A stretch of DNA of 64,000 bases, taken from NCBI GenBank assembly GCA_025360045.1, contig JANYCY010000052.1, forward strand, positions 114,189-178,188. The letters are read 5' to 3'. Below, piece by piece: positions 1-64,000 of this stretch. Every line of letters begins with the position of its first letter. The stretch's first letter is position 1. The position numbers and the translations under genes were made by a program. The stretch is from Janthinobacterium sp. (GTDB lineage Bacteria; Pseudomonadota; Gammaproteobacteria; Burkholderiales; Chitinibacteraceae). The notes below the pieces were generated by a model. That model ran no database searches and was not told where the DNA came from. It was given only the letters and a program-made list of their open reading frames with translations.

Positions 1-2
1 TA

Positions 3-502
3 CTGGCCAGTGACGCACAGCCAGAAATACGTGCGCTCTTTCGCCGCTATCTGGACTTACGCACGGCCAGCTACCAAAATGCAGAAAACACCGCTGCCCT
101 CAAGACCAAACTAGACAATACGGCAGCCTTACAAGCAGAAATATGGCGTAAAACACTCACCGCCAGCCGTAAGCCTAATGAGCCTGTTTCCAGTGCCACA
201 CTACTTATTCCCGCATTAAACGACATGATTGATATCACCACCACCCGTGCAATGGCCACGCAAAATCATCCTCCCTTTGTGGTGTTTTATTGCTTATCGG
301 CCTAAGCCTAGTGGGCGCGCTCTTGGTGGGCTATGACATGTCCGCAAACAAAGAGCGCAGCCTGCTGCACACCCTCGCCTTTGCCGCCATTATGTCGCTT
401 GCTCTCTATGTCATCATCGATCTAGAGTTTCCACGCCTTGGCCTCATTAATATCAACGCTGCGGATCAAGTTTTAGTAGAGCTACGTCAAACCATGAATT
501 GA
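3..502 (+). pseudogene. DUF4239 (bestrophin-like) membrane protein, 3' part, frameshifted
   Basis: The 3' end of a gene that begins left of the window. One frame runs from position 3 to a TAA at 303-305 and encodes a soluble helical stretch. The next frame from about 290 to 502 encodes two hydrophobic helices (GLSLVGALLVGY, then FAAIMSLALYVIIDL) and the C-terminus. The two join into one DUF4239-type protein if the four-T run at 285-288 had five T's. Either a real one-base deletion or a sequencing or assembly indel splits the gene. The family is poorly characterised membrane protein. The family call rests on residue pattern and topology only. Confidence 0.55.
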
Positions 503-744
503 TCAAGGCTAAGCCTTACTGACGCAAGCTACACTCAAGAGAAGGGGCCATCATGCTTCCTTTATAACGTCCGCTGCTTCGGCAAAATACGTTCATAAAA
601 CGGACACAAGCCACTGGCGCCTTAAATTAGACGCTTAATCTTCTCTGACGGCTTTCTGTCGCAAATTCACAAAATATCATGACAGCTCTTTAAGATAGCG
701 AGCGTAAACCGCCTATTCGCTCAGCCCAATATTCAGGAGCCATA

Positions 745-1623
745 ATGTTTAAATTATCGCTGTTCACGCTATTACTTGCATCGATTAGCTTTGCCCACGC
801 TGCCACCCAGATCGACATGACCCTAACGCCACTTGGCACCCCTCAATTTGATTTTGATAATGGGGGCCAAGCCCGCTTAGAAAGCCTGCAAGCTAACTTT
901 GGCGTCAATCACGACTTGAATCAGCAGCATAATCTTGGCTTGAATATTCAGCTTGCCCGTGAGAAATGGTACTTTGAACAAAGCCCATGGAAAATAGCCG
1001 AGCCTTGGCAGCAATTAGAAAGAGTGACTTTTTCTATGCCCTACCGTTATACCAGCCAAAGTGGCTGGTTTTACTCTGTGACGGCTGACGCCAGCAATAG
1101 CAAAGAGAAGAATGCCGAAGCCAAAGAGAGCTGGATTTACGGTATGAACGCCTCTGTAGCGCACGCTTTTTCACCTACGTTATTGCTCGGTGTGGGCGCT
1201 GGCGTGTATCGCCAATTAGAAAAAACATCGGGTTTTCCTTTCTTAATTGTTAACTGGAAAATCACCCCCAACCTGACCCTGGCTAATCCATTCACGGTTG
1301 GCCCCGTTGGCCCTGCTGGGTTAGAACTAAGCTGGGGCTTTACGCCACAATTTGAGATTGGCGTCGGTGCGGCTATGCGTCAGTTTCAATATCGCCTAGC
1401 CAAAAACAACCCTCTCGCCCCAGATGGCGTATTAGAAGAGCAATACGTACCGGTCTTTTTGCATGCCGCTTATAAAATCCAGCCTAACTGGCGACTCGAT
1501 GCTTACACAGGCCTAGCCGCAGGCGGTAAGTTCACCATTTTGGATAAAAATGGCAATGAATTAAATAATGAAAAAGCCAAGAAAATCCCCTTCTTTGGCT
1601 TTGCCGTGAATGGCCGGTTTTAA
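745..1623 (+). CDS. Predicted outer-membrane beta-barrel protein, hypothetical
   Basis: A 292-residue protein with a clear signal peptide (about residues 1-19, cleavage after AHA). Beyond it are alternating polar/aromatic strands and a C-terminal Phe (NGRF), typical of outer-membrane barrels assembled by the BAM complex. A good ribosome site (AGGAG) lies 6 bases before the ATG. There is no cofactor or enzyme motif. It resembles uncharacterised DUF6268-like barrels, but that assignment is uncertain. It appears monocistronic, with about 240 bases of non-coding DNA before it and 190 after. Substrate or partner cannot be inferred. Confidence 0.7.
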   Translation: MFKLSLFTLLLASISFAHAATQIDMTLTPLGTPQFDFDNGGQARLESLQANFGVNHDLNQQHNLGLNIQLAREKWYFEQSPWKIAEPWQQLERVTFSMPYRYTSQSGWFYSVTADASNSKEKNAEAKESWIYGMNASVAHAFSPTLLLGVGAGVYRQLEKTSGFPFLIVNWKITPNLTLANPFTVGPVGPAGLELSWGFTPQFEIGVGAAMRQFQYRLAKNNPLAPDGVLEEQYVPVFLHAAYKIQPNWRLDAYTGLAAGGKFTILDKNGNELNNEKAKKIPFFGFAVNGRF

Positions 1624-1816
1624 GCTGTATCCACGAGTAATCGCTTAACAAATATATTACAGAAAGCATGCAGAGGAGAGCGGATTGACTCCGCCTCCTT
1701 ATTTTTACTTTAATACCATATAAATTATTAATAATTGCGTAAGTAAATCAATAACGGGATACTTGACGACACTTACAAATTGATCTTTCTGCCTATAAAG
1801 TAAATCATATAAAGCC

Positions 1817-2782
1817 ATGACCTTAGCAAATCAAATGCACCACCACCGCCCCATTCAAAGCAGCGATCAAGCCCTTATCTGGGATTTACTCCACATCGCC
1901 TTGTGGGATCCGCCACCCGCTGGTTTACGGCCTAAAGAAGTGCTGGACGATGAGCGCGTGCGTATTTATGCGGCAGATTGGGGTAAGGATGGCGACGTGG
2001 GTGTCATGGCTTTGCTTGGCACTCAAGCCATTGGCGCTTGCTGGATGCGGCTGTTGCCCAAGCAACAAGGCTTAGCATGGATTAATGAAGCAACGCCCCA
2101 ACTCGCTATCGCTCTTTTTGCTGATTTTCAGCAGCAAGGCTATGGCGAAAGCCTGCTGCGTAGCACGCTAGATGCCGCTCGTGCAGCAGGATATCGGCAG
2201 GTATCGCTAACGGTTCACCCACAAAACCCAGCGAAATCTCTTTATGAGCGTTGTGGTTTTCAGAAAGCGGGGCAAAGGAGAGACTATCACCTGATGCTCT
2301 GTAAGCTCGCCCCGCTTCCTGCACGCTTACCCCATTCTGTGCAGGTTTTTTTATATCGAGAAGATCACGGTCAGCGACATTGGCTACTGCTTCAGCGCCA
2401 TGCAAGACCTGATTTAGCTTTGCCAGATTTCTGGCAAGGCGTTTCTGGTGCAATGGAAGCGGGCGAAAGCAGCTGTGATGCTGCCTTGCGTGAAGTATGG
2501 GAAGAAACGGGCCTGCGTCTACCGAACATCACCGACACTGGCTTTAGTCACCACTACCCAATCAAGCCAGAGTGGAGAGCCGCTTACGGCGCAGAGCCAA
2601 ATGATGTAACCGAGCATATTTTCTGTGCCCAAATCAATGCCGAGCCCACACTTTCGGCCGAGCATAAACACTGGGGCTGGTATCCCTTTGAAGCCGCGCT
2701 TGAAATGCTTAGCTTTGAAAACAATGCAAACTGCTTAAAAGCAGCACAAGCCTGCATCGCACACCCAGAGAAAACCCCATGA
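1817..2782 (+). CDS. GNAT acetyltransferase - Nudix hydrolase fusion protein
   Basis: A two-domain protein of 321 residues. Residues ~10-155 form a GNAT acyl-CoA-dependent N-acetyltransferase (QQQGYGESLLRSTLDAAR is the acetyl-CoA binding segment; NPAKSLYERCGF is the usual C-terminal motif). Residues ~170-320 form a Nudix hydrolase with a perfect Nudix box (GAMEAGESSCDAALREVW then EETGL). The C-terminal half resembles NudB-type dihydroneopterin triphosphate pyrophosphatases (EHKHWGWYPFEAA followed by an Asn-rich segment). It may therefore act on a folate-precursor nucleotide, but the substrate is an inference. Its stop overlaps the next start by four bases, indicating translational coupling. 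Confidence 0.8.
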   Translation: MTLANQMHHHRPIQSSDQALIWDLLHIALWDPPPAGLRPKEVLDDERVRIYAADWGKDGDVGVMALLGTQAIGACWMRLLPKQQGLAWINEATPQLAIALFADFQQQGYGESLLRSTLDAARAAGYRQVSLTVHPQNPAKSLYERCGFQKAGQRRDYHLMLCKLAPLPARLPHSVQVFLYREDHGQRHWLLLQRHARPDLALPDFWQGVSGAMEAGESSCDAALREVWEETGLRLPNITDTGFSHHYPIKPEWRAAYGAEPNDVTEHIFCAQINAEPTLSAEHKHWGWYPFEAALEMLSFENNANCLKAAQACIAHPEKTP

Positions 2783-3591
2783 ATATCAACACGTCCGAGC
2801 AATTTTTAATTGATTTTCACAACCAACACCCCGGCATTACATCGCATGCTTACCAAGCGCTGAGCGCGACTATGGGCGGGCAGCATTATGCTTCGTCTTA
2901 CGAATGCCTCGCAAAAGATGTGGCGACCGATGCCACCGTGCTTGATTTAGCTTGTGGCGATGGTTTTTTGCTTTCTCTTTTAAGTGCTCACACCCTCATC
3001 GGCGTCGACATGAGCGAAGGCGAGCTGGCTGCCGCTCAGCAAAGACTAGGCAATCGCGCCACTTTGCACCACGGCAAGGCGCAATCTCTGCCTTTAGAAA
3101 ATCATAGTTGTGATGAAGTGTTGTGCCATATGGCCTTGATGCTAATGGATCAGCTTGATGATGTGCTGGGCGAAATTCATCGCGCGCTTAAACCTGAGGG
3201 CCGACTCTCTTTTATCATTGGCACGGCAGCGCCAGCCAGCGCGGTGATGGATGGTTATATAGCACGGCTGCGGACCCTTTATAAGCACGAAAGTTCAAAA
3301 GCACTGCGCTTTGGCGATCATCGCCTTGGCAAGGAAGAGGGCATAATCAGCGCGCTATCGCCTTATTTTTCCCAGATTAATATTGAGAAAATAACCCTTA
3401 GCCGCCGCTACACGCCTGCTGAGATTTGGGCATGGTTTGAGGGCTGTTATGACTTGGCATTTTTAGCCAGCGAGCAGCGCCAGCAATTTCATGACGAGTA
3501 TTTACTTGAGCTAGCGTCGCTGTGCGACGCAGATGGAAAAATTGAGTTTTTAGATGCGATGCTGCGGGTGAGTTGTGTTGCGAATCATTAA
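2779..3591 (+). CDS. Class I SAM-dependent methyltransferase
   Basis: A 270-residue Rossmann-fold methyltransferase. Motif I is VLDLACGDGFLL (residues ~54-65), followed by the acidic ribose-binding position GVDMSEGEL and motif IV-like DEVLCHMALMLMDQLDD. This matches the Methyltransf_11/25 small-molecule type. The ATG overlaps the TGA of the GNAT-Nudix gene (ATGA), so the two are co-translated and may act on the same metabolite. The substrate is not predictable from sequence. Confidence 0.8.
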   Translation: MNINTSEQFLIDFHNQHPGITSHAYQALSATMGGQHYASSYECLAKDVATDATVLDLACGDGFLLSLLSAHTLIGVDMSEGELAAAQQRLGNRATLHHGKAQSLPLENHSCDEVLCHMALMLMDQLDDVLGEIHRALKPEGRLSFIIGTAAPASAVMDGYIARLRTLYKHESSKALRFGDHRLGKEEGIISALSPYFSQINIEKITLSRRYTPAEIWAWFEGCYDLAFLASEQRQQFHDEYLLELASLCDADGKIEFLDAMLRVSCVANH

Positions 3592-3611
3592 TCAAATCCC
3601 GCTACGAAACC

Positions 3612-3646
3612 TCGTCATTCCCGCGTGTCTTTGGCGGGAATGACGA
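3612..3646. repeat. Short palindrome (TCGTCATTCCCGC type)
   Basis: Perfect 13-base arms, TCGTCATTCCCGC and GCGGGAATGACGA, with a 9-base loop, just after the methyltransferase stop. It would form a strong hairpin in RNA. There is no T-run after it, so it may be an extragenic palindrome, an mRNA-stabilising hairpin or a Rho-independent-like stop. Confidence 0.6.
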
Positions 3647-3714
3647 TTTAATGAGTCCATCCTGAATAAGTGCTTAGGCATAAATGATCTTACATTTTAT
3701 AAAAAATGCTTTTT

Positions 3715-3786
3715 TATAGGGTGTACAACGACGAAGTTGTTGCGCACCAAGGGCGGTGCGCAAGAAAAGCATTTGCACACCCTATA
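3715..3786. repeat. R1 interspersed repeat, full core copy
   Basis: A 72-base element bounded by TATAGGGTGT and ACACCCTATA inverted ends. The interior carries ACAACGACG and GTGCGCAAGAAAA. Related copies are seen near 12.41, 15.59, 23.84, 31.74, 32.80, 42.69, 46.87 and 63.38 kb. No coding capacity. It lies between the convergent methyltransferase and HmuY-like genes. Confidence 0.85.
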
Positions 3787-3842
3787 AAATCGCCTGTTTT
3801 TACATTAAAAAATGCATCGATATGATGCGGAATTACTTATTT

Positions 3843-5093
3843 TTAAGGCTTAGGCTGAATATCAAACTTGAATGTCCAAGTTGCTACGCTCTTTGCATTA
3901 CTTGGATCTGCATATTTAATATCCATTAAATGCACACGGGCAAAACTATTTCCTTCCGCAGAGCGAATCATTGTTGCCGCCTCTGGGTTGGCTTTTTGCA
4001 TATGTGCTGCAGCTAAACCTGCCTTAGTCGCTGCAGTCGCTTCGCCATAATAGGTATACCAGCCGTAATCTAATACGGGGTAATTACCTTTAGTCGCAGG
4101 GCTCAGTGGTGAAGCACTTTTATCGCTTAGCCATTTTTTTGGTTTTGCTGGCACTGTATCTGCCGTAGTCAGTAATACACGGGTTTGTTCTAGATTCTTT
4201 ATATCCGTAAATTTGGCAGCAATCACTTTGCCATCTGCGGTATAGAAACCATCCGGCATTGCCGCCACAAAGCCACCTAGCGGCTTAGCTGCAATGCTGC
4301 TATTTAATTTCATGCTATTGCGATTAAATGCGATATGCCATGGGCCTGTTTCTGTACTCAACGCATTTTTTGCTAAATCAAAATATGCCCAATCTTTAGT
4401 CGCATCAATCGTTGCATTTAATTCATTATTTGTGGCGCGATCTACCCAGCGAATCGAAGGAAAGCCAGATTCAGCACCACCCTTGCCACCGTAATAACCC
4501 GTCACTTGCAAAGCAAATTTTCTAGCCGCAGGATTAGTGCTGTCTTCAGAAATAACAAACACATTAAAATTAGGGCTGAGTTTATGATCCCCAGCTAAAT
4601 CATACTCAAAGGCTGCCGATTTAATGCCATTGCTGCCGGTAAATACGCCTTCCGCATAATCTTTGATATAGGAATTGGTATCCAGCGCACCGTTTATAGG
4701 ATCTGTCATCCCATTGAGCCATTTTTGCAAATCTGCCCATTTACTATCAAAAGGGCTACCTAGAGCACCGCCTTTGCCTGCGCCGCTGGTGCCGCTGTTA
4801 CTAAAAAAGCTAGTACTACGGCCATCATTTTTTGCTTTGAAATCCCAAGTTTCGCCAGCGCAATCTGCGGCTTTTTGAGTGTCGATATCAAAACACAACT
4901 CCCCTCCTTTCACATCAAAAGCCACATCCCACGTCGCATTTTTAGTAAAGCTGGAAACAGGCGCAGGAGTGGGCGTAGGTGACGGGGTAGGCGTGGGTGC
5001 AACGGCCGCGTCATCGCTACCCCCGCAAGCGCTCAACAATAAAGTCACCGCAAATAGAGAACCTGCTAATGCTAAAGATGGCTTAATAATCAT
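3843..5093 (-). CDS. HmuY-like haem-binding lipoprotein
   Basis: A 416-residue lipoprotein. It has a type II signal peptide with lipobox LLSAC (Cys at ~23), then a Pro/Thr linker (PTPTPSPTPTPAP). Two HmuY-type segments follow (TWDVAFDVKGGELCFD near residue 53 and GPWHIAFNRNSMKLNSS near 250). HmuY proteins are surface lipoproteins that capture haem and pass it to a TonB-dependent receptor. The gene lies 43 bases downstream of such a receptor on the same strand, supporting a two-gene operon under the Fur box at 7.17 kb. Ribosome site AGGGGAG precedes the ATG. It is longer than classic Porphyromonas HmuY, and the haem ligands are not identifiable by eye. Confidence 0.75.
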   Translation of the reverse strand: MIIKPSLALAGSLFAVTLLLSACGGSDDAAVAPTPTPSPTPTPAPVSSFTKNATWDVAFDVKGGELCFDIDTQKAADCAGETWDFKAKNDGRSTSFFSNSGTSGAGKGGALGSPFDSKWADLQKWLNGMTDPINGALDTNSYIKDYAEGVFTGSNGIKSAAFEYDLAGDHKLSPNFNVFVISEDSTNPAARKFALQVTGYYGGKGGAESGFPSIRWVDRATNNELNATIDATKDWAYFDLAKNALSTETGPWHIAFNRNSMKLNSSIAAKPLGGFVAAMPDGFYTADGKVIAAKFTDIKNLEQTRVLLTTADTVPAKPKKWLSDKSASPLSPATKGNYPVLDYGWYTYYGEATAATKAGLAAAHMQKANPEAATMIRSAEGNSFARVHLMDIKYADPSNAKSVATWTFKFDIQPKP

Positions 5094-5136
5094 TTTTTAA
5101 ACTCCCCTGTTTATTTTTAAATAACAACGAACTAAC

Positions 5137-7146
5137 TCAAACACCCCAAGCAAAACGGCCACCTAGATAAATAAATCGCCCTGCAATAGGACCAAAATCA
5201 TTTGGATTGCTAAAATCACGCTGTATATCTTGCACATTATCAATACCGATATAGGCCGTTATATTTTTATTAATTTGTTGATTAAATTTAATATCTGTCG
5301 TCATCCATGCATCTGATCGACTATTTTTTTCTGAGCTAATTAATTCACTGCTTTGGTAGCGACTACGTAAAGTCAAAGTACTACCCGCTAGCACATCCCA
5401 ATCCACACCTATACGGGCGATATTTTCTGGTCGACGCGTGAGAGCTTTACCCAAATCTAAATCTTTACTCTGGCTATAGGTATAAGAGGCATTTACCTTT
5501 ACTGGATCAGCAATCCGCCAATCTAGCGCGGTTTCAATACCCCATGTTTCAGTGCGGGCAATATTTTTATAGGTATATTTTGAAATGCCTGAAACGTGTT
5601 GAGCATTTTCTTCGTCGACCTGAATTAAATCTTTCACCTGATTTAAATACGCATTGATATCCAGAGATAGATCATTGGCAAAGGCTAAATTTCCGCCTAA
5701 TTGCCAGCTATTTGACGATTCAGGTTTTAAATTAGGATTGCCCAGTACCATATAGCCCAGCGAGCTATGGTCAAATAAGAAATGCCGTTCTTTTAAATTA
5801 GGCACACGATAGCCTTGGCCAAAGCTGGCTCGTAATACGCCCTTCCAGTCTCCGCTTTCCCAAACATTGCCGCGTAGTGCAATTTTAGGCGCGGCATGCG
5901 TACCAAAATCAGAATCATCTTGGATGCGTAGGCCCAACACGACCTCCCAATCGTCGCCCAAGAAAATATCGTTTTGCGCAAATAGTTCGCGGCTTTCTTT
6001 GCTTACTCGTGTTGCGCCAAAAAATTCAGAAACGCCATCAACCGACTGACTGACATCCTCTTTACGCCAATCCACGCCAAACTGCCAAAGCTGACTATAC
6101 CAAGCAGGTAAATCGACCTGAGCAGTCAGATGGTTTAAGTGCTGCTCAAAACGGCGCACCGACATCAAATCACCCTGCGAGTATTCTTTACCGTCGCTCT
6201 GATAGGCCTCATCCAAAAGCTGCGCCTGCACACGCACGCCATTTTCAAAACTTTTCTTGGTGCCCGCCACCCAACGATCGCGCACAATGCCCTCGGTTTT
6301 TTCCTGCCGCAGCAATTTAGGCGCTAAAAAACGTTGATAGCGCTGCACATCGTCTTCACGGTAACGGCTCCCTTCCAGCCAAAGCTCTTCTCCTCCCTGC
6401 GGCAACCAGCTTAGCTTTGCCCCATATTGCTGACGTTTAGACGCGTCCCCCTGACGTGACCAATCCTTAGGCTTTACAGCAAAACCTGCGTCATCGAGTA
6501 AATCGCCACTCAACCGCGCTCGCCATTGCTCGCTACCGCCTTCTAGCTGAAATTGGCCATGCCTAACGCCTGCATCCCAAGATTTTCCTGAATCGTTTTG
6601 CCTGCCGTAGCTGCCCAGATCGCCCTCTACGCGGCCAGAGAAACCCGCTTTCACGCGGCGAGTAATCACATTAATCACCCCGCCCATCGCCGAGCTACCG
6701 TATTGCGCGGAGGCCGCGCCTTTAATCACCTCGATATGGTCCACGTCAGCGAGTAAGTATTGGCTTAAATTAACAGTCGAGCCGGTACTGGCCGCAATCG
6801 GCAGGCCATCGATCAAAACCAAAACCTGATCGCTGCTTAAGCCTTGTAAAGACAACTCGTAGCCTGATTTACCGTGCACTTCTCTGAGCTGTAAGCCGGG
6901 AATATTCTCGATGGCGTCTTTGAGCGTACGCGCGTGGGTCTTTTCGATTTCTACATGGCTGATCACTTCGGTACGCACCGGCGTATCTTCCAATCGCCTT
7001 TCGGTGCGCGTCGCCGTGACCACCACCGTGTCAAGTGTGACATCAGCAAGAGCAAAGGATGAAGCCAGCAGCAACATCAGCGGCGTGTGAGCGTTAAGAA
7101 GGGAAGACGGCGATGTGCGGCGGGGGGATAAGAAAGAATCAGTCAC
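5137..7146 (-). CDS. TonB-dependent haem/haemoprotein receptor (HmuR-like)
   Basis: A 669-residue outer-membrane receptor. After a signal peptide (ending near ALA-DV) comes a TonB-box-like region (DTVVVTATR), then a plug domain (~50-165, with DHIEVIKGAASAQYGSSAMG) and a 22-strand barrel ending in FAWGV. The YRVPNL and NPNL boxes with two His residues between them (RHFLFDHS) match the haem-receptor family, in which a His between the FRAP and NPNL boxes contributes to haem uptake. The start here is GTG. An ATG at 7077 would shorten the signal peptide but remains possible. It is followed by the HmuY-like lipoprotein and preceded by a Fur box. Confidence 0.85.
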   Translation of the reverse strand: MTDSFLSPRRTSPSSLLNAHTPLMLLLASSFALADVTLDTVVVTATRTERRLEDTPVRTEVISHVEIEKTHARTLKDAIENIPGLQLREVHGKSGYELSLQGLSSDQVLVLIDGLPIAASTGSTVNLSQYLLADVDHIEVIKGAASAQYGSSAMGGVINVITRRVKAGFSGRVEGDLGSYGRQNDSGKSWDAGVRHGQFQLEGGSEQWRARLSGDLLDDAGFAVKPKDWSRQGDASKRQQYGAKLSWLPQGGEELWLEGSRYREDDVQRYQRFLAPKLLRQEKTEGIVRDRWVAGTKKSFENGVRVQAQLLDEAYQSDGKEYSQGDLMSVRRFEQHLNHLTAQVDLPAWYSQLWQFGVDWRKEDVSQSVDGVSEFFGATRVSKESRELFAQNDIFLGDDWEVVLGLRIQDDSDFGTHAAPKIALRGNVWESGDWKGVLRASFGQGYRVPNLKERHFLFDHSSLGYMVLGNPNLKPESSNSWQLGGNLAFANDLSLDINAYLNQVKDLIQVDEENAQHVSGISKYTYKNIARTETWGIETALDWRIADPVKVNASYTYSQSKDLDLGKALTRRPENIARIGVDWDVLAGSTLTLRSRYQSSELISSEKNSRSDAWMTTDIKFNQQINKNITAYIGIDNVQDIQRDFSNPNDFGPIAGRFIYLGGRFAWGV

Positions 7147-7168
7147 GGGAGCAAGTACATTCCAATAA

Positions 7169-7187
7169 ATTAATGATAATCATTATC
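7169..7187 (-). promoter_or_regulatory. Fur box upstream of haem receptor
   Basis: This 19-base site matches the classical Fur consensus (three GATAAT-type hexamers) at 17 of 19 positions. It lies 23 bases upstream of the receptor start. A second, weaker 13/19 match overlaps 7197-7215. Fur with ferrous iron would repress the receptor and lipoprotein when iron is plentiful. Confidence 0.85.
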
Positions 7188-7275
7188 ATGTCAATTGGTA
7201 ATGATTGTCAATGCCATTGCCTTGCTACTTACTGCAACCACAAGCGCTTAGTAACCTCCGCAAACAAACGCCCGC

Positions 7276-8115
7276 TTACAAAATCGGCCGCATCTGCGCC
7301 TTGCTAATATAGTGCTGCTTCATCTTGTGCTGAGCATAGGGGTAAAGCTTCATGACCTTTTCCACATATTCTCGTGTTTCAGGATAGGGTGGCACGCCAC
7401 GGTAGCGGTCTACCGCTTTTTCCCCTGCGTTATAGCTTGCCGCCACCAGCACCACATTGCCTTGGTAGCGATCGAGCAGCCAGCGCAAATAGCGTACGCC
7501 GCCTCTGATATTTTGGCTGACATTAAACGCATCCTTCACATTAAAACGCTCGGCAGTTTCAGGAATCAGCTGCATCACGCCTTGCGCCGATTTAAGCGAT
7601 AAAGCCTGCGGGTTGAGCTGAGATTCCACCCTTGCAATACTCAAGGCAAATTGTGGATCAACATCGTGCCACAAGGCAATTTGCTGCACGATACGAGCAA
7701 TTTTCTGCTGACTGGCATTCAAGGCGGGTAAGGTGGGCACAGGCAACGGAGGTAATTTCTCTGGCTTTACATCGGCCAGAATACAAGGCGGCAAAACGCT
7801 TGCGCCTAATCTGATCGTTTCTAGCATCACTTGCGCACGCACATGCCCCTGCTCTGCCGCACTAGAAAAAAGCGTGGCGGCCATTTTTCTATTTTCTGGT
7901 ACGCCTTCACCAAAGGCATACAACATCCCCAAACGATACTGCGCTTCGGTAGAGCCTTTTCTTGCTGCGGCACAATAGAGCGCTGCGGCCTCCCATGCAT
8001 CCGCAGATTCAAGTTTGGCTGCAGTGGACAGGCTGTCTTTGATGACGGGGGCTTCACCCACATTAGGAACGGGAGCAAGGCTTATTGCCGCAGCAAACAC
8101 CAGACTAAACAGCAT
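7276..8115 (-). CDS. Lytic transglycosylase with Sel1-like repeats
   Basis: A periplasmic murein lytic transglycosylase, which cleaves the MurNAc-GlcNAc bond with formation of 1,6-anhydro-MurNAc. Start chosen at ATG 8115 because AGGAGG lies just before it; an upstream GTG at 8172 is also open. The 279-residue product has a signal peptide (~1-18), a Sel1/TPR-like pair of helices (EAQYRLGMLYAFGEGV), and an SLT domain (~130-265). The catalytic Glu is in ARVESQLNP, followed by SAQGVMQLIPETAERF and ASYNAGEKAV. The Sel1 part suggests a protein partner at the envelope. Transcribed separately from the haem operon. Confidence 0.85.
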   Translation of the reverse strand: MLFSLVFAAAISLAPVPNVGEAPVIKDSLSTAAKLESADAWEAAALYCAAARKGSTEAQYRLGMLYAFGEGVPENRKMAATLFSSAAEQGHVRAQVMLETIRLGASVLPPCILADVKPEKLPPLPVPTLPALNASQQKIARIVQQIALWHDVDPQFALSIARVESQLNPQALSLKSAQGVMQLIPETAERFNVKDAFNVSQNIRGGVRYLRWLLDRYQGNVVLVAASYNAGEKAVDRYRGVPPYPETREYVEKVMKLYPYAQHKMKQHYISKAQMRPIL

Positions 8116-8287
8116 AAACCCTCCTAAAAGGCACCCAGCGCACCTACTTACACGCGACAACTTACAAGACACACAAGCAAGTCTACGAGCTTATGCCTGA
8201 TAAATAAGGTGAGTAGCAAAATCAGACCAAGGGATACATCGCCAGCTAAATACGCAACCTTGTAAGCTTACTCATCAACGCCCCCTA

Positions 8288-9166
8288 TCAAGTCATCGGC
8301 CTTGCACGCATAAAATCAAGCAGGATTCTTACTTTGGCGGGTAAATAGCGCGCGCTCGGATAAACGGCATAGATGCCGCCCGCAGGCATGGTCCATTCGG
8401 GCAAAAGATGCACCAAACGCCCCGCCGCCAGATCTTCGGCCACCATAAAATCCGGCAAAACCGACAAGCCCGCTCCGTTTCTAACCAGCGCCAATACAGA
8501 AGACGGCGCGCTGGCCCGCATCACTGCCCGCATTCTGACCGTGCACGATTCATCACCATGATTAAATTTCCAAGTCAGCGGCGCTTGCAGCCGCGTCATC
8601 GCCACCCAAGGCAGCACGGAAAAATCTTGGGGGTGAGTCAGCGCGGGGTACTTCGCCACACACAAGGGAGACGCCACCACGCATTCGGCAAATTGGGCTA
8701 GCTTGATGGCGTGCAGGGCAGAATCCTGCAATCGCCCCAAGCGAAACGCCACATCAATCCGCTCGGCCAAAAGATCGAGCACCTCATCTGTGGCGAGTAA
8801 TTCAATTTCAAGCTGAGGATGCAAAGCAGCAAACTCCGCCAATAGCGGGGCCAACACCGCGCCTGCGTAATCCACTGGCACAGTAATGCGCAGCAGGCCC
8901 GATGCTTTCACCTGCCCAAGCCGATCAAGCGCCTCATTCGCTGCCAGCAACAGCGGAGCAATATCGGCATAAAGCTGCTCGCCAATTTCGGTAAGCAGCA
9001 CTTTGCGCGTACTGCGCGTCAGCAGCGCCACCCCAAGCTGTGACTCCAACTTACTGATTTGCTGACTCACCAAGGATTTAGCCATCCCCAGCCTATCGCC
9101 AGCCGCCGTAAACCCACCCGACTCCACCACGGCCACAAAAGTGGCGAGGCGATTTAAATCCAACAT
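8288..9166 (-). CDS. LysR-family transcriptional regulator
   Basis: A 292-residue LTTR. The N-terminal winged helix-turn-helix (~1-60: FTAAGDRLGMAKSLVSQQIS) binds DNA. The remaining ~200 residues form the periplasmic-binding-like effector domain (GLLRITVPVDYAGAVLAPLL). LTTRs often control a divergent neighbour. Here the divergent genes are the DsbA-like protein (9.6 kb) and NAD(P)-binding protein (10.3 kb), but an R3 repeat lies between them. Effector unknown. Confidence 0.85.
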   Translation of the reverse strand: MLDLNRLATFVAVVESGGFTAAGDRLGMAKSLVSQQISKLESQLGVALLTRSTRKVLLTEIGEQLYADIAPLLLAANEALDRLGQVKASGLLRITVPVDYAGAVLAPLLAEFAALHPQLEIELLATDEVLDLLAERIDVAFRLGRLQDSALHAIKLAQFAECVVASPLCVAKYPALTHPQDFSVLPWVAMTRLQAPLTWKFNHGDESCTVRMRAVMRASAPSSVLALVRNGAGLSVLPDFMVAEDLAAGRLVHLLPEWTMPAGGIYAVYPSARYLPAKVRILLDFMRARPMT

Positions 9167-9240
9167 AAGGCTGTTCCGTTTATTGGTTTATGAAATAGGG
9201 CATTGGTCCCGTATGAACTAACCAAGCTAAAACACAATGA

Positions 9241-9500
9241 CTACGCTCTCTGCATGGGGCTTTTACCCTCCCCTTGAAGCACGCCGAAGCGAGGAACAAG
9301 CGGGCGGGGTTTCTTTGATGCCTGTCTGAGCGAAGCGAGTTCCGCAGCCGCCGCTCGATTGTCCGCAGTGAGGGGTTTCGTGCGTTTGGGGTTGCGGCTT
9401 TGGTTCTTTTCTTGGCCGTTCAAGAAAAGAACGCCCCCGCGGTGGCTACCGCTCCTAAATTAACGTGCCGAAGGCACTAAAAAGATCTTTTTGAATTTTA
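9241..9500 (-). repeat. R3 MITE-like repeat, incomplete copy
   Basis: About 260 bases matching the R3 family in reverse orientation: CCTTGAAGCACGCCGAAGCG, then CGATTGTCCGCAGTGAGG, then TTTCTTGGCCGTTCAAGAAA, then GTGCCGAAGGCACTAAAAAG. The terminal inverted repeats of the full-length copies are missing. It occupies most of the LysR/DsbA intergenic region (9167-9612) and probably separated an older divergent promoter pair. No credible coding sequence. Confidence 0.75.
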
Positions 9501-9612
9501 GCCCCCCTACCCTACATTGTTCCATATTTATAAACATTCAATTCTTAATTGGCGTATTTATCTAATCAATCAACACAGGCAAGATAGCAACATATTCTTT
9601 AGGACACACAAC

Positions 9613-10227
9613 ATGCTTCATCTCTTATTTGATCCTCTTTGTGGTTGGTGTTACGGCGCAGCGCCGGCGCTTTCTGCTTTAAAAGCACACACAAACCTGA
9701 AATGGCAGTTGCACCCAACGGGACTTTTTTCCCATCCGCAAGCGATGAATGCAGAGATGGCAAGCTACTTTTGGAGCAACGATCAGCGTATCGCCAAAAT
9801 GACTGGCCAAGAATTTAGCCAAGCGTACAAAGACCATGTTTTAGCTGACTTAGATACTCCCTTTGATTCAACGCCATCTACCTTGGCCTATTACCTGATT
9901 AGTCTAGCTGTGCCCGAGCAAGCGATTGATGTGCTACACCGTGTGCAGCAACTACGCTACGCCAAAGGCACGCAAGAAGCGGCGGCCTTTATTGAGCTAG
10001 CAGTGGAATTTGGTCTAGATGCCGAGCAGTTTGCCCAAGACTTTGCCGCAGGCTGGCCAAAAGAATTACGCGCTATAACACAGAACGCTCAAACTTTAAT
10101 GCAAGAAAATGGCTTGCGCGGCGTACCCACGCTGCTATTACAAAAGGGCGATCAACTCTCTGTCGTTCCTAGCTCTTTGATGTACCAAGACCCACAAGAT
10201 TTAATTGATTTTGTAGCAAAGCAGTAA
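9613..10227 (+). CDS. DsbA-family (FrnE-like) thioredoxin-fold protein
   Basis: A 204-residue cytoplasmic thioredoxin-fold protein with the redox motif CGWC at residues ~10-13 (FDPLCGWCYGAAPAL). It has a helical insertion typical of DsbA/FrnE proteins and a cis-Pro loop (RGVPTLLL). Start chosen at ATG 9613, preceded by AGGA. An upstream TTG extension (9517) would put unlikely residues before the strand. No signal peptide, unlike periplasmic DsbA. It is followed 41 bases later by an NAD(P)-binding protein; the two and the divergent LysR gene could form a redox-stress unit (inference). Confidence 0.8.
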   Translation: MLHLLFDPLCGWCYGAAPALSALKAHTNLKWQLHPTGLFSHPQAMNAEMASYFWSNDQRIAKMTGQEFSQAYKDHVLADLDTPFDSTPSTLAYYLISLAVPEQAIDVLHRVQQLRYAKGTQEAAAFIELAVEFGLDAEQFAQDFAAGWPKELRAITQNAQTLMQENGLRGVPTLLLQKGDQLSVVPSSLMYQDPQDLIDFVAKQ

Positions 10228-10268
10228 TAAATCCGCTTCATACACTGATATTTAAACAAGGAATCACC

Positions 10269-10907
10269 ATGAAAATCGCAATCATCGGCGCAACAGGTTA
10301 TGTCGGCTCTAAACTCTTAAACGAAGCACTTGAGCGCGGCCATCAAGTCAGCGCCTTGGTACAAAACATTGCCAAACTGCCTGCTCACGCAGCGCTTACT
10401 GCCGTCAAAGCAGATGTCAACGACGAAGCCACACTGACTGCCCAATTAGCGGGCCACGATTTGGTCATTAGCGCATTTAGCGGCCATGCGGCTGGTGATG
10501 TTTACCAATACTTTGTTGATGGCTTTCAGCACATTCTAAACAGCGTAAAAGCTTCGGGCGTGCCACGTTTTCTCGTCGTTGGCGGCGCTGGCAGCTTAGA
10601 AGTCGCCCCTGGCGTGCAAGTAGTAGACACCCCCAGCTTTCCTGCCGAATGGAAAGGCTCGGCACTCGGTGCACGCACCGCACTAGAATTACTGCGCAAA
10701 GAAAGCGCGCTGGACTGGACACTGCTCAGCCCATCTGCCCATTTAGAGCCAGGCGCACGCACAGGTGAATTCCGTTTAGGTGGCGATCAGCTGCTTGTAG
10801 ACGCTCAAGGTGAAAGCCGTATTTCGGTAGAAGACTTTGCTGTAGCGATGCTCAATGAAGCAGAAAACGCCCAGCACAGCCGTCAACGCTTTACCGTAGG
10901 CTACTAA
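10269..10907 (+). CDS. NAD(P)H-binding Rossmann protein (NmrA/YwnB-like)
   Basis: A 212-residue atypical short-chain dehydrogenase. It starts with the glycine-rich dinucleotide motif GATGYVGSKL (residues 7-16), followed by the acidic turn in the KADVNDEATL segment. It resembles YwnB/NmrA-like flavin- or quinone-oxidoreductase relatives. An AAGGA ribosome site precedes the ATG. Likely co-transcribed with the DsbA-like gene. Substrate unknown; the call is to family only. Confidence 0.75.
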   Translation: MKIAIIGATGYVGSKLLNEALERGHQVSALVQNIAKLPAHAALTAVKADVNDEATLTAQLAGHDLVISAFSGHAAGDVYQYFVDGFQHILNSVKASGVPRFLVVGGAGSLEVAPGVQVVDTPSFPAEWKGSALGARTALELLRKESALDWTLLSPSAHLEPGARTGEFRLGGDQLLVDAQGESRISVEDFAVAMLNEAENAQHSRQRFTVGY

Positions 10908-10940
10908 GCTAGTGCTTCAGCCTACCCAGCTGACCTAAGC

Positions 10941-10975
10941 AATTGGCTGCTCATCCCAACGGGTGAGTAGCCAAT
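10941..10975 (+). terminator. Strong hairpin after the DsbA-like/Rossmann pair
   Basis: Arms AATTGGCTGCTCATCCC and GGGTGAGTAGCCAATT pair over about 16 positions around a 3-base loop. It lies 33 bases after the stop and before the exporter gene. There is no good T-run, so it may terminate only partly or be an mRNA 3' hairpin. Confidence 0.5.
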
Positions 10976-11143
10976 TCGGCTTGCTATTTACTACCACGCC
11001 ATCCACAGAGTGAAGTATAAAAATTCAAACAATAAGCGATAGCGGACATTAATCTTATAAATCGCTAAATATCCCGCTATTTGTACGCACTTAACTCAGC
11101 GTACAATCACCCACCCTTACCTTCTTTTAAAAAAGCCTAAAGC

Positions 11144-12334
11144 ATGCGCTATTTCCCCCCTTGGCTCATTTTACTTGGCGCACTGACTGCGCTTGGGCCA
11201 CTTTCTATTGATATGTATTTGCCAAGCTTCCCTGCTATTGCGCACAGCTTAGGCAGTAACACCGGCTCGGTTCAGCTTACCCTTGCTAGTTTTTTTACAG
11301 GACTTGCTTTAGGGCAGGCCATTTACGGGCCATTTAGCGATCGCTTTGGCCGTAAACCCCCACTTTACTTCGGTCTGATTGTGTATATTTTGGCCAGCAT
11401 CGGCTGCGCCATCGCTAGCGATGTCAATCAACTGATCGCATTGCGATTCTTACAAGCCCTAGGTGGCTGCTCAGGCATGGTCATTGCCCGTGCTGTGGTG
11501 CGTGATCGCTGCAATGTGCAGGATTCTGCCAAGGCTTTTTCTACCCTGATGCTCATTATGGGCTTAGCACCAATTCTGGCCCCACTTGCGGGTGGCTGGA
11601 TGCTTGGCGCCCTTGGCTGGCGCGCTATTTTTGCCTTTCAAGCCTTATTTGCTGCAGGCTGCTTACTGAGTCTACATTTTAGCTTTAAAGAAAGTCACGA
11701 CACTCAGCACAGCAGCGCACTGGAATTGGGTAAGGTATTAAAAGGCTATGGCAAGCTTTTGCTCGATAAAGAATATATGCACCACACTATGACCGGCGCT
11801 TTTATCATGAGCGGCTTTTTTGGCTATATCGCCGGATCGCCCTTTATTATTATCGAGTTATTTGGTGTAGCGCCTGAAAACTATGGCTGGGTATTTGGCT
11901 CCAATGCAGCAGGTTTTATTATCAGTGGTCAGCTCAATGCGCGATTACTTAAAAACAACCGCACCGAAGCCATTGTCAAACACGCCCTTTGGCTGCCCGC
12001 ACTTTCTGGCTTGGGGCTATTACTGTTACAAATCACCGGCCTGCTGAATTTCCCACTGCTCTTAATTGGCTTATTTGTGTTTATTGCCAGCACCGGCTTT
12101 ATTACGCCCAATACCGGCGCAATGGCGATGAAAAACCATGGTAAACAAGCTGGGCTAGCCTCCGCACTGATGGGCACGCTGCAATTTGGTTGCGCCACCC
12201 TAGCAGGGCTGATGATCGGTGTATGGCACGACGGCACGCCACTGCCGCTACTCACCCTCTTGGCCATTTGTGGTGGCGGAGCGTGGCTGCTTAATCGTGT
12301 AGGGCATCCTAGTTTGGTCGTGGTGAATAGCTGA
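11144..12334 (+). CDS. MFS drug exporter, Bcr/CflA family
   Basis: A 396-residue inner-membrane transporter with 12 hydrophobic segments. The first segment ends in LSIDMYLPSFPAI, a hallmark of the Bcr/CflA (DHA1) subfamily. Motif A is GPFSDRFGRKPPL between TM2 and TM3, and RFLQALGGCSGMVIARAVVRD matches TM4/motif B. Members export bicyclomycin, chloramphenicol, sulfonamides or dipeptides by proton antiport; the substrate here is unknown. Own transcription unit, with repeat DNA downstream. Confidence 0.85.
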   Translation: MRYFPPWLILLGALTALGPLSIDMYLPSFPAIAHSLGSNTGSVQLTLASFFTGLALGQAIYGPFSDRFGRKPPLYFGLIVYILASIGCAIASDVNQLIALRFLQALGGCSGMVIARAVVRDRCNVQDSAKAFSTLMLIMGLAPILAPLAGGWMLGALGWRAIFAFQALFAAGCLLSLHFSFKESHDTQHSSALELGKVLKGYGKLLLDKEYMHHTMTGAFIMSGFFGYIAGSPFIIIELFGVAPENYGWVFGSNAAGFIISGQLNARLLKNNRTEAIVKHALWLPALSGLGLLLLQITGLLNFPLLLIGLFVFIASTGFITPNTGAMAMKNHGKQAGLASALMGTLQFGCATLAGLMIGVWHDGTPLPLLTLLAICGGGAWLLNRVGHPSLVVVNS

Positions 12335-12410
12335 TGTTTGTAGGGTGGGCACATTTATCGTGCTCTATACGCACAATTTAAGCCAAAAACGTAACAAAAA
12401 AGCTGATTTC

Positions 12411-12535
12411 ATAGGGTGTGCAAGTCGTTTTTCTTGCGCACCGCCTCTGCCGCACAATGACAAGTATTGAATCATCGTAGGGCGGGTGAAACCCGCGTAT
12501 TTTTCAGCATGACTCGCGGGTTTCACCCGCCCTAC
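12411..12535. repeat. R1 half-copy followed by an R2 palindrome
   Basis: The 363-base gap between the exporter and alaS holds an R1 fragment (ATAGGGTGTGCAAG, then TTTCTTGCGCACCG; 12411-~12458). After it comes a perfect R2 palindrome (12477-12535) with 21-base arms, GTAGGGCGGGTGAAACCCGCG and its complement, around 17 bases. The remaining 12536-12697 is unremarkable and must contain the alaS promoter. No gene seen. Confidence 0.8.
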
Positions 12536-12697
12536 ACAAGCGGCTTGCACACAAGCTATCCAATCCCCGCCAGCACACCGTCAGTTCCCCCTCCTAAGCT
12601 GCAAGCTCACCCCCTTATTAACAGGGCGCTACCCTGATGGTGGGCTTTCATTTAGAATCAATACTTTCGTATTCACCGAATACCGACCCTACACACT

Positions 12698-15325
12698 ATG
12701 AAATCAAACGAAATCCGCCAGAAATTCCTCGACTTTTTCGCCTCTAAAGGCCACCAAGTCGTTAATTCCAGCCCACTGGTGCCAGGTAATGATCCAACGA
12801 TCATGTTTACCGTGGCCGGTATGGTGCAATTTAAAGATGTGTTTCTGGGCTTTGATAAGCGCAATTACACCCGAGCTACCACCAGCCAAAAATGCTTACG
12901 CGCTGGCGGCAAGCACAACGACTTAGAAAACGTCGGCTACACCGCTCGTCACCACACTTTCTTTGAAATGCTCGGCAACTTCAGCTTTGGCGATTATTTC
13001 AAACGTGACGCGATTCATTACGCTTGGGAATTTCTGACCGGCCCTGAGTGGCTGGCCATTCCTAAGGAAAAACTGTTGGTTACGGTTTACGCCTCGGATG
13101 ACGAAGCGTTTGAAATCTGGAACCAGCAAATGGGTGTGCCTGCGGACAAAATCATCCGCATTGGCGACAACAAAGGCGGTGCTTTTGCCTCAGATAATTT
13201 CTGGGCCATGGGCGACACCGGCCCTTGTGGCCCTTGTACGGAGATTTTCTACGATCACGGCGATCATATCTGGGGCGGCCCTCCGGGTAGCCCGGAAGAG
13301 GACGGCGATCGCTTTGTAGAAATCTGGAACAACGTATTTATGCAATTCAACCGCGATGCAGACGGCGTAATGCACCCGCTGCCTAAGCCATCGGTTGATA
13401 CCGGCATGGGGCTAGAACGCCTGTCTGCCGTATTGCAAAAAGTGCATACCAACTACGAAACAGATGCCTTTGTAACCCTACTGCAAGCCGCAGCGGGCGC
13501 CACCGGCGTACCTTACAATCAGACCACACCTTCACTCAAGGTCATTGCTGACCATATCCGCGCGTGTTCCTTCCTGATTGCTGACGGTGTATTGCCAAGT
13601 AATGAAGGCCGTGGCTATGTATTGCGCCGCATTATTCGCCGCGCCGTGCGTCATGGCTATAAATTGGGCCAGAAAAAATCCTTCTTCTTTACGCTGGTTG
13701 CGGCACTGGTGGCCGAAATGGGCCACGCCTATCCAGAGCTAGCGCAAAAACAACCTCTAATCGAAGAAACGCTGAAATACGAAGAAGAGCTATTTGCCAA
13801 AACGCTAGAAAACGGCATGGCCCTGCTCGATACCGCCTTAGCGGGTGGCAAAACCATCTTGGATGGCGCAACCGCCTTCAAACTCTCTGACACTTACGGC
13901 TTCCCAATCGACTTAACCGCTGACGTTTGCCGCGAGCGCAATGTCAGCGTAGATATGGAAGGCTTTGAAGTGGCGCTGAACACCCAACGCGCACAATCTA
14001 AAGCAGCCGGTCAGTTTAAAGCCGTAACCGGCCTTGTCTACGACGGTGAGGCCAGCTGCTTCCACGGCTACACCGAAAGCACCCAAACCGCCAAAGTATT
14101 GGCGCTCTACCGTGGCAACGAGCCGGTCAAAGTCTTAAACGCCGGTGAAACAGGCGTAGTTGTACTGGATCACACGCCGTTCTACGCCGAATCAGGCGGC
14201 CAAGCCGGTGACGTAGGCAGCATTCGTGCTGCGGGCGACATCTTGTTTGACGTGACTGACACGCAAAAAGTGAAATCTGATGTATTTGGTCATCAAGGCA
14301 CAGTGAGCAACGGCAAGCTAAAAGTAGGCGATGCCGTGACTGCCAGCATTGATCTGGCCAAACGCCAAGCCAGCCAGCGCAACCACAGCGCAACCCACTT
14401 GCTACACGCCGCACTACGCACCGTACTTGGCACGCATGTAGAGCAAAAAGGCTCGCTGGTCACCTTTGAGCGCACGCGTTTTGACTTTAGCCAGCCTAAA
14501 CCCGTCACCCCCGCTGAAATCGCCCAGATTGAAGCCTTGGTGAACGAAGAAATCATGCGTAACGACGCTGTTTCTGCCGCCCAAATGAGCTTTGACGACG
14601 CGATTGCCGCTGGTGCCATGGCACTATTTGGCGAAAAATACGGCGACGATGTACGCGTATTGAAAATGGGCGAATTCTCTACCGAGCTATGCGGCGGCAC
14701 ACACATTGGCCGCACTGGCGATATTGGCCTGTTTAAAATCGTGGCCGAAAGCGGCATTGCGGCAGGGATACGCCGCATTGAAGCCATCACCGGCGAGGCT
14801 GCTTTAGCCTTGGTGCAAGCACAAGATAGCGAAATCAAAGCCCTGGCCGCGATGACGCAATCCAAACCTGGCGAATTAATCGCTAAGCTTGAAAAACTGC
14901 AAGCCGAGCTAAAGCTCGCCCAGAAAGAAGTACAAAACCTAAAAGGCCAAATGGCCTTTGCCCAGCTAGACAGCCTAGTTGGCGGGGCCTTGCGCAGCAT
15001 CAACGGCATCAAATGCATGGCCGCCGTAGTTGAAGGCGCAGAAGGCACCGTATTGCGTGAAATGAGCGACAAACTCATGGACCGCCTACAAAGCGGCATC
15101 GCCCTCCTCGCCAACGTAAGTGAGGGCAAAGTCAGCCTAGTCGCCCGCGTCAGCAAAGACCTAACCGGCAAAGTAAAAGCCGGCGAGCTAGTCAACTTCG
15201 TCGCCCAGCAAGTTGGCGGCAAAGGCGGCGGCAAACCCGACCTAGCCCAAGCCGGTGGTACAGAGCCAGAAAACCTGCCTAGCGCCTTAGAAAGCGTTCC
15301 GGCATGGCTTGAAACAAAGCTGTAA
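12698..15325 (+). CDS. alaS: Alanyl-tRNA synthetase
   Basis: An 875-residue class II aminoacyl-tRNA synthetase that charges tRNA-Ala. The catalytic core (~1-240) starts [20 protein letters not shown] and includes the class II motif region [18 protein letters not shown]. The editing domain (~550-700) has the zinc/editing motifs [12 protein letters not shown] and [13 protein letters not shown], and clears Ser and Gly from tRNA-Ala. The C-Ala/DHHA1 domain ends with [15 protein letters not shown]. Length is normal for bacteria. Single gene with its own terminator. Confidence 0.97.
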
Positions 15326-15343
15326 GCCGGTGATGTAGTCATT

Positions 15344-15379
15344 AAAAAAGCGACTCTTGATTAGAGTCGCTTTTTTTTT
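15344..15379 (+). terminator. Rho-independent terminator of alaS
   Basis: Stem GCGACTC/GAGTCGC, extended by an A-run on the left and a nine-T run on the right, 18 bases after the alaS stop. A classic intrinsic terminator. Confidence 0.9.
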
Positions 15380-15407
15380 GCCTTGAAGTGGGAAAACCCA
15401 AATCTTG

Positions 15408-15440
15408 AAACACGGAGGGCACGGAGTTTCACGGAGAAAA
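15408..15440 (+). repeat. R4 CACGGAG-rich repeat
   Basis: Contains ACACGGAGGGCACGGAG and TTTCACGGAG. Related blocks are at about 46.34, 52.11, 54.43 and 56.65 kb. Short imperfect tandem of an 8-9 base unit. No coding sense; function unknown. Confidence 0.6.
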
Positions 15441-15593
15441 ACATTTTAAACTGAGCCGTTTATTGAGTTTTGAGTCGTATCAACCTCAGAAAAATAGATT
15501 TATATCGCAACACCTTCCGCAGGACTTAAAGCCCCCCTTGAAGCCGCAACACGAAGATAAACAGCTCGGAGTTCCGGAAAAAGCTTGTTTTTT

Positions 15594-15659
15594 GTAGGGT
15601 GTGCAAGTTGCGTTTCTTGCGCACCGCTTTCAGTACGCAAGAAACGCGTCGTTGTACAT
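15594..15659. repeat. R1 interspersed repeat copy
   Basis: Starts TAGGGTGTGCAAG and runs to GTCGTTGTACATCC, with TTTCTTGCGCACCG inside. It directly abuts an R3 copy, so the two elements are stacked. Its right arm has drifted from ACACCCTATA. Confidence 0.7.
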
Positions 15660-15985
15660 CCCATACGCGCCAACTAAATTGTTTTTCATTAGCAATCAGC
15701 GAAAAATCGTAACAACCACGCTCTTTGCATAGGGCTTTTTAAAATCCCCTTGAAACACGCCGGAGCGAGGAACAAGCGGGGCGGGATTTCGGCCAGGGAG
15801 CGAGGCAGCGAGCCAATCCCGCCTGCCGCCGACTCGATTGTCCGCAGCGCAGGGGCCTTCGTGTTTCGTGGGGCGGCCTTCTTTGGCTTCGTTTCTTGGC
15901 CGTTCAAGAAAGGAAGGCCCCTGCGGTGGCCAACCGCTCCAAAATCAACGTGCCGAAGGCACTAAATAGATCTTTTTAGAGCCTG
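15660..15985 (-). repeat. R3 MITE-like repeat, near full-length, reverse orientation
   Basis: Begins with the terminal motif CCCATACGCGCCAAC and continues with TTTTTCATTAGCAATCAGCG, GAGCGAGGAACAAGCGGGG, CTCGATTGTCCGCAGCGCAG and GTGCCGAAGGCACTAAATAG. It is about 325 bases, the size of the complete copies at 29.7 and 46.5 kb. The far terminal repeat has decayed. Non-coding. Confidence 0.75.
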
Positions 15986-16018
15986 CTTACGAACCAGAAG
16001 TTAAAACCCGTTAATTGC

Positions 16019-16262
16019 CCTTTTTAGTGCCTCCGGCACAGTATTTAGGTGCGGGAATCCCCCGCATGGGACTCACTTTCTTGAACGGCCAAGAAAGTAA
16101 GCAAAGAAGGCCGCCCCAACCAGCACGAAAGCCCCTCACTGCGGATAATCGCCTCGGCGAAAAAGGCTGCTCGCTCGCTGCCTCGCTACCCCTTTTCCGA
16201 AACCCCGAGTCGCTTATTCCTCGCTTCGGCGTGCTTCAAGGGGATTTTTAAGCCCCTTGCGG
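16019..16262 (+). repeat. R3 MITE-like repeat, partial, forward orientation
   Basis: A second R3 copy, head-to-head with the previous one: GTGCCTCCGGCACAG, TTTCTTGAACGGCCAAGAAA, AAAGCCCCTCACTGCGGAT, CGGCGTGCTTCAAGGGGA. Diverged and lacking both terminal repeats. Together the two copies fill the region between alaS and the McrB-like gene. Bases 16263-16523 are AT-rich and probably carry the promoter of the restriction genes. Confidence 0.7.
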
Positions 16263-16523
16263 AAAGTAGCTACAGACATCCATTTCACTGAGATTGAAAC
16301 GACTCAAAACCCAATTAAAGGCTTAATCCAGAATATATATATCCGCCAAGCTCCAGGCTCTCTCTGCGCTTCTTTACAAACAAAAAAACATGCATATTTA
16401 CGCTATAGGCACAAAAACGTACAATCACCATTAAATAGACTCACATGCAGCATAAATTCACTCGCCCAGCTTGGGTGCTTTGAAAAACGACTTGAACAAA
16501 ACTACGGTACAGGTAAAAAAAGA

Positions 16524-18077
16524 ATGAATGACCCACACCCAATTAAACCCACTTTAAGTCGTGCAATAACTACTGACAATCAATCCTCAACAAGCGTAAA
16601 TTTAAAAAAATCATTCATTGTATGGATGAAGAAAAATGGCGACTCTGAGAAAACAATAACGAATTATTCTCAAACTGCGATTAATTTAATAGATAAACTT
16701 ATTAAAGAAGCGCCGCTCAATGCTCCAAACATATACAGCATCACCTCGTCATACAAACTAGACCAATTAATAGAAAAATTAGAAAAAACCAGTGAATGGA
16801 AAGAAAAAAATGAAATTGGCAAAGGGATGTATCAAGCTTCACTCCGTAAATATAGACAATTCTTAAATTCACCTACTGACCTCCCTAAACCCTTCCTCCT
16901 TCTCGCTGGAATCTCCGGCACAGGGAAATCACGTTTTGTACAAGAGCAAGCACGATTAGAAAGGCCAGATTTAAGTAATTACCTCAACATCCCTGTTCGC
17001 CCCGATTGGCATGAGCCTTCTGATTTACTTGGCTATGTTTCACAAATCAATGGCAAAAGATATATTGCCACTGATTTTCTGACCTTTATTGTTGCAGCAT
17101 GGCGTGCAGCCATTTCATTTGCAGATGCCACTCGTTTTGAGCTAAAACCACTCAATGAGATTCATACATTTTGGTGCTGCCTCGATGAAATGAATTTAGC
17201 GCCGGTGGAGCAATATTTTGCTGACTATCTATCTGTATCTGAAAATCGCCAATGGCAAGATGGGCAATATATTTGCTCCGCACGTAATACCTTAATACAA
17301 AGTGGCTTATTACAGCGACTAAAAAACAATGCAGAACTACGTACTCAACTCGGATTTTTATCCGCCGATGAAGGTCTATGGCAATACTTTTTAGCCAATG
17401 GCATCCCATTGCCCCCAAATCTTATTGTTGCCGGAACGGTAAACATGGATGAAACCACACACGGTTTTTCAAGAAAAGTGATTGATCGTGCATTTACCAT
17501 TGATTTCGGTAAATTTTTCCCCAACGTGCTTGATGATTTTTTTGCACCGAAAACCATCAATAAAGCACTGAGCTTCCCAACATTATCCAGCGCCACGCTT
17601 GAAGATTTAGCGGCGATCGAAATTGATGCCGATGGACAAAAAACCATCAGCTTTATTAAAGCAATTAATCAACGCTTGGCGGACACACCGTTTGAATTGG
17701 CCTATCGTGCGCTGAATGAATTATTATTAGCCGTTATTTGCTTTGCACCTAAAAGCGAAGCAGAATTACAAGCGGTATGGGATGATTTTTTGATGAGCAA
17801 GCTATTACCGCGTATTGACGGCGATAGAGATAAATTAAAGCCGCTAGATACCAATTCGGATTATGACACGACAATAAAAAAAGAACCTTCGCTACTCACT
17901 GAATTGCAAGCCATCCTAGCAACTCAAATGCCTTTGATTTGGAACACCCAGCGCATTGATTTATTGCGCAGTACGACCGATGGCAAAGAGATTCCTATCA
18001 AATGCCGCAGTAATGGCAAGCTCGAATGGATGCATGATCGTTTAGTTGCAAATAGCTTTACGAGCTTTTGGCCTTAA
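16524..18077 (+). CDS. McrB-like AAA+ NTPase of a type IV (McrBC-like) restriction system
   Basis: A 517-residue protein starting at ATG 16524; a TTG at 16257 is open but lies in the R3 repeat. Residues ~25-120 are a helical domain resembling an integrase core-binding fold (FIVWMKKNGDSEKTITNYSQ). The AAA+ motor has Walker A GISGTGKS (~128-135), Walker B LDEMNLAPVEQYFADYL (~217), and a sensor region VAGTVNMDETTHGFSRKVID with Asn at the McrB GTP-specificity position. McrB-type rings hydrolyse GTP to translocate modified DNA and feed it to a nuclease partner. The partner is the DUF2357/PD-(D/E)XK gene 111 bases downstream. AT-rich composition at the 5' end suggests horizontal acquisition. Confidence 0.8.
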   Translation: MNDPHPIKPTLSRAITTDNQSSTSVNLKKSFIVWMKKNGDSEKTITNYSQTAINLIDKLIKEAPLNAPNIYSITSSYKLDQLIEKLEKTSEWKEKNEIGKGMYQASLRKYRQFLNSPTDLPKPFLLLAGISGTGKSRFVQEQARLERPDLSNYLNIPVRPDWHEPSDLLGYVSQINGKRYIATDFLTFIVAAWRAAISFADATRFELKPLNEIHTFWCCLDEMNLAPVEQYFADYLSVSENRQWQDGQYICSARNTLIQSGLLQRLKNNAELRTQLGFLSADEGLWQYFLANGIPLPPNLIVAGTVNMDETTHGFSRKVIDRAFTIDFGKFFPNVLDDFFAPKTINKALSFPTLSSATLEDLAAIEIDADGQKTISFIKAINQRLADTPFELAYRALNELLLAVICFAPKSEAELQAVWDDFLMSKLLPRIDGDRDKLKPLDTNSDYDTTIKKEPSLLTELQAILATQMPLIWNTQRIDLLRSTTDGKEIPIKCRSNGKLEWMHDRLVANSFTSFWP

Positions 18078-18127
18078 TTTCTTCATATTCAATAGCAAAT
18101 ACGCTCCAATCAAGAAAGATGTTATTC

Positions 18128-18152
18128 GTAGGGCGGGTGCAACCCGCCCTAC
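18128..18152. repeat. R2 minimal palindrome
   Basis: A perfect 25-base palindrome with 11-base arms, GTAGGGCGGGT and ACCCGCCCTAC, around GCA. It sits between the McrB-like and DUF2357 genes, where it could act as an intra-operon hairpin. Confidence 0.8.
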
Positions 18153-18188
18153 GAGAGCGTTTCATCAAGCCACTCGAATAAGCTGCCC

Positions 18189-20480
18189 ATGAAAACCACC
18201 TCTAATTTAATCGAATTAACCAGCAAGCATTGGCAGCTTTATGTTTGGAATCGAGATATTCGCCAACCACAGGCACAATTAGCACAGACCTTAGCCACAC
18301 GCGGCTTGGCAATGCCACAGCAATTTATTCAGCTACACCCATTCAATGCCATAGAATGCGCCCCCCTGCATTGCATCCATCATCATGGTTTTAGCTTCCC
18401 TTTTCCTCTGTTCTTTGAAAATCGCAGCTATGAATTTGACTTCACTTTTAATGGCGAGATCGAGGATGCTGAAGTTTTTCACATTAATAAAGCGGTGCAA
18501 GATAACTTCCATTTCACAGGAAAGTCATTAAGGGGCAATATTAATTTTGGTAATGATATTGGCTGGTTTCACCTCAATTTACACTATCAAAGCCATGGCA
18601 AATGGCATGAGCAGGCGATTTCCTTTGAAGTTTGGCCAAGCAAAATGGATATGGCCGGTGATTTAAGCCAAATTCATCACGAGATTGATCAAACCTATCC
18701 ACTCTGGCGCTTTTCTTTTGCAAAAAAAACCGAACAAAGTCTCGCTCAATCTAATAAAGCGCATGAGCATTTTCCATTACTTTGGTTGGCACAATTTAGC
18801 AAGCTACGTACCGAATTAGCACAGCAACTGCGTTATATTATCCAAGCACCTCACCACCGTTTACTCGCTACACAGCGTGCGATTCCATTGGCACGTTTAC
18901 GTGGGCGATTATCGCCTCGCTTAGAAGAACAAGTAGCGCTTACCTTGCATATGCAGGAAACACAACGCCGTTTTAAAGTTAAATCACAACAGCTTTCGGT
19001 TAATACACCTGAAAATCGTTTTATTAAAATGGTATTGCAACGCTGCCAACGTGAACTCAATCAATTTGTGCAGGGCGCACACAAACTCAATAAAAGCTTG
19101 GAACAAGATCGTATTTCTGCGGCTTTTTTCACTGAAATCGGCCAATGGAAAGCGCCATTAAGCCAAGCACTTGCCCAACCCTTTTTTGCTGAGGTGGGCC
19201 ATTTTGATGGACAGGAAAGTGAATCTTTGGTTTTACATCAAAGAACAGGCTACTCTGGGGTTTATCGTGTTTGGCAACAATTAAAAATGTATTTAGATGT
19301 ATTTGGCCAAGATGCAGCTATTTCAGTTAAATCCATTGCTCAATTGTATGAGGTTTGGTGCTTATTGGAAGTAAGGCGGCAACTCATTGAACTGGGCTTT
19401 GTGGAAGTGGAATCAAGTAAAGCATCGCTGCAAATTAAAAACCTAGAGAAACAGCTTAAAGATCAGCAGGGTGCGGCTTTTTGCTTTAAACGTGACGATG
19501 GATTTTCGCTTAGATTGGCACATGAGCCCAGCTTTTCAAAACCTAAGGATAAGCCTGGTATTTATTCTTGGAATGCCAAACAAGAACCCGATATTTTGCT
19601 TGAGGTTTGTTTTCCTAAAGGCGAGAAAATTACTTTTCTTTTTGATGCAAAATATCGCATTGAGCATGATGGTAAAACACAGATTGACTTTGCCCCCGAA
19701 GATGCAATCAACCAAATGCACCGCTATCGCGATGCTTTAATTCATTTAAACCCTCATGCAGATATCGTGGAAAAAACCCGCCCAATTATTGGCGCTTATA
19801 TTTTATATCCAGGTTTTTTTGACCAAACTATTGATAACAATCCTTATAAAGACGCCATTGAGGCGGTTGGGATTGGTGCCTTTGCTGCTCTACCAGGACA
19901 AGAAAATCAATGGCTAAAAACATTTTTGCAGCAACATTTGCAGCGGGAAACCAGCTATCGTCTTCATGCCCCAGATGAGCATTTAGCCCAAGATTCGGTG
20001 CGTATTGCACCTAGCGGCATGCATTTAAGCCGTTATGCTGATTTAGCTTTATTAGCCCAACTCGGCCCAAAACGAAGCCAAAGCTATCAAGAGAAATTTG
20101 CATTAGGGCAAGCAGCGTATTATCACATGCCAGTTAAAACCACTCGCTCCCGCCAATTATCCACACGCGCCATGCAAGAAATTACTTATTGCGTAATCAC
20201 TGGGGGCAATCAATTTGAATATGCTTATCCAGTTAAATCACTAAAAAAGGTAAAACGTAGCACAATATGTCTTGAGCAATCAGGCAGCAATGCCATCCGC
20301 GATCGAGACGAAGACTATTGGTTATTTGAATTAGGAACCGCAGAAAGGCTACCCGCCGCCATTATTTGCCCAGCTTCTGCACATTTCCAATTAAAACTCA
20401 GCAGTGCCTTGGCCTTATTTACAGGGAAAAATTGGGAGCAATTACCAGAACGATATGCGTTTTTATATCCAAGCCAATGA
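18189..20480 (+). CDS. DUF2357 / PD-(D/E)XK nuclease protein (McrC-like effector)
   Basis: A 763-residue protein. The N-terminal ~330 residues match the DUF2357 region, which in McrC-type proteins contacts the McrB ring. Residues ~390-520 carry a PD-(D/E)XK nuclease core: PDILLEV (Asp ~466), then FLFDAKYRI (Asp-x-Lys ~484-486), preceded by a helix with EVWCLLEVRRQL. The C-terminal ~200 residues have no recognised motif. It would be the DNA-cleaving subunit activated by the upstream NTPase. Known McrC is about 350 residues, so this is a larger variant. The ATG has no obvious ribosome site. Function is inferred from domains and gene pairing. Confidence 0.75.
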   Translation: MKTTSNLIELTSKHWQLYVWNRDIRQPQAQLAQTLATRGLAMPQQFIQLHPFNAIECAPLHCIHHHGFSFPFPLFFENRSYEFDFTFNGEIEDAEVFHINKAVQDNFHFTGKSLRGNINFGNDIGWFHLNLHYQSHGKWHEQAISFEVWPSKMDMAGDLSQIHHEIDQTYPLWRFSFAKKTEQSLAQSNKAHEHFPLLWLAQFSKLRTELAQQLRYIIQAPHHRLLATQRAIPLARLRGRLSPRLEEQVALTLHMQETQRRFKVKSQQLSVNTPENRFIKMVLQRCQRELNQFVQGAHKLNKSLEQDRISAAFFTEIGQWKAPLSQALAQPFFAEVGHFDGQESESLVLHQRTGYSGVYRVWQQLKMYLDVFGQDAAISVKSIAQLYEVWCLLEVRRQLIELGFVEVESSKASLQIKNLEKQLKDQQGAAFCFKRDDGFSLRLAHEPSFSKPKDKPGIYSWNAKQEPDILLEVCFPKGEKITFLFDAKYRIEHDGKTQIDFAPEDAINQMHRYRDALIHLNPHADIVEKTRPIIGAYILYPGFFDQTIDNNPYKDAIEAVGIGAFAALPGQENQWLKTFLQQHLQRETSYRLHAPDEHLAQDSVRIAPSGMHLSRYADLALLAQLGPKRSQSYQEKFALGQAAYYHMPVKTTRSRQLSTRAMQEITYCVITGGNQFEYAYPVKSLKKVKRSTICLEQSGSNAIRDRDEDYWLFELGTAERLPAAIICPASAHFQLKLSSALALFTGKNWEQLPERYAFLYPSQ

Positions 20481-20618
20481 GCCTATTGGTGAGACAGTTC
20501 ATCATCAAACCTGATTCAGCACCCTCACCTTATCATCACACGGCACAAAACCCATGCCCCCACTCTCCAATCTCGCCAACTACTATCTGAAGACGACATC
20601 GCCGCCCTGCAATCAGTA

Positions 20619-21053
20619 ATGGAAAACGCCGCAACTTTTAGCCTACTCACAGAGGGGCATTTGCCTAGCCCGACGGCGGCGCAGGAAGCTATGTTGGCGA
20701 GGCCCCCTCATCTAGATGCGGACGACAAATGGATGCTGGGGTTTTTCCTTAATGGCAATCTGATTGGCTGTGCAGATATGTGCCGTGGTTATCCAGAGGC
20801 AGGCACGGCGTTTATTGGCTTACTGCTTTTTGCCGAGCCATTTCAGGGCCAAGGTTATGGCAAAACCGCGATGCAGCATTTACGCAGGCTTGCACTTACA
20901 TGGCATTGTCAGCGTATCAAAATATCGGTGATTGCCAACAATACAGCCGCCTTAGCATTTTGGCAGCAAGAAGGCTTTATTGAGCTGCTCAGAAAACCCG
21001 CAGCAGGCTTTCTGGATGATGCCATTGTGATGGAATGGCAGCATCGTTCCTAG
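20619..21053 (+). CDS. GNAT N-acetyltransferase, N-terminus probably lost to an indel
   Basis: GNAT fold: GNLIGCADMCRGYP, then the acetyl-CoA motif FQGQGYGKTAMQHLRRLA, then NNTAALAFWQQEGF. The ATG at 20619 starts inside the first helix. The same frame is open upstream and encodes a typical GNAT N-terminus (LLSEDDIAALQSV) without a standard start. An ATG at 20554 would enter this frame if the five-C run at 20557-20561 had six C's, giving MPPTLQSRQLLSEDD. So the gene is either frameshifted, mis-sequenced, or uses a rare start. Substrate unknown. Confidence 0.65.
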   Translation: MENAATFSLLTEGHLPSPTAAQEAMLARPPHLDADDKWMLGFFLNGNLIGCADMCRGYPEAGTAFIGLLLFAEPFQGQGYGKTAMQHLRRLALTWHCQRIKISVIANNTAALAFWQQEGFIELLRKPAAGFLDDAIVMEWQHRS

Positions 21054-21130
21054 CAAGTTTCACACCAAGCTTGCTTATGTCATAAACGTCCTTTAATCTC
21101 TTGGTACTTACAATTACAGCAAGATGGACC

Positions 21131-21991
21131 ATGAGCTTTGATGATTTTATTAAAACAGCGTGGGCAGATCATGGCGATCAGCCTTTAATCGTTGCAGAGC
21201 GGCTGAGTAGCTCGTGCCATCTTGTACAGACCGCCAGCCAAATCCCCGCTTTTGCCCGCTTAATTACCCATGTCTATGGCGAGCATTTGGCAGATTGGGA
21301 TGCGGGCATTGCCCTGCTGCAATCGCTTCCCTGTATAGATAAGGAGCTGATCGCACAAAGTGCGATCACGGTCAGCATCGCCACCTTGCGCTATGGCCGT
21401 GGCGATGTGGATGCGCTGGCTTCGCTGCTGCCTCTCGAGCAAATCACCGTATTGGCAGGCGCCAGCAGCCTGTTTGCAGCGCAGCAAAAAGGCACCTTCG
21501 CCATTGAAAGTTACGCCGAAGCGCTTGCGGCTTATGCACAATTAGAAATTCAGCCAGAGCAAGCGCCAGTTCATCGTGCGCTTGCCGTTGCTGGGAACAA
21601 TCTGGCTGGCACACTTGAAGAACAAAGCCTTCGCAGCGACGCCGAAACCGACGCTATGCTGCTGGCCGCCCAAAGCGCACTAAAATTCTGGAAGCTAGCG
21701 GGTACTTGGCTAGAAACTGAGCGCGCCGAATATCGCTTGTGCCGTAGTGCCTTGCAAGCTGGACTGCGGGATGAGGCGGTACAAGCGGCCGAGCGCTGCT
21801 TAGATATCTGTACGCAAAATAACGCCCCCGCCTTCGAGCTATTTTTCGCCCATGCCGTGCTGGCGATAGCTCAAAAAGACCAAGCCGGCGCCTTTGCAAA
21901 ACACCGCACGGCGGCCATTGCATGCTTGGCGCAAATTCCCGTGGATGAGCAACATTGCTGTGAGGCGGAGTTGAAAGAGTTGAATCAGTGA
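21131..21991 (+). CDS. Hypothetical helical (TPR-like) protein
   Basis: A 286-residue protein starting at ATG 21131; a TTG 30 bases upstream is also open. It is almost entirely alpha-helical and Ala/Leu-rich with repeated helix pairs, suggesting TPR- or armadillo-like stacking. No signal peptide, membrane segment or catalytic motif. It is followed by a repeat-filled gap and preceded by the GNAT gene on the same strand. I do not recognise a family, and a role cannot be assigned. Confidence 0.6.
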   Translation: MSFDDFIKTAWADHGDQPLIVAERLSSSCHLVQTASQIPAFARLITHVYGEHLADWDAGIALLQSLPCIDKELIAQSAITVSIATLRYGRGDVDALASLLPLEQITVLAGASSLFAAQQKGTFAIESYAEALAAYAQLEIQPEQAPVHRALAVAGNNLAGTLEEQSLRSDAETDAMLLAAQSALKFWKLAGTWLETERAEYRLCRSALQAGLRDEAVQAAERCLDICTQNNAPAFELFFAHAVLAIAQKDQAGAFAKHRTAAIACLAQIPVDEQHCCEAELKELNQ

Positions 21992-22072
21992 AGCATTAGG
22001 GTGGGTCACACTAATGCCCGTTATGCACAGCACTAAAGCCAATAATATGCATTACATCTTTTGTAGGGCGGG

Positions 22073-22225
22073 TGAAACCCGCGAGCCATGCTGAAAAATA
22101 CGCGGGTTGCACCCGCCCTACGATGATTCAATGCTTGTCATCGTAGGGCAAGGCCATGACATTTGGTTACGCCAATAGGGTCGGGATGAAAGACGACTAA
22201 AAACGGCGGGTTGCACCCGCCCTAC
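22073..22225. repeat. Two tandem R2 palindromes
   Basis: The first (22073-22121) has arms GTAGGGCGGGTGAAACCCGCG and CGCGGGTTGCACCCGCCCTAC around GCCATGCTGAAAAATA-type DNA. The second (22143-22225) is looser, starting GTAGGGC and ending GGCGGGTTGCACCCGCCCTAC. They occupy the 380-base gap between the helical protein and the phosphoesterase. No gene is seen there. Confidence 0.8.
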
Positions 22226-22371
22226 AGTAATTCAAAACGTGCAGGCGCTACGGTGGATACGCGGTCCAAATATAGCAGCGCCTGTATTACGCACATTGAC
22301 GGGCCAAAGGCCCCCTAAAGATAAACATAATCAGGCAACTTTCTAAATCCACCTCAAACACAGGACACCCC

Positions 22372-23100
22372 ATGCGCCTCGCCCTTGTTTCAGATATTCA
22401 CGGCAATTTGCCCGCCTTAGAAGCCGTGGTTAAAGATATGGCCCGCCGAGGCGTGGATGCGGTGATCAATTTGGGCGATAGCCTTTCTGGCCCCTTAATG
22501 CCGCTTGAAACGGCGCAGTTTTTAATGGCGCAAGACTGGGTGCATCTGGCGGGCAATCATGAGCGCCAGCTTTTGGCGGCAAATAAAATGAATGCGTCAG
22601 ATGCGTTTGCGCATAGCCAGCTTGGGACGAAAGAATGGGCTTGGCTGGCAACATTGCAAAGCTGCGTATCGCTTAATTCCGATGTATTACTCTGCCACGG
22701 CACGCCGCGCAGCGATGTTGAGTACTTTATGGAAACGCTAGAGCCCACGCAGCTACGTGTGGCAACGCAAGCTGAAATCCAGCAACGCCTTGGCGATATA
22801 CGGGCGGGCATAGTCGCCTGTGGTCATACCCACCTCCCGAGGATGATGCGTAGCAGCTTAGGCCAGCTGATTATCAACCCCGGCAGCGTGGGCCTGCCCG
22901 CTTACGACGATATTCACCCCTATCCGCATAAGGTAGAAAACGGCAGCCCCGACGCCCGTTACGCCATTGTGGAACAAAGCAAAGGCAACTGGTCTGGCTC
23001 ACTTATTGCCATTCCTTACAAACACAAGGCGATGGCCAAGTTGGCGCAAGCAAGGCAGCGGCCAGAATGGGCCAAGGCTTTATTAACTGGATATATTTAA
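22372..23100 (+). CDS. Calcineurin-like metallophosphoesterase (YfcE/MJ0936-like)
   Basis: A 242-residue cytoplasmic phosphoesterase with the full metal-binding set: SDIHGNLPALEAV (residues 6-18), NLGDSLSGP, AGNHERQL and CGHTHLPR. Such enzymes hydrolyse phosphodiesters with two Mn or Fe ions; the biological substrate is unknown. The next gene's ATG lies 17 bases after its stop, so the two are probably co-transcribed. Confidence 0.85.
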   Translation: MRLALVSDIHGNLPALEAVVKDMARRGVDAVINLGDSLSGPLMPLETAQFLMAQDWVHLAGNHERQLLAANKMNASDAFAHSQLGTKEWAWLATLQSCVSLNSDVLLCHGTPRSDVEYFMETLEPTQLRVATQAEIQQRLGDIRAGIVACGHTHLPRMMRSSLGQLIINPGSVGLPAYDDIHPYPHKVENGSPDARYAIVEQSKGNWSGSLIAIPYKHKAMAKLAQARQRPEWAKALLTGYI

Positions 23101-23117
23101 TTACTCAGGCAACATCC

Positions 23118-23729
23118 ATGACTACACACATTACATCGAGCCTGCCCGAAGCACAGATAGCCCTTTCAGATCCCTTATCCAACGATCAGGTACTGAGTGC
23201 GATTGATCAGGCGGGCATCCTCATTCGCCCAGCTCAAGCCGCCGATGCACTTGCCATCAGCCAAATCCGCGTGGCCGCATGGCAAGCGGCTTATACGCCG
23301 TTTATGCCCGAGGATTTCTTAAAAGCGCTTGACCCAACGGCCCATATTGAATCGCTACAAGCCAAGCTAGCGGCACCATCGCGGAATTATTATCTGGCGA
23401 TAGCCGATCAGCAGAAGCAATCTTTAGGCTTTTATGCACTGGGCACGCCACGCTTTGCAAGCAAGGAGCATACCGTCGAGCTATGGGCGCTTAACGTTGC
23501 ACCAAGAGCATGGCGCAGTGGGCTTGGGTTTGAATTGATGCAAGACGCCATCACCAAGGCGACGCACTTTGCTTACCAGCGCATTTTGCTGTGGTGCATC
23601 AGCGAAAACCACGCGGCACGGGGGCTTTATGAGCGCTGCGGTTTTAAAAATACGGGCGAAATACGCAGCACCTCTACGCTAACGGGGCAGCCATTGCATG
23701 AGGTTTGCTATGAATTACAGCTAAATTAA
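23118..23729 (+). CDS. GNAT N-acetyltransferase
   Basis: A 203-residue GNAT. The acetyltransferase fold begins at ~38 (ILIRPAQAADALAISQIRVAAW) and includes VELWALNVAPRAWRSGLGF with the acetyl-CoA loop, and ENHAARGLYERCGFKNTGE. Start chosen at ATG 23118, because the open ATG at 23067 lies inside the phosphoesterase gene and adds unlikely residues. An N-terminal ~35-residue extension precedes the fold. Substrate unknown. Confidence 0.8.
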   Translation: MTTHITSSLPEAQIALSDPLSNDQVLSAIDQAGILIRPAQAADALAISQIRVAAWQAAYTPFMPEDFLKALDPTAHIESLQAKLAAPSRNYYLAIADQQKQSLGFYALGTPRFASKEHTVELWALNVAPRAWRSGLGFELMQDAITKATHFAYQRILLWCISENHAARGLYERCGFKNTGEIRSTSTLTGQPLHEVCYELQLN

Positions 23730-23780
23730 TTAAATACATTGACCTGATTATGTCTCTTGCTCAATTTTATTAAAAATATC

Positions 23781-23931
23781 GTAGGGCGGGTGAAACCCAA
23801 TCTTATCAACTTAAGCTTATGTCTTAAAATGAATCGGCATTTCGTAGGGTGTACAACGACTGCGTCGTTGTACACCCTATAAACACCGACTTACCTAATG
23901 AATTAGGCTTAAGTTGATAGGATTGCCCGCG
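23781..23931. repeat. Composite repeat: R2 half, long R1 with inner perfect hairpin
   Basis: Begins with GTAGGGCGGGTGAAACCC, then ATCTTATCAACTTAAGC, an inner perfect hairpin TAGGGTGTACAACGAC/GTCGTTGTACACCCTA (23845-23880), and ends GCTTAAGTTGATAGGATT. Three inverted repeats are nested inside each other. The right R2 arm is missing. It lies between the convergent GNAT and GFA-like genes. Confidence 0.8.
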
Positions 23932-23955
23932 CCTTGCTTATCAAAAAATAAATCA

Positions 23956-24321
23956 CTAAGGCAATAAAACCTGAGAAGCCCCATCGCCCACGCCAATTTC
24001 ACCCAAATTAAATGGATTTACTCCGGCAATACAGGCCACATTAAAACCAAATTGCGATGGATTACTACGCCGTTGATGATGCGTATAAATACCACACACT
24101 TTACAGAAATAATGTTTAGCCGTTTTTGTATTCCATTGATAAAGAGTGAGCATATCCTCCCCCTGAATAAGGCGTAATCCATCAACCGATACGCTGGCAA
24201 TAATCGAGCCCTTGCGGCTGCATAGCGAGCAATTACAACGACGTAAATTCTCTAAACCCTGCGCTAAATCCACCTCAAAAACGACAGCACCACAATGACA
24301 ACTTCCTTGCTTGGTTTCCAT
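23956..24321 (-). CDS. GFA-fold (Mss4-like) zinc protein
   Basis: A 121-residue GFA-domain protein (glutathione-dependent formaldehyde-activating enzyme-like). Zinc-binding cysteines are visible: GSCHCGAV (Cys 8, 10), RRCNCSLCSRKG (three Cys near 29-34), and FCKVCGIYTHH (two Cys near 73-76). Family members bind one or two zincs; most are of unknown function and few activate formaldehyde. No neighbouring formaldehyde gene supports that role here. Single gene on the minus strand. Confidence 0.8.
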   Translation of the reverse strand: METKQGSCHCGAVVFEVDLAQGLENLRRCNCSLCSRKGSIIASVSVDGLRLIQGEDMLTLYQWNTKTAKHYFCKVCGIYTHHQRRSNPSQFGFNVACIAGVNPFNLGEIGVGDGASQVLLP

Positions 24322-24714
24322 TAAGCTCTCCCTATTTAATCTATTTAAAGCTAAAACATCTTATTTATAACGAAAAAATGCCTGTCTAAAAAGACAGTGA
24401 TTTTTCAAACAAGGCCGCGATTACTGATTAGCCCAAACCACCCGCTTCATCCGTGCACGCACCAGTCATTGATAGCCATTCTCCGTGTCATTATATTTCC
24501 CTTAAATGCTGAATTATATTAATTACCTATTTTCCATCAAGATACATTCTTCATTTATTGATATCTACCTATATTTGTATAAAGCTTGTACCAAGCTAGC
24601 GAGCGCCATTTTGTAGCTAATCAAACATTTATTCGCCCATATTGTGCTTACACAAGCACGCCTCGCCTGCTAGACTTGCTGCCATTCTTGCAGCGTGCAA
24701 TATAGGAAAAAGTG
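24322..24714. other. Divergent intergenic region GFA-like / trpS
   Basis: An AT-rich 393-base spacer that must hold promoters for both genes. A short hairpin CTGTCT/AGACAG (24382-24397) followed by TGATTTTT looks terminator-like on the + strand, but no + gene lies just upstream. No leader peptide rich in Trp was found before trpS. Confidence 0.4.
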
Positions 24715-26013
24715 ATGAGTTTGCGTGTTCTTACCGGCATTACCACCTCGGGTACGCCCCACTTGGGCAACTATGTAGGGGCCATCCGCCCAGCGATTGT
24801 TGCTAGCCAAAGCCCTGATAGTGATTGTTTCTTTTTTATGGCCGATTATCATGCGCTGATTAAGTGCGATGATCCGGCCCGAATCGAGCGCTCGCGCTTA
24901 GAAATTGCCGCCACTTGGCTAGCTGCTGGCCTAGACCCTGAACGCGTGACTTTTTATCGCCAAAGCGATGTACCTGAAGTCACCGAGCTGAATTGGCTGC
25001 TGACCTGCGTCACCGCCAAGGGCCAGATGAACCGCGCCCATGCTTACAAAGCCAGCACCGATGTGAATGAGGCCGCCGGTGAAGATGCCGACGCAGGCAT
25101 TACCATGGGCTTGTTTTGCTACCCTATTTTAATGGCCGCCGATATTCTGCTGTTTAACCCGCACAAAGTACCGGTGGGCCGCGATCAAATTCAGCATATT
25201 GAAATGACGCGCGATGTAGCCGCCCGCTTTAACCATTTATTTGGCCAAGGCAGCGATTTATTTGTATTGCCAGAAGCACATATCGAAGAGCACGTTGCCA
25301 CCCTACCTGGCCTTGATGGCCGCAAGATGAGCAAAAGCTACGACAATACCATTCCGCTATTTGAAGGCGGCCACAAGGCGATGAAAGAAGCGATCGCTAA
25401 AATTGTGACCAATAGCCTCTTGCCTGGGGACGCCAAAGATCCAGACAACTCGCACCTTGTGACGATTTTTGAGGCCTTTGCCTCAAAAGAGCAAACCCAG
25501 CAATTTAAAGACGAGCTGCGGGCGGGACTCGGCTGGGGTGATGCAAAAAAACGCCTGCTGGATTTAATCGAGCGCGATATTGCCCCGATGCGTGAGCGCT
25601 ACCAAGCGCTGATGGCGCATCCAGAAGAAATTGAAGTGCTGCTGCAAGCCGGTGCGGTCAAAGCCCGTGCCACCGCCGCGCCTTTGCTAAAGAAAGTCCG
25701 TGAATCGCTGGGTCTGCGTACCATGCAGGCGGTTGCCGCGCCCATTGCAAAAGCCGAGAAAAAAGCTGCGCTACCGCTGTTTAAACAGTTTCGCTTAGAA
25801 GACGGCTTGTTTTACTTTAATTTCAGCACCGCCGATGGCCGCCTGCTACTGCAAAGCACAGGCTTTGCCCAAGGCAAGGAAGCAGGACAATGGATCGCCA
25901 AGCTTAAAAAAGAAGGTGTAGCCGCAATTGAGGGCAATACGCCAGTAAGCTTAAGTGAAGGCGTTGCAGCGACAGATGTCAGCGCAGCTTTGGCGGCATT
26001 GTTGGCGGAATAA
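24715..26013 (+). CDS. trpS: Tryptophanyl-tRNA synthetase with C-terminal extension
   Basis: A class I synthetase of 432 residues charging tRNA-Trp. The HIGH-equivalent is GTPHLGN (~11-17) and the KMSKS loop is [10 protein letters not shown] (~203-212). The catalytic part ends near 345. An extra ~80 residues follow ([20 protein letters not shown] then [20 protein letters not shown]), resembling a YegP/DUF1508-type module. Most bacterial TrpS proteins are 330-350 residues, so this is the longer betaproteobacterial form. ATG at 24715 is chosen over GTG 24712; AGGA precedes both. Confidence 0.95.
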
Positions 26014-26062
26014 AGCCTCCGAACCTTGCATTATTTGTATTGCGGGTAAAGCCTAGCAATTT

Positions 26063-26123
26063 CGTAGGTTAGCTGGTTTATTCGCCCATTTTGGGCGGAT
26101 AAACCAGCGCAACCCAACCTACG
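26063..26123. repeat. Long palindrome (CGTAGGTT type)
   Basis: An imperfect 61-base hairpin, CGTAGGTTAGCTGGTTTAT against ATAAACCAGC then AACCTACG, with inner CGCCCA/GGGCG. It is followed by an R1/R2 right end (CTTAAGTTGTTAGGGTTGGG, to 26165). No gene. It probably belongs to the same extragenic palindrome population as R2. Confidence 0.65.
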
Positions 26124-26172
26124 AATTCTGCTTAAGTTGTTAGGGTTGGGTTTCACCCGTCCTACCCGACAC

Positions 26173-26207
26173 AAGAAAAGCCACTCAATCCATGAGTGGC
26201 TTTTCTT
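26173..26207. terminator. Bidirectional terminator between trpS and the DUF5666 lipoprotein gene
   Basis: Perfect 14-base arms AAGAAAAGCCACTC and GAGTGGCTTTTCTT with a 7-base loop. A/T-rich ends on both sides suit intrinsic termination from both convergent genes. Confidence 0.8.
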
Positions 26208-26252
26208 ACTCTAAAACTCCGAGGCTTTACTTAGCCATCACTCGGCACGCCC

Positions 26253-28202
26253 TTAATCAGCAAAAGACACTTGGCTAGCGATCAGCACGCCGTTTGTTAG
26301 CACGCCTTTCACGTTAACGACACGGCCATTCGCCAAACTTCCGCTTTTTCCTTCCTTAATTTCAGCCTTGCTGGCGTCAACCTTTTGGCCCGCTACTTTA
26401 AAATTACTCAGCGACACAAAATCACTTACCGCTCCTTTTACTTCCAGCGTAGTTGCAACACGGCCTTTGATTTCAATTTGCTGCGCTTGTAATTTATCGC
26501 CACTCTTCAAAATGGTCACATTGACGTTGACCCCATTGACCACATCCGCCGTCTTCCCTCCATCGACAGGTGTCGTCGCACTCCAAAGAATCGTCACGCC
26601 ATTGAGTTTGAACTGGCTAGCCGTCACCCCGCTAATCACCCCGCCCAACTTCACGGGCGGCTCAACTTTAGGTGGGAAGCGCACTTCTTTGACCACCAAT
26701 ACATCGGCCAGCATCTCTCCACGCAGCAGCACCTTAGCGCCATTAACGAAGTCAGCCTTGCTAGTAACCACATCCGAGCCTACCGTGCCGTACTCTGTTT
26801 TGTCATTGATTTGCAAGCTGAGCTTCACACCACTTAGGGTGAACTTACCCGTTTTCGTGTCGTAATCTTTCACCTCGCCGGTAATGGTGCGTATACCCGC
26901 ACTGGCGGTTTGGCTGGCATTGGTCGGCGCACTGGCATTGGGAGGCGGTGTTGTCGCAACTGGCGTATCGATTTTCACCGTTTTAGCCTGCACCGTACCA
27001 TTACTAACACTCCCTTCTATTTTGACTTGCACGCCATTAGCAAGATTGCTTGCAGCACCGCCATCAAACGTCGCCGCGCTGCCATCAACCAAAGCGCCAC
27101 GCACCTTAAAGCTAGCGAGGGAGATGTAATCAGTAATCACGCCACTGAGTGATATTTTGGCGTCTGCGCTGTCTTTTACAAACTTCACACCTGCGGCCAC
27201 CAACTTATCGGTCTGCCACACGCCGCCCACCCGCACCGCCTTACCATTGGCCAGATCGGCCACCACACCGCTTTCAAATTTGGCCTTGCTGGCATCAACC
27301 AGCACTTCGCCTATTTTGAAGCTGACCGCCTTGGCATCCAAGCTGGCAATCAGCCCGCCAATTTGCATTTTTAGCCCATCACCGGCCTGTGGTTTTTTAA
27401 CTTTTAGCGCTTTGGCCGTCATCACATTGGCGGCGCTAATCGCTTGATCGCTCCATGCTGCGACCAACTGACCATTTTCTAGCACCACACCTTCTGGGCG
27501 AAGTTTTGCGCCACTAAAATTAACGGTTAAACCACTCACCACCAGCGTTTTAGCTGTATTGTCTAAGGCGCTCACCACGCCAACTACCCGCACCATCACG
27601 GCACTTGCTGGGTCTTTGCGCTCGATTCGGGTTGCTACAATCACGCCCGTGGCGTCGCGGCTGCCGTGCACTTCTACGATATCGCCAACCAGCAAATCAG
27701 CCAGCACGCTAGCGCCTTCAAATACGGTGGGAGCGGCCGCATCGGTGGATACTCTGACGGTTTGTCCTGCCAGTTTGAAGCCTGTGCCCGCAACTAACTC
27801 TGAGATTTTTCCGTAAACCTCAGGCAAGGCAGTCAGCGTTTTGATTTTGTCATCGCTACCCTGATCGGACTCCACCTTCATACCCAGCTTAATGTCATTA
27901 CTGGTACCGGTACTGCTCAGCGACGGATCTTGCTCCACCTTAAAGCTGGCACTGCTGTCGTCCAGCGTAACGCCATCAATGATCACACTACCAAAGCCGG
28001 TGACCGTGCCTTGGGCATAAGCGCCACCGCTTGGGGCGGGAGTTGGCGTTGGAACGGCTGTTGGCACCGTTGTCGGCACGGATGTTGGGTTTGTTGCCAC
28101 CGGCGTGGTTTCAGACGACGAGCCGCCACTCCCACCACCGCAGGCATAAAGCCCCACACTTGCCACCAAGGCCACTGTCCAAATTTTTAAGCGCTGATCC
28201 AT
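26253..28202 (-). CDS. DUF5666-repeat lipoprotein
   Basis: A 649-residue lipoprotein: signal peptide with lipobox GLYAC (~18-20), a Ser/Thr/Pro linker (TVPTAVPTPTPAP), then about seven tandem beta-rich DUF5666-type units. Each unit has a pattern such as G-x-I followed by F-K-V-x-G-x-x-V-D and NGxxVxVxG. The start is ATG 28202, 7 bases after GGGAG; upstream in-frame ATGs are less well spaced. Function of the family is unknown; OB-like small barrels on the cell surface are likely. A Pro-rich TPPPNASAPTNAS linker splits the repeat array near the middle. Confidence 0.75.
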   Translation of the reverse strand: MDQRLKIWTVALVASVGLYACGGGSGGSSSETTPVATNPTSVPTTVPTAVPTPTPAPSGGAYAQGTVTGFGSVIIDGVTLDDSSASFKVEQDPSLSSTGTSNDIKLGMKVESDQGSDDKIKTLTALPEVYGKISELVAGTGFKLAGQTVRVSTDAAAPTVFEGASVLADLLVGDIVEVHGSRDATGVIVATRIERKDPASAVMVRVVGVVSALDNTAKTLVVSGLTVNFSGAKLRPEGVVLENGQLVAAWSDQAISAANVMTAKALKVKKPQAGDGLKMQIGGLIASLDAKAVSFKIGEVLVDASKAKFESGVVADLANGKAVRVGGVWQTDKLVAAGVKFVKDSADAKISLSGVITDYISLASFKVRGALVDGSAATFDGGAASNLANGVQVKIEGSVSNGTVQAKTVKIDTPVATTPPPNASAPTNASQTASAGIRTITGEVKDYDTKTGKFTLSGVKLSLQINDKTEYGTVGSDVVTSKADFVNGAKVLLRGEMLADVLVVKEVRFPPKVEPPVKLGGVISGVTASQFKLNGVTILWSATTPVDGGKTADVVNGVNVNVTILKSGDKLQAQQIEIKGRVATTLEVKGAVSDFVSLSNFKVAGQKVDASKAEIKEGKSGSLANGRVVNVKGVLTNGVLIASQVSFAD

Positions 28203-28404
28203 CATCCATCTCCCATAAATTTCATGCAGCAATAAGCTTTATGGATTGTGGAGGGCAAACCTCAGCTGACAATAAGACTTACCGCCTTTTCAGCGATAAG
28301 CGGTGTAGGCGTCGCAAGCTCGGCCTGCTTAACCCCCCACTTTTGTCAGAAACACGCAAGCGCATAAATCAAAATCTAATCACTTAGTTTTTTAAACGTG
28401 TAAT

Positions 28405-28453
28405 TTTACCTATACACCCCGCCCTTTAATAGGTAAATTAAATGCACATTTAA
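28405..28453 (+). promoter_or_regulatory. Two inverted repeats upstream of hmp (candidate operators)
   Basis: Repeat one: TTTACCTAT (28405-28413) and ATAGGTAAA (28429-28437), perfect arms 15 bases apart. Repeat two: TTAAATG-CA-CATTTAA (28438-28453), a perfect palindrome ending 17 bases before the hmp ATG. Flavohaemoglobin genes are often repressed by NsrR, but neither site is an obvious NsrR consensus. The regulator is therefore undetermined. Confidence 0.45.
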
Positions 28454-28470
28454 AAAACACAGAGATACAC

Positions 28471-29670
28471 ATGCTTAATGCCGCCCAACGCGATCTAGTC
28501 CGCGCTACCGCTCCCGTCCTCAAACAACACGGCGTTGCGCTCACCACCCATTTTTATGCGCGGATGTTTCAATACAATCCAGAACTAAAACAAATTTTCA
28601 ACGAAGGCAATCAGCAGTCCGGCGCGCAGCAACAAGCACTCGCCATGGCCGTGGCGGCTTACGCCGAACATATCGACAACCCTAGCGTGCTGGCCCCTGT
28701 GCTCACCCATATCGCCAATAAGCACATCAGCCTTGGCATCCGCCCAGAACACTACCCGATTGTGGGCCATCACTTGCTGGCATCTATCCGTGAAGTATTG
28801 GGCGCCGCTGCCACAGATGAGTTAATTGCAGCATGGGCCGCCGCCTATGGCCAGCTTGCCGATGTATTGATTGCCGAAGAAGCGCAGCTCTATGCCGCTG
28901 CCGCGTTTAAGCAAGGCGGCTGGACAGGCTGGCGTGGTTTTGTGGTGGCAAAAAAAGAACAGGAAAGCAGTGAAATCACCTCCTTCTATTTACGCCCCGC
29001 CGACGGTGGCAGCGTACCCGATTACGCACCAGGCCAATATATTTCGGTAAGAATGTTTGTGCCGGAATGGAATCTGATGCAGCCGCGCCAATACAGTTTG
29101 TCTGATGCCCCGGGCAACGATTACCTACGCATCTCAGTAAAGCGCGAACAAGCTGACAATATCATCGGCCAAGTGTCTAATCTGCTGCATAACACGATGG
29201 GAGTCGGCGATGTGATCGACCTCGCCCCGCCAGCGGGTGATTTTGTACTGCATCAGGATCGCACAGGCCCAGTGGTTTTAATCAGCGGCGGCGTGGGCAT
29301 TACCCCGATGATGGCGATGCTAAAGCACTTGGCAAAAACCGGCAGCGATAGAGCCGTGCGCTTTGTACACGGCTGCCGCAATAGCGACGTGCATGCTTTT
29401 AAAGACGTGGTCAATCAGCTAGCGGTTAAAGAATCCAGCTTTGAAAAGACAATGTTTTATGGAGAAGCCTGCCCAAACCACAGCCACGACTATCTAGGCT
29501 ATGTGGACTTGGCTAAAATCGCCGACCGCGTGATTTTGCCCGACGCCGATTACTACCTCTGTGGGCCACTGGCCTTTATGCAAGCCCAGATCAAATCATT
29601 ACAAACCATGGGAATTAGTGCAGAGCGGATTCATGCTGAGGCATTTGGGACTGGGGGTGTAGCGGCTTAG
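28471..29670 (+). CDS. hmp: Flavohaemoglobin, nitric oxide dioxygenase
   Basis: A 399-residue cytoplasmic enzyme converting NO plus O2 to nitrate with NAD(P)H. The globin domain (~1-140) has the proximal His in ANKHISLGI (~85) and a distal pocket including FYARMF. The FAD domain (~150-260) carries RQYSLSDAPG, and the NAD domain (~265-399) carries GGVGITPMMAML and a terminal EAFG-type motif. Length matches E. coli Hmp (396). Single gene with its own operator-like palindromes upstream. Confidence 0.95.
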   Translation: MLNAAQRDLVRATAPVLKQHGVALTTHFYARMFQYNPELKQIFNEGNQQSGAQQQALAMAVAAYAEHIDNPSVLAPVLTHIANKHISLGIRPEHYPIVGHHLLASIREVLGAAATDELIAAWAAAYGQLADVLIAEEAQLYAAAAFKQGGWTGWRGFVVAKKEQESSEITSFYLRPADGGSVPDYAPGQYISVRMFVPEWNLMQPRQYSLSDAPGNDYLRISVKREQADNIIGQVSNLLHNTMGVGDVIDLAPPAGDFVLHQDRTGPVVLISGGVGITPMMAMLKHLAKTGSDRAVRFVHGCRNSDVHAFKDVVNQLAVKESSFEKTMFYGEACPNHSHDYLGYVDLAKIADRVILPDADYYLCGPLAFMQAQIKSLQTMGISAERIHAEAFGTGGVAA

Positions 29671-29690
29671 GGCGCTACCGCCCCATACGC

Positions 29691-30013
29691 GCTAAGCAAA
29701 GTCAAAAAGATCAGTGCCTTCGGCACGTTGATTTTGGTGCGGGCGTCCCGCTGGACCTTCCTTTCTTGTGTGGCCAAGAAACGAAGCCAAGCCACAACAC
29801 CAATAACACGAAAGCCCCTGCTCTGCGGACAATCGAGTCGGCGGCAGTCGAGACTCGCTCGTACCTCGCTGCCTCTGGCCGAAACCCCGCCCCGCTTGTT
29901 CCTCGCTCCGGCGTGTTTCAAGGGGACATTAAAAAGCCCTACGCGGAGAGCGTGGTTATTATGTTTTTTCGCTGCTTGCTAATGAAAAAACAAATTGCTT
30001 AGCGCATAAGGGG
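29691..30013 (+). repeat. R3 MITE-like element, complete copy (323 bp)
   Basis: Bounded by terminal inverted repeats: CCCCATACGCGCTAAGCAAA on the left, and a right end reading TTGCTTAGCGCATAAGGGG. Interior landmarks are GTGCCTTCGGCACG, TTTCTTGTGTGGCCAAGAAA, CGGACAATCGAGTCGGCGG and GCGTGTTTCAAGGGGAC. Short open frames inside are repeated in other copies but lack ribosome sites. No transposase; a MITE-like, non-autonomous element is the best reading. It fills most of the hmp-dnaB gap. Confidence 0.8.
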
Positions 30014-30050
30014 TGTAATCCGCCGTTTTCATCGTATTTCATCCCAAACT

Positions 30051-30072
30051 CGGCGGGTTGCACCCGCCCTAC
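30051..30072. repeat. R2 half-palindrome
   Basis: GGCGGGTTGCACCCGCCCTAC, the right arm of R2, adjacent to the R3 element. The left arm is not present. With the R3 copy it accounts for the hmp-dnaB spacer. Confidence 0.7.
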
Positions 30073-30147
30073 AAAAGATGCATCACATGATTTTGGCTTT
30101 AGCGATGCGCGTGGACAAGATAGAATTTTGCCCACGCAACTCAGCGC

Positions 30148-31563
30148 TTATTCAATATCACTCGACCAGCCATCTGGGCGAACCAAGGCGTTTTCGAAGC
30201 GGGAATGCTGGCCCACAAACACCAGCGGTATCTTACCCACTGGGCCGTTACGGTGTTTACCGATAATGCACTCGGCAAGGCCTTTGAATTGGGTATCTGG
30301 GTTGTAGTATTCATCGCGGTACATAAATAAAATCAAATCCGCATCCTGCTCAATCGCGCCAGATTCACGCAAATCCGACATCATCGGGCGTTTATCCGTG
30401 CGCTGCTCTACCGAACGGGAAAGCTGCGAGAGCGCGATAATCGGCACTTTTAGCTCTTTAGCCAGTGATTTTAAACCACGGGAAATTTCGCCCAGCTCGG
30501 TCGCTCGGTTTTGATCTTTTGCCCCCGCTCGCCCTGCCATCAACTGCAAGTAATCGATCACGATAAGCCCCAGCTGGCCGCCGCATTGCCGCGCCAAGCG
30601 ACGCGCTTTGGTGCGAATATCTAAGGCAGTCAAAGAGCCGGTTTCTTCAATAAAAATCGGCGCTTCGTTCATTTTGCCAACAGCGTGGGTCAGGCGCACC
30701 CAATCCTCATCTTCAAAACGACCCGTTTTAAGCTTGTGCAGATCGATGCGACCAATCGAGCCGACCATACGCATCCCCAGCTGGGTTGCGCCCATTTCCA
30801 TAGAGAAAATCGCCACCGGCAACTTCAGCTCAATGCCCACATGCTCGGCAATATTCACCGAAAACGCCGTTTTACCCATGGAAGGACGGCCCGCCACGAT
30901 AATCAAATCGCCCGCCTGCATGCCCGAAGTCATGCGATCCAGGTCTAAAAAACCTGTCGCAACGCCGGTGACTTCGGATGGATTGTCCTGCTGGAATAGA
31001 TGATCGATACGCTCAACAATTTCTTTTAAAATCGGCGGCATGCCGATAAAGCCTTTTTGGCCGCGAGACGATTGCTCGGCAATTTGGAACACGGCCGATT
31101 CGGCCTGATCGAGTAGCTCGGATGCTTCTCGCCCGCTGGGGCTATACGCCGCATCAGCAATATCGGTGGCAACCGACGCCAACTGGCGCATGACTGATTT
31201 TTCGCGGACAATTTCACCATATCGACGAATATTGGCCGCCGATGGGGTGTTTTGCACCAAAGAGCCCAAATACGCCAAGCCGCCCACATAAGTAAGCTCT
31301 TCGTGGGTATCGAGCGCTTCGGCCACGGTAATCACGTCGGCGGGGCGGCCCAGCTCTACCAGCTTAGCAATCACGGCAAAGATGCGGCGGTGATCATCAC
31401 GGTAGAAATCGGCTTCAAATAAGGTATCGGCAATTTTGTCGAATGAGCTGTTATCCAGCATCAGGCCACCAAGCACAGATTGCTCAGCCTCAACCGAATG
31501 CGGTGGCATGCGGATGTTTTCAAGTTGCGTCATGGAGTAGTCGGGGTTACGATGCTCGGTCAT
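30148..31563 (-). CDS. dnaB: Replicative DNA helicase DnaB
   Basis: A 471-residue hexameric 5'-3' helicase. The N-terminal DnaB domain begins MPPHSVEAEQSVLGGLMLDN (~20-120). The RecA-like motor has Walker A GRPSMGKTAFSVN (~210) and Walker B LIVIDYLQLM, then the H3/arginine-finger region ALSQLSRSVEQR and SDLRESGAIEQDAD. Length is normal and no intein is present. The repeat DNA flanking it is non-coding. Confidence 0.96.
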   Translation of the reverse strand: MTEHRNPDYSMTQLENIRMPPHSVEAEQSVLGGLMLDNSSFDKIADTLFEADFYRDDHRRIFAVIAKLVELGRPADVITVAEALDTHEELTYVGGLAYLGSLVQNTPSAANIRRYGEIVREKSVMRQLASVATDIADAAYSPSGREASELLDQAESAVFQIAEQSSRGQKGFIGMPPILKEIVERIDHLFQQDNPSEVTGVATGFLDLDRMTSGMQAGDLIIVAGRPSMGKTAFSVNIAEHVGIELKLPVAIFSMEMGATQLGMRMVGSIGRIDLHKLKTGRFEDEDWVRLTHAVGKMNEAPIFIEETGSLTALDIRTKARRLARQCGGQLGLIVIDYLQLMAGRAGAKDQNRATELGEISRGLKSLAKELKVPIIALSQLSRSVEQRTDKRPMMSDLRESGAIEQDADLILFMYRDEYYNPDTQFKGLAECIIGKHRNGPVGKIPLVFVGQHSRFENALVRPDGWSSDIE

Positions 31564-31674
31564 TTTTTTACATCTAGTGTGCTTCTTTGGAAGCTCGGCA
31601 TTTTACGCTACAAACTATCGAATGCGGCGGATAAGTGCTAAACCCATCCCCCTAAAACACAGCAGTTCGTCGCT

Positions 31675-31910
31675 GTAGGGCGGGTGAAACCCAATCCTAT
31701 CAACTTAAGCTTATTGCATTGGGTGCGTTGGCATTTATAGGGTGTACAACGACGTAGTCGGAGCGCAAAGAACGGTGCGCAAGAAAAACGACTGGCACAC
31801 CCTATATAAAACCAACCATGTTTTGACCTTAAGTTGATAGGATTGGGGTGAAACCCGCCAGAATTTGCAATAGAAATGTTACGAAAATGGCGGGTTGCAC
31901 CCGCCCTACA
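31675..31910. repeat. Composite repeat: R1 inserted into R2 with an 11-bp direct repeat
   Basis: Outer R2 arms: GTAGGGCGGGTGAAACCC at 31675 and GGCGGGTTGCACCCGCCCTAC ending at 31910. Inside is a long R1 (31693-31844) with perfect 17-base arms AATCCTATCAACTTAAG/CTTAAGTTGATAGGATT, and inside that the R1 core (31736-31806). GGGTGAAACCC occurs immediately left (31682-31692) and just right (31846-31856) of R1. Removing R1 and one copy restores an intact R2 hairpin. This fills the 422-base dnaB-ratA gap apart from the ratA promoter. Confidence 0.85.
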
Positions 31911-31985
31911 ATTTTAAACATGGAAATGAGCAGGAAGCTAATCCTTATCACTACCCAAGTCGCCTTATTATCATAAAGACAAACT

Positions 31986-32414
31986 ATGCAGTCTATTCGT
32001 AAAACAGTATTAGTCACCCACTCTGCTGATCGCATGTTTGATTTAGTCGATCATGTTGAAAACTATCCAAAATTCCTACCTTGGTGCGGCGGTGTAGAAG
32101 TGCACGAGCGGACTGACACCGTGCTGGATGTCACCGTGCAAATTGAATTTTTAAAAGTAAAAACTTTTTTCCGTACCCGAGATATTAAGTCGAAGCATTT
32201 AATTGATATGCAATTTGTGGATGGCCCGTTTAAAGCCTTGCATGGTGTGTGGCGCTTTACCCCGCTAATGGAAGACGCGTGCAAAGTAGAATTTGAGTTA
32301 GATTATGAGTTTTCTAGCCGCAGCTTAGAAATGATTATTGGCCCGGTATTTAATAAAATCACCCGCACTTTTGTGGATGCATTTATTAAACAAGCCGATA
32401 AAATCCATCCATAA
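31986..32414 (+). CDS. ratA: RatA-family START/Coq10-like protein
   Basis: A 142-residue SRPBCC (START-like) protein, single domain: VTHSADRMFDLVDHVENYPK at the start, FLPWCGGVEV, and the long C-terminal helix VDAFIKQADKI. Homologues are E. coli RatA (reported to inhibit 70S assembly) and Coq10 (ubiquinone-binding). Whether it acts as a toxin or a quinone chaperone is unresolved. It is followed by ratB 20 bases later, the standard arrangement. Confidence 0.88.
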   Translation: MQSIRKTVLVTHSADRMFDLVDHVENYPKFLPWCGGVEVHERTDTVLDVTVQIEFLKVKTFFRTRDIKSKHLIDMQFVDGPFKALHGVWRFTPLMEDACKVEFELDYEFSSRSLEMIIGPVFNKITRTFVDAFIKQADKIHP

Positions 32415-32434
32415 GCCGACATCTGCAGGTCATC

Positions 32435-32743
32435 ATGAGCACACTCATTCATATTGAAGTGGTCTACGCCACGCCAGCCCTACAAAAGCTCATTACCCTA
32501 AAAGTGGCGGCAGGGACGAGTGCGGAAGAAGCAATTACCCAATCGGGCATTTTAGATTTTTTTCCCGAAATTGATTTATCCAGCAATAAGATTGGTATTT
32601 TTTCAAAGGCTTGCAAACTCGACACCGTCTTACGGGAAAAAGATCGGGTAGAAATCTACCGCGCCCTACTGGCCGACCCGAAGGAAATCCGCAGGCAGCG
32701 GGCTTTAGAAGGTAAAGTCACCAAAAAAGGCGGCGGTATTTAG
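32435..32743 (+). CDS. ratB: RatB/RnfH-family ubiquitin-like protein
   Basis: A 102-residue beta-grasp (ubiquitin-like) protein: IHIEVVYATPALQKLITLKV, then VEIYRALLADPKEIRRQRAL, the latter typical of RnfH/YfjF. The C-terminus ends KKGGGI, reminiscent of Gly-rich ends but without a canonical Gly-Gly terminus. Function unknown; the gene travels with ratA. A tight 20-base spacing indicates one operon. Confidence 0.88.
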   Translation: MSTLIHIEVVYATPALQKLITLKVAAGTSAEEAITQSGILDFFPEIDLSSNKIGIFSKACKLDTVLREKDRVEIYRALLADPKEIRRQRALEGKVTKKGGGI

Positions 32744-32751
32744 CTAAACCC

Positions 32752-32912
32752 AAACCTATCAAACTAAGCTTTTGTCTCAAGATGAATCGACATTTCTTAG
32801 GGTTCACAACGACGTAGTCGGAGCGCAAAGAGCGGTGCGCAAGAAAAACGACTTGCACACCCTACGAAATGGTAGCCTCCCCCTTTGTAAAAGGGGGATT
32901 GAGGGGGATTTT
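32752..32912. repeat. R1 copy plus CCCCCTTT hairpin between convergent genes
   Basis: A diverged long R1 (ACCTATCAAACTAAGC to TTGCACACCCTAC, 32752-32865), then a block with CCCCCTTTGTAAAAGGGGG (about 32879-32897) followed by ATTGAGGGGGATTTT. The latter hairpin is close to the 3' ends of both ratB and the histidine kinase gene and may help terminate one or both. Confidence 0.7.
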
Positions 32913-35900
32913 CAAACCACCTTCAGCCCCGCATTCATTTTCTGCAAAATAGGCAGGGCTTCGCCAAAGTTGAACCTTTCCAAGGCAATTCTAAAAGCGG
33001 CAAACTCGGCCGGATCAAAAAAATCACTCATCGCATCGCCGTATTTACCCATCACGGTTAAGGCTTCTGCATCCATATCGTTGAGCAAACGCTCTAGCCA
33101 AGTTAATAAATTTTGCAATTCTTTAATCGGCATTTTTCCTGATGGCTTAGGGGCATTGGCAAAGGCATCTTCGCCATTGATATAAACCATCACTTCATGC
33201 ATTAACACATTTAAGTGTGTATCCAAAATCAACAAATCTTCTTTGACCTCATTGATTCCGCCACCGTGAGAAATTGCCGACTCAATACGCCCAGCAATTG
33301 CAGCCACCTTCACCCCGCCCAAAGTGGCACTCAGCCCTTTTAGGGTATGAGCAAAGCGCAGCGCAGGCTCTAATTCATTATTGAGCAAGGCTTGATTAAT
33401 CCGCATTACGCAATCACCCTCACTACCACTAAATTGCTTGAGCATTCGCAAATAGAGCGAGGGATTATTCATCACAAACCCTAAACCCACCGTCACCTCT
33501 AGCTCAACAAAGGTGGCTTGCGCAGCAGGGGCAGCTGGTGCCTCTGCGACGGGCGCGGGTGCGACTACGGCAGGCGTCGTTTGCAATGCCACAGCGACCG
33601 GCATTTCTAAATTTTTTTCTGCCGTGGGCCGTGCTAATACATCCACGCATTCAACTACCGCCTCCACCAGCAATGGCGTAGTCACGCCCGATGGTGAGGT
33701 GATCCGCCAGTGTTTTAAGCAGCTAAATAGCTGCATGGGGTCGATAGGCTTAGAGACATGGTCATTCATCCCCAAGTCTAAGCAGCGCGCCCGCTCTTCC
33801 ACCATGGCATGCGCCGTCATGGCAACTAGTGGAATATGGCTATAGCGCGCATCGGCACGAATACGTTTGGATGCCTCATAGCCATCCATCACCGGCATCT
33901 GCATATCCATTAGGATTGTTTCAAAGTAAGTAGGGCCAAATTCTTCCAATCGATCTAATGCTTCTTGTCCGTGATTGGCCACCACGACTTCTACCCCAAC
34001 CATCGCCAGCAGTTCAGTGGCAATTTGCTGATTAATCGGGTTGTCTTCTGTTAGCAAGACCCGCATCCCCTTCAGCCCTGCGCCTTCTTCGTCTTGAGGC
34101 TCTTTATTACTCAATGCCTCATCATCATCACGTGCAAATAGGGATATCAGGCAATCCGTTAAGGACGACGCATTCACGGGCTTAGTCAACACTGCGCTAA
34201 TATTCAGAGTCTGAGCCTGCACATAAATATCTTCACGATCAAATGCAGTGACAATCACAATTTTTGGCCCACCCTGCGGCAACGCTTCTTGGATTTTTTG
34301 TGCGGCCTGAGCCCCATCCATATGCGGCATTTGCCAATCGAGCAAAATCAAACCAAATGGGTCACCGCGCTGCTGAGCCGCAATAGATAACTCCACGGCG
34401 CCTTGCCCCGAGCCTACATTTTCAATTCGCACATCAAACCGTTTTAATACTTCGATAATAGCGAGACGCGCATGTTCATGATCATCAACCACTAACACAC
34501 GCATATTATTAATTTCATTGGGCACGGCCCGCTTTCTAATTTCTTTTTCTTCTACACCAAACCAAGCCGTAAATACAAAATGACTCCCTACTCCACTTTG
34601 ACTTTCCGCCCAAATCCGTCCACCCATTAATTCAACTAAACGCTTACTAATTGAAAGCCCTAGGCCCGTACCGCCGAATTTACGCGTGGTACTGCTATCG
34701 GCCTGAGTAAAGGGCATAAATAATTTGCCAATTTGCTCGGGCGTCATACCAATACCGGTATCCCTCACTCTAAATTCTAATTGCACCTGCTCTTGATTTC
34801 TTTCCAAGCAGGTAATGGTGATTTCCACATCCCCCGCTTCGGTAAACTTCACCGCATTATTCACCAAATTAATCATAATTTGGCTTAACCGTAAAGAATC
34901 CCCCACTAGGCAAGGCGGAATATCTTCTGGATGATGAATAACAAACTCTAATCCCTTTTCAAATACCTTTTGTGTCGTTACTGTACATACATTATTAAGT
35001 ACTGTTTCTAATTCAAATGGGGCTAATTCGATATTCAGTTTACCGGCTTCAATTTTGGAAAAATCTAAAATATCATTAATGATACCCAGCAAAGATGTGC
35101 CCGCATGATGGATTTTAGATAAATAGTCTCTTTGCTTAGGCGGCATTTCTGCTTTTAATGCCAAATGTGATAAACCAATGACCGCATTCATTGGCGTGCG
35201 GATTTCATGGCTCATATTAGCTAAAAAACTAGATTTTACTGAGGCGGCTTCTTCTGCGCGGGTTTTGGCTAATTGCAACTCTTGCTCAACTATTTTACGC
35301 TGGCTAATATCACGCGCAAATAAAGTGCCGCTGCAATGCCCATCCATATTTAATACCGTCATGCCGACTTCGATCGGCAATAAACTACCAGAGCGATTGC
35401 GTGCCAGTAATTCCCAAAATCGAGCCGTGGTAATTCGCGAGGTAACTTCACTTAAGCCTCGATCTAATACCAAAGGCAAATCCCCATCGCCTTCAATATG
35501 AATCAAGCTTTGTAATTTTAATCCAACCACTTCTGCAGCGGCAAAACCAAAAGTGAGCTCTGCAGCCCGGTTCCAATCCGTAACGCAACAATCTTGGTCA
35601 AGCAAGATCACTGCAATGGGCGCGCCTTCAATCACGGCTTTTGATTGCATTTCACTTTGCTGCAAAGCCATGGCTCGGCGATCCACCTCTTGCTCCAGCC
35701 CCTGCTTATGCGCCGCCAGCTCGGCATTACTCACCGTTAACACGGACATTAATTCATCCCGTGTTTGTTCATTGAAAATGTTTTTTACCTGCAAAATACA
35801 ATCGACTTCTTGATGGCCGACCCGAAACTCAAGCTGCACTGCACCATCGGGCAAAACCTGTTGCACATCAAAAAAGGCCGATAAAGATTGCTTTGCCCAG

Positions 35901-36130
35901 CCCCCTTCCACATGCACCACAAAACAAAGTGCCTCATTATCAAACCCCACCGGCAACGCGTGATGAACGGTTGACTGCCGAACAAGCTGACAAAGAGAAT
36001 AAAACCCCGTAAGCATATAGTCACTACGCATACGGCTCAGCTGCAAGCACTCTAGCGCTCGGCGCAATTTATCACGAGCGATGTAAACACTTTCTTCTGA
36101 GCGCAAATCCAATAGGCCTAGTTCAGTCAT
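32912..36130 (-). CDS. Hybrid sensor histidine kinase linked to the stressosome
   Basis: A 1072-residue protein. An uncharacterised N-terminal region with a coiled segment (~1-165) is followed by PAS (~170-290), HisKA with phospho-His in [13 protein letters not shown] (~320), HATPase (N box [26 protein letters not shown]), and two receiver domains (acceptor Asp in [11 protein letters not shown] and [11 protein letters not shown]). An Ala/Pro linker and an HPt domain ([13 protein letters not shown]) complete it. No transmembrane segment, so it is cytoplasmic. The ATG overlaps the TGA of the rsbX-like gene, making it the last gene of the stressosome operon and the likely signal output. No response regulator gene is adjacent. 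Confidence 0.88.
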
Positions 36131-36705
36131 AATGTGCACTTTATCGCCAAACAAGTGGCATCGTCGTACAACTTCCCAAAACGGCTGAGCAAATTCGCTA
36201 CCATTTGATTCAGGGTATTTCTGCGCTCCAACAGCATTTGATCCGCAGCAATATGCTCCTGTATGCCATCCGTCGCCAAAATAAAAACATCATCACTCTT
36301 AAAGCTAAATGTTTCGATACGAATGCTGCGCAAAATAATCCCTAAGGTGCCCGCCTGAGCAGGAAAGGTATAGCAATCCTGCCCCAGCTTGCGCATCACC
36401 GTATTACCGATAGTAATACAGCGTGCATTGCCATCATCACCCAAAAAAGCCATCGTAATGGCCGTTCCTCGGGAACCACGGATATGCTCATGCAAGGCCT
36501 TGAGCATCAATTCAAGATCTTCACTGCTATTTTCTTCTAACCACTGCTCACACAGCCTAGCCAACTCATGTGCCTCTGGCCCATGCCCCAGTACATCCAA
36601 AATACCGACCAATACGCCATGCTCCATTTTCTTGATAAAAGTGCCATCACCGCACACCACCTCACCAAAACAAGGGCGTAAACAACGCGCATATTCAAAA
36701 TACAT
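36127..36705 (-). CDS. rsbX: RsbX-like PP2C/SpoIIE phosphatase
   Basis: A 192-residue single-domain PPM phosphatase. Metal-binding residues are in VVCGDGTF (~18-25) and GILDVLGHG (~34-42), with the C-terminal [12 protein letters not shown]. In stressosomes RsbX removes phosphates from RsbR and RsbS, resetting the signal. It begins 3 bases after the rsbT stop and its own stop overlaps the kinase start. Sequence is distant from Bacillus RsbX; the assignment combines fold and gene order. Confidence 0.8.
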
Positions 36706-36708
36706 AAG

Positions 36709-37125
36709 CTAAATTTTCCACTTACGAAACAGGACGCGTGTACCCATTTCTGGCTCTGAAGTGATTTCAAATTCATCCGCTAAACGACGCGTCCCCGGCA
36801 ATCCCAGCCCTAATGTCCCTTTGGTGCTGTAATGCTCGGACATCGCCAGTGCCATATCTTTAATCCCTGGGCCTCGATCTTCCGCCATCACCTCCAGCCC
36901 CTCATGATTTTTTACCACCACCCAAGAAAAGGACATCATGCCCTCGCCGGCATACTTCACAATATTGGTGGCCAGCTCAGAAGCCCCTGTTGTTATTTCT
37001 GTGACCGCTACAGTAGAAAACCCGCATTGTTTAGCCAATGAAAACGTATAGGCCACCAGCATGGCTACATCCGCTTCATTGCGTATTTTTCTCCAAACCG
37101 TTGCCATTTCCATACTAGGCTTCAT
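36709..37125 (-). CDS. rsbT: RsbT-like switch kinase (anti-sigma-factor kinase fold)
   Basis: A 138-residue GHKL ATPase/serine kinase of the RsbT type. N box: GASELATNIVKYAGEG. G1: EDRGPGIKD. G2: KGTLGLGLPGTRRLADEFEI. RsbT phosphorylates RsbR and RsbS and, when released, activates an output partner. ATG 37125 overlaps the end of rsbS by about 11 bases; ATG 37113 (MEMATVW) is an alternative just after the rsbS stop. Length fits Bacillus RsbT (133). Confidence 0.85.
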   Translation of the reverse strand: MKPSMEMATVWRKIRNEADVAMLVAYTFSLAKQCGFSTVAVTEITTGASELATNIVKYAGEGMMSFSWVVVKNHEGLEVMAEDRGPGIKDMALAMSEHYSTKGTLGLGLPGTRRLADEFEITSEPEMGTRVLFRKWKI

Positions 37126-37483
37126 GTAATAAATCCAAAGCTTGTCTAATCGTTTGACAACCACGTAACGCAGATAAATCACTATCTAGCGCCGCCAGCC
37201 CAGCAACAACACCGGGCCTGAACCCAATAAAAACGGTTTTTGCCCCCATAATTTTTAACATCTGAGTAAGATCGACCAACGCTGAAAATCCATCCACATC
37301 CAGCGAGTCCACCTCCGACAAGTCCAGCATTACCCCTTTTGCCGCCACTTTGGTGACCTGTTGCAACAGCTTGCTTTGCAAAGCGATCATCGTAGAGGGC
37401 CGCAAATCACTCTGCACGCAGGCAAGTAATGCATCTTCAACAACAGAAATCGCCACCCCCCCTCCAGAATCACGCTCATCCAT
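37115..37483 (-). CDS. rsbS: RsbS-like STAS scaffold protein, phospho-acceptor Ser replaced
   Basis: A 122-residue single STAS-domain protein. The diagnostic strand-helix turn is LDLSEVDSLDVDGFSAL. Aligned with the STAS consensus (LDLsgvxxiDSsGlxxL), the position of the usual phospho-Ser (Ser59 of Bacillus RsbS) is Val63 here, preceded by the conserved Asp. Ser60 or Ser67 might substitute, but this is not known. RsbS forms the stressosome core with RsbR and sequesters RsbT. The gene starts 11 bases after rsbR and overlaps rsbT. Confidence 0.82.
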   Translation of the reverse strand: MDERDSGGGVAISVVEDALLACVQSDLRPSTMIALQSKLLQQVTKVAAKGVMLDLSEVDSLDVDGFSALVDLTQMLKIMGAKTVFIGFRPGVVAGLAALDSDLSALRGCQTIRQALDLLHEA

Positions 37484-37494
37484 TACATCCCCCC

Positions 37495-38397
37495 CTATAC
37501 CTCATCCACTCTTTTCATTCTGATGCCCACGCTCTTAAATGCCTGCTCTAGCGCATCGCGCAAAGTGGCATGAGTCGTCATCCCTTCAATATCAATCCCT
37601 AAATGCACAATCGTTTGGGCAATAGAGGGAGAAACACCCGAAATCAGACTGGTACAGCCCATTAAGCGGGTGGCCTTCGTGATTTTAATTAAGTGATTAG
37701 CGACGCCCGAGTCCACAATCGCCACGCCTGAAATATCCATAATAAAGACGCGAGAGCGCGTTTCAGCAATTTTATTCAGAATGGCAGCCATAATATCTTG
37801 AGCACGCTTGGAATCAATAATTCCCACCACGGGCAGCATTAAAATATCCTGCCAAATCATGGTGACTGGGGTGGACATCTCCATTAATGCGCGACTTTGC
37901 TCATTAATCCGCTCATTAATCAAACGCGTGTAGGTTTCCACCACAATCGAGGTATCTAGATGCAGGAGTTTAGTAATAGAGGCTACGGCTTTGCCATATT
38001 CTTCGCTAAACAAACCGCCGTCGTACAGCTTTTTAGTAAACAATACAAAGGAGTAATTCATCCCCGCAAAATAGCTAGGTAAAGACAAGCCAATTCGCGC
38101 ATGCGTTTCGCCCAAACGCCGCCGATCCTCAATATATGAGTCATCCAATACGCCTGCAAAGAAACGCTTCCAATAAGTGATTTGGGCAGATTGAGCCCGT
38201 TTTTTAACCTCATCATTCGCCATTAAAGATTGATACTCAGGCAGCTCTCGCATCCAATCGTAAAAATGAGTTAAATATTCACCCATTTTTGGCACCACCA
38301 AAGCACCATATTTACGCACCACCTCAAGATCAGCATCATCAATATCATGCAAACGCATGACATCCTTAAATGATGTTTGATTGGTATGCTCATGCAT
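37495..38397 (-). CDS. rsbR: RsbR-like stressosome sensor with N-terminal globin-type domain
   Basis: A 300-residue protein, start ATG 38397 (AGGGGA 6 bases upstream; ATG 38403 and GTG 38412 also in frame). Residues ~1-160 form an all-helical sensor-globin-like domain with a candidate proximal haem ligand His99 in LGETHARIGLSLPSYF. Residues ~175-295 form a STAS domain with VFIMDISGVAIVDSGVANHL, keeping a Ser at the phospho-acceptor site, and a second Ser in GIIDSKRAQD. Haem-containing RsbR of Vibrio senses oxygen; the same is inferred here. First gene of the five-gene operon rsbR-rsbS-rsbT-rsbX-kinase. Confidence 0.85.
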   Translation of the reverse strand: MHEHTNQTSFKDVMRLHDIDDADLEVVRKYGALVVPKMGEYLTHFYDWMRELPEYQSLMANDEVKKRAQSAQITYWKRFFAGVLDDSYIEDRRRLGETHARIGLSLPSYFAGMNYSFVLFTKKLYDGGLFSEEYGKAVASITKLLHLDTSIVVETYTRLINERINEQSRALMEMSTPVTMIWQDILMLPVVGIIDSKRAQDIMAAILNKIAETRSRVFIMDISGVAIVDSGVANHLIKITKATRLMGCTSLISGVSPSIAQTIVHLGIDIEGMTTHATLRDALEQAFKSVGIRMKRVDEV

Positions 38398-38653
38398 CTT
38401 CATTCCCCTCACATTACCTTAAGCTGACAAAAAATCATGGCCTTATAAAAACCATGATGAATTACCCCCAAGACCCCCTTGAAAGCTTCGCAACAAAACA
38501 TTGCTGTCTTTCTAGATAGCTAGGCGAAAGAACTTTAGCAATATATAAACTCAAACTTTCCAGACTCAAAGAAATCTGACGAGACAAAGTCAGCAAAAAG
38601 AAAGGTACTGCCCCGTAAAATAGCGAAACGTAAGCCTACTTACAAAGAAACTC
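38398..38653. other. Upstream region of the stressosome operon
   Basis: AT-moderate DNA between rsbR and the DUF4124 gene's terminator. It should contain the operon promoter. I see no convincing sigma-70 box pair, repeat or small gene in it. Confidence 0.3.
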
Positions 38654-38684
38654 AAAAAAAAAGCCGCCATACGCTGGCGGCTTT
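38654..38684 (-). terminator. Rho-independent terminator of the DUF4124 gene
   Basis: Stem AAAGCCGCCA/TGGCGGCTTT around five bases. On the minus strand it is followed by a run of T (A-run at 38654-38661 on +), 24 bases after the DUF4124 stop. Confidence 0.85.
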
Positions 38685-38707
38685 GCTCACATAAAATGTA
38701 GCTTATC

Positions 38708-39130
38708 TTACGGACAAAAGCGTTTTATGCTTGCTTCAACACTTGTCGTTTCTGCTTTGCGCTGAGCCGCCTCCATAAACTCTAATTTGCCTTTTTCATT
38801 CACACTCGAAAACTTTTTTGAACCTTGCAAATAACCCAAGCGCGCTGTTGCCTCTTTACAGGCTTTTTCATCTTTTTCACTTTTTACAGCGGCAGGTAAG
38901 CTAGCCACCGGTGCGCTGGCCTTTACCGCTACTCCACTGGCCATTGACGCGTCTTTTCGCCCCCCAGACATCGAGCTAACAGGCAAATCTTTTGTTTTAA
39001 CGACTTCTGCTTTATTGCCTTTAGGCGGCTGGTCAGAGTAATGCATCATGCCGTCTGCATCTTTCCATTTGTAAATCTCCGCATGTGCCGCGCCAATGAG
39101 AAGTAAGCTTAAAAAAATCACTATTTTCAT
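38708..39130 (-). CDS. DUF4124-domain periplasmic protein
   Basis: A 140-residue exported protein: signal peptide ~1-17 (IFLSLLLIGAAHA), then the DUF4124 signature EIYKWKDADGMMHYSDQPP (~18-36), a low-complexity Ala/Val/Ser linker and a helical end with two Cys (KACKEA, KRFCP). DUF4124 is common in gammas and betas and may mediate envelope interactions; no function is proven. Start at ATG 39130 with AAGGA nine bases upstream; an in-frame TTG two codons earlier is also open. Confidence 0.85.
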   Translation of the reverse strand: MKIVIFLSLLLIGAAHAEIYKWKDADGMMHYSDQPPKGNKAEVVKTKDLPVSSMSGGRKDASMASGVAVKASAPVASLPAAVKSEKDEKACKEATARLGYLQGSKKFSSVNEKGKLEFMEAAQRKAETTSVEASIKRFCP

Positions 39131-39668
39131 AGTCAAATATCCTTCGTTTTATGAAGCAACACAATCCACATTGAAGTCGAAATAAATTTGCCTTGTAAAT
39201 GTAGGCTGATTTAAATAGCCCATACATCAATCAATGCCAAATCAATAAATAATTTTATCATATCTATTTTTCAAAATAGAATAAAAACAATCAGTGCGCA
39301 TAAAATACATATTAACAATGTGCATTATCAAAAATAAATAAACCCCATCAAAAAAAATGAAACTTTCCGCAAGAAAAATCGTCCATCTTTCAGGCAAACC
39401 TTACTCCTTATTTCAAATGCACTCTATTCGCTTAACTACTGAGCGGGGAATCCCCGCATTCTCTATACACAAGGGAATAATAGTTTACAAGCGACAAAAG
39501 AAGGCCGAAAGCAACTTACTCAAACAAATAGCGCAAATGTAATCGATACTGTAGGGCATCTGAAATCACAAACTCAAGCCCCCTAATATAACGCTCCGTA
39601 GCAATGAACAACCAAGATGGCTGTGCAAATACGCCCGCCAAAGACCTATCCAAAGCAAAGGAAACCGC
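39131..39668. other. AT-rich intergenic region between DUF4124 gene and glycosidase operon
   Basis: A 538-base divergent spacer. 39230-39360 is strongly AT-rich and probably holds the DUF4124 promoter. A 61-codon open frame at 39357-39542 lacks a ribosome site and family resemblance. The 39545-39668 part should contain the mannoside operon promoter; no operator was recognised. Confidence 0.35.
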
Positions 39669-42600
39669 ATGAGCGCCATTCTATTTTATGACCACCAACT
39701 GGCTTATCATGGCGATCGGCCCCGACCAGAGGACTTGGCGCTTTGGCAGGAGCACGGCACCTTAGCCGATTGCAATACTTTGATTAATGCACTAAACAGC
39801 GCCTCTGCGGGTAGCTGCTTGGTTGCTAGCCATGGCCCTTATTTTCCGAGTGAGGCATGGCCGGCCTTGCTGCGCTTTTTACAAAATGGCGGCAATTTGC
39901 TGAGCATGGGTAACATGCCTTTTTCTGCCCCTAGCACTTTGTTTAGAGATTTAAACATCCATGAAATGCTAGCTGTCGATGCCACGGCGGCGCTTAGCAT
40001 AGAAGCCAGCCAGAAATATCCACTTCTCACGGATAAAACCCATTTATTTACACCACAAGACGCTAGCTGTGGCTTTGTACTCATGCCAACCAAACATAAA
40101 GATTGCCCCAGTGAATCAGGCTCTAGCGGGCCAATGGATGCACGCATTTACCCACTCATTAGCAGCATTGACGCCGCAGGCCGCGCCATTGCCGCACCCG
40201 TCGTACTCATCGAGAATCATCGCGGCCGCTTTGCCGGTAGCCGCTGGATCTTTGTGAATGTAGATGCCAGCGCCCTATTTTGGGAGCAAGGCGGCAGCGA
40301 AGCGCTGCTTGAATGGGCCAAATTCTGCGCCCGAGGCGTAACTGAAATCTGGATTAAATCTGACTTTGCCTGCTACTACCCTAGCGAAGTACCTACGTTT
40401 AACTTACAAATCGAAGCTTTACGCAGTCATTCTGCATGCCAGTGGCAATTTGAAATCAAAATCATGCAAGCCGGCAAGATGCTGATTCAAGAAACAATGG
40501 CACTCACCACCACCGCGCACGGCCCCGTATTTCACCGCACCACGCTACCCATGGTGGTGGTACACGGCTACTACGCCATCCACTGCCGCGCCGTCTCAGC
40601 CTTTGGCGAAGTGCGTGAATTACAGCAGGGTTTTTGGGGGCGAGATCACCGCTTACTCGATGAAGGCCAGCCGCTGTGTGCGGGCCGCGATTACTTTACT
40701 CGTGGCGGCAAACCGGTGCCGATTGTCGGCATGACCTATATGGCCAGCGATGTGCATCGCAAATTTTTACAATTACCCAACCCTGCGGCATGGGATAGGG
40801 ATATGGCCGAATTTGCCCGCATGGGCATCAACTATATTCGCACCGGCATCTGGACAGCATGGCGGCAAGTGATGTTTGCCGATGGCCACGCGCAAGAAAC
40901 CGCCTTACGCGCTATCGATGCCTTCTTACACTGCGCCAAACGCCACAATCTGGAAACTTGCTTTACCTTTTTTACCTTTACCCCAGAAACATGGGAAGGC
41001 CAAAATCCCTATCTGGACCCGCGCGCCATCGCCGCACAAAAGCGTTTCATTTCTGCCATTATCAGCCGCCACAAAGACAGCAGCCATGTGCACTGGGATT
41101 TAATCAACGAGCCATCACTATTTAATCCGGAACAGATTTTCCTTGGGCCACGCAGCGTGCAAGACCCGATCGAAATCGCCGCATTTAGAACATGGTTACA
41201 AGAGCAAGACGCAGATATCGCCAGCTGGCAGCAGCGCTGGAACCGCAGCCCTGCCGATCTGCCTGATTGGAATGCGGTACTGCCACCGCTGCATCAGGAT
41301 GTGGGCCATAACCCCACCGAAATCCTGCCCAAGCAACACGGCATTTGGCTGGATTACAGCCTGTTTAGCCAAGCCATGCTCAACCGCTGGATTAGCGAGC
41401 TAAGCGCCACCATCCGTGCCATTGCCCCGAACCGCTTAATCACCGTCGGCCAAGACGAGGCACTGGGGATGCAGCGCCCATCGCCGATGTTTTTTGCAGA
41501 GGCCGTGGATTACACCAATGTGCACAGCTGGTGGCTGAATGACGATCTGGCCTGGGATACCATCTTCAGCAAAACGCCCAATAAGCCAAGCCTCGTGCAA
41601 GAAACCGGCATTATGCATATCGAAAGCCCGAATGGGCGCAGTAAGCGTAGCGAAACGGAACTGGCCCATATGCTAGAGCGTAAATATGCTTACGCCTTTA
41701 TAAATGGCGGCGCGGGTGCGGTGCAGTGGTTGTGGAATATCAACTACCACATGGACAACATCAACGAATCACATATCGGCGCATGCCGGGCCGATGGCAC
41801 GCGTAAGCCTGAAGCCATGGTCAGCGAAGATTTCGGTAGCTTTTTTAAAGCCGTTGCCCCGATGATGCAAGGCAGGCAGCTGGAAGACGTGGCGGTGATT
41901 TACCCCTTCAGCAACGATTACGGCAACCGCCGCTTTGCGCTAGAAGCCACGCAGCGCCTGGTGCGCGTGATGCAATACGAGCTGAAAGTACCAGTACGTG
42001 CCATCAGTGAATATCATCTTGCCGACCTAGACCACGCGCCCGCCAAGCTGATTATCATCCCCAGCCCACACGCCCTACCGCAAGCCGCCCGCGATTGGAT
42101 CAGCCAGTGCAAAACGCCGATCTTACTAACCGGCCCCTGCGACTTAGACGCTTACTGGCAGCCCTGCCAAGCCCTGATGAGCGAATCAGACACGCGTAAT
42201 CTGCAGCGTGAAGAAGCGATCCATATTGGCAACCATAAATACCGCGCCAGCTTTGGCGGCGACAAAATCGCCAGGCTCAGCAAGGGCAATGCTTTGGGTA
42301 GCTTACAAACCACGGGCAATATCCTTTGGTGCCCGCTGCCCCTGGAAATGAACGATCGCACCGAGCCGCTGCTTGCGCTCTATAAAACTGCGATGGATTG
42401 GGCAGGCCTAAGCTCACCTTTAAATTGGCTATCCGGCGAGCAGCCGGGCGTATTCGCCCAAAAACTCAGCTTTGAACTTGGCGCATTATGGATTTTGGTG
42501 AACGAATCAGGCCAGGAAGAAGCCATCAGCTTTGAAGACAAAGCCAGCGGCATCACCTACTCACTCACCATCGCCAGCGAGCGAGCAGTCTTATTTGCTA

Positions 42601-42671
42601 CGGACAAGGAAGGCAAAGTGACGGCAAGATTGAGGAAGCACAAGGTGAATCAGCCGTCAGGTACAAGCTAG
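39669..42671 (+). CDS. Clan GH-A glycoside hydrolase (putative beta-mannosidase/beta-galactosidase)
   Basis: A 1000-residue cytoplasmic glycosidase. The N-terminal ~220 residues resemble a class I amidotransferase-like fold (CLVASHGPYFPSEAWPALLR). Then a beta-sandwich (~230-335) leads to a TIM barrel with YIRTGIWTAWRQ, the acid/base Glu in HWDLINEPSLF (~480) and a nucleophile candidate in LVQETGIMHIESP (~645). A second amidotransferase-like domain (~740-860, KLIIIPSPHALPQ) and a C-terminal beta domain follow. The layout recalls GH42-type enzymes. The neighbours (GH125 and an AGE epimerase) favour a mannosidic substrate. No signal peptide, so substrates are imported oligosaccharides. Exact GH family uncertain. 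Confidence 0.7.
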   Translation: MSAILFYDHQLAYHGDRPRPEDLALWQEHGTLADCNTLINALNSASAGSCLVASHGPYFPSEAWPALLRFLQNGGNLLSMGNMPFSAPSTLFRDLNIHEMLAVDATAALSIEASQKYPLLTDKTHLFTPQDASCGFVLMPTKHKDCPSESGSSGPMDARIYPLISSIDAAGRAIAAPVVLIENHRGRFAGSRWIFVNVDASALFWEQGGSEALLEWAKFCARGVTEIWIKSDFACYYPSEVPTFNLQIEALRSHSACQWQFEIKIMQAGKMLIQETMALTTTAHGPVFHRTTLPMVVVHGYYAIHCRAVSAFGEVRELQQGFWGRDHRLLDEGQPLCAGRDYFTRGGKPVPIVGMTYMASDVHRKFLQLPNPAAWDRDMAEFARMGINYIRTGIWTAWRQVMFADGHAQETALRAIDAFLHCAKRHNLETCFTFFTFTPETWEGQNPYLDPRAIAAQKRFISAIISRHKDSSHVHWDLINEPSLFNPEQIFLGPRSVQDPIEIAAFRTWLQEQDADIASWQQRWNRSPADLPDWNAVLPPLHQDVGHNPTEILPKQHGIWLDYSLFSQAMLNRWISELSATIRAIAPNRLITVGQDEALGMQRPSPMFFAEAVDYTNVHSWWLNDDLAWDTIFSKTPNKPSLVQETGIMHIESPNGRSKRSETELAHMLERKYAYAFINGGAGAVQWLWNINYHMDNINESHIGACRADGTRKPEAMVSEDFGSFFKAVAPMMQGRQLEDVAVIYPFSNDYGNRRFALEATQRLVRVMQYELKVPVRAISEYHLADLDHAPAKLIIIPSPHALPQAARDWISQCKTPILLTGPCDLDAYWQPCQALMSESDTRNLQREEAIHIGNHKYRASFGGDKIARLSKGNALGSLQTTGNILWCPLPLEMNDRTEPLLALYKTAMDWAGLSSPLNWLSGEQPGVFAQKLSFELGALWILVNESGQEEAISFEDKASGITYSLTIASERAVLFATDKEGKVTARLRKHKVNQPSGTS

Positions 42672-42691
42672 AAGGTGGATGAAGGCGTTTT

Positions 42692-42763
42692 TATAGGGTG
42701 TGCAAGGTGTTTTTCTTGCGCACCGATTCTCTGCACTCCGACTTCGTCGCGGTACACCCTATA
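42692..42763. repeat. R1 interspersed repeat inside the mannoside operon
   Basis: A complete 72-base R1 core, TATAGGGTGTGCAAGG to GGTACACCCTATA, between the GH-A and GH125 genes. In mRNA it would fold into a hairpin between the two cistrons and could adjust their relative expression. Confidence 0.8.
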
Positions 42764-42831
42764 AAACTTCTGGAAAATCCATTAATTCCTATTAATAGCC
42801 CCCAACACCCTTCCCACAACCGAGCCATCCC

Positions 42832-44160
42832 TTGCAGCCACAAAAATTCCACAGCCCCGCCGTCAACGACCATATCGAAAACATCAGTCAACACATCGCT
42901 GATCCCGCCTTAGAGCGCTTATTTCGCCCGTGTTATCCCAATACACTCGATACCACCGTGGCTTTTCAGATGGTGAATGGCCTGCCGGATACGTTTGTGA
43001 TTACTGGCGATATTCATGCCATGTGGCTGCGGGACAGCGCGGCGCAGGTTTGGCCTTATTTAGCGCAGATGCAAGAAGACCCTAGGCTTGCCGACATGAT
43101 TGCTGGGCTGATCCGCCGCCATAGCGCCTGCATCCTGATCGATCCTTACGCCAACGCCTTTAACGACGGCCCTGCCGATAGCGAATGGCAGAATGACAAC
43201 ACCACCATGCTGCCCGAATTACACGAGCGCAAATGGGAGCTGGATTCACTGTGCTACGCCATCCGACTGGCACATGGCTATTGGCAGCGCAGCTCCGACT
43301 GCAGACCTTTTGATGCACAATGGCTGGCGGCCATGAAGCTGGCTGTCGCCACCATGAAAGCGCAACAACGCAAAGAGAATCGCGGGCCTTACTCCTTTAC
43401 CCGCAACGGCAGCTGGCAAGCCGATACCTTAGCTTGCGATGGCTGGGGCAACCCTGCTCGTCCCGTAGGGCTGATCGCCTCGATGTTCAGGCCATCAGAT
43501 GACGCCACCGTTTTGCCGTTTCTAGTGCCATCCAACTTTTTTGCCGTGATCAGCCTGCGCCAGCTCGCCAGCATGGTGGTCGACCTCTTTAATGAGACCG
43601 CCTTTGCCGCCGAATGCACCGCTCTGGCTGACGAAGTTGCCGCCGCACTGCAAGCCCACGCCATTGTTCAGCATCCTGAACACGGCCCCATCTATGCCTA
43701 TGAAGTGGACGGCTACGGCAGTGCCCTGCTGATGGACGATGCTAATATTCCCAGCCTGTTGTCCTTACCCTATCTGGGGGCAGTAGCGCAGAATGAAGAG
43801 GTCTGTCAAAACACCCGCCGCTTTGCGCTCTCCACAAACAACCCGTGGTTTTTTAAAGGGGACCAGTTTGAAGGCAATGGCAGCCCGCACACGCTTGCGC
43901 CGATGATTTGGCCGATGTCTATCATCATGCGGGCCATGACCAGCGATCAAGACGACGAAATCAGCCTCTGCTTGCACATGCTTAAAAGCAGCCACGCCGA
44001 AACTTACTTTATGCACGAATCATTTAACGCCCATCAGCCGCAGCAATTTACTCGCAGCTGGTTTGCATGGGCCAACACCTTACTCGGTGAACTGATCAGC
44101 AAGATCGCCCAAGAACGCCCCCATTTACTCTCTGCCAAGGATCGCCATGTTTCGCACTAG
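42832..44160 (+). CDS. Glycoside hydrolase family 125, exo-alpha-1,6-mannosidase
   Basis: A 442-residue (alpha/alpha)6-barrel glycosidase of GH125 (formerly DUF1237). Signature segments: PNTLDTTVAFQMVNGLPDTF, ITGDIHAMWLRDSAAQVWPY and the C-terminal YFMHESFNAHQPQQFTRSWF. GH125 enzymes release alpha-1,6-linked mannose by inversion without a metal. The only in-frame start near the conserved N-terminus is TTG 42832, with no clear ribosome site, so the start is uncertain. It overlaps the epimerase gene by 14 bases, so the two are coupled. Confidence 0.88.
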   Translation: MQPQKFHSPAVNDHIENISQHIADPALERLFRPCYPNTLDTTVAFQMVNGLPDTFVITGDIHAMWLRDSAAQVWPYLAQMQEDPRLADMIAGLIRRHSACILIDPYANAFNDGPADSEWQNDNTTMLPELHERKWELDSLCYAIRLAHGYWQRSSDCRPFDAQWLAAMKLAVATMKAQQRKENRGPYSFTRNGSWQADTLACDGWGNPARPVGLIASMFRPSDDATVLPFLVPSNFFAVISLRQLASMVVDLFNETAFAAECTALADEVAAALQAHAIVQHPEHGPIYAYEVDGYGSALLMDDANIPSLLSLPYLGAVAQNEEVCQNTRRFALSTNNPWFFKGDQFEGNGSPHTLAPMIWPMSIIMRAMTSDQDDEISLCLHMLKSSHAETYFMHESFNAHQPQQFTRSWFAWANTLLGELISKIAQERPHLLSAKDRHVSH

Positions 44161-45313
44161 AGAATTTCTACTTCAACATATTCGCCATACCATGGCGTTT
44201 TACGACCCGATATCGGTCGATCCGGCGGGTGGTTTTTATCATTACTATATGGATGACGGCAGCGTTTACGATAAGGAAAGCCGCCACCTCGTCTCCTCCA
44301 CCCGCTTTGTGTTTAATAACGCCATGGCGTGGCTGGAATTTGGCGATAAGGAATATCAGGCACGCGTCCAGCACGGCATTCATTTTATCCGTAAGGTGCA
44401 CTTCAACCCGCTTTCCGGCGGCTACGCTTGGGAAGTTAAAAACGGCGAAGTAACGGATGCCACCAACCAATGCTACGGCCTCGCCTTTGTGATGCTGGCT
44501 TACGCCTGCGCTATCCGCTGCGGCATGGATGAAGCCAACACTTGGCTGAGTGAAACTTACGACACCATGGAGCAGCATTTCTGGCTGCCCGAATACGGCG
44601 TTTACGCCAGCGAAGCCAGCAGTGATTGGGTGCTGGATGATTATCGCGGCCAAAACGACAATATGCACGGCTGCGAAGCCATGCTCGCCGCCTTTGAAGC
44701 CACCGGCGAAACCCGCTATTTAGACCGCGCCAAACTACTGGCTGCCAACTTTACCCAGCGCCAAGCAGCCTTAACGGGCGGGGCAATCTGGGAGCACTTT
44801 CGCACCGATTGGACGCCCAATTTGCAATACAACAAGGGCAACAAGACCAATATCTTCCGCCCTTGGGGCATCCAAACCGGCCACCAAACCGAATGGGCCA
44901 AACTGCTGCTGATTTTAGATCGCCACGACCCACAACCTTGGCACCTAGCCCGCGCCCGTGAGCTATTTGAGACCGCCATGTCATCCGGTTGGGACGAAGC
45001 ACACGGCGGGCTGATCTACGGCTACGATCTAGACGGCGAGCCTTACGATCAGGATAAATACTTCTGGGTACAAGCCGAATCCCTCGCCGCCGCCGCCCTG
45101 CTGGCGAACCAAACCCAAGATGAAAAATACTGGCAAGCCTACGACAAAATCTGGGCCTACAGCTGGGAGCACTTTGTAGACCACCAACACGGCGCGTGGT
45201 ACCGCGTCCTCAGCCCCGACAACCAGAAAATCGACCAACACAAATCCCCCGCCGGCAAAACCGACTACCACACCATGGGCGCGTGTTATGAGGTTTTGAA
45301 GGTGGTTGATTAG
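44147..45313 (+). CDS. AGE-family epimerase/isomerase, probably mannose-specific
   Basis: A 388-residue (alpha/alpha)6-barrel sugar epimerase (N-acylglucosamine 2-epimerase superfamily). Motifs: GGFYHYYMDDGSVYD, RHLVSSTRFVFNNAMAW, RGQNDNMHGCEAMLAAFEA, and catalytic-His regions QTGHQTEWAKLLL and KYFWVQAESLAAAALL. With a GH125 mannosidase upstream, interconversion of mannose and fructose or glucose is the likely job; N-acylglucosamine epimerisation is less likely. AAGGA lies 6 bases before ATG. The last 34 codons are duplicated downstream (46211-46312). Confidence 0.82.
   Translation: MFRTREFLLQHIRHTMAFYDPISVDPAGGFYHYYMDDGSVYDKESRHLVSSTRFVFNNAMAWLEFGDKEYQARVQHGIHFIRKVHFNPLSGGYAWEVKNGEVTDATNQCYGLAFVMLAYACAIRCGMDEANTWLSETYDTMEQHFWLPEYGVYASEASSDWVLDDYRGQNDNMHGCEAMLAAFEATGETRYLDRAKLLAANFTQRQAALTGGAIWEHFRTDWTPNLQYNKGNKTNIFRPWGIQTGHQTEWAKLLLILDRHDPQPWHLARARELFETAMSSGWDEAHGGLIYGYDLDGEPYDQDKYFWVQAESLAAAALLANQTQDEKYWQAYDKIWAYSWEHFVDHQHGAWYRVLSPDNQKIDQHKSPAGKTDYHTMGACYEVLKVVD
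45211..45312 (+). repeat. 102-bp direct repeat, copy 1 (3' end of the epimerase gene)
   Basis: Identical over 102 bases to 46211-46312, offset by exactly 1000 bases. It covers the last 34 codons of the epimerase up to the first two bases of the stop codon. The two copies flank a toxin-antitoxin pair. Confidence 0.95.
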
Positions 45314-45431
45314 GGGATTCGTAATTAAACTTAGGGCGCAATCGCCGCAGGCATTGCGCCGTTTAGACACAGATTCCTTATGATTCAAGTATTCGGCTTG
45401 CGTATTTACGTCTTCCATCGATCTGCTTAGC

Positions 45432-45460
45432 TTGCCGATCCGTATCCAATCGAATACACT
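45432..45460 (+). promoter_or_regulatory. Candidate sigma-70 promoter of the TA operon
   Basis: TTGCCG (45432-45437) and TACACT (45455-45460) are 17 bases apart. The -10 box ends 6 bases before the toxin ATG, so transcription could begin at or beside the start codon (leaderless mRNA). No Shine-Dalgarno precedes that ATG, which fits. Confidence 0.4.
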
Positions 45461-45466
45461 CAATCA

Positions 45467-45763
45467 ATGAACACATTCCACAGCTCTGATGAATTCAATA
45501 CTTGGCTGGCCTCTGTAAAAGACAAATTGGGCAAAGCCAAAATATTGCAACGCATACGCCGCGCCACGAATGGCAACTTTGGTGACTGTGAGTCGGTTGG
45601 TGGCGGGGTATCCGAAATGAAAATCGATTATGGCCCAGGCTTCCGTGTTTACTTTACCCGGCGTGGTGCAGTGATTTATTTATTGCTACTAGGTGGTGAT
45701 AAATCCACACAATCACGCGACATTGAGCGTGCCAAGTTTATGGCTGCAAGCCTTGAGGAATAA
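45467..45763 (+). CDS. RelE/ParE-superfamily addiction-module toxin (HigB-like)
   Basis: A 98-residue member of the 'addiction module killer protein' group of RelE/HigB-like toxins, whose relatives are mostly mRNA interferases: EFNTWLASVKDKLGKAKIL, IRRATNGNFGDCESVGGGVS, EMKIDYGPGFRVYFTRRG and LLLGGDKSTQSRDIERAK. Toxin precedes antitoxin, the usual order for this group. The start has no ribosome site but a promoter-like pair directly upstream. The module lies between two direct repeats and appears recently inserted. Confidence 0.9.
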   Translation: MNTFHSSDEFNTWLASVKDKLGKAKILQRIRRATNGNFGDCESVGGGVSEMKIDYGPGFRVYFTRRGAVIYLLLLGGDKSTQSRDIERAKFMAASLEE

Positions 45764-45766
45764 ATC

Positions 45767-46051
45767 ATGACTACTTTTGCCCCCTTTGATGTGGCAGATC
45801 ATCTTGACGATGAAGAAACCATCAGTGCTTACTTATCTGAAGCGCTTGCAGACCCTGATCCAGCCATGTTTTTACTTGCCATCAAAGACGTAGCTCGCGC
45901 CCGTGGCATGACGCAACTCGCTAAAGATTCTGGATTAGGTAGAGAAAGCTTATACAAAGCACTTGCACCGGGCAGCAAGCCTCGTTACGAAACAATTATG
46001 AAACTCTTGCATGGGCTAGGCATTAAATTAAACGCCACACCTGCGGCGTAA
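45767..46051 (+). CDS. HigA-like antitoxin (addiction module antidote)
   Basis: A 94-residue antitoxin. The N-terminus has the group's DVADHLDDEETISAYLSEAL segment. The C-terminal XRE-type helix-turn-helix is AIKDVARARGMTQLAKDSGL then GRESLYKAL. It neutralises the toxin and represses the operon by binding its promoter (family knowledge). It starts 3 bases after the toxin stop with GAGGAA upstream. A hairpin terminator follows. Confidence 0.9.
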   Translation: MTTFAPFDVADHLDDEETISAYLSEALADPDPAMFLLAIKDVARARGMTQLAKDSGLGRESLYKALAPGSKPRYETIMKLLHGLGIKLNATPAA

Positions 46052-46063
46052 TTTGCGCATAAG

Positions 46064-46092
46064 AAAATGGCGGCCAAATGGTCGCCATTTTT
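46064..46092 (+). terminator. Terminator of the TA operon
   Basis: Perfect 9-base arms AAAATGGCG and CGCCATTTT around a GCCAAATGGT-type loop, with a T-run continuing (TTTTTG). It starts 13 bases after the antitoxin stop. Confidence 0.8.
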
Positions 46093-46210
46093 GTTTATCA
46101 CCCTCTCTATTCGCCATTCGCCCCCCCCATTTTCAATGACATTTGAAGACAGAGATCAGGCATTTAATGCTGGTTTTTTGGGAAAAACCGTGGTCTGTCC
46201 CCAGTTTTCC

Positions 46211-46312
46211 CAGCCCCGACAACCAGAAAATCGACCAACACAAATCCCCCGCCGGCAAAACCGACTACCACACCATGGGCGCGTGTTATGAGGTTTTGAA
46301 GGTGGTTGATTA
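46211..46312 (+). repeat. 102-bp direct repeat, copy 2 (orphan epimerase 3' end)
   Basis: An exact copy of 45211-45312. Here the reading frame has no start, so it is a non-coding duplicate. Its stop codon is TAA (TTAACTAA context), while the intact gene ends TTAGGGG. The repeat may mark the far side of an inserted 1-kb TA-bearing unit. Confidence 0.95.
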
Positions 46313-46340
46313 ACTAATGACACTCAACGAAAACCCAGAT

Positions 46341-46375
46341 CTTGAACCACGGAGGACACGGAGAAAAACAAGGCT
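46341..46375 (+). repeat. R4 CACGGAG-rich repeat
   Basis: CTTGAACCACGGAGGACACGG followed by AGAAAAACAAGGCTTGAATT. Near-identical to the start of the block at 56.65 kb. Short non-coding repeat. Confidence 0.6.
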
Positions 46376-46440
46376 TGAATTAAGAGAGCTGAGGAGGCTG
46401 GGTACAGACCTAATGCTATCAACTTAAGGACGTGGTTTTC

Positions 46441-46992
46441 GTAGGGCGGGTGCAACCCGCGAGCAATGCTGAAAAATACGCGGGTTGCACCCCATACGCG
46501 CTAACCAAAATCAAAAAATACCTTTTTAGTGCCTTCGGCACGTTGATTTTGGAGCGGTTGGCCACCGCGAGGGCCTTCCTTTCTTGCGTGGACAAGAAAC
46601 GAAGCCAAGCCACAACATCAAAAGCACGAAGGCCCCTCACTGCGGACAGTGGCGTTGTGTCAACTCGGGTCCTCAACACGACACAACGACGGCCCCACCC
46701 CGCTTATTCCTCGTGTCGCGGCTTCAGGGGACTTAAGCCCCATGCCGAGAGCGTGGGCATCGCGTTTTTTCGCTGTTTGCTAATGAAAAAACGATTTGGT
46801 TAGCGCACATGGGGTTTCACCCCAATCCTGTCAACTTAAGCTTATTGCATTAGGTGAGTTGGTACTTATAGGGTGTACAACGACGTAGTCGGAGCGCAGA
46901 AAACGGTGCGCAAGAAAAACAACTTGCACACCCTATAAAAAACCAAGCTTTTCCCTATTAAGTTGATAGGATTGGGGTGAAACCCGCCCTAC
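46441..46992. repeat. Composite repeat: R2 split by R3 and long R1
   Basis: An R2 element starts at 46441 (GTAGGGCGGGTGCAACCCGCG, then CGCGGGTTGCACCCC) and its final arm ends at 46992 (GGGTGAAACCCGCCCTAC). Inserted between them are a complete R3 (46490-46814) and a long R1 (46824-46973, arms AATCCTGTCAACTTAAG/TTAAGTTGATAGGATT) with its core at about 46867-46936. It accounts for most of the 945-base gap between the antitoxin and the DUF445 gene. Confidence 0.85.
46490..46814 (+). repeat. R3 MITE-like element, complete copy (325 bp)
   Basis: Terminal inverted repeats CCCCATACGCGCTAACCAAA and (right end) TTTGGTTAGCGCACATGGGG. Compared with the 29.69-kb copy, both ends carry the same compensating change (AAGC to AACC on the left, GCTT to GGTT on the right), so the ends stay complementary. 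The middle differs: ACAACGACGGCCCCACC and CCTCGTGTCGCGGCTTC replace the usual CGAGTCGGCGG region. Confidence 0.8.
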
Positions 46993-46996
46993 AGTG

Positions 46997-48286
46997 CTAC
47001 CCCAAATACCCCGCCACCACATAAATAATCAATCCCACCAATCCACCCACCAAAGTCCCGCTCACGCGAATAAATTGCAGGTCGGTACCGATGTTTAATT
47101 CGATGCGCTCCACCATATATTGCTCGTCCCATGTTTTGACTTGGTCGGAGATAAAGATGCCGATTGTTTCGCGATATTCTTCAATGATAGGCGGAATAGC
47201 GCGCTCGCATTGGGTGTTAATCCATTCTTGCATTTCGGTATTTTCATTGAGCTTTTTACCCATATCGGCGGCCAATAGCATGATATTGGCGCGGATGGTG
47301 GAATCAACGCGGTGCAAATCGCTATGCAGCCAGCGTAATAATTGCGACCAGAGTGTTTCGATGTATTCACCTACTGCCGGATGGGCAAGCAGTTCATTTT
47401 TAAGTTTTTCGCCTCTTTGTTTAAATTCGGCATCGTGTTTTAATTTATCCACAAATTGGGCGATATAGCGATCAAATTGCAGGCGCAGATGATGGTCTGG
47501 ATTGTCTTGCATAGCTTTTAATTCTTTTTGCACCGCGCCTAGCATTTTTTCAGCGAGATATTTACCGGCGACTTTATCTAGCACCATATATTTTAGAAAT
47601 GAGATTTCTTCTGCGGCCACATGGGCCATTGCTTCTTGTGTTTCGGCGCGCCCAAGTATTTTTTGTAATTCGTGCAATACTTCGCTTAATACATGATGAT
47701 GACGGCCATTTTGAGTGAGTGAATCTAAAATATGCCCGCTAAACTGGCTGATATCCACGCGCTGTAATTCGGCAATTAAGGTGCTTTTTAAAAAAGCCAG
47801 TAATCGCCCATCATGCAGGGAATTAAGGCTATAGCTGAGCACTCTAATTAATAAATTAGAAAAAGGCCGCGAGTTTTGCGTTAGCCATGTGGCAATTTTA
47901 AGCGCCGGATTAAATTCGCGAATTTTGCCAATAATTCGCTCTGGCGATAAAAAATTACTTTGAATAAAGCTCCCCATGCTATCGGCAATTCGTAATTTAT
48001 TTCTCGGTACAATCGCCGTGTGTGGAATGGGCAGGCCTAAGGGGCGGCGAAATAATGCCACCACCGCAAACCAATCCGCCAATGCCCCTACCATAGCCGC
48101 CTCTGAAAACGCCGTGATATACGCCAGCGCCGGATAGCGCGATTTGTAAATCGTAGCAAACACAAAGACCACGGCAAAAAACAGCAGCAATGCCAGTGGC
48201 AAGAGCTTGGCTTGCTTTAATTTTTGACGTTTAAGTGCAATTTCGGCGCTTTCTATGGCTTGGTAGAGATGATTAGATGATGTCAT
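46997..48286 (-). CDS. DUF445-family membrane protein (YjiN-like)
   Basis: A 429-residue protein: one TM helix near residues 28-48 (LLPLALLLFFAVVFVFATIY), the DUF445 signature EAAMVGALADWFAVVALFRR plus PLGLPIPHTAIVPRNK, a long helical coiled-coil middle, and a C-terminal hydrophobic hairpin (GTLVGGLVGLIIYVVAGYLG). Family function unknown; inner-membrane with a large cytoplasmic or periplasmic helical part. Start at ATG 48286; an upstream GTG (48325) is open. Transcribed away from YbaK on the same strand, about 100 bases apart. Confidence 0.85.
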   Translation of the reverse strand: MTSSNHLYQAIESAEIALKRQKLKQAKLLPLALLLFFAVVFVFATIYKSRYPALAYITAFSEAAMVGALADWFAVVALFRRPLGLPIPHTAIVPRNKLRIADSMGSFIQSNFLSPERIIGKIREFNPALKIATWLTQNSRPFSNLLIRVLSYSLNSLHDGRLLAFLKSTLIAELQRVDISQFSGHILDSLTQNGRHHHVLSEVLHELQKILGRAETQEAMAHVAAEEISFLKYMVLDKVAGKYLAEKMLGAVQKELKAMQDNPDHHLRLQFDRYIAQFVDKLKHDAEFKQRGEKLKNELLAHPAVGEYIETLWSQLLRWLHSDLHRVDSTIRANIMLLAADMGKKLNENTEMQEWINTQCERAIPPIIEEYRETIGIFISDQVKTWDEQYMVERIELNIGTDLQFIRVSGTLVGGLVGLIIYVVAGYLG

Positions 48287-48385
48287 TGGCTTAATCGAAA
48301 AATTGATTGAATTGAAGGGTATCACTATTTAGAGTGAAGCTTATTGATAAGATCGCTTACATTAATAGGTGTACCCTAATTCAAT

Positions 48386-48865
48386 TCACCGAAGTGCTGC
48401 CTCAACGACTTGCGCTGTGAGTATTCGCATTAATTCCGCAGGATCAAGCGAAACCAAATAACCTCGACGCCCACCATTGATATAAATCAACGGCAAATCA
48501 AGAATGGTTTTCTCAATATAAATCGGCATTTTTTTCTTAGTCCCAAATGGGCTGGTCCCGCCAACCAGAAAACCTGTATGGCGATTCGCCACCTCTGGTT
48601 TGCATGGCTCAATCTTTTTGCAGCCCACCTGACGCGCCAATTCTTTAGTAGAAACCTTGCAATCGCCGTGCATAAGCACAATCAAGGGCTTGCCTGCTTC
48701 GTCTTCCATAATCAGGGTTTTGACTACGCAGTTTTCTTCAACACCGAGTTCGCGTGCAGATACCTTGGTGCCGCCATGCTCTTCATAGGCATAGAGATGG
48801 CCAGAAAAAACCGCCGCCTGTTGCTTTAAAAACAGGGTTGCAGGGGTTTCAGGAAAATGTCGCAT
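48386..48865 (-). CDS. ybaK: Cys-tRNA(Pro)/Cys-tRNA(Cys) deacylase YbaK
   Basis: A 159-residue trans-editing enzyme that hydrolyses Cys mischarged on tRNA-Pro. Motifs: TPATLFLKQQ, VVKTLIMEDE (substrate Lys), LMHGDCKVSTKELARQVGCK and a GGTSPFGTKKKMPIYIE active loop. Start at ATG 48865 because GGAG lies about 9 bases upstream and the length then equals E. coli YbaK; an in-frame start 42 bases earlier is less likely. Confidence 0.92.
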   Translation of the reverse strand: MRHFPETPATLFLKQQAAVFSGHLYAYEEHGGTKVSARELGVEENCVVKTLIMEDEAGKPLIVLMHGDCKVSTKELARQVGCKKIEPCKPEVANRHTGFLVGGTSPFGTKKKMPIYIEKTILDLPLIYINGGRRGYLVSLDPAELMRILTAQVVEAALR

Positions 48866-48996
48866 TTTGGTTTTCTCCAATATTTTTATGTCTAAGCAAA
48901 TCATCAAGCTGACTGACGTTTTTCACTTATTTCTCGCCCCAAAACAAGGCGTAAGGGTTACAATACCCGACTAAATTACTCAAGCTTAGCGCGGTT

Positions 48997-50451
48997 ATGA
49001 CCATGCCAAAACTCACTTTTGCTCAAATTTTACTCACACCGCGTTTTGGCCGTCTACCCGGACATTTTTACACTCGTATCCAACCTACGCCTTTGCCCTC
49101 CCCTTATCTGATGGCTTGGAATGCTGATTTAGCCAATGAGATGGGCCTCGCCAGCGCTAGCGATCAGCCAGCCAGCTTAGCCGATTACCTCTGCGGCAAT
49201 CTCTTACCACAGGGTAGCGAGCCGATTGCTAGCGTGTATTCTGGCCATCAGTTTGGCGTCAACGCGGGCCAGCTAGGCGATGGGCGGGCTATTTTGATTG
49301 GCGAATATCTAGCAAACAATGGCCAACACTGGGAAATGCAGCTCAAGGGTGCGGGGCCAACGCCTTATTCTCGCAGAGCAGATGGCCGAGCCGTGCTTAG
49401 ATCATCGATTCGTGAATATTTATGCTCCGAAGCCATGCACGGCCTTGGCATTGCCACCACTCGGGCGCTCGGCATGGCGGGGTCCAAGCAAGGGGTGTGG
49501 CGAGAAAGTTTGGAAACCGCAGCGGTGGTCTTGCGCCTTGCCCCTAGCTTTGTGCGCTTTGGCCATTTTGAGCACTACCGCCATGATATTGATTCGCTGC
49601 AAACACTCGCCGATTGGGTGATTCAGCATCATTACCCAGCTTGCGCCACCGCCAGCAATCCCTACGTGGCTTTGCTTGAAAACGTGATTGAGCGTACCGC
49701 CATCATGATTGCACAGTGGCAAGCCGTGGGCTTTTGCCATGGGGTGATGAATTCTGACAATATGAGTATTTTAGGGCTAACGCTGGATTACGGCCCCTTC
49801 GGCTTTATGGATGGCTTTGATGCAGGGCATATCTGTAATCATTCTGACGACAGTGGCCGCTATGCCTACCAACAACAGCCAGAAATTGGCCTGTGGAACT
49901 TACACGTCTTAGCAGAAGCGCTGCTGCCGCTGATGGACAAAGCCTCTGCACTGCACGCCTTGCAGCAATATCAAACGCATTTTGAAAGCCACTTTGCCGA
50001 TTTACTGCGGCAAAAGCTGGGGCTACTTCATTGGCAAGACAGTGATTGGACATTGATCACCACGCTGTTTGAGCTAATGCATCGCAGTCGCACAGATTGG
50101 ACTTATTTCTGGCGTAATTTAGCCAAAATGGATGAAACACTGCGAAATCACTTCCAAGATCGTAGTGCATTTGATGCATGGTTTGCCGATTATCAGCTTC
50201 GACTCAGCAGCGAAGCAAGAGACGCCAATGAGCGAAAAGCAGCCATGGACGGTGTGAATCCTAAATATGTTTTACGCAACTATTTAGCGGAGATCGCCAT
50301 CCGAAAAGCGCAAGAAAGCGATGATTTCAACGAAATCAACGCCTTACAACAATGCCTAATACGCCCCTTTGACGAGCAGCCCGCCTTCGAGCATTACGCC
50401 GCGCTGCCACCGACATGGGCAGCACAGATTGGCGTGTCTTGCTCGTCCTAA
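48997..50451 (+). CDS. selO: Protein adenylyltransferase SelO (YdiU/UPF0061)
   Basis: A 484-residue pseudokinase-fold enzyme that AMPylates protein Ser/Thr/Tyr in redox stress. Core motifs: YSGHQFGVNAGQLGDGRAIL, QLKGAGPTPYSRRADGRAV then LRSSIREYLCSEAMHGLGI, HGVMNSDNMSILGLTLDYGP (metal-binding Asn/Asp) and the C-terminal VNPKYVLRNYL. The last residues include a redox-type CSS end (GVSCSS), matching SelO's C-terminal Cys. Full length. Confidence 0.93.
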   Translation: MTMPKLTFAQILLTPRFGRLPGHFYTRIQPTPLPSPYLMAWNADLANEMGLASASDQPASLADYLCGNLLPQGSEPIASVYSGHQFGVNAGQLGDGRAILIGEYLANNGQHWEMQLKGAGPTPYSRRADGRAVLRSSIREYLCSEAMHGLGIATTRALGMAGSKQGVWRESLETAAVVLRLAPSFVRFGHFEHYRHDIDSLQTLADWVIQHHYPACATASNPYVALLENVIERTAIMIAQWQAVGFCHGVMNSDNMSILGLTLDYGPFGFMDGFDAGHICNHSDDSGRYAYQQQPEIGLWNLHVLAEALLPLMDKASALHALQQYQTHFESHFADLLRQKLGLLHWQDSDWTLITTLFELMHRSRTDWTYFWRNLAKMDETLRNHFQDRSAFDAWFADYQLRLSSEARDANERKAAMDGVNPKYVLRNYLAEIAIRKAQESDDFNEINALQQCLIRPFDEQPAFEHYAALPPTWAAQIGVSCSS

Positions 50452-50561
50452 AGGCAGTAAATATTTTCTAAAGCATATTGTCTGCAATACGGATGAAATC
50501 AAAACAGGGTATGGCGGTTTTGGGGCATAATCGCGCCGTCATCACTCACTTATCCCCTACC

Positions 50562-52028
50562 ATGCCCGATATTTTTAGTGGCCTTGACTATGGCGTTGCC
50601 ATCAGCTTGGTTCTGGCCCTTGGCTTTGTACTGACCTACGAATTTATTAATGGCTTTCACGATACGGCCAATGCAGTTGCCACCGTGATTTACACCAAAG
50701 CCATGCCTCCACACCTTGCCGTGGTTGCATCAGGTATCTGTAATTTCTTTGGCGTACTACTCAGTGGCTTAGGCGTTGCCTATGCCATTGTCCATCTTTT
50801 GCCCGTTGAGCTTTTATTGAATGTAGGGTCTGGGCAAGGGTTGGTGATGGTGTTTGCCCTCTTGGCCGCCGCCATTATCTGGAACTTAGGCACATGGTAT
50901 TTGGGCCTACCCGCATCAAGCTCGCACACCCTGATTGGATCGATCCTTGGGGTGGGTATTGCTAATGCATGGATGACGCATATCCCCCTGCTAGAAGGGA
51001 TTAACACCCAGAAAGCCATCGATATTATGCTCTCCCTACTGATCTCCCCTACTGTGGGTTTTCTGGTTGCGGGCGGCGTGTTACTGCTTCTGAAAAAATT
51101 CCGCACCGATTCACGCATGCACAATACGCCGGACGAGCGGAAAGCACTGGATGGCAAGAAACACCCGCCATTTTGGACCCGCGTGGCCCTGATTTTATCT
51201 GCACTGGGCATCAGCTTTGCGCACGGCTCCAACGACGGGCAAAAAGGCATTGGCCTGTTAATGCTGGTACTGATCGGTATTGTGCCAGGCAAGTTTGTGG
51301 TGGATATGGCCAGCACCACCTATCAAATTGAGCGCACCCACGATGCAGCCCTGCATTTGCAGCAGTTTTACAGCCGCAATAGCTATCGCCTAAACGCTTA
51401 TATCGACCCAAAAGCACAAGATCCATTGCCACCGCAGTTTAAATGCGACACGCAGCAAACCATGCCTGCCAGCGATGAGTTAGTCACCAAATTAACGGGC
51501 ATTCGTAGCTATGATCAGCTAGCTGAAGTAGAACGTATTCGCGTGCGCCGTCTGCTGCTTTGCCTTGATGACACTGCCAAGAAAGTCAGTAAATTACCGA
51601 GCATCACCTCAGCAGAAAAAGCAGACTTAGATCGCCTACGCAAAGACCTATCCGCCACCACCGAATACGCCCCGCAGTGGGTGATTGTGGCAATAGCCCT
51701 CGCGCTGGGCCTCGGAACCATGATCGGCTGGAAGCGAATTGTACTCACCGTTGGCGAAAAGATTGGCAATAAAGGCATGACCTATAGCCAAGGGATGGCC
51801 GCGCAAATGACTGCGGCCACCGCCATCGGCCTTGCCAGCCTGACCGGCATGCCTGTTTCCACCACCCACGTTTTATCCTCTGCCGTAGCAGGAACGATGG
51901 TGGCCAACCGCAGCGGTCTACAAAGCCAAACAGTGAAAAACATCTTATTGGCTTGGGCGCTCACCCTGCCGGTATCGATGGCGCTCGCTGGCGGCTTGTT
52001 TATTGCGGCTAGTCATTGGATGAAGTAA
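50562..52028 (+). CDS. pitA: PiT-family inorganic phosphate transporter
   Basis: A 488-residue inner-membrane permease for metal-phosphate/H+ symport. The two PiT signatures are EFINGFHDTANAVATVIYT (~25-43) and SFAHGSNDGQKGIGL (~220). A large hydrophilic loop (~245-370) separates the two halves. Start chosen at ATG 50562; the upstream in-frame ATGs lie in promoter-like DNA and add non-family residues. An intrinsic terminator follows. E. coli PitA has the same overall length and topology. Confidence 0.9.
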   Translation: MPDIFSGLDYGVAISLVLALGFVLTYEFINGFHDTANAVATVIYTKAMPPHLAVVASGICNFFGVLLSGLGVAYAIVHLLPVELLLNVGSGQGLVMVFALLAAAIIWNLGTWYLGLPASSSHTLIGSILGVGIANAWMTHIPLLEGINTQKAIDIMLSLLISPTVGFLVAGGVLLLLKKFRTDSRMHNTPDERKALDGKKHPPFWTRVALILSALGISFAHGSNDGQKGIGLLMLVLIGIVPGKFVVDMASTTYQIERTHDAALHLQQFYSRNSYRLNAYIDPKAQDPLPPQFKCDTQQTMPASDELVTKLTGIRSYDQLAEVERIRVRRLLLCLDDTAKKVSKLPSITSAEKADLDRLRKDLSATTEYAPQWVIVAIALALGLGTMIGWKRIVLTVGEKIGNKGMTYSQGMAAQMTAATAIGLASLTGMPVSTTHVLSSAVAGTMVANRSGLQSQTVKNILLAWALTLPVSMALAGGLFIAASHWMK

Positions 52029-52048
52029 CCATTCATTGTCATAAAACC

Positions 52049-52080
52049 AAAGGCCATGTCGTGTGACATGGCCTTTTTTT
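52049..52080 (+). terminator. Rho-independent terminator of the PiT gene
   Basis: Stem AAGGCCATGTC/GACATGGCCTT around GTGT with a seven-T run, about 20 bases after the stop. Confidence 0.9.
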
Positions 52081-52107
52081 ATTTATCTGCGACACAGATC
52101 CAAACAT

Positions 52108-52198
52108 TGAACCACAGAGATCACAGAGTCCCAGAGGAAAAACCAAGATGATTTGCGCTGTGTTCTCTGTGCCCTCGTTTTACTCTGTGGTTTAAGGT
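52108..52198. repeat. R4-type element forming an inverted repeat
   Basis: The left half reads ATTGAACCACAGAGATCACAG and the right half CTCTGTGGTTTAAGGTTT with TGTTCTCTGTGCCCTC, so the CACAGAG motif faces its own complement. It fills the gap between the PiT terminator and the 3' end of the Ig-like gene. Confidence 0.6.
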
Positions 52199-52264
52199 TT
52201 AGCGCTCTATTTCCTTACTCAATGATATTTTGTTCACATTTTTCGCAGGCTGCCTGCTACGCAA

Positions 52265-54295
52265 TTAGTTCAACGGCACACTTTGCGAGGTTTCCACACC
52301 ACTTGGAAATTTCACTTTCACCACCAGCTGCGCGTCAGCGGGGATCGGGCAAGCCACCGCCGATAAAGTGCCGGTAAATTGCGAAACCACCGCCGTACTG
52401 GGCACCGTAAAGCTAGCTAGGCCCGATAATTGCGCAGGATTATTAATCGCATTGCCCAGCGCATCGACCAAGACGGTTTGGGTGATTTCTAAATCGACCT
52501 GTGTTTTAGCCGGTAGCACATTGCCATTAGTATCCCGCGCAGCAAAGGCAAATTGGCTGAGCAAGCTACCCGAGGCACACAGCTTGCCGGTACTCAAAGG
52601 GTAAGTAAGTACATTGCTACCCAAGGCGCTTGCAGACCAAATAATCACTCGGCTACTGGACACATGAATGGTTTTAGCCACCGAGGCAGGAATACTTGCC
52701 GACCTCAATACGCCGTTATATTGCCCATCCGGCCCGTTGTAGATGCCATCACCATTAAAATCGATAAAAGGCTCAACATAGGCACTGCCATCAACCGCTA
52801 ATAGGGACATGGGCGCGGCGTGTGCGCTTTCATCGGCATTTAAGAATGCCTCTCCCTGATCCGACCAGCTTTCCCCCGTATCAAACACTCCGTTACCATT
52901 TAGATCATTAAAGCTCTCTTCCCCCACCATATGCGCCAGCACCGTCATTCGCCCCGCTCCGACTAGCTTCTGCCGATTACCCGAGCTAACTAACGTAACG
53001 TTGCACGCCCCATTCACCATGCTGCAGCGTGGTGTAATCGTGCCTATGCCGCCTTCGGTCATAAAGCTCACCGCAGAGCCATCGGGCACAGGGTTACCAA
53101 AGCGATCCGATGCCCTTGCCGTTAGCACCACACTATTGCCATCCACCGTATAAAACTCTGGATTCGAAATATCCGCAGATAAGCTAAAACCATTTTGATG
53201 CGGCAAGCCGGTTGAAATCGTCAAGGCATTAGACTGGCTGCTAATCAGGGGCGACGCGCCGCGCAGCACCGCCGTAACGCGCACCACCGTACTGACCGCC
53301 CCTGCATTCACGACCACCTGCACCAAGCCGGTTCCTGGCTGGCTTTGCCCCGCGCTCTGCACCAAGGAAATCCCGCCCACCGTGGTATTCAAAGTGAAAT
53401 CAACCCATTGCCCACCCAAGGGGCTGCCCTGCAAATCTTTCACTTTAAATTGCACTATGGCACTGGTATTGCCCCCTGTTCCCGGCAGGGCAATTAACTC
53501 GGGCACGGCGCTCACAAACTCAATATTTCCTGCCGCAGCGGCCAGCACAGAAAGCGTAGCTTTAGACGAGCGACTCACACCGCCCAAGGTGGCTGTTGCG
53601 GTGATTTCATCCGAGCCCGCGCAAGATTTATCTTGATACGTTGTGGATGCGCTGGCCGTTTTGACGCCATTCACGCTATTCACAATCGATAATACAGGGG
53701 ATGACAACAGCGCCTTGCCCGCTTCTGCGCAAGGCGAACTAAAGCTGACACTCACGGGCGTTTCTAGGGCCAAGCCTGTTTCGCTATTACTGAGGGTGAC
53801 CGACACGCCCACGCTGCCGCCAGCCGACAGCGTACTTAAATCAAGCTTTGGGGCGCTCAAGGCAAAATTCAGCGATCTAACGCTGTAATTAAAGGCGGTG
53901 CTATACGATTTACCTTCGATATCAATAGTGGCGTTGATGGCGTCTGCGCCGGTATTGTCGTTGGTAATCAGCTGTGACTGCGCCCGACCTGACGCATCGG
54001 TTAGCACCGTATCGGGGCTGATTTTGCTAAGGGTAGAGGTGCTTACGCCGAGTTTGACGACGCGATTACTCAGAGGCAGGCCCTTGGCATCACTTAGATT
54101 CACCACAAGGGTGGCAATCGAATTGGCATAAACCGTGGTGGAAACCTGCCCTGCCGCATCTTGTAAAGAAACGGCCAATTGCGCAGCACCACTGGCAACA
54201 GCTACAGCGCTGGCGGTGCCACTTTTGACATCACTCGCCCCGCCGCCACAGGCCGCCAGCACTGCAAACAGCAAAATAATGAGAACGCCCCGCAT
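52265..54295 (-). CDS. Lipoprotein with bacterial Ig-like (Big-1) repeats
   Basis: A ~676-residue surface lipoprotein. The lipobox is VLAAC near residue 16 (after IILLFAVLAAC), then Gly/Ser, then several tandem Ig-like beta domains with the Big-1 pattern (LVVNLSDAKGLPLSNRVVKL, VTLSNSETGLALETPVSVSF, LTARASDRFGNPVPDGSAV). An embedded EF-hand-like Asp-rich stretch (DLNGNGVFDTGESW, DFNGDGIYNGPDG) suggests calcium binding. Likely an adhesin or structural cell-surface protein; partner unknown. ATG 54295 is used; GTG 54307 is also in frame. Confidence 0.8.
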   Translation of the reverse strand: MRGVLIILLFAVLAACGGGASDVKSGTASAVAVASGAAQLAVSLQDAAGQVSTTVYANSIATLVVNLSDAKGLPLSNRVVKLGVSTSTLSKISPDTVLTDASGRAQSQLITNDNTGADAINATIDIEGKSYSTAFNYSVRSLNFALSAPKLDLSTLSAGGSVGVSVTLSNSETGLALETPVSVSFSSPCAEAGKALLSSPVLSIVNSVNGVKTASASTTYQDKSCAGSDEITATATLGGVSRSSKATLSVLAAAAGNIEFVSAVPELIALPGTGGNTSAIVQFKVKDLQGSPLGGQWVDFTLNTTVGGISLVQSAGQSQPGTGLVQVVVNAGAVSTVVRVTAVLRGASPLISSQSNALTISTGLPHQNGFSLSADISNPEFYTVDGNSVVLTARASDRFGNPVPDGSAVSFMTEGGIGTITPRCSMVNGACNVTLVSSGNRQKLVGAGRMTVLAHMVGEESFNDLNGNGVFDTGESWSDQGEAFLNADESAHAAPMSLLAVDGSAYVEPFIDFNGDGIYNGPDGQYNGVLRSASIPASVAKTIHVSSSRVIIWSASALGSNVLTYPLSTGKLCASGSLLSQFAFAARDTNGNVLPAKTQVDLEITQTVLVDALGNAINNPAQLSGLASFTVPSTAVVSQFTGTLSAVACPIPADAQLVVKVKFPSGVETSQSVPLN

Positions 54296-54425
54296 CGCTT
54301 TGTCCACTTATTGTCATCTCAGTGGCATTTATAGCAAAGGTAGGGCGTAGAAGCTTGTCAGATTATCGCAAGCGATTAATAAAGGATTATCCTGACTCAT
54401 GCTACGCAACGGAAAACCCAAGTCT

Positions 54426-54490
54426 CGAACCACGAAGGACACAGCGTTTCATAGAGAAAAGCCAATAAGCTGATCCGTTTATTGGCTTTT
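54426..54490. repeat. R4 repeat with adjacent hairpin
   Basis: CGAACCACGAAGGACACAG (R4), followed by AAAAGCCAATAA and TTTATTGGCTTTT (54457-54490), a 12-base stem with A/T ends. The hairpin could terminate transcription from either side; it lies in the 282-base spacer between the Ig-like and deacetylase genes. Confidence 0.55.
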
Positions 54491-54577
54491 CGGCAGATTC
54501 CAAAACCAAACATAGGCATGCAGCTGCAACCTTAATCAAAACAAACAATATAGATCAATTCAGCCGATTGATGCCTC

Positions 54578-55516
54578 TTAGTCTTCAGACAATTCTTTAA
54601 TATGCGCCGCCACACTCCGCCCCAAGGCCGAAAGATCGTAGCCGCCCTCTAAAAAAGACACAATTCGCCCCTCTGCATACTGACTAGCTACTTTCATGAG
54701 CTGCTTGGTAACCCAAGCATAATCCGCCTCCACCAAGCCCATAGTCGACATTTCGTCCTCTAAATGGGCGTCAAAGCCGGCAGAAATCAAGATCAATTGC
54801 GGGGCAAACTCATTTAAAATCGGCAACCATTTCTCTAGCACCAAGTCACGAAAATGGGCACCCGTTGTGCCGCGCGGCATGGGGAAGTTGCGCATATTCG
54901 CGCCACGTGGCGTATCCCCTGAATAAGGGAAAAAAGGATGCTGAAAGAAACTCACCATCATCACACGATCTTCTTCACAGAAGATATCTTCGGTGCCATT
55001 GCCGTGGTGTACGTCAAAATCGACGATCACCACCCGCTCTAAGCCATATTGATCGATGGCATAACGTGCTGCGACCGCCACATTATTAAAAAAACAAAAG
55101 CCCATCGCATTGTTTTTTTCTGCATGGTGACCAGGTGGGCGCACACCGCAAAAAGCATTCGCCGCCTTGCCTTGCATCACCGCATCCACCGCAGCAATGC
55201 CTGCACCCGCCGCATGGTAAGCGGCTCGCAAGGTAAAGGGATTCATTGCGGTGTCTGGGTCGGCATGCACAAAGCCATGCGTGGGTGAAATCATCGCCAA
55301 GCGATCTAAATACGCCAAGCCATGCACACGCGCCAATTGCTCACGCGTGGCAGCAGGCGCATCAAGATGTAAAAGAAAGTCCCAAATCCCTGCCGCCATA
55401 AGGCGATCTTTAATCGCCTCTAGCCGCTCAGGGCATTCAGGATGCCCCTTGCCCATATCGTGCATCGCACAGGCAGGGTGACTAATATAAGCGCTAGGAC
55501 CACAACTCACAGGCAC
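54578..55516 (-). CDS. Histone deacetylase-family zinc amidohydrolase
   Basis: A 312-residue class II-type deacetylase-like enzyme (acetylpolyamine or acuC-like substrates). Active-site motifs: GVRPPGHHAEKNNAMGFCFF (catalytic His pair), VDFDVHHGNGTEDIF (zinc Asp/His), ISAGFDAHLEDEM (zinc Asp) and LEGGYDLSAL. The ORF starts with GTG 55516; GTG 55510 has a better ribosome-site spacing. Single gene; substrate not predictable. Confidence 0.9.
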   Translation of the reverse strand: MPVSCGPSAYISHPACAMHDMGKGHPECPERLEAIKDRLMAAGIWDFLLHLDAPAATREQLARVHGLAYLDRLAMISPTHGFVHADPDTAMNPFTLRAAYHAAGAGIAAVDAVMQGKAANAFCGVRPPGHHAEKNNAMGFCFFNNVAVAARYAIDQYGLERVVIVDFDVHHGNGTEDIFCEEDRVMMVSFFQHPFFPYSGDTPRGANMRNFPMPRGTTGAHFRDLVLEKWLPILNEFAPQLILISAGFDAHLEDEMSTMGLVEADYAWVTKQLMKVASQYAEGRIVSFLEGGYDLSALGRSVAAHIKELSED

Positions 55517-55693
55517 GACCCCTTTAAAGACAAGCAGCTATTTAAACGATCAAATTCAGCCAGAAAAAAGCGAACTCTGCTTCATTCTGACTGCTAGTTT
55601 ACGCCTTAGGCAAATACACTGGCAACGAAAGCGAATAGACAGTTTGCCATTCATGGTCAACACTGAAGTGATCAATAAACAGGAAGCCATCTC

Positions 55694-56605
55694 ATGGCAC
55701 CACGCTTGCCCGCGGTACTCAAACAACTCGAAGCCATCATCCTTGGCAAGCCGATTCAAATTCGCCAAGCCTTATCTTGCCTGCTGGCGCAAGGCCATTT
55801 GTTGATTGAAGATTTGCCCGGAGTCGGCAAAACCACGCTCGCCCATGCTTTGGCCCGCACGCTGGGGCTAAAGTTCCAGCGCGTTCAGTTCACCAGTGAC
55901 CTACTCCCTGCGGATCTCACTGGCGTATCGATTTTTGATCGAGAAAACCAGCGTTTTCAGTTTCACCATGGCCCGCTGTTTACTCAACTTTTGCTAGCCG
56001 ACGAGATTAACCGCGCCTCACCCAAAACGCAGTCGGCCCTGCTCGAAGCAATGGAAGAAGGCCAAGTCACGGCAGACGGCACAACTTGGCCCCTGCCTGA
56101 ACCTTTTTTTGTGATTGCTACGCAAAATCCATCTCACCAAATCGGCACATTTTTACTACCCGAATCGCAACTCGACCGATTTTTAATGCGCATTGAACTA
56201 GGCTACCCAGATACACAAGCCGAACGCGCCATGCTAGCAGGCTCTGATCGACGCCACTTAATTGAAGCCTTGGCAGAAGCCATCAGCAGTACAGATTTAC
56301 AAGCCAGCCAAAAAACGGTTCGCGAAGTCCATATCGCCCCCGCTCTACTTGATTATGTACAAGCGCTGATTGCCGCCTCGCGCCAACCGGGGCGTTTTAT
56401 GTGTGGCCTATCGCCCCGCGCCGCCTTAGGCCTACTGCACGCAGCACAAGCATGGGCATGGCTAGACGGCCGCGACTTAGTTTTACCCGAAGACATTCAA
56501 GCGATCTTTGTGCCAGTCACCCAACACCGACTGGTGATGCCAGGCAGCGGCAAAGCGGCTGTGGATATGGTGAAAGCACTTATTTTAGAAACCAGTATTC
56601 CGTAA
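55694..56605 (+). CDS. MoxR-family AAA+ ATPase
   Basis: A 303-residue chaperone-type AAA+ ATPase: Walker A DLPGVGKTTLAHALAR (~36-51), FTSDLLPADLTG, Walker B LLLADEINRASPKTQSALLE with AMEEGQV, sensor FVIATQNP, and LSPRAALGLLHAAQAWAWL in the lid. MoxR proteins work with DUF58 and TgpA partners. A repeat block now separates it from those genes (57.1-60.0 kb), but order and strand are conserved. AGGAAG ribosome site precedes the ATG. Confidence 0.9.
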   Translation: MAPRLPAVLKQLEAIILGKPIQIRQALSCLLAQGHLLIEDLPGVGKTTLAHALARTLGLKFQRVQFTSDLLPADLTGVSIFDRENQRFQFHHGPLFTQLLLADEINRASPKTQSALLEAMEEGQVTADGTTWPLPEPFFVIATQNPSHQIGTFLLPESQLDRFLMRIELGYPDTQAERAMLAGSDRRHLIEALAEAISSTDLQASQKTVREVHIAPALLDYVQALIAASRQPGRFMCGLSPRAALGLLHAAQAWAWLDGRDLVLPEDIQAIFVPVTQHRLVMPGSGKAAVDMVKALILETSIP

Positions 56606-56649
56606 GTGGCATCGAAGAAGTGACTGATGTCACATAGCTAAACCCACCC

Positions 56650-57050
56650 TTGAGCCACAGAGAGCACAGAGGACACGGAGTTTCACGGAGAAAACCAAGG
56701 CTTGAATTAAGTTATTTTCTAGGTTTTAAGTATCGAGAACGTAGTCATTATCTGTATTTAAAAATCCAGCAATTGGAGTTCGTATCGCCGCTAGTTGCAC
56801 GGGATTTAAATCTCCCCTTGAAACACGCAAGCTCCGAACAAGCGGGGCGGGGGATCGCTTGGGAGCGAGGCAGCGAGCCAATCCCGCCCGCCGCCGACTC
56901 GATTGGACCGCAGCAGGGGCCTTCGTGTTTTTGATGTTGTAGCTTGGCTTCGTTTCTTGTCCACACAAGAAAGGAAGGTCCAGCGGGACGCCCGCACCGA
57001 AACCAACGTGCCGAAGGCACTAAAAAGGTCTTTTTGATTTTTTTTATTTG
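56650..57050 (-). repeat. R4 block and reverse-oriented R3 copy within the MoxR-DUF58 junction
   Basis: 56650-56710: CACAGAGAGCACAGAGGACA (R4). 56808-57050: a partial R3 in reverse orientation (CCCCTTGAAACACGCAAGC, GGGAGCGAGGCAGCGAGCC, TTTCTTGTCCACACAAGAAA, GTGCCGAAGGCACTAAAAAG). No gene. It widens the moxR-DUF58 gap to 476 bases, where related clusters are usually tight. Confidence 0.75.
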
Positions 57051-57081
57051 CAGACCCAACTCCCCCTTGCTCGAGGCTTAA

Positions 57082-58032
57082 ATGGCGCAACTCAATGCTC
57101 TTTCTAAGTTAAAACACATCCGGCAAGACTGGTTTAACCAGCGCCACCCAGTGCAAAGCGGTGCAACGACGCTTAAGTACGATCGTATCTATATCTTGCC
57201 CAGCAGCTTTGGCTATGCGCTGGGTTTTACCGCTTTGCTTATTTTGATTGGGGCGATTAATTACCAGCTCAGTTTGGGCTATTTGTTTATCTTTACCCTC
57301 CTCGGCCTCGCCCATGCAGCACTGCTGCGCACCTTTAGAAATTTACTCAGCCTTCGCCTACAGCTATTTGATGCCCCCGCCGTTTTTGCAGGCGAGGCGG
57401 CGGTGTTTCCATTGCAGATCAGCCACAGCAGCAAGCTTGCACGGCACGCTATTTTTTTTCACTTCAAGCATCAGCCCCTCGTTGCCAGTGGGCTGATTGA
57501 TAGCGAGATTCAGCTCGCCATCCCTCTACAAACATTACAACGCGGCTGGCTCTCTGCGCCCACGCTTCATTTATCGAGCGATTACCCCGTCGGCTGGTGT
57601 CATGCATGGAGCTATCTGAATAGCAGCGCACGTTGCTTAGTTTGGCCCAATCCAGAAATCGACCCGCCACCCTGGCCGCAATCGGGCGATCAGGGCCAAG
57701 CCCATGGCCGAGGGGAAGAAGACTTTGCAGGCTTACGCCCCTATCAAGCGGGGGACTCCTTACGCAGAATTGCTTGGAAGCAAGCCGCACACAGCGATAC
57801 CTTGCCGGTTAAGTTTTTTGAAGCGCAAGGCAGCGCATCGCAGATATTTAGCTGGGATCAGCTGAGCAAGCTCGATACCGAAGCGCGTTTATCTAGATTA
57901 TGTGCATGGATCCTTGCCGCCCAACTTATGGGCACGCCCTATGGTTTATCGCTCCCACAGCGACAAATCGATGCCGCGCTTGGCGAAGCCCACCAAATCA
58001 ACTGTTTGAATGCTCTGGCTCTGTTTGAATGA
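57082..58032 (+). CDS. DUF58-domain membrane-associated protein
   Basis: A 316-residue protein with two TM helices near residues 33-75 (LGFTALLILIGAINYQL then SLGYLFIFTLLGLAHAALL). The DUF58 (vWA-like) signature is GRGEEDFAGLRPYQAGDSLR then RIAWKQAAHS (~215-245). DUF58 proteins are the partners of MoxR ATPases. Its stop overlaps the TgpA start by four bases (ATGA), so the pair is translationally coupled. Confidence 0.88.
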   Translation: MAQLNALSKLKHIRQDWFNQRHPVQSGATTLKYDRIYILPSSFGYALGFTALLILIGAINYQLSLGYLFIFTLLGLAHAALLRTFRNLLSLRLQLFDAPAVFAGEAAVFPLQISHSSKLARHAIFFHFKHQPLVASGLIDSEIQLAIPLQTLQRGWLSAPTLHLSSDYPVGWCHAWSYLNSSARCLVWPNPEIDPPPWPQSGDQGQAHGRGEEDFAGLRPYQAGDSLRRIAWKQAAHSDTLPVKFFEAQGSASQIFSWDQLSKLDTEARLSRLCAWILAAQLMGTPYGLSLPQRQIDAALGEAHQINCLNALALFE

Positions 58033-59969
58033 ACCCACCACTCGCCCGCATGCCCATGCACTATTTAATCGCCACCTTTGCATTGGTGCTGGCCCCTCAT
58101 TGCTTGCGCTTTAGCCCTTGGCTCATCTTGGCTCTGGCGTCACTTTTACTTTGGCGATCGTGGATTAGCTATAAGGGCAAGGTATTGCCCTCCACCTCCT
58201 TCAGCCTCTTGCTCGCCATTGGTTTGTTTGTACTTATTTGGCTGGAATACCAAAGCCTGATTGGCCGACAAGGCGGGGTTGCAGCACTGGCAAGCCTTGC
58301 TACGCTCAAGCTATTTGAAACCCGTAGCCAGCGAGATGTAAAAGTCATTAGCCTGCTCGCTTACTTCTTAGTTGGGGCGGGCTTTTTAAGCGTGCCTTCA
58401 CAATGGATGCTGCTATGGTCCTTGCTCGCTATGTTGGCTATCACTGGGCAACTTATGCTTTGGCAAAGCCCGCAGCCTTGGCGCTTATTGGGTAAGCAAC
58501 TTATTTTTATGTTGTGTGAAGCCCTACCTTTGGCGCTACTCCTCTTTGTTTTTTTTCCTAGAATGCAGCCGCTTTGGAGTATGCCAGACGAGCAAGTCGG
58601 CGCACGCACAGGCCTAAGCGATGAAATGCGCCCTGGCAACTTTAGCCATTTGGCTCGCGATGAGTCGATGGCTTTTAGGGTGGAGTTTGATAACCGCATT
58701 CCCAAGCCATCGGCAAGATACTGGCGCGGCCCCGTATTCGATCTTTTTGATGGCGATGCATGGCTGCAAGTGCCGCTCGATCAAGCGGGCGGCCCAAACG
58801 TTACGCCGAGTGGCCCCACCATCGGCTACACCATCACCATGGAGCCGCACAATCGCAACTGGTTGCTGGCGATGGATATTCCTAGCGAATTACCCGACAC
58901 CGCGCTGATCAGCAATCGCCTTCAGGCCGTCAATAGCTCGCCTATCACCCAGCGGCAGCGCTATCACTTAAGCAGTTTTACCGCTTGGCAGACCAGCAAC
59001 GACGACACGGTGAGTAGCGCCCTGCAACTCCCCAAGTTTGGCAATCCACAAGCCAGAAAACTTGCCGCCAGCTGGCAAACACTGCCACCACTCGAGCGCA
59101 TCAACAAGGGGCTGCAGTTTTTAAAGAGCGGCGGCTTTAGCTATACCTTGCAGCCCCCTTTATCGAACGGCCGCAATGGCATCGATGATTTTCTCTTTAT
59201 TCATAAACAAGGATTTTGCGAGCACTACGCCAGTAGCTTTGCCTTTTTAATGCGTGCCGCAGGCGTGCCGAGCCGCGTGGTCGGCGGCTATCAAGGCGGG
59301 GAATGGAATAATCGGGGCAAATATTTAATGGTCCGCCAAGCCAATGCCCACGCTTGGACCGAAGTGTGGCTTGCTCAAACTGGCTGGCAAAGAGTCGATC
59401 CTACCGCCGTAATTGCGCCATCCCGCATCGATAACGGCTTAGCCATCAACCTCGGGCAAACCGACACCCTACCCTTTATGGAGGGCGCGCCACCCGCATG
59501 GATTCATGAGCTGCGCTTAAATTGGGATAGCTTGATCAATGGCTGGAATCAATGGGTCATGGGCTACGACACGCACAAGCAGATGCAGCTGTTCAAAAAA
59601 CTAGGCATTTCAGAAATTCTTTCCGCTGAATTTATTGTGCGCATGATTTTAGCCATCAGCTTGGTGCTCGCCCTGTTGTTTTTACTCGCCATGCGCAACG
59701 CCCCCGCCAAATGCGATCCTGCCCGCCTAGCTTGGCAGCGATTCACCCGCAAGCTGGCACGCAAAGGCTGTAGCCAGCCTGTTTATGAAGGCCCGCTTAC
59801 GTTTAGCCTGCGCGCCAGCTTGCAATTCCCTCAACATCATGACGCGATTCATTACATTACTCAGCAGTACATCGCTAGCCGCTATGGAAAGGATTCCACG
59901 GCACTTTTAAAGCTTCAGAAAGCAGTACGTTATTTCTCGTGTAATCAAATCAAACGCAGCCTGTTATGA
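58029..59969 (+). CDS. TgpA-type transglutaminase-like membrane protein
   Basis: A 646-residue protein: about five or six N-terminal TM helices (~1-170, DUF3488), a periplasmic transglutaminase-like domain with a Cys-His-Asp triad (GFCEHYASSFAFLMRAAGVP; NAHAWTEVWL; WQRVDPTAVI; ~395-485), one further TM helix (~535-560) and a C-terminal DUF4129-like tail. Pseudomonas TgpA is essential in some strains. Works with the MoxR and DUF58 genes upstream. Substrate in the envelope unknown. Confidence 0.88.
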   Translation: MNPPLARMPMHYLIATFALVLAPHCLRFSPWLILALASLLLWRSWISYKGKVLPSTSFSLLLAIGLFVLIWLEYQSLIGRQGGVAALASLATLKLFETRSQRDVKVISLLAYFLVGAGFLSVPSQWMLLWSLLAMLAITGQLMLWQSPQPWRLLGKQLIFMLCEALPLALLLFVFFPRMQPLWSMPDEQVGARTGLSDEMRPGNFSHLARDESMAFRVEFDNRIPKPSARYWRGPVFDLFDGDAWLQVPLDQAGGPNVTPSGPTIGYTITMEPHNRNWLLAMDIPSELPDTALISNRLQAVNSSPITQRQRYHLSSFTAWQTSNDDTVSSALQLPKFGNPQARKLAASWQTLPPLERINKGLQFLKSGGFSYTLQPPLSNGRNGIDDFLFIHKQGFCEHYASSFAFLMRAAGVPSRVVGGYQGGEWNNRGKYLMVRQANAHAWTEVWLAQTGWQRVDPTAVIAPSRIDNGLAINLGQTDTLPFMEGAPPAWIHELRLNWDSLINGWNQWVMGYDTHKQMQLFKKLGISEILSAEFIVRMILAISLVLALLFLLAMRNAPAKCDPARLAWQRFTRKLARKGCSQPVYEGPLTFSLRASLQFPQHHDAIHYITQQYIASRYGKDSTALLKLQKAVRYFSCNQIKRSLL

Positions 59970-59997
59970 TTCAGGCACCCCATCTGAGCCTGCCCCT

Positions 59998-61098
59998 ATG
60001 TCCTCATTTCTGCCTGAGCCCCCATTTAGCCACGATCAACGCAGCAAAATCGGCGTTTTGCTAGTTAATTTAGGCACGCCTACGGCCCCTACGCCCAAAG
60101 CAATCCGCCCCTATCTGCGTCAATTTCTCTCCGACCCTAGAGTGGTAGAAATACCCAAAGCAATTTGGTGGGTCATTCTAAACGCCTTTATCTTGCCTTT
60201 TCGCCCCAAAAAAACGGCGGCTAAATATGCAAGTGTATGGATGAGTGAAGGTTCCCCCCTAAAAGTCTGGACAATGAAACAGGCTAAGCTTTTAAAAGGC
60301 TGGCTAGGTGAGCAAGGTCATCAAGAAGTTTTAGTCGACTATGCCATGCGTTATGGCCAGCCTTCGATTGCAGCACAGATGGATAAGCTGAAAGCTGCTG
60401 GTTGTGAAAAATTACTGATCCTACCGCTGTATCCACAATATTCGGCCAGCACCAGCGCTACCGTGATTGATGAAGTCGGCCGAGTGCTCGCCACCTACCG
60501 CAACCAGCCCGCCATTCGCAGCGTACGCAGTTTTCATGACGACGAAGGGTATATTAAAGCGCTAGCTGGGCGGGTACGTGAGTACTGGCAGGCCAAGGGA
60601 CGAGGGGATCATTTACTCATGAGTTTTCACGGCGTGCCGCGCTATACCTTGGATAAGGGCGACCCTTATCACTGCTATTGCCGCAAAACCGGCCGCCTTT
60701 TAGCGGAAGAACTGGACCTTGCCGAATCAGAATACACCGTCGCCTTTCAATCTCGCTTTGGCAAAGCAGAATGGCTGCAACCCTATGTGGCCGCGACCTT
60801 AAAAAACCTCGCAAAGGCGAACACCGGTCGGCTCGATGTAATCTGCCCAGGGTTTGTAGCTGACTGCTTAGAAACACTAGAAGAAATAGCCATCGAAGGA
60901 AAACAGGACTATTTACAGGCCGGCGGTAAGGACTACCACTTCATTCCCTGCCTGAATGACAGTCCTCTTTGGATCGATGCTTTAACCGCGCTGACAAAAA
61001 AAGAACTTTCTGGCTGGCTACTTACTGACAACACTGCTATAGACAATACACAACAATGCACATTAAGCAGGGCCCAAGCTTTAGGTGCACAAAATTAA
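59998..61098 (+). CDS. hemH: Ferrochelatase
   Basis: A 366-residue enzyme inserting Fe2+ into protoporphyrin IX, the last step of haem synthesis. Motifs: VLLVNLGTPTAPTPKAIRPY at the start, ILPLYPQYSASTSATVIDEV, the metal-chelating His in SFHGVPRYTLDKGDPY (~207), and the conserved Glu in CPGFVADCLETLEEI. A 27-residue hydrophilic C-terminal tail lies beyond the usual end. It starts 28 bases after the TgpA gene and could be read through from it. Confidence 0.95.
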   Translation: MSSFLPEPPFSHDQRSKIGVLLVNLGTPTAPTPKAIRPYLRQFLSDPRVVEIPKAIWWVILNAFILPFRPKKTAAKYASVWMSEGSPLKVWTMKQAKLLKGWLGEQGHQEVLVDYAMRYGQPSIAAQMDKLKAAGCEKLLILPLYPQYSASTSATVIDEVGRVLATYRNQPAIRSVRSFHDDEGYIKALAGRVREYWQAKGRGDHLLMSFHGVPRYTLDKGDPYHCYCRKTGRLLAEELDLAESEYTVAFQSRFGKAEWLQPYVAATLKNLAKANTGRLDVICPGFVADCLETLEEIAIEGKQDYLQAGGKDYHFIPCLNDSPLWIDALTALTKKELSGWLLTDNTAIDNTQQCTLSRAQALGAQN

Positions 61099-61166
61099 CT
61101 TGGGTATTAAAGAAATTACAGTTAAACTGCCGGTAAGCTTATTCTTACAAAACGAGGGTTCAGAAC

Positions 61167-61865
61167 ATGAGCACAAAGCTCTTTCTCGCTGAAGACGACC
61201 TAATTCTCGCTGACGCTCTGAAAACCAGCCTGTCTCAGGCTGACTTTCAAGTTGATTGCGTGAACGATGGCGCACTTGCCTTACAAATTTTACTGCACAA
61301 CGACTACGAAGTTGTGGTGTTGGACGTTGGCTTGCCAAACATGGATGGCTTGCAAGTATTAAAGAACGTCCGTCAGCACAAGCCTTCCCTTCCTATCTTG
61401 ATCCTGACGGCTCTTGATGGCTTGGAAGATCGCGTAGCCGGTTTAGATGCAGGTGCCGATGATTATCTCGCTAAGCCTTTTGAGTTCTCTGAACTTGAAG
61501 CGCGTTTGCGTGCCTTGCTCCGTCGCAGCAAAATCTTACCGCAGTCCGTACAGCAACTCGGCAATCTGCGCTTAGATCGCGCTGGCCAACGTGCTTGGTG
61601 CAACGACACTCCGCTGGATCTATCTGCCCGTGAACTCACCGTATTGGAAATCTTGATGTCCAATATTGATCGTGTAGTCACTAAAGAGCAGATCGTGAGC
61701 GAGCTGGGTTCAGAAAACGCTGAAGTTGGCCTCAATGCCATCGAAGTGTATGTTCACCGCCTACGCAAGAAGCTTGATCCTTGCGGCGTAGTGATTCGTA
61801 CCATCCGTGGTCTTGGCTATTTACTCGAGAAGCAACCTCCTCAAGCGCAGGATGTTGAGGGGTAA
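61167..61865 (+). CDS. OmpR-family response regulator (QseB/TctD-like)
   Basis: A 232-residue regulator: receiver domain with the acidic pocket AEDDLILADAL and phospho-Asp in VVLDVGLPNMDG (~52), and Lys in LAKPFEFSELEARL. The C-terminal winged helix is typical (LSARELTVLEILMSNIDRVV; NAIEVYVHRLRKKL). The partner kinase follows with a 14-base overlap. The signal is unknown; gene order matches QseBC/TctDE-like systems. Confidence 0.92.
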   Translation: MSTKLFLAEDDLILADALKTSLSQADFQVDCVNDGALALQILLHNDYEVVVLDVGLPNMDGLQVLKNVRQHKPSLPILILTALDGLEDRVAGLDAGADDYLAKPFEFSELEARLRALLRRSKILPQSVQQLGNLRLDRAGQRAWCNDTPLDLSARELTVLEILMSNIDRVVTKEQIVSELGSENAEVGLNAIEVYVHRLRKKLDPCGVVIRTIRGLGYLLEKQPPQAQDVEG

Positions 61866-63240
61866 TTTCTCTATCAAGCGACAGCTCCTCCTGTGGTTAC
61901 TCATACCGCAGGGGGTGCTTTGGCTTGCCGGTGCATTCTTAAGCTATAATGTCGCCAAGCATTATACCAACATGGCTATTGATGACAGTTTAATGCAAAC
62001 TGCTCGCTCGATAGGCCGACAAATCAAGCCGCAAGACAATGGGCTGATTATTGATTTCCCCCACGCACTCCAGCTTTTACTTAATGATGATGCAGATGAG
62101 CGCCTTTTTTATATGGTCTCGCTCAACACTGGCGGCGTGATCTTTAGCAATAGCGATTTGCCCACGCTCGCAACCCATCAAAAGCCCGACAATCAAATTA
62201 TTTTTTATGATGCGAACGTTCAAAACGAGTCGCTCCGCATTGTTTCACTGTATTTCCCCGTAGAAATCACCCAGCAAAAAAAATGGCTACATGTTCAGGT
62301 CGGCAAAAGCACCGAGGCACGCAATCAATTATCCCGCAAAATATTAATCGACATCGCCGCCCCGCTCGCCATCTTAATTTTTGTGATGAGTTTCTTAGTC
62401 TGGTGGGGGATTAACCGTGGCTTACGCCCCTTAGCCCGCTTGCAGCACCAAATTGAAGCGCATTCTGGCCAAGATACTTCTCCGCTCCAGCTCGACAACG
62501 AGCCAGAGGAAGTCGGCGCGCTCACCTCAGCACTCAACCATTTACTCAGCAGCACCAATGAAAGCGTTGCCAGACAGCGCCGTTTTATTGCCGATGCAGC
62601 GCATCAGCTCAGAACACCACTGGCTGGATTAAAATCGCAAACCGAGCTGGCTATGCGCGAAACCACGCCAGAAGGCCTCAGCAACCGCCTATCTATGGTG
62701 CATACCAGCGCCAATCGCAGCATTCACCTTGTTAATCAGCTACTTACCTTGGCCAGATCTGAGCCAGATAGCGCCAAAGGCATGCCACGCATTGCTTTAG
62801 ATTTAGCCAAAATCATTCGTGAGCTAACCGCAGAATGTGTGCCACGCGCCCTTGCCGCAGGCATGGATTTGGGCTGCGACACCGATATTTCCGAAGCCCC
62901 TATGCATGGTAATTCTGCCTTACTGCGCGAGCTATTTACCAATCTGGTTGAAAACGCCATTAAATACATCCCGCGTGGCTGTAATATCACCGTCCGCCTC
63001 AGCATCGAAGGCGAGCACTATGTGGTGGAAGTGGAGGACGATGGCGCAGGAATTCCGGATTCAGATAAAGAGCGCGTATTCGAGCGCTTTTACCGCCGCG
63101 AACAAACGGGCAATGGCTGCGGCTTAGGTATGGCCATTGTCAAAGAAATTACCGAAAGGCATCGCGGCAGCATTCAATTACTCGATGCCGTGCCACATGG
63201 CTTGATTGTGCGGGTAATGCTGCCAATTAAAACGGAATAA
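61852..63240 (+). CDS. Sensor histidine kinase (QseC/TctE-like)
   Basis: A 462-residue membrane kinase: TM1 ~8-30 (LLLWLLIPQGVLWLAGAFLS), a periplasmic sensor (~32-158, 2CSK_N-like), TM2 ~162-184, a HAMP-like region, HisKA with phospho-His in DAAHQLRTPLAGLKSQTELA (~246), and HATPase (N box NLVENAIKYIPRG; GNGCGLGMAIVKEITERH). ATG 61852 overlaps the regulator gene by 14 bases; an earlier in-frame start at 61807 is less likely. Phosphorylates the preceding regulator. Ligand unknown. Confidence 0.9.
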   Translation: MLRGNFSIKRQLLLWLLIPQGVLWLAGAFLSYNVAKHYTNMAIDDSLMQTARSIGRQIKPQDNGLIIDFPHALQLLLNDDADERLFYMVSLNTGGVIFSNSDLPTLATHQKPDNQIIFYDANVQNESLRIVSLYFPVEITQQKKWLHVQVGKSTEARNQLSRKILIDIAAPLAILIFVMSFLVWWGINRGLRPLARLQHQIEAHSGQDTSPLQLDNEPEEVGALTSALNHLLSSTNESVARQRRFIADAAHQLRTPLAGLKSQTELAMRETTPEGLSNRLSMVHTSANRSIHLVNQLLTLARSEPDSAKGMPRIALDLAKIIRELTAECVPRALAAGMDLGCDTDISEAPMHGNSALLRELFTNLVENAIKYIPRGCNITVRLSIEGEHYVVEVEDDGAGIPDSDKERVFERFYRREQTGNGCGLGMAIVKEITERHRGSIQLLDAVPHGLIVRVMLPIKTE

Positions 63241-63292
63241 GGGCGTTATTGAGCGAAGGACTTTGCTCGTATTAACTTCCCTGATTTAAATT

Positions 63293-63510
63293 GTAGTTCG
63301 GGTGCAACCCGCGAGCTATACTGAAAACACTCGGGTTGCACCCGCCCTACGATGATTTAATACTTGTCATTGTGCGGCAGTTTATAGGATGTACAACGAC
63401 GAAGTCGTTGCGCACCACGGGCGATGCGCAAGAAAAACGACTTGTAAGCCCCATAAAAACCAACAATGCTTTTGACCTTAAGTTGATCGGTTTGGGTTTC
63501 ACTCGCCCTA
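63293..63510. repeat. R2 palindrome followed by R1 composite
   Basis: 63293-63350: GTAGTTCGGGTGCAACCCGCG to CTCGGGTTGCACCCGCCCTAC (one arm slightly decayed). 63383-63455: an R1 core with TATAGGATGTACAACGACG. 63473-63510: CCTTAAGTTGATCGGTTTGG and TTTCACTCGCCCTA, the outer R1/R2 right end. Decayed relative to the 31.7-kb composite. Fills the gap after the histidine kinase gene. Confidence 0.75.
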
Positions 63511-63522
63511 AGTCACAATCAA

Positions 63523-63738
63523 TTAATCTTCTGATTTAGTCCCTATCGGTGCCAGCTCAGATTCAACTGACTCAACACTAGGCATATCACTAATAATTCG
63601 CCCGCCTACCGAATAATAATTAGGAATCCCTTTTGCACGATTCCGCTTTTGTGCTTTATGGGCAGCATCACTGCCAATACGCTGCATTTCTAAAGCGCAT
63701 TGATAACTTGAGGGCTTAAGCTTTGCTTTATCAATCAT
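63523..63738 (-). CDS. Small hypothetical protein
   Basis: A 71-residue protein, Lys/Ser-rich N-terminus (KAKLKPSSYQCALEMQRIG) and an acidic C-terminus (DMPSVESVESELAPIGTKSE), with a short beta-like middle (GIPNYYSVGGRIISD). The ATG lies 5 bases after the stop of a truncated gene on the same strand, suggesting an operon of two small genes. A partner role such as toxin-antitoxin is possible, but nothing in the sequence proves it. Not recognised. Confidence 0.55.
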   Translation of the reverse strand: MIDKAKLKPSSYQCALEMQRIGSDAAHKAQKRNRAKGIPNYYSVGGRIISDMPSVESVESELAPIGTKSED

Positions 63739-63743
63739 TTTGG

Positions 63744-63899
63744 CTACTCCAAGCTAGCAAGAAAAATACTCATTTCATCTGAATCTACTACAGCAAAAGC
63801 ATTTGCTTCGCCAAGAGCAATCAAGCGAAAACCTTCTTCTGTATTACTAAACAATTGCCCTAAGGAACCTCTGCTCAAATCACCTGCTAAAATAACATC
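63744..63899 (-). pseudogene. 3' remnant of an unknown gene, cut by an IS5-type insertion
   Basis: The last 51 codons (ending ...EMSIFLASLE) are open on the minus strand up to about 63899, beyond which a stop appears in the DNA next to a transposase start. The C-terminal part DVILAGDLSRGSLGQL and GFRLIALGEANAFAVVDSDE looks like genuine protein. The missing N-terminus is presumably displaced by the element whose transposase begins at 63923. Family not recognised. Confidence 0.65.
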
Positions 63900-63922
63900 A
63901 CATCAAGGGCGCGAGATTAAAA

Positions 63923-64000
63923 ATGAAAAAATCTGGGCAGCTAAGTTTTTCAGATGCGGAGCACGCATTAAAGAAAAAACAAACGCGTCGTGAGCGATTT
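63923..64000 (+). mobile_element. IS5-family transposase, 5' end only
   Basis: The first 26 codons of a transposase running off the window: GQLSFSDAEHALKKKQTRRE matches the IS5 start ([21 protein letters not shown]-like family pattern). The DNA between 63900 and 63922 must include the left end of the element, but the terminal inverted repeat cannot be defined without the other end. Confidence 0.75.

Follow-up and report, generated by a model that had tools for sequence, protein, structure and literature searches.

The whole stretch of Iodobacter DNA that was analysed, 64 kb and called the window here, carries a stressosome operon whose last gene encodes a hybrid histidine kinase, and this leads to the question how the signal of such a stressosome reaches a two-component system. 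RsbU, RsbV, RsbW and sigma-B, which the sequence-only reading of this DNA had reported missing from the locus, were not found among the ORFs of the operon by Pfam.

Make-up of the operon and its relatives

The ORF list and the Pfam matches give five genes at 32912-38397 on the minus strand in the order rsbR-rsbS-rsbT-rsbX-kinase, and downstream of them a palindrome:

37495..38397, minus strand: rsbR, with Protoglobin (6.5e-26, N-terminal, residues 8-158) and STAS (8e-14)
37115..37483, minus strand: rsbS, with a single STAS domain (7.4e-7), best match 7o0i_a (RsbS)
36709..37125, minus strand: rsbT, GHKL serine kinase family, with HATPase_c_2 (2.1e-10, scanned from 37146)
36127..36705, minus strand: rsbX, SpoIIE/PP2C-type phosphatase, with SpoIIE (1.4e-9)
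32912..36130, minus strand: hybrid histidine kinase of 1072 aa, with PAS, HisKA, HATPase_c, two REC and Hpt
32878..32897, no strand: perfect 20-nt palindrome CCCCCTTT..AAAGGGGG, past the end of the operon

By their coordinates rsbR and rsbS are separated by 11 nt and rsbT and rsbX by 3 nt, rsbS and rsbT overlap by 11 nt, provided that rsbT starts at ATG 37125, which was picked by comparison with a relative, and the rsbX and kinase genes overlap at ATGA. Since all five genes were found in this order in 9/9 Iodobacter genomes, an assembly accident is excluded. What had been read from the letters as five minus-strand genes with overlaps or tiny gaps, holding a complete rsbRSTX set with RsbS, RsbT and an RsbX-like phosphatase and ending at a repeat, is borne out, the repeat being the palindrome. 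This is the sole such site in the window, and its exact 19-mer was present in 0/169 of the loci that were compared. When the genome was searched for SpoIIE domains there were two matches, RsbX and one REC-SpoIIE-GHKL protein encoded elsewhere in the genome; the gene of the latter has a neighbour that, judged by eye, resembles STAS, and the pair lies away from the stressosome operon.

RsbR matches the RsbR chain 7o0i_B, from the V. vulnificus complex, with 420 bits; the match to RsbR of Vibrio sp. THAF191c (locus L147) is 62%. Its residues 9-154 are matched to residues 33-178 of 1or4, a segment of equal length, and by this offset His99, the only His in residues 45-145, falls at HemAT residue 123, the haem His. 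The N-terminal globin with His99 as candidate haem ligand, proposed earlier, thus stands, and by analogy RsbR is predicted to be an oxygen sensor through its haem globin. In RsbS a Val (Asp-Val-Asp) occupies the site of the Ser that is phosphorylated in Bacillus and Listeria RsbS, and PMC4976288 likewise describes the phosphosite of V. brasiliensis RsbS as not conserved. The motifs of RsbT are intact (N box SELATN, G1 DRGPGI, G2 GLGLPG).

The closest comparison is with the globin stressosome of Vibrio vulnificus and V. brasiliensis (RsbRSTX with D1/D2), whose likeness was read in the THAF191c locus: the R-S-T-X-kinase order, the globin RsbR, the domain order of the kinase and its signalling helix are shared, as expected from the earlier assignment to a Vibrio-type RSTX module; the non-conserved RsbS phosphosite is shared with V. 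brasiliensis as described above. The two differ in that Iodobacter has no regulator after the kinase and in that, by sequence, the same domain cannot be recognised in the globular N-terminus of the kinase from Vibrio. The Chromobacterium stressosome, mentioned by Heinz et al. 2022 (PMC9237108, section 10), has the R-S-T-X-kinase order and the same N-terminal domain, separately modelled, but a REC-HD-GYP gene follows its kinase. The Iodobacter operon belongs to the published Vibrio-type stressosome family with two-component outputs. No paper on a stressosome in Iodobacter or C. violaceum was found in the open-licence PMC literature.

The N-terminal domain of the hybrid kinase

The kinase, read from the start as a large soluble protein and the likely output, does follow rsbX with a PAS-HisKA-HATPase-REC-REC-Hpt architecture and is likely to be the stressosome output. 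Its parts are:

35816..36130, minus strand: pseudo-RsbT domain, residues 1-105, predicted GHKL fold (AF2, Foldseek, VIA, hhalign)
35639..35761, minus strand: long signalling helix, residues 124-164 (41 residues), a predicted coiled coil into PAS (AF2)
35300..35641, minus strand: PAS, residues 164-277 (Pfam)
34568..35236, minus strand: HisKA and HATPase_c, residues 299-521, phospho-acceptor H308 (Pfam)
33722..34480, minus strand: two REC, about residues 551-665 (edges approximate) with D598 and residues 691-803 with D742 (Pfam)
33260..33448, minus strand: Hpt, residues 895-957, with H928 (Pfam)

All the phosphosites are there, namely H308, D598 (LLDWQMP), D742 (LMDMQMP) and H928 (AHTLKG). The N-terminus has no Pfam match, RsbU_N (PF08673) included, and a sequence search of solved structures with the first N-terminal alignment gave nothing above chance. 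In AlphaFold models of two relatives, however, it takes the RsbW/SpoIIAB/RsbT GHKL fold (Foldseek and VIA, families missing from the VIA lists not being counted as excluded), predicted as strand-helix-helix-four strands. The first profile comparison with RsbT, made with the 9 Iodobacter sequences only, was not significant (P 0.064); after Chromobacterium-group rows, L112-type rows and blind matches had been added to the alignment, hhalign matched the N-terminus to the RsbT families with P 1.1e-5, and with 1.8e-7 when two blind-found sequences were included, a match that is strong only with this deeper alignment and over the first ~70 residues. The N-box Asn, G1, the lid and G2 are all missing, with Leu49 at the position of the N-box Asn in the hhalign register, and because N-box Asn, G1 and G2 are absent from their places the N-terminus would be a pseudo-enzyme and no kinase. 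Models thus predict residues 1-105 to form an RsbT-type GHKL domain that is catalytically dead. In the eight other Iodobacter this piece is 65-83% identical, and the kinase outside it 79-93%.

Members of this N-terminal family are encoded in the same operon as rsbT in 16/16 cases whose DNA was read, a count from which the Vibrio locus and proteins without DNA context (P0002, P0003, P0009 and P0014-P0018 among them) were left out; a lack of such co-occurrence was part of what the sequence-only reading had named as evidence against itself. Its further view of the ~165-residue N-terminus as an uncharacterised candidate docking region survives as to docking, and the region can now be characterised from models and profiles as a degenerate RsbT-type GHKL domain. 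The comparison with the Vibrio stressosome kinase that it had called for matched the helix (59.9 bits), which is common to the Vibrio and Chromobacterium kinases, but not the globular part (0.6 bits, under the best shuffles), and the Vibrio N-terminus is for now rejected as a family member. In the genome scans, for which as a rule the best 10-12 first-look candidates per genome were scored, the G440 family gave 4/61 matches, three of them to the helix only (positions 115-160), and four matches of the deeper profile at E 0.003-0.007 (G514, G606, G009, G142) were put down to chance, stressosome genes being absent from the 12 kb read around G514 and the ~3 kb read around the other three.

Related arrangements exist in other stressosomes. 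Nine kinases, in Noviherbaspirillum (L017), cyanobacteria (L013, L014), Phaeobacter (L149) and L151-L155, have an RsbT-type domain before the kinase core in an rsbR-S-T operon; the N-box Asn is kept in 6/9 and G1 with G2 was seen in L013, L014, L017, L154 and L155, L151-L153 have lost the N-box Asn and the G1 Asp, and in the Iodobacter kinase the lid is gone too. RsbX, too, carries a fused RsbT-like domain in 14 operons. The GHKL kinases RsbW, SpoIIAB and SiaB share the predicted fold, but the Iodobacter domain is without nucleotide-binding motifs and joined to a histidine kinase. Searches of open-licence PMC text turned up no account of an RsbT-like or GHKL domain heading a stressosome output kinase. 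The module itself is of the known Vibrio type, and what is new here is the predicted identity of the kinase N-terminus as an RsbT-type domain.

Helix-1 Arg19 of RsbT and the partner of the domain

Bacillus RsbT binds RsbU through an Arg in helix 1. In RsbT of the Iodobacter operon this Arg19 is replaced by Val, and the pseudo-RsbT domain of the kinase keeps an Arg at the helix-1 position. The Arg was present in 0/13 RsbTs from operons of this kinase type vs 21/21 other RsbTs, a tally that reads 5/9 of the Iodobacter RsbTs, includes the Vibrio locus by synteny only, drops L008, where the position is unreadable, and leaves L012, L016, L018, L108 and L148 unclassified. One clade (92/86) of a 37-row RsbT tree comprises the full 11 rows with this type of kinase plus L108 and L148, in which no such kinase is in view, and 13/13 members are without the Arg; outside that clade it is present in 22/24 rows, the exceptions being L012 (Val) and L016 (Ser). 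Since these 13 RsbTs form one clade, their sequences possibly record a single loss, and independent co-evolution is not claimed.

If the domain is a docking module, what does it bind? SpoIIAB/RsbW-type domains dimerise, and it is conceivable, although we regard it as unlikely, that the pseudo-RsbT pairs with RsbT in a GHKL-GHKL heterodimer, free RsbT replacing one kinase protomer and shifting the coiled coil as it does the RsbU linker. The encoding of the domain with rsbT at every one of the 16 loci read is in line with this, as is the report that Bacillus RsbT stiffens a coiled-coil linker (PMC12143880), such a helix following the domain here. Against it speak the absence from all 13 RsbTs of Arg19, which is part of the known RsbU-binding face, and, weakly, the lack of a positive interaction between V. 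vulnificus RsbT and D1 in PMC9237108, a study that also found no RsbU_N domain in that kinase. The fusions of RsbT-like domains to RsbX, whose substrates are on the lattice, also count against it and suggest the lattice as the docking partner.

That RsbT transiently phosphorylates the kinase, the N-terminus being only a dimer or substrate platform, was raised as a possibility for Vibrio D1 by Heinz et al. 2022 (PMC9237108) and suits the intact motifs of RsbT; we consider it improbable, as it leaves unexplained why an RsbT-like fold is kept ahead of kinases in several lineages, and no phosphorylation site is known to us. Even less probable is an ordinary hybrid sensor, merely co-transcribed, that reads a signal of its own through the PAS domain that it does have, while the stressosome acts elsewhere. 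The more variable GHKL-like piece could then be a relic, but the gene order is kept in all nine Iodobacter and in other groups, deletion of either module in V. vulnificus gives similar phenotypes, and the domain is retained despite its absent catalytic motifs. RsbU_N-type outputs (Bacillus RsbU, Moorella, RsbU_N-kinases) resemble the Iodobacter kinase in having an N-terminal module before a coiled coil and effector, encoded after RST, and they occur after rsbX in other stressosome operons (L008, L011, L015, L109, with L009 just below the cut-off), which might point to a divergent RsbU_N. This is hardly credible and, as far as prediction goes, refuted, since PF08673 gave no match, the structure matches GHKL and the predicted fold is not four helices; RsbU_N is the four-helix bundle that receives RsbT (PMC12143880), whereas the Iodobacter module is itself RsbT-like.

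The response regulator and the proposed signal path

No response regulator gene was seen directly after the kinase in 9/9 Iodobacter. In eight of them, the window included, a convergent RnfH-like gene is next downstream, and in the ninth (L103) a 349-residue gene on the same strand ~1 kb on reads, by eye, unlike a regulator. The earlier statement that no regulator follows is thus upheld, but the diguanylate cyclase that it assigned to the relatives is replaced by a REC-HD-GYP gene, which directly follows the kinase in the four Chromobacterium-group loci (4/4, checked with Pfam in L041 only) and the one Vibrio locus read. As for an orphan regulator, which was also to be looked for, the HD-GYP regulator at C94 was rejected as an orthologue of the stressosome regulator, its 15-row group (92/96) in a 28-row tree excluding all four stressosome regulators.

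We think it probable that this is a globin stressosome to which the kinase docks through a dead RsbT-type GHKL domain, activation, likely by falling oxygen, passing into a phosphorelay. Judging from the characterised Vibrio homologues, RsbR and RsbS would form the STAS lattice and RsbR would read oxygen via haem on His99; their families suggest that the lattice is phosphorylated by the motif-intact RsbT and reset by RsbX. By homology and predicted fold, the kinase would bring its own degenerate RsbT-like domain instead of an RsbU_N to receive RsbT. The most likely partner of the domain would be the RsbR/RsbS lattice, which it would bind in competition with RsbT or after it, and RsbT itself is the main alternative. 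Release or rearrangement could then act through the helix at 124-164 on PAS and HisKA, with phosphoryl passing from H308 through the receivers to H928 of Hpt and on to a response regulator encoded away from the operon, probably a REC-HD-GYP protein such as those beside the Chromobacterium and Vibrio kinases, and therefore c-di-GMP breakdown would be the likely final output.

More tentatively, and with rather less than even confidence, a dead RsbT copy may be the output plug of beta- and gammaproteobacterial globin stressosomes, RsbT having lost its RsbU-binding face and the kinase having gained a degenerate RsbT. The kinase would then be a client of the lattice, switched by occupancy without a free RsbT messenger, and the RsbT fold would serve generally to target kinase, phosphatase (the RsbT-RsbX fusions) and output to the lattice. 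For the passage of the signal from a Gram-negative stressosome to a two-component system the pseudo-RsbT domain offers a concrete and testable part. If the proposal is true, the released messenger of the Bacillus model gives way to direct docking of a client kinase, and the series from intact domains through loss of the Asn to loss of the lid suggests a stepwise route from enzyme to adaptor.

The operon and its place among known stressosomes

The sequence-only reading had described a minus-strand stressosome operon of five genes, and the ORF calls together with the Pfam domains bore this out:

32912-38397, minus strand: rsbR, rsbS, rsbT, rsbX and hybrid kinase, five closely packed ORFs

By Pfam, RsbR consists of a protoglobin and a STAS domain, RsbS of STAS, RsbT of GHKL and RsbX of SpoIIE, and the hybrid kinase of 1072 residues carries PAS, HisKA, HATPase_c, REC, REC and Hpt. 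The phosphosites of the kinase are all there, the N, G1 and G2 boxes are intact in RsbT, and the candidate haem ligand of RsbR, His99, lies at the haem-ligand position of the protoglobin domain. In RsbS (37115-37483) a Val between two Asp takes the place of the canonical phosphorylated Ser, and it has been reported that the same phosphosite is likewise not conserved in RsbS of V. brasiliensis (PMC4976288). A terminator-like hairpin (38684-38660) was found between the operon and the upstream DUF4124 gene. About 3 kb from the operon there is a gene that by eye is flavohaemoglobin-like (28471-29670), and locus L101 has the same neighbour. Elsewhere in the genome (contig C71; L037, 4004-6039) there is a second set resembling a partner switch, in which a REC-SpoIIE-GHKL protein is encoded next to a gene that by eye is STAS-like, close to genes of chemotaxis type.

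The five genes were in the same order in all nine Iodobacter genomes examined. The closest rsbT loci (88-95%, n=4) were three from Iodobacter and one from a MAG labelled only Proteobacteria, which identifies the source of the window as Iodobacter. RsbR matched the RsbR chain 7o0i_B, from the V. vulnificus complex, with 420 bits, and it is 62% identical to RsbR of Vibrio sp. THAF191c. The likeness to Vibrio modules also held, as the gene order was identical in the single Vibrio locus read (L147) and in four Chromobacterium-group loci (L041, L116, L117, L118). The operon as such is of a kind already known, because Heinz et al. 2022 (PMC9237108) described globin RSTX sets followed by modules of eleven kinds, and Chromobacterium is among those they named. 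It has also been reported that RsbR of V. brasiliensis binds haem and that its unligated Fe(II) form gives higher RsbT activity (PMC4976288). By analogy with such homologues, the Iodobacter proteins would sense oxygen and form the RsbR/RsbS STAS lattice. A useful contrast case is the globin stressosome of an Oxalobacteraceae locus (L009, 7507-12634), where the output is RsbU_N-PAS-GAF-GGDEF-EAL and RsbT has Arg19.

The response regulator

In all four Chromobacterium-group loci and in Vibrio L147 a REC-HD-GYP gene directly follows the kinase (Pfam for L041 and L147), whereas none was seen after the kinase in the nine Iodobacter genomes, in agreement with the earlier claim. In eight of these the next gene is a convergent RnfH-like one, and in the ninth (L103) a 349-residue gene that looks unlike a regulator lies 1 kb beyond the kinase. 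In V. vulnificus, mutants lacking rsbRSTX or the output kinase D1 were alike in behaviour, and D1 with its response regulator D2 is thought to degrade c-di-GMP (PMC10014275), which is consistent with an HD-GYP protein. The nearest REC-HD-GYP protein in the genome of the window (58%, contig C94) is beside a kinase of its own, and in a 28-row tree it falls into a group of 15 rows (92/96) to which none of the four stressosome regulators belongs. This regulator and its kinase are about 4 kb from a gene that by eye is oligopeptidase A-like (both features on C94, locus L100, at 719-2752 and 7123-10674), and a similar gene (10262-12298) is about 1 kb from the operon of Chromobacterium L116; this is possibly a trace of old synteny. 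The final response regulator in Iodobacter, like the docking partner of the kinase and the direction of switching, is a part of the mechanism that we infer. The gene set, its conservation and co-occurrence, and the kinase N-terminus with its RsbT homology, predicted fold and lost motifs come from the analysis itself.

The kinase N-terminus and its relation to RsbT

The N-terminus of the kinase had been put forward as a candidate RsbT docking region to be compared with Vibrio stressosome kinases. The signalling helix (residues 124-164) is indeed present in the one Vibrio kinase read as well (59.9 bits); the globular part is not detectably so. In the Iodobacter kinase this globular part (residues 1-105) is predicted to have a GHKL fold, and it is homologous to RsbT. 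An initial comparison of its profile with that of RsbT fell short of significance (P 0.064), although it already gave the register that was kept later. With a 14-row profile of the globular part only, P was 1.4e-4, or 7.1e-4 against RsbT rows alone, and the real score of 31.0 compares with a best of 20.1 in 300 column permutations. Addition of more L112-type rows gave P 1.1e-5. What counts against homology is that as single sequences the Iodobacter domains scored poorly with the RsbT profile and those of the Chromobacterium group gave no score.

When 399 genomes of the order and 369 of the class were scanned with A7, the deeper profile of this domain, there were six matches at E 0.01 or better in the former (three being rows of A7) and four in the latter (one being the window). 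Two new kinases, from G738 and G186, were below 1e-5, and both are encoded in stressosome operons, namely L164 (globin-RsbR, RsbS, RsbT-RsbX, kinase) and L169 (RsbS, RsbT, RsbX, kinase, on a contig that begins at RsbS). No stressosome genes were seen around the four weaker matches within the stretches inspected (12 kb for G514, about 3 kb for the others). For the L169 N-terminus the pseudo-domain profile gave 29.0 bits and the RsbT profile 19.3 bits on one and the same stretch of residues; none of 2000 shuffles reached either score, and judged by these scores it is a bridge between the two. For L164 the scores were 30.9 bits (0 of 2000 shuffles) and 7.9 bits (1 of 2000), respectively. With both added, the comparison with RsbT reached P 1.8e-7.

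In the shared register the N-box Asn of RsbT corresponds to Leu49 of the kinase, and neither the rows of alignments A3 and A7 nor L164 and L169 have an Asn at this position. None of the stretches for G1 (DxGPG), the lid and G2 (GLGLPG) is found at its place; Chromobacterium-group rows have DAPGMG following the last strand of the model. Going by these motifs, the domain should not bind ATP.

The helix-1 arginine and fused RsbT-type domains

It has been reported that R19, R23 and N24 of Bacillus RsbT are implicated in binding RsbU (PMC12143880). The helix-1 Arg was present in RsbT of all 21 readable operons with other outputs (seven RsbU_N, three of them by BLAST only, nine RsbT-kinase fusions and five plain kinases). 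It was missing from RsbT in 13 of 13 operons with the pseudo-RsbT kinase type, with Val in twelve and Leu in one; these are five from Iodobacter, four from the Chromobacterium group, L112, L164, L169 and, by synteny alone, Vibrio. L164 and L169 were found blind and conform to what the rule predicts. All 14 rows of the pseudo-domain retain both Arg19 and Lys21. Since the Arg-less RsbTs, together with those of L108 and L148, form one clade (13 of 37 rows, 92/86), the absence of Arg19 may go back to a single loss in their history, as opposed to co-evolution on several occasions. L108 and L148 (a Flammeovirga plasmid end) are globin-type RST sets with RsbT lacking Arg19 and with outputs beyond the record or not adjacent.

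An RsbT-type domain is fused ahead of the kinase core in nine operons read (L013, L014, L017, L149, L151-L155). Three of them (L151, L152, L153) have Val, Ser or Ala in place of the N-box Asn. In these three, which are from relatives in the order, the fused domain is half-degenerate, with the G1 Asp also gone and the remainder still recognisable. RsbX and an RsbT-type domain share one open frame in 14 operons (L013, L017, L111, L112, L149, L150, L151-L157, L164), of which 12 encode a free-standing RsbT besides; the exceptions are L112 and L164, where no RsbT other than the fused domain was seen. Thus, from the kinase and RsbX fusions, the RsbT-like domain is a recurrent attachment for stressosome proteins, sometimes without its catalytic residues. 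Because RsbX acts on the lattice, the simplest common reading would be that this domain targets both the kinase and RsbX to the lattice.
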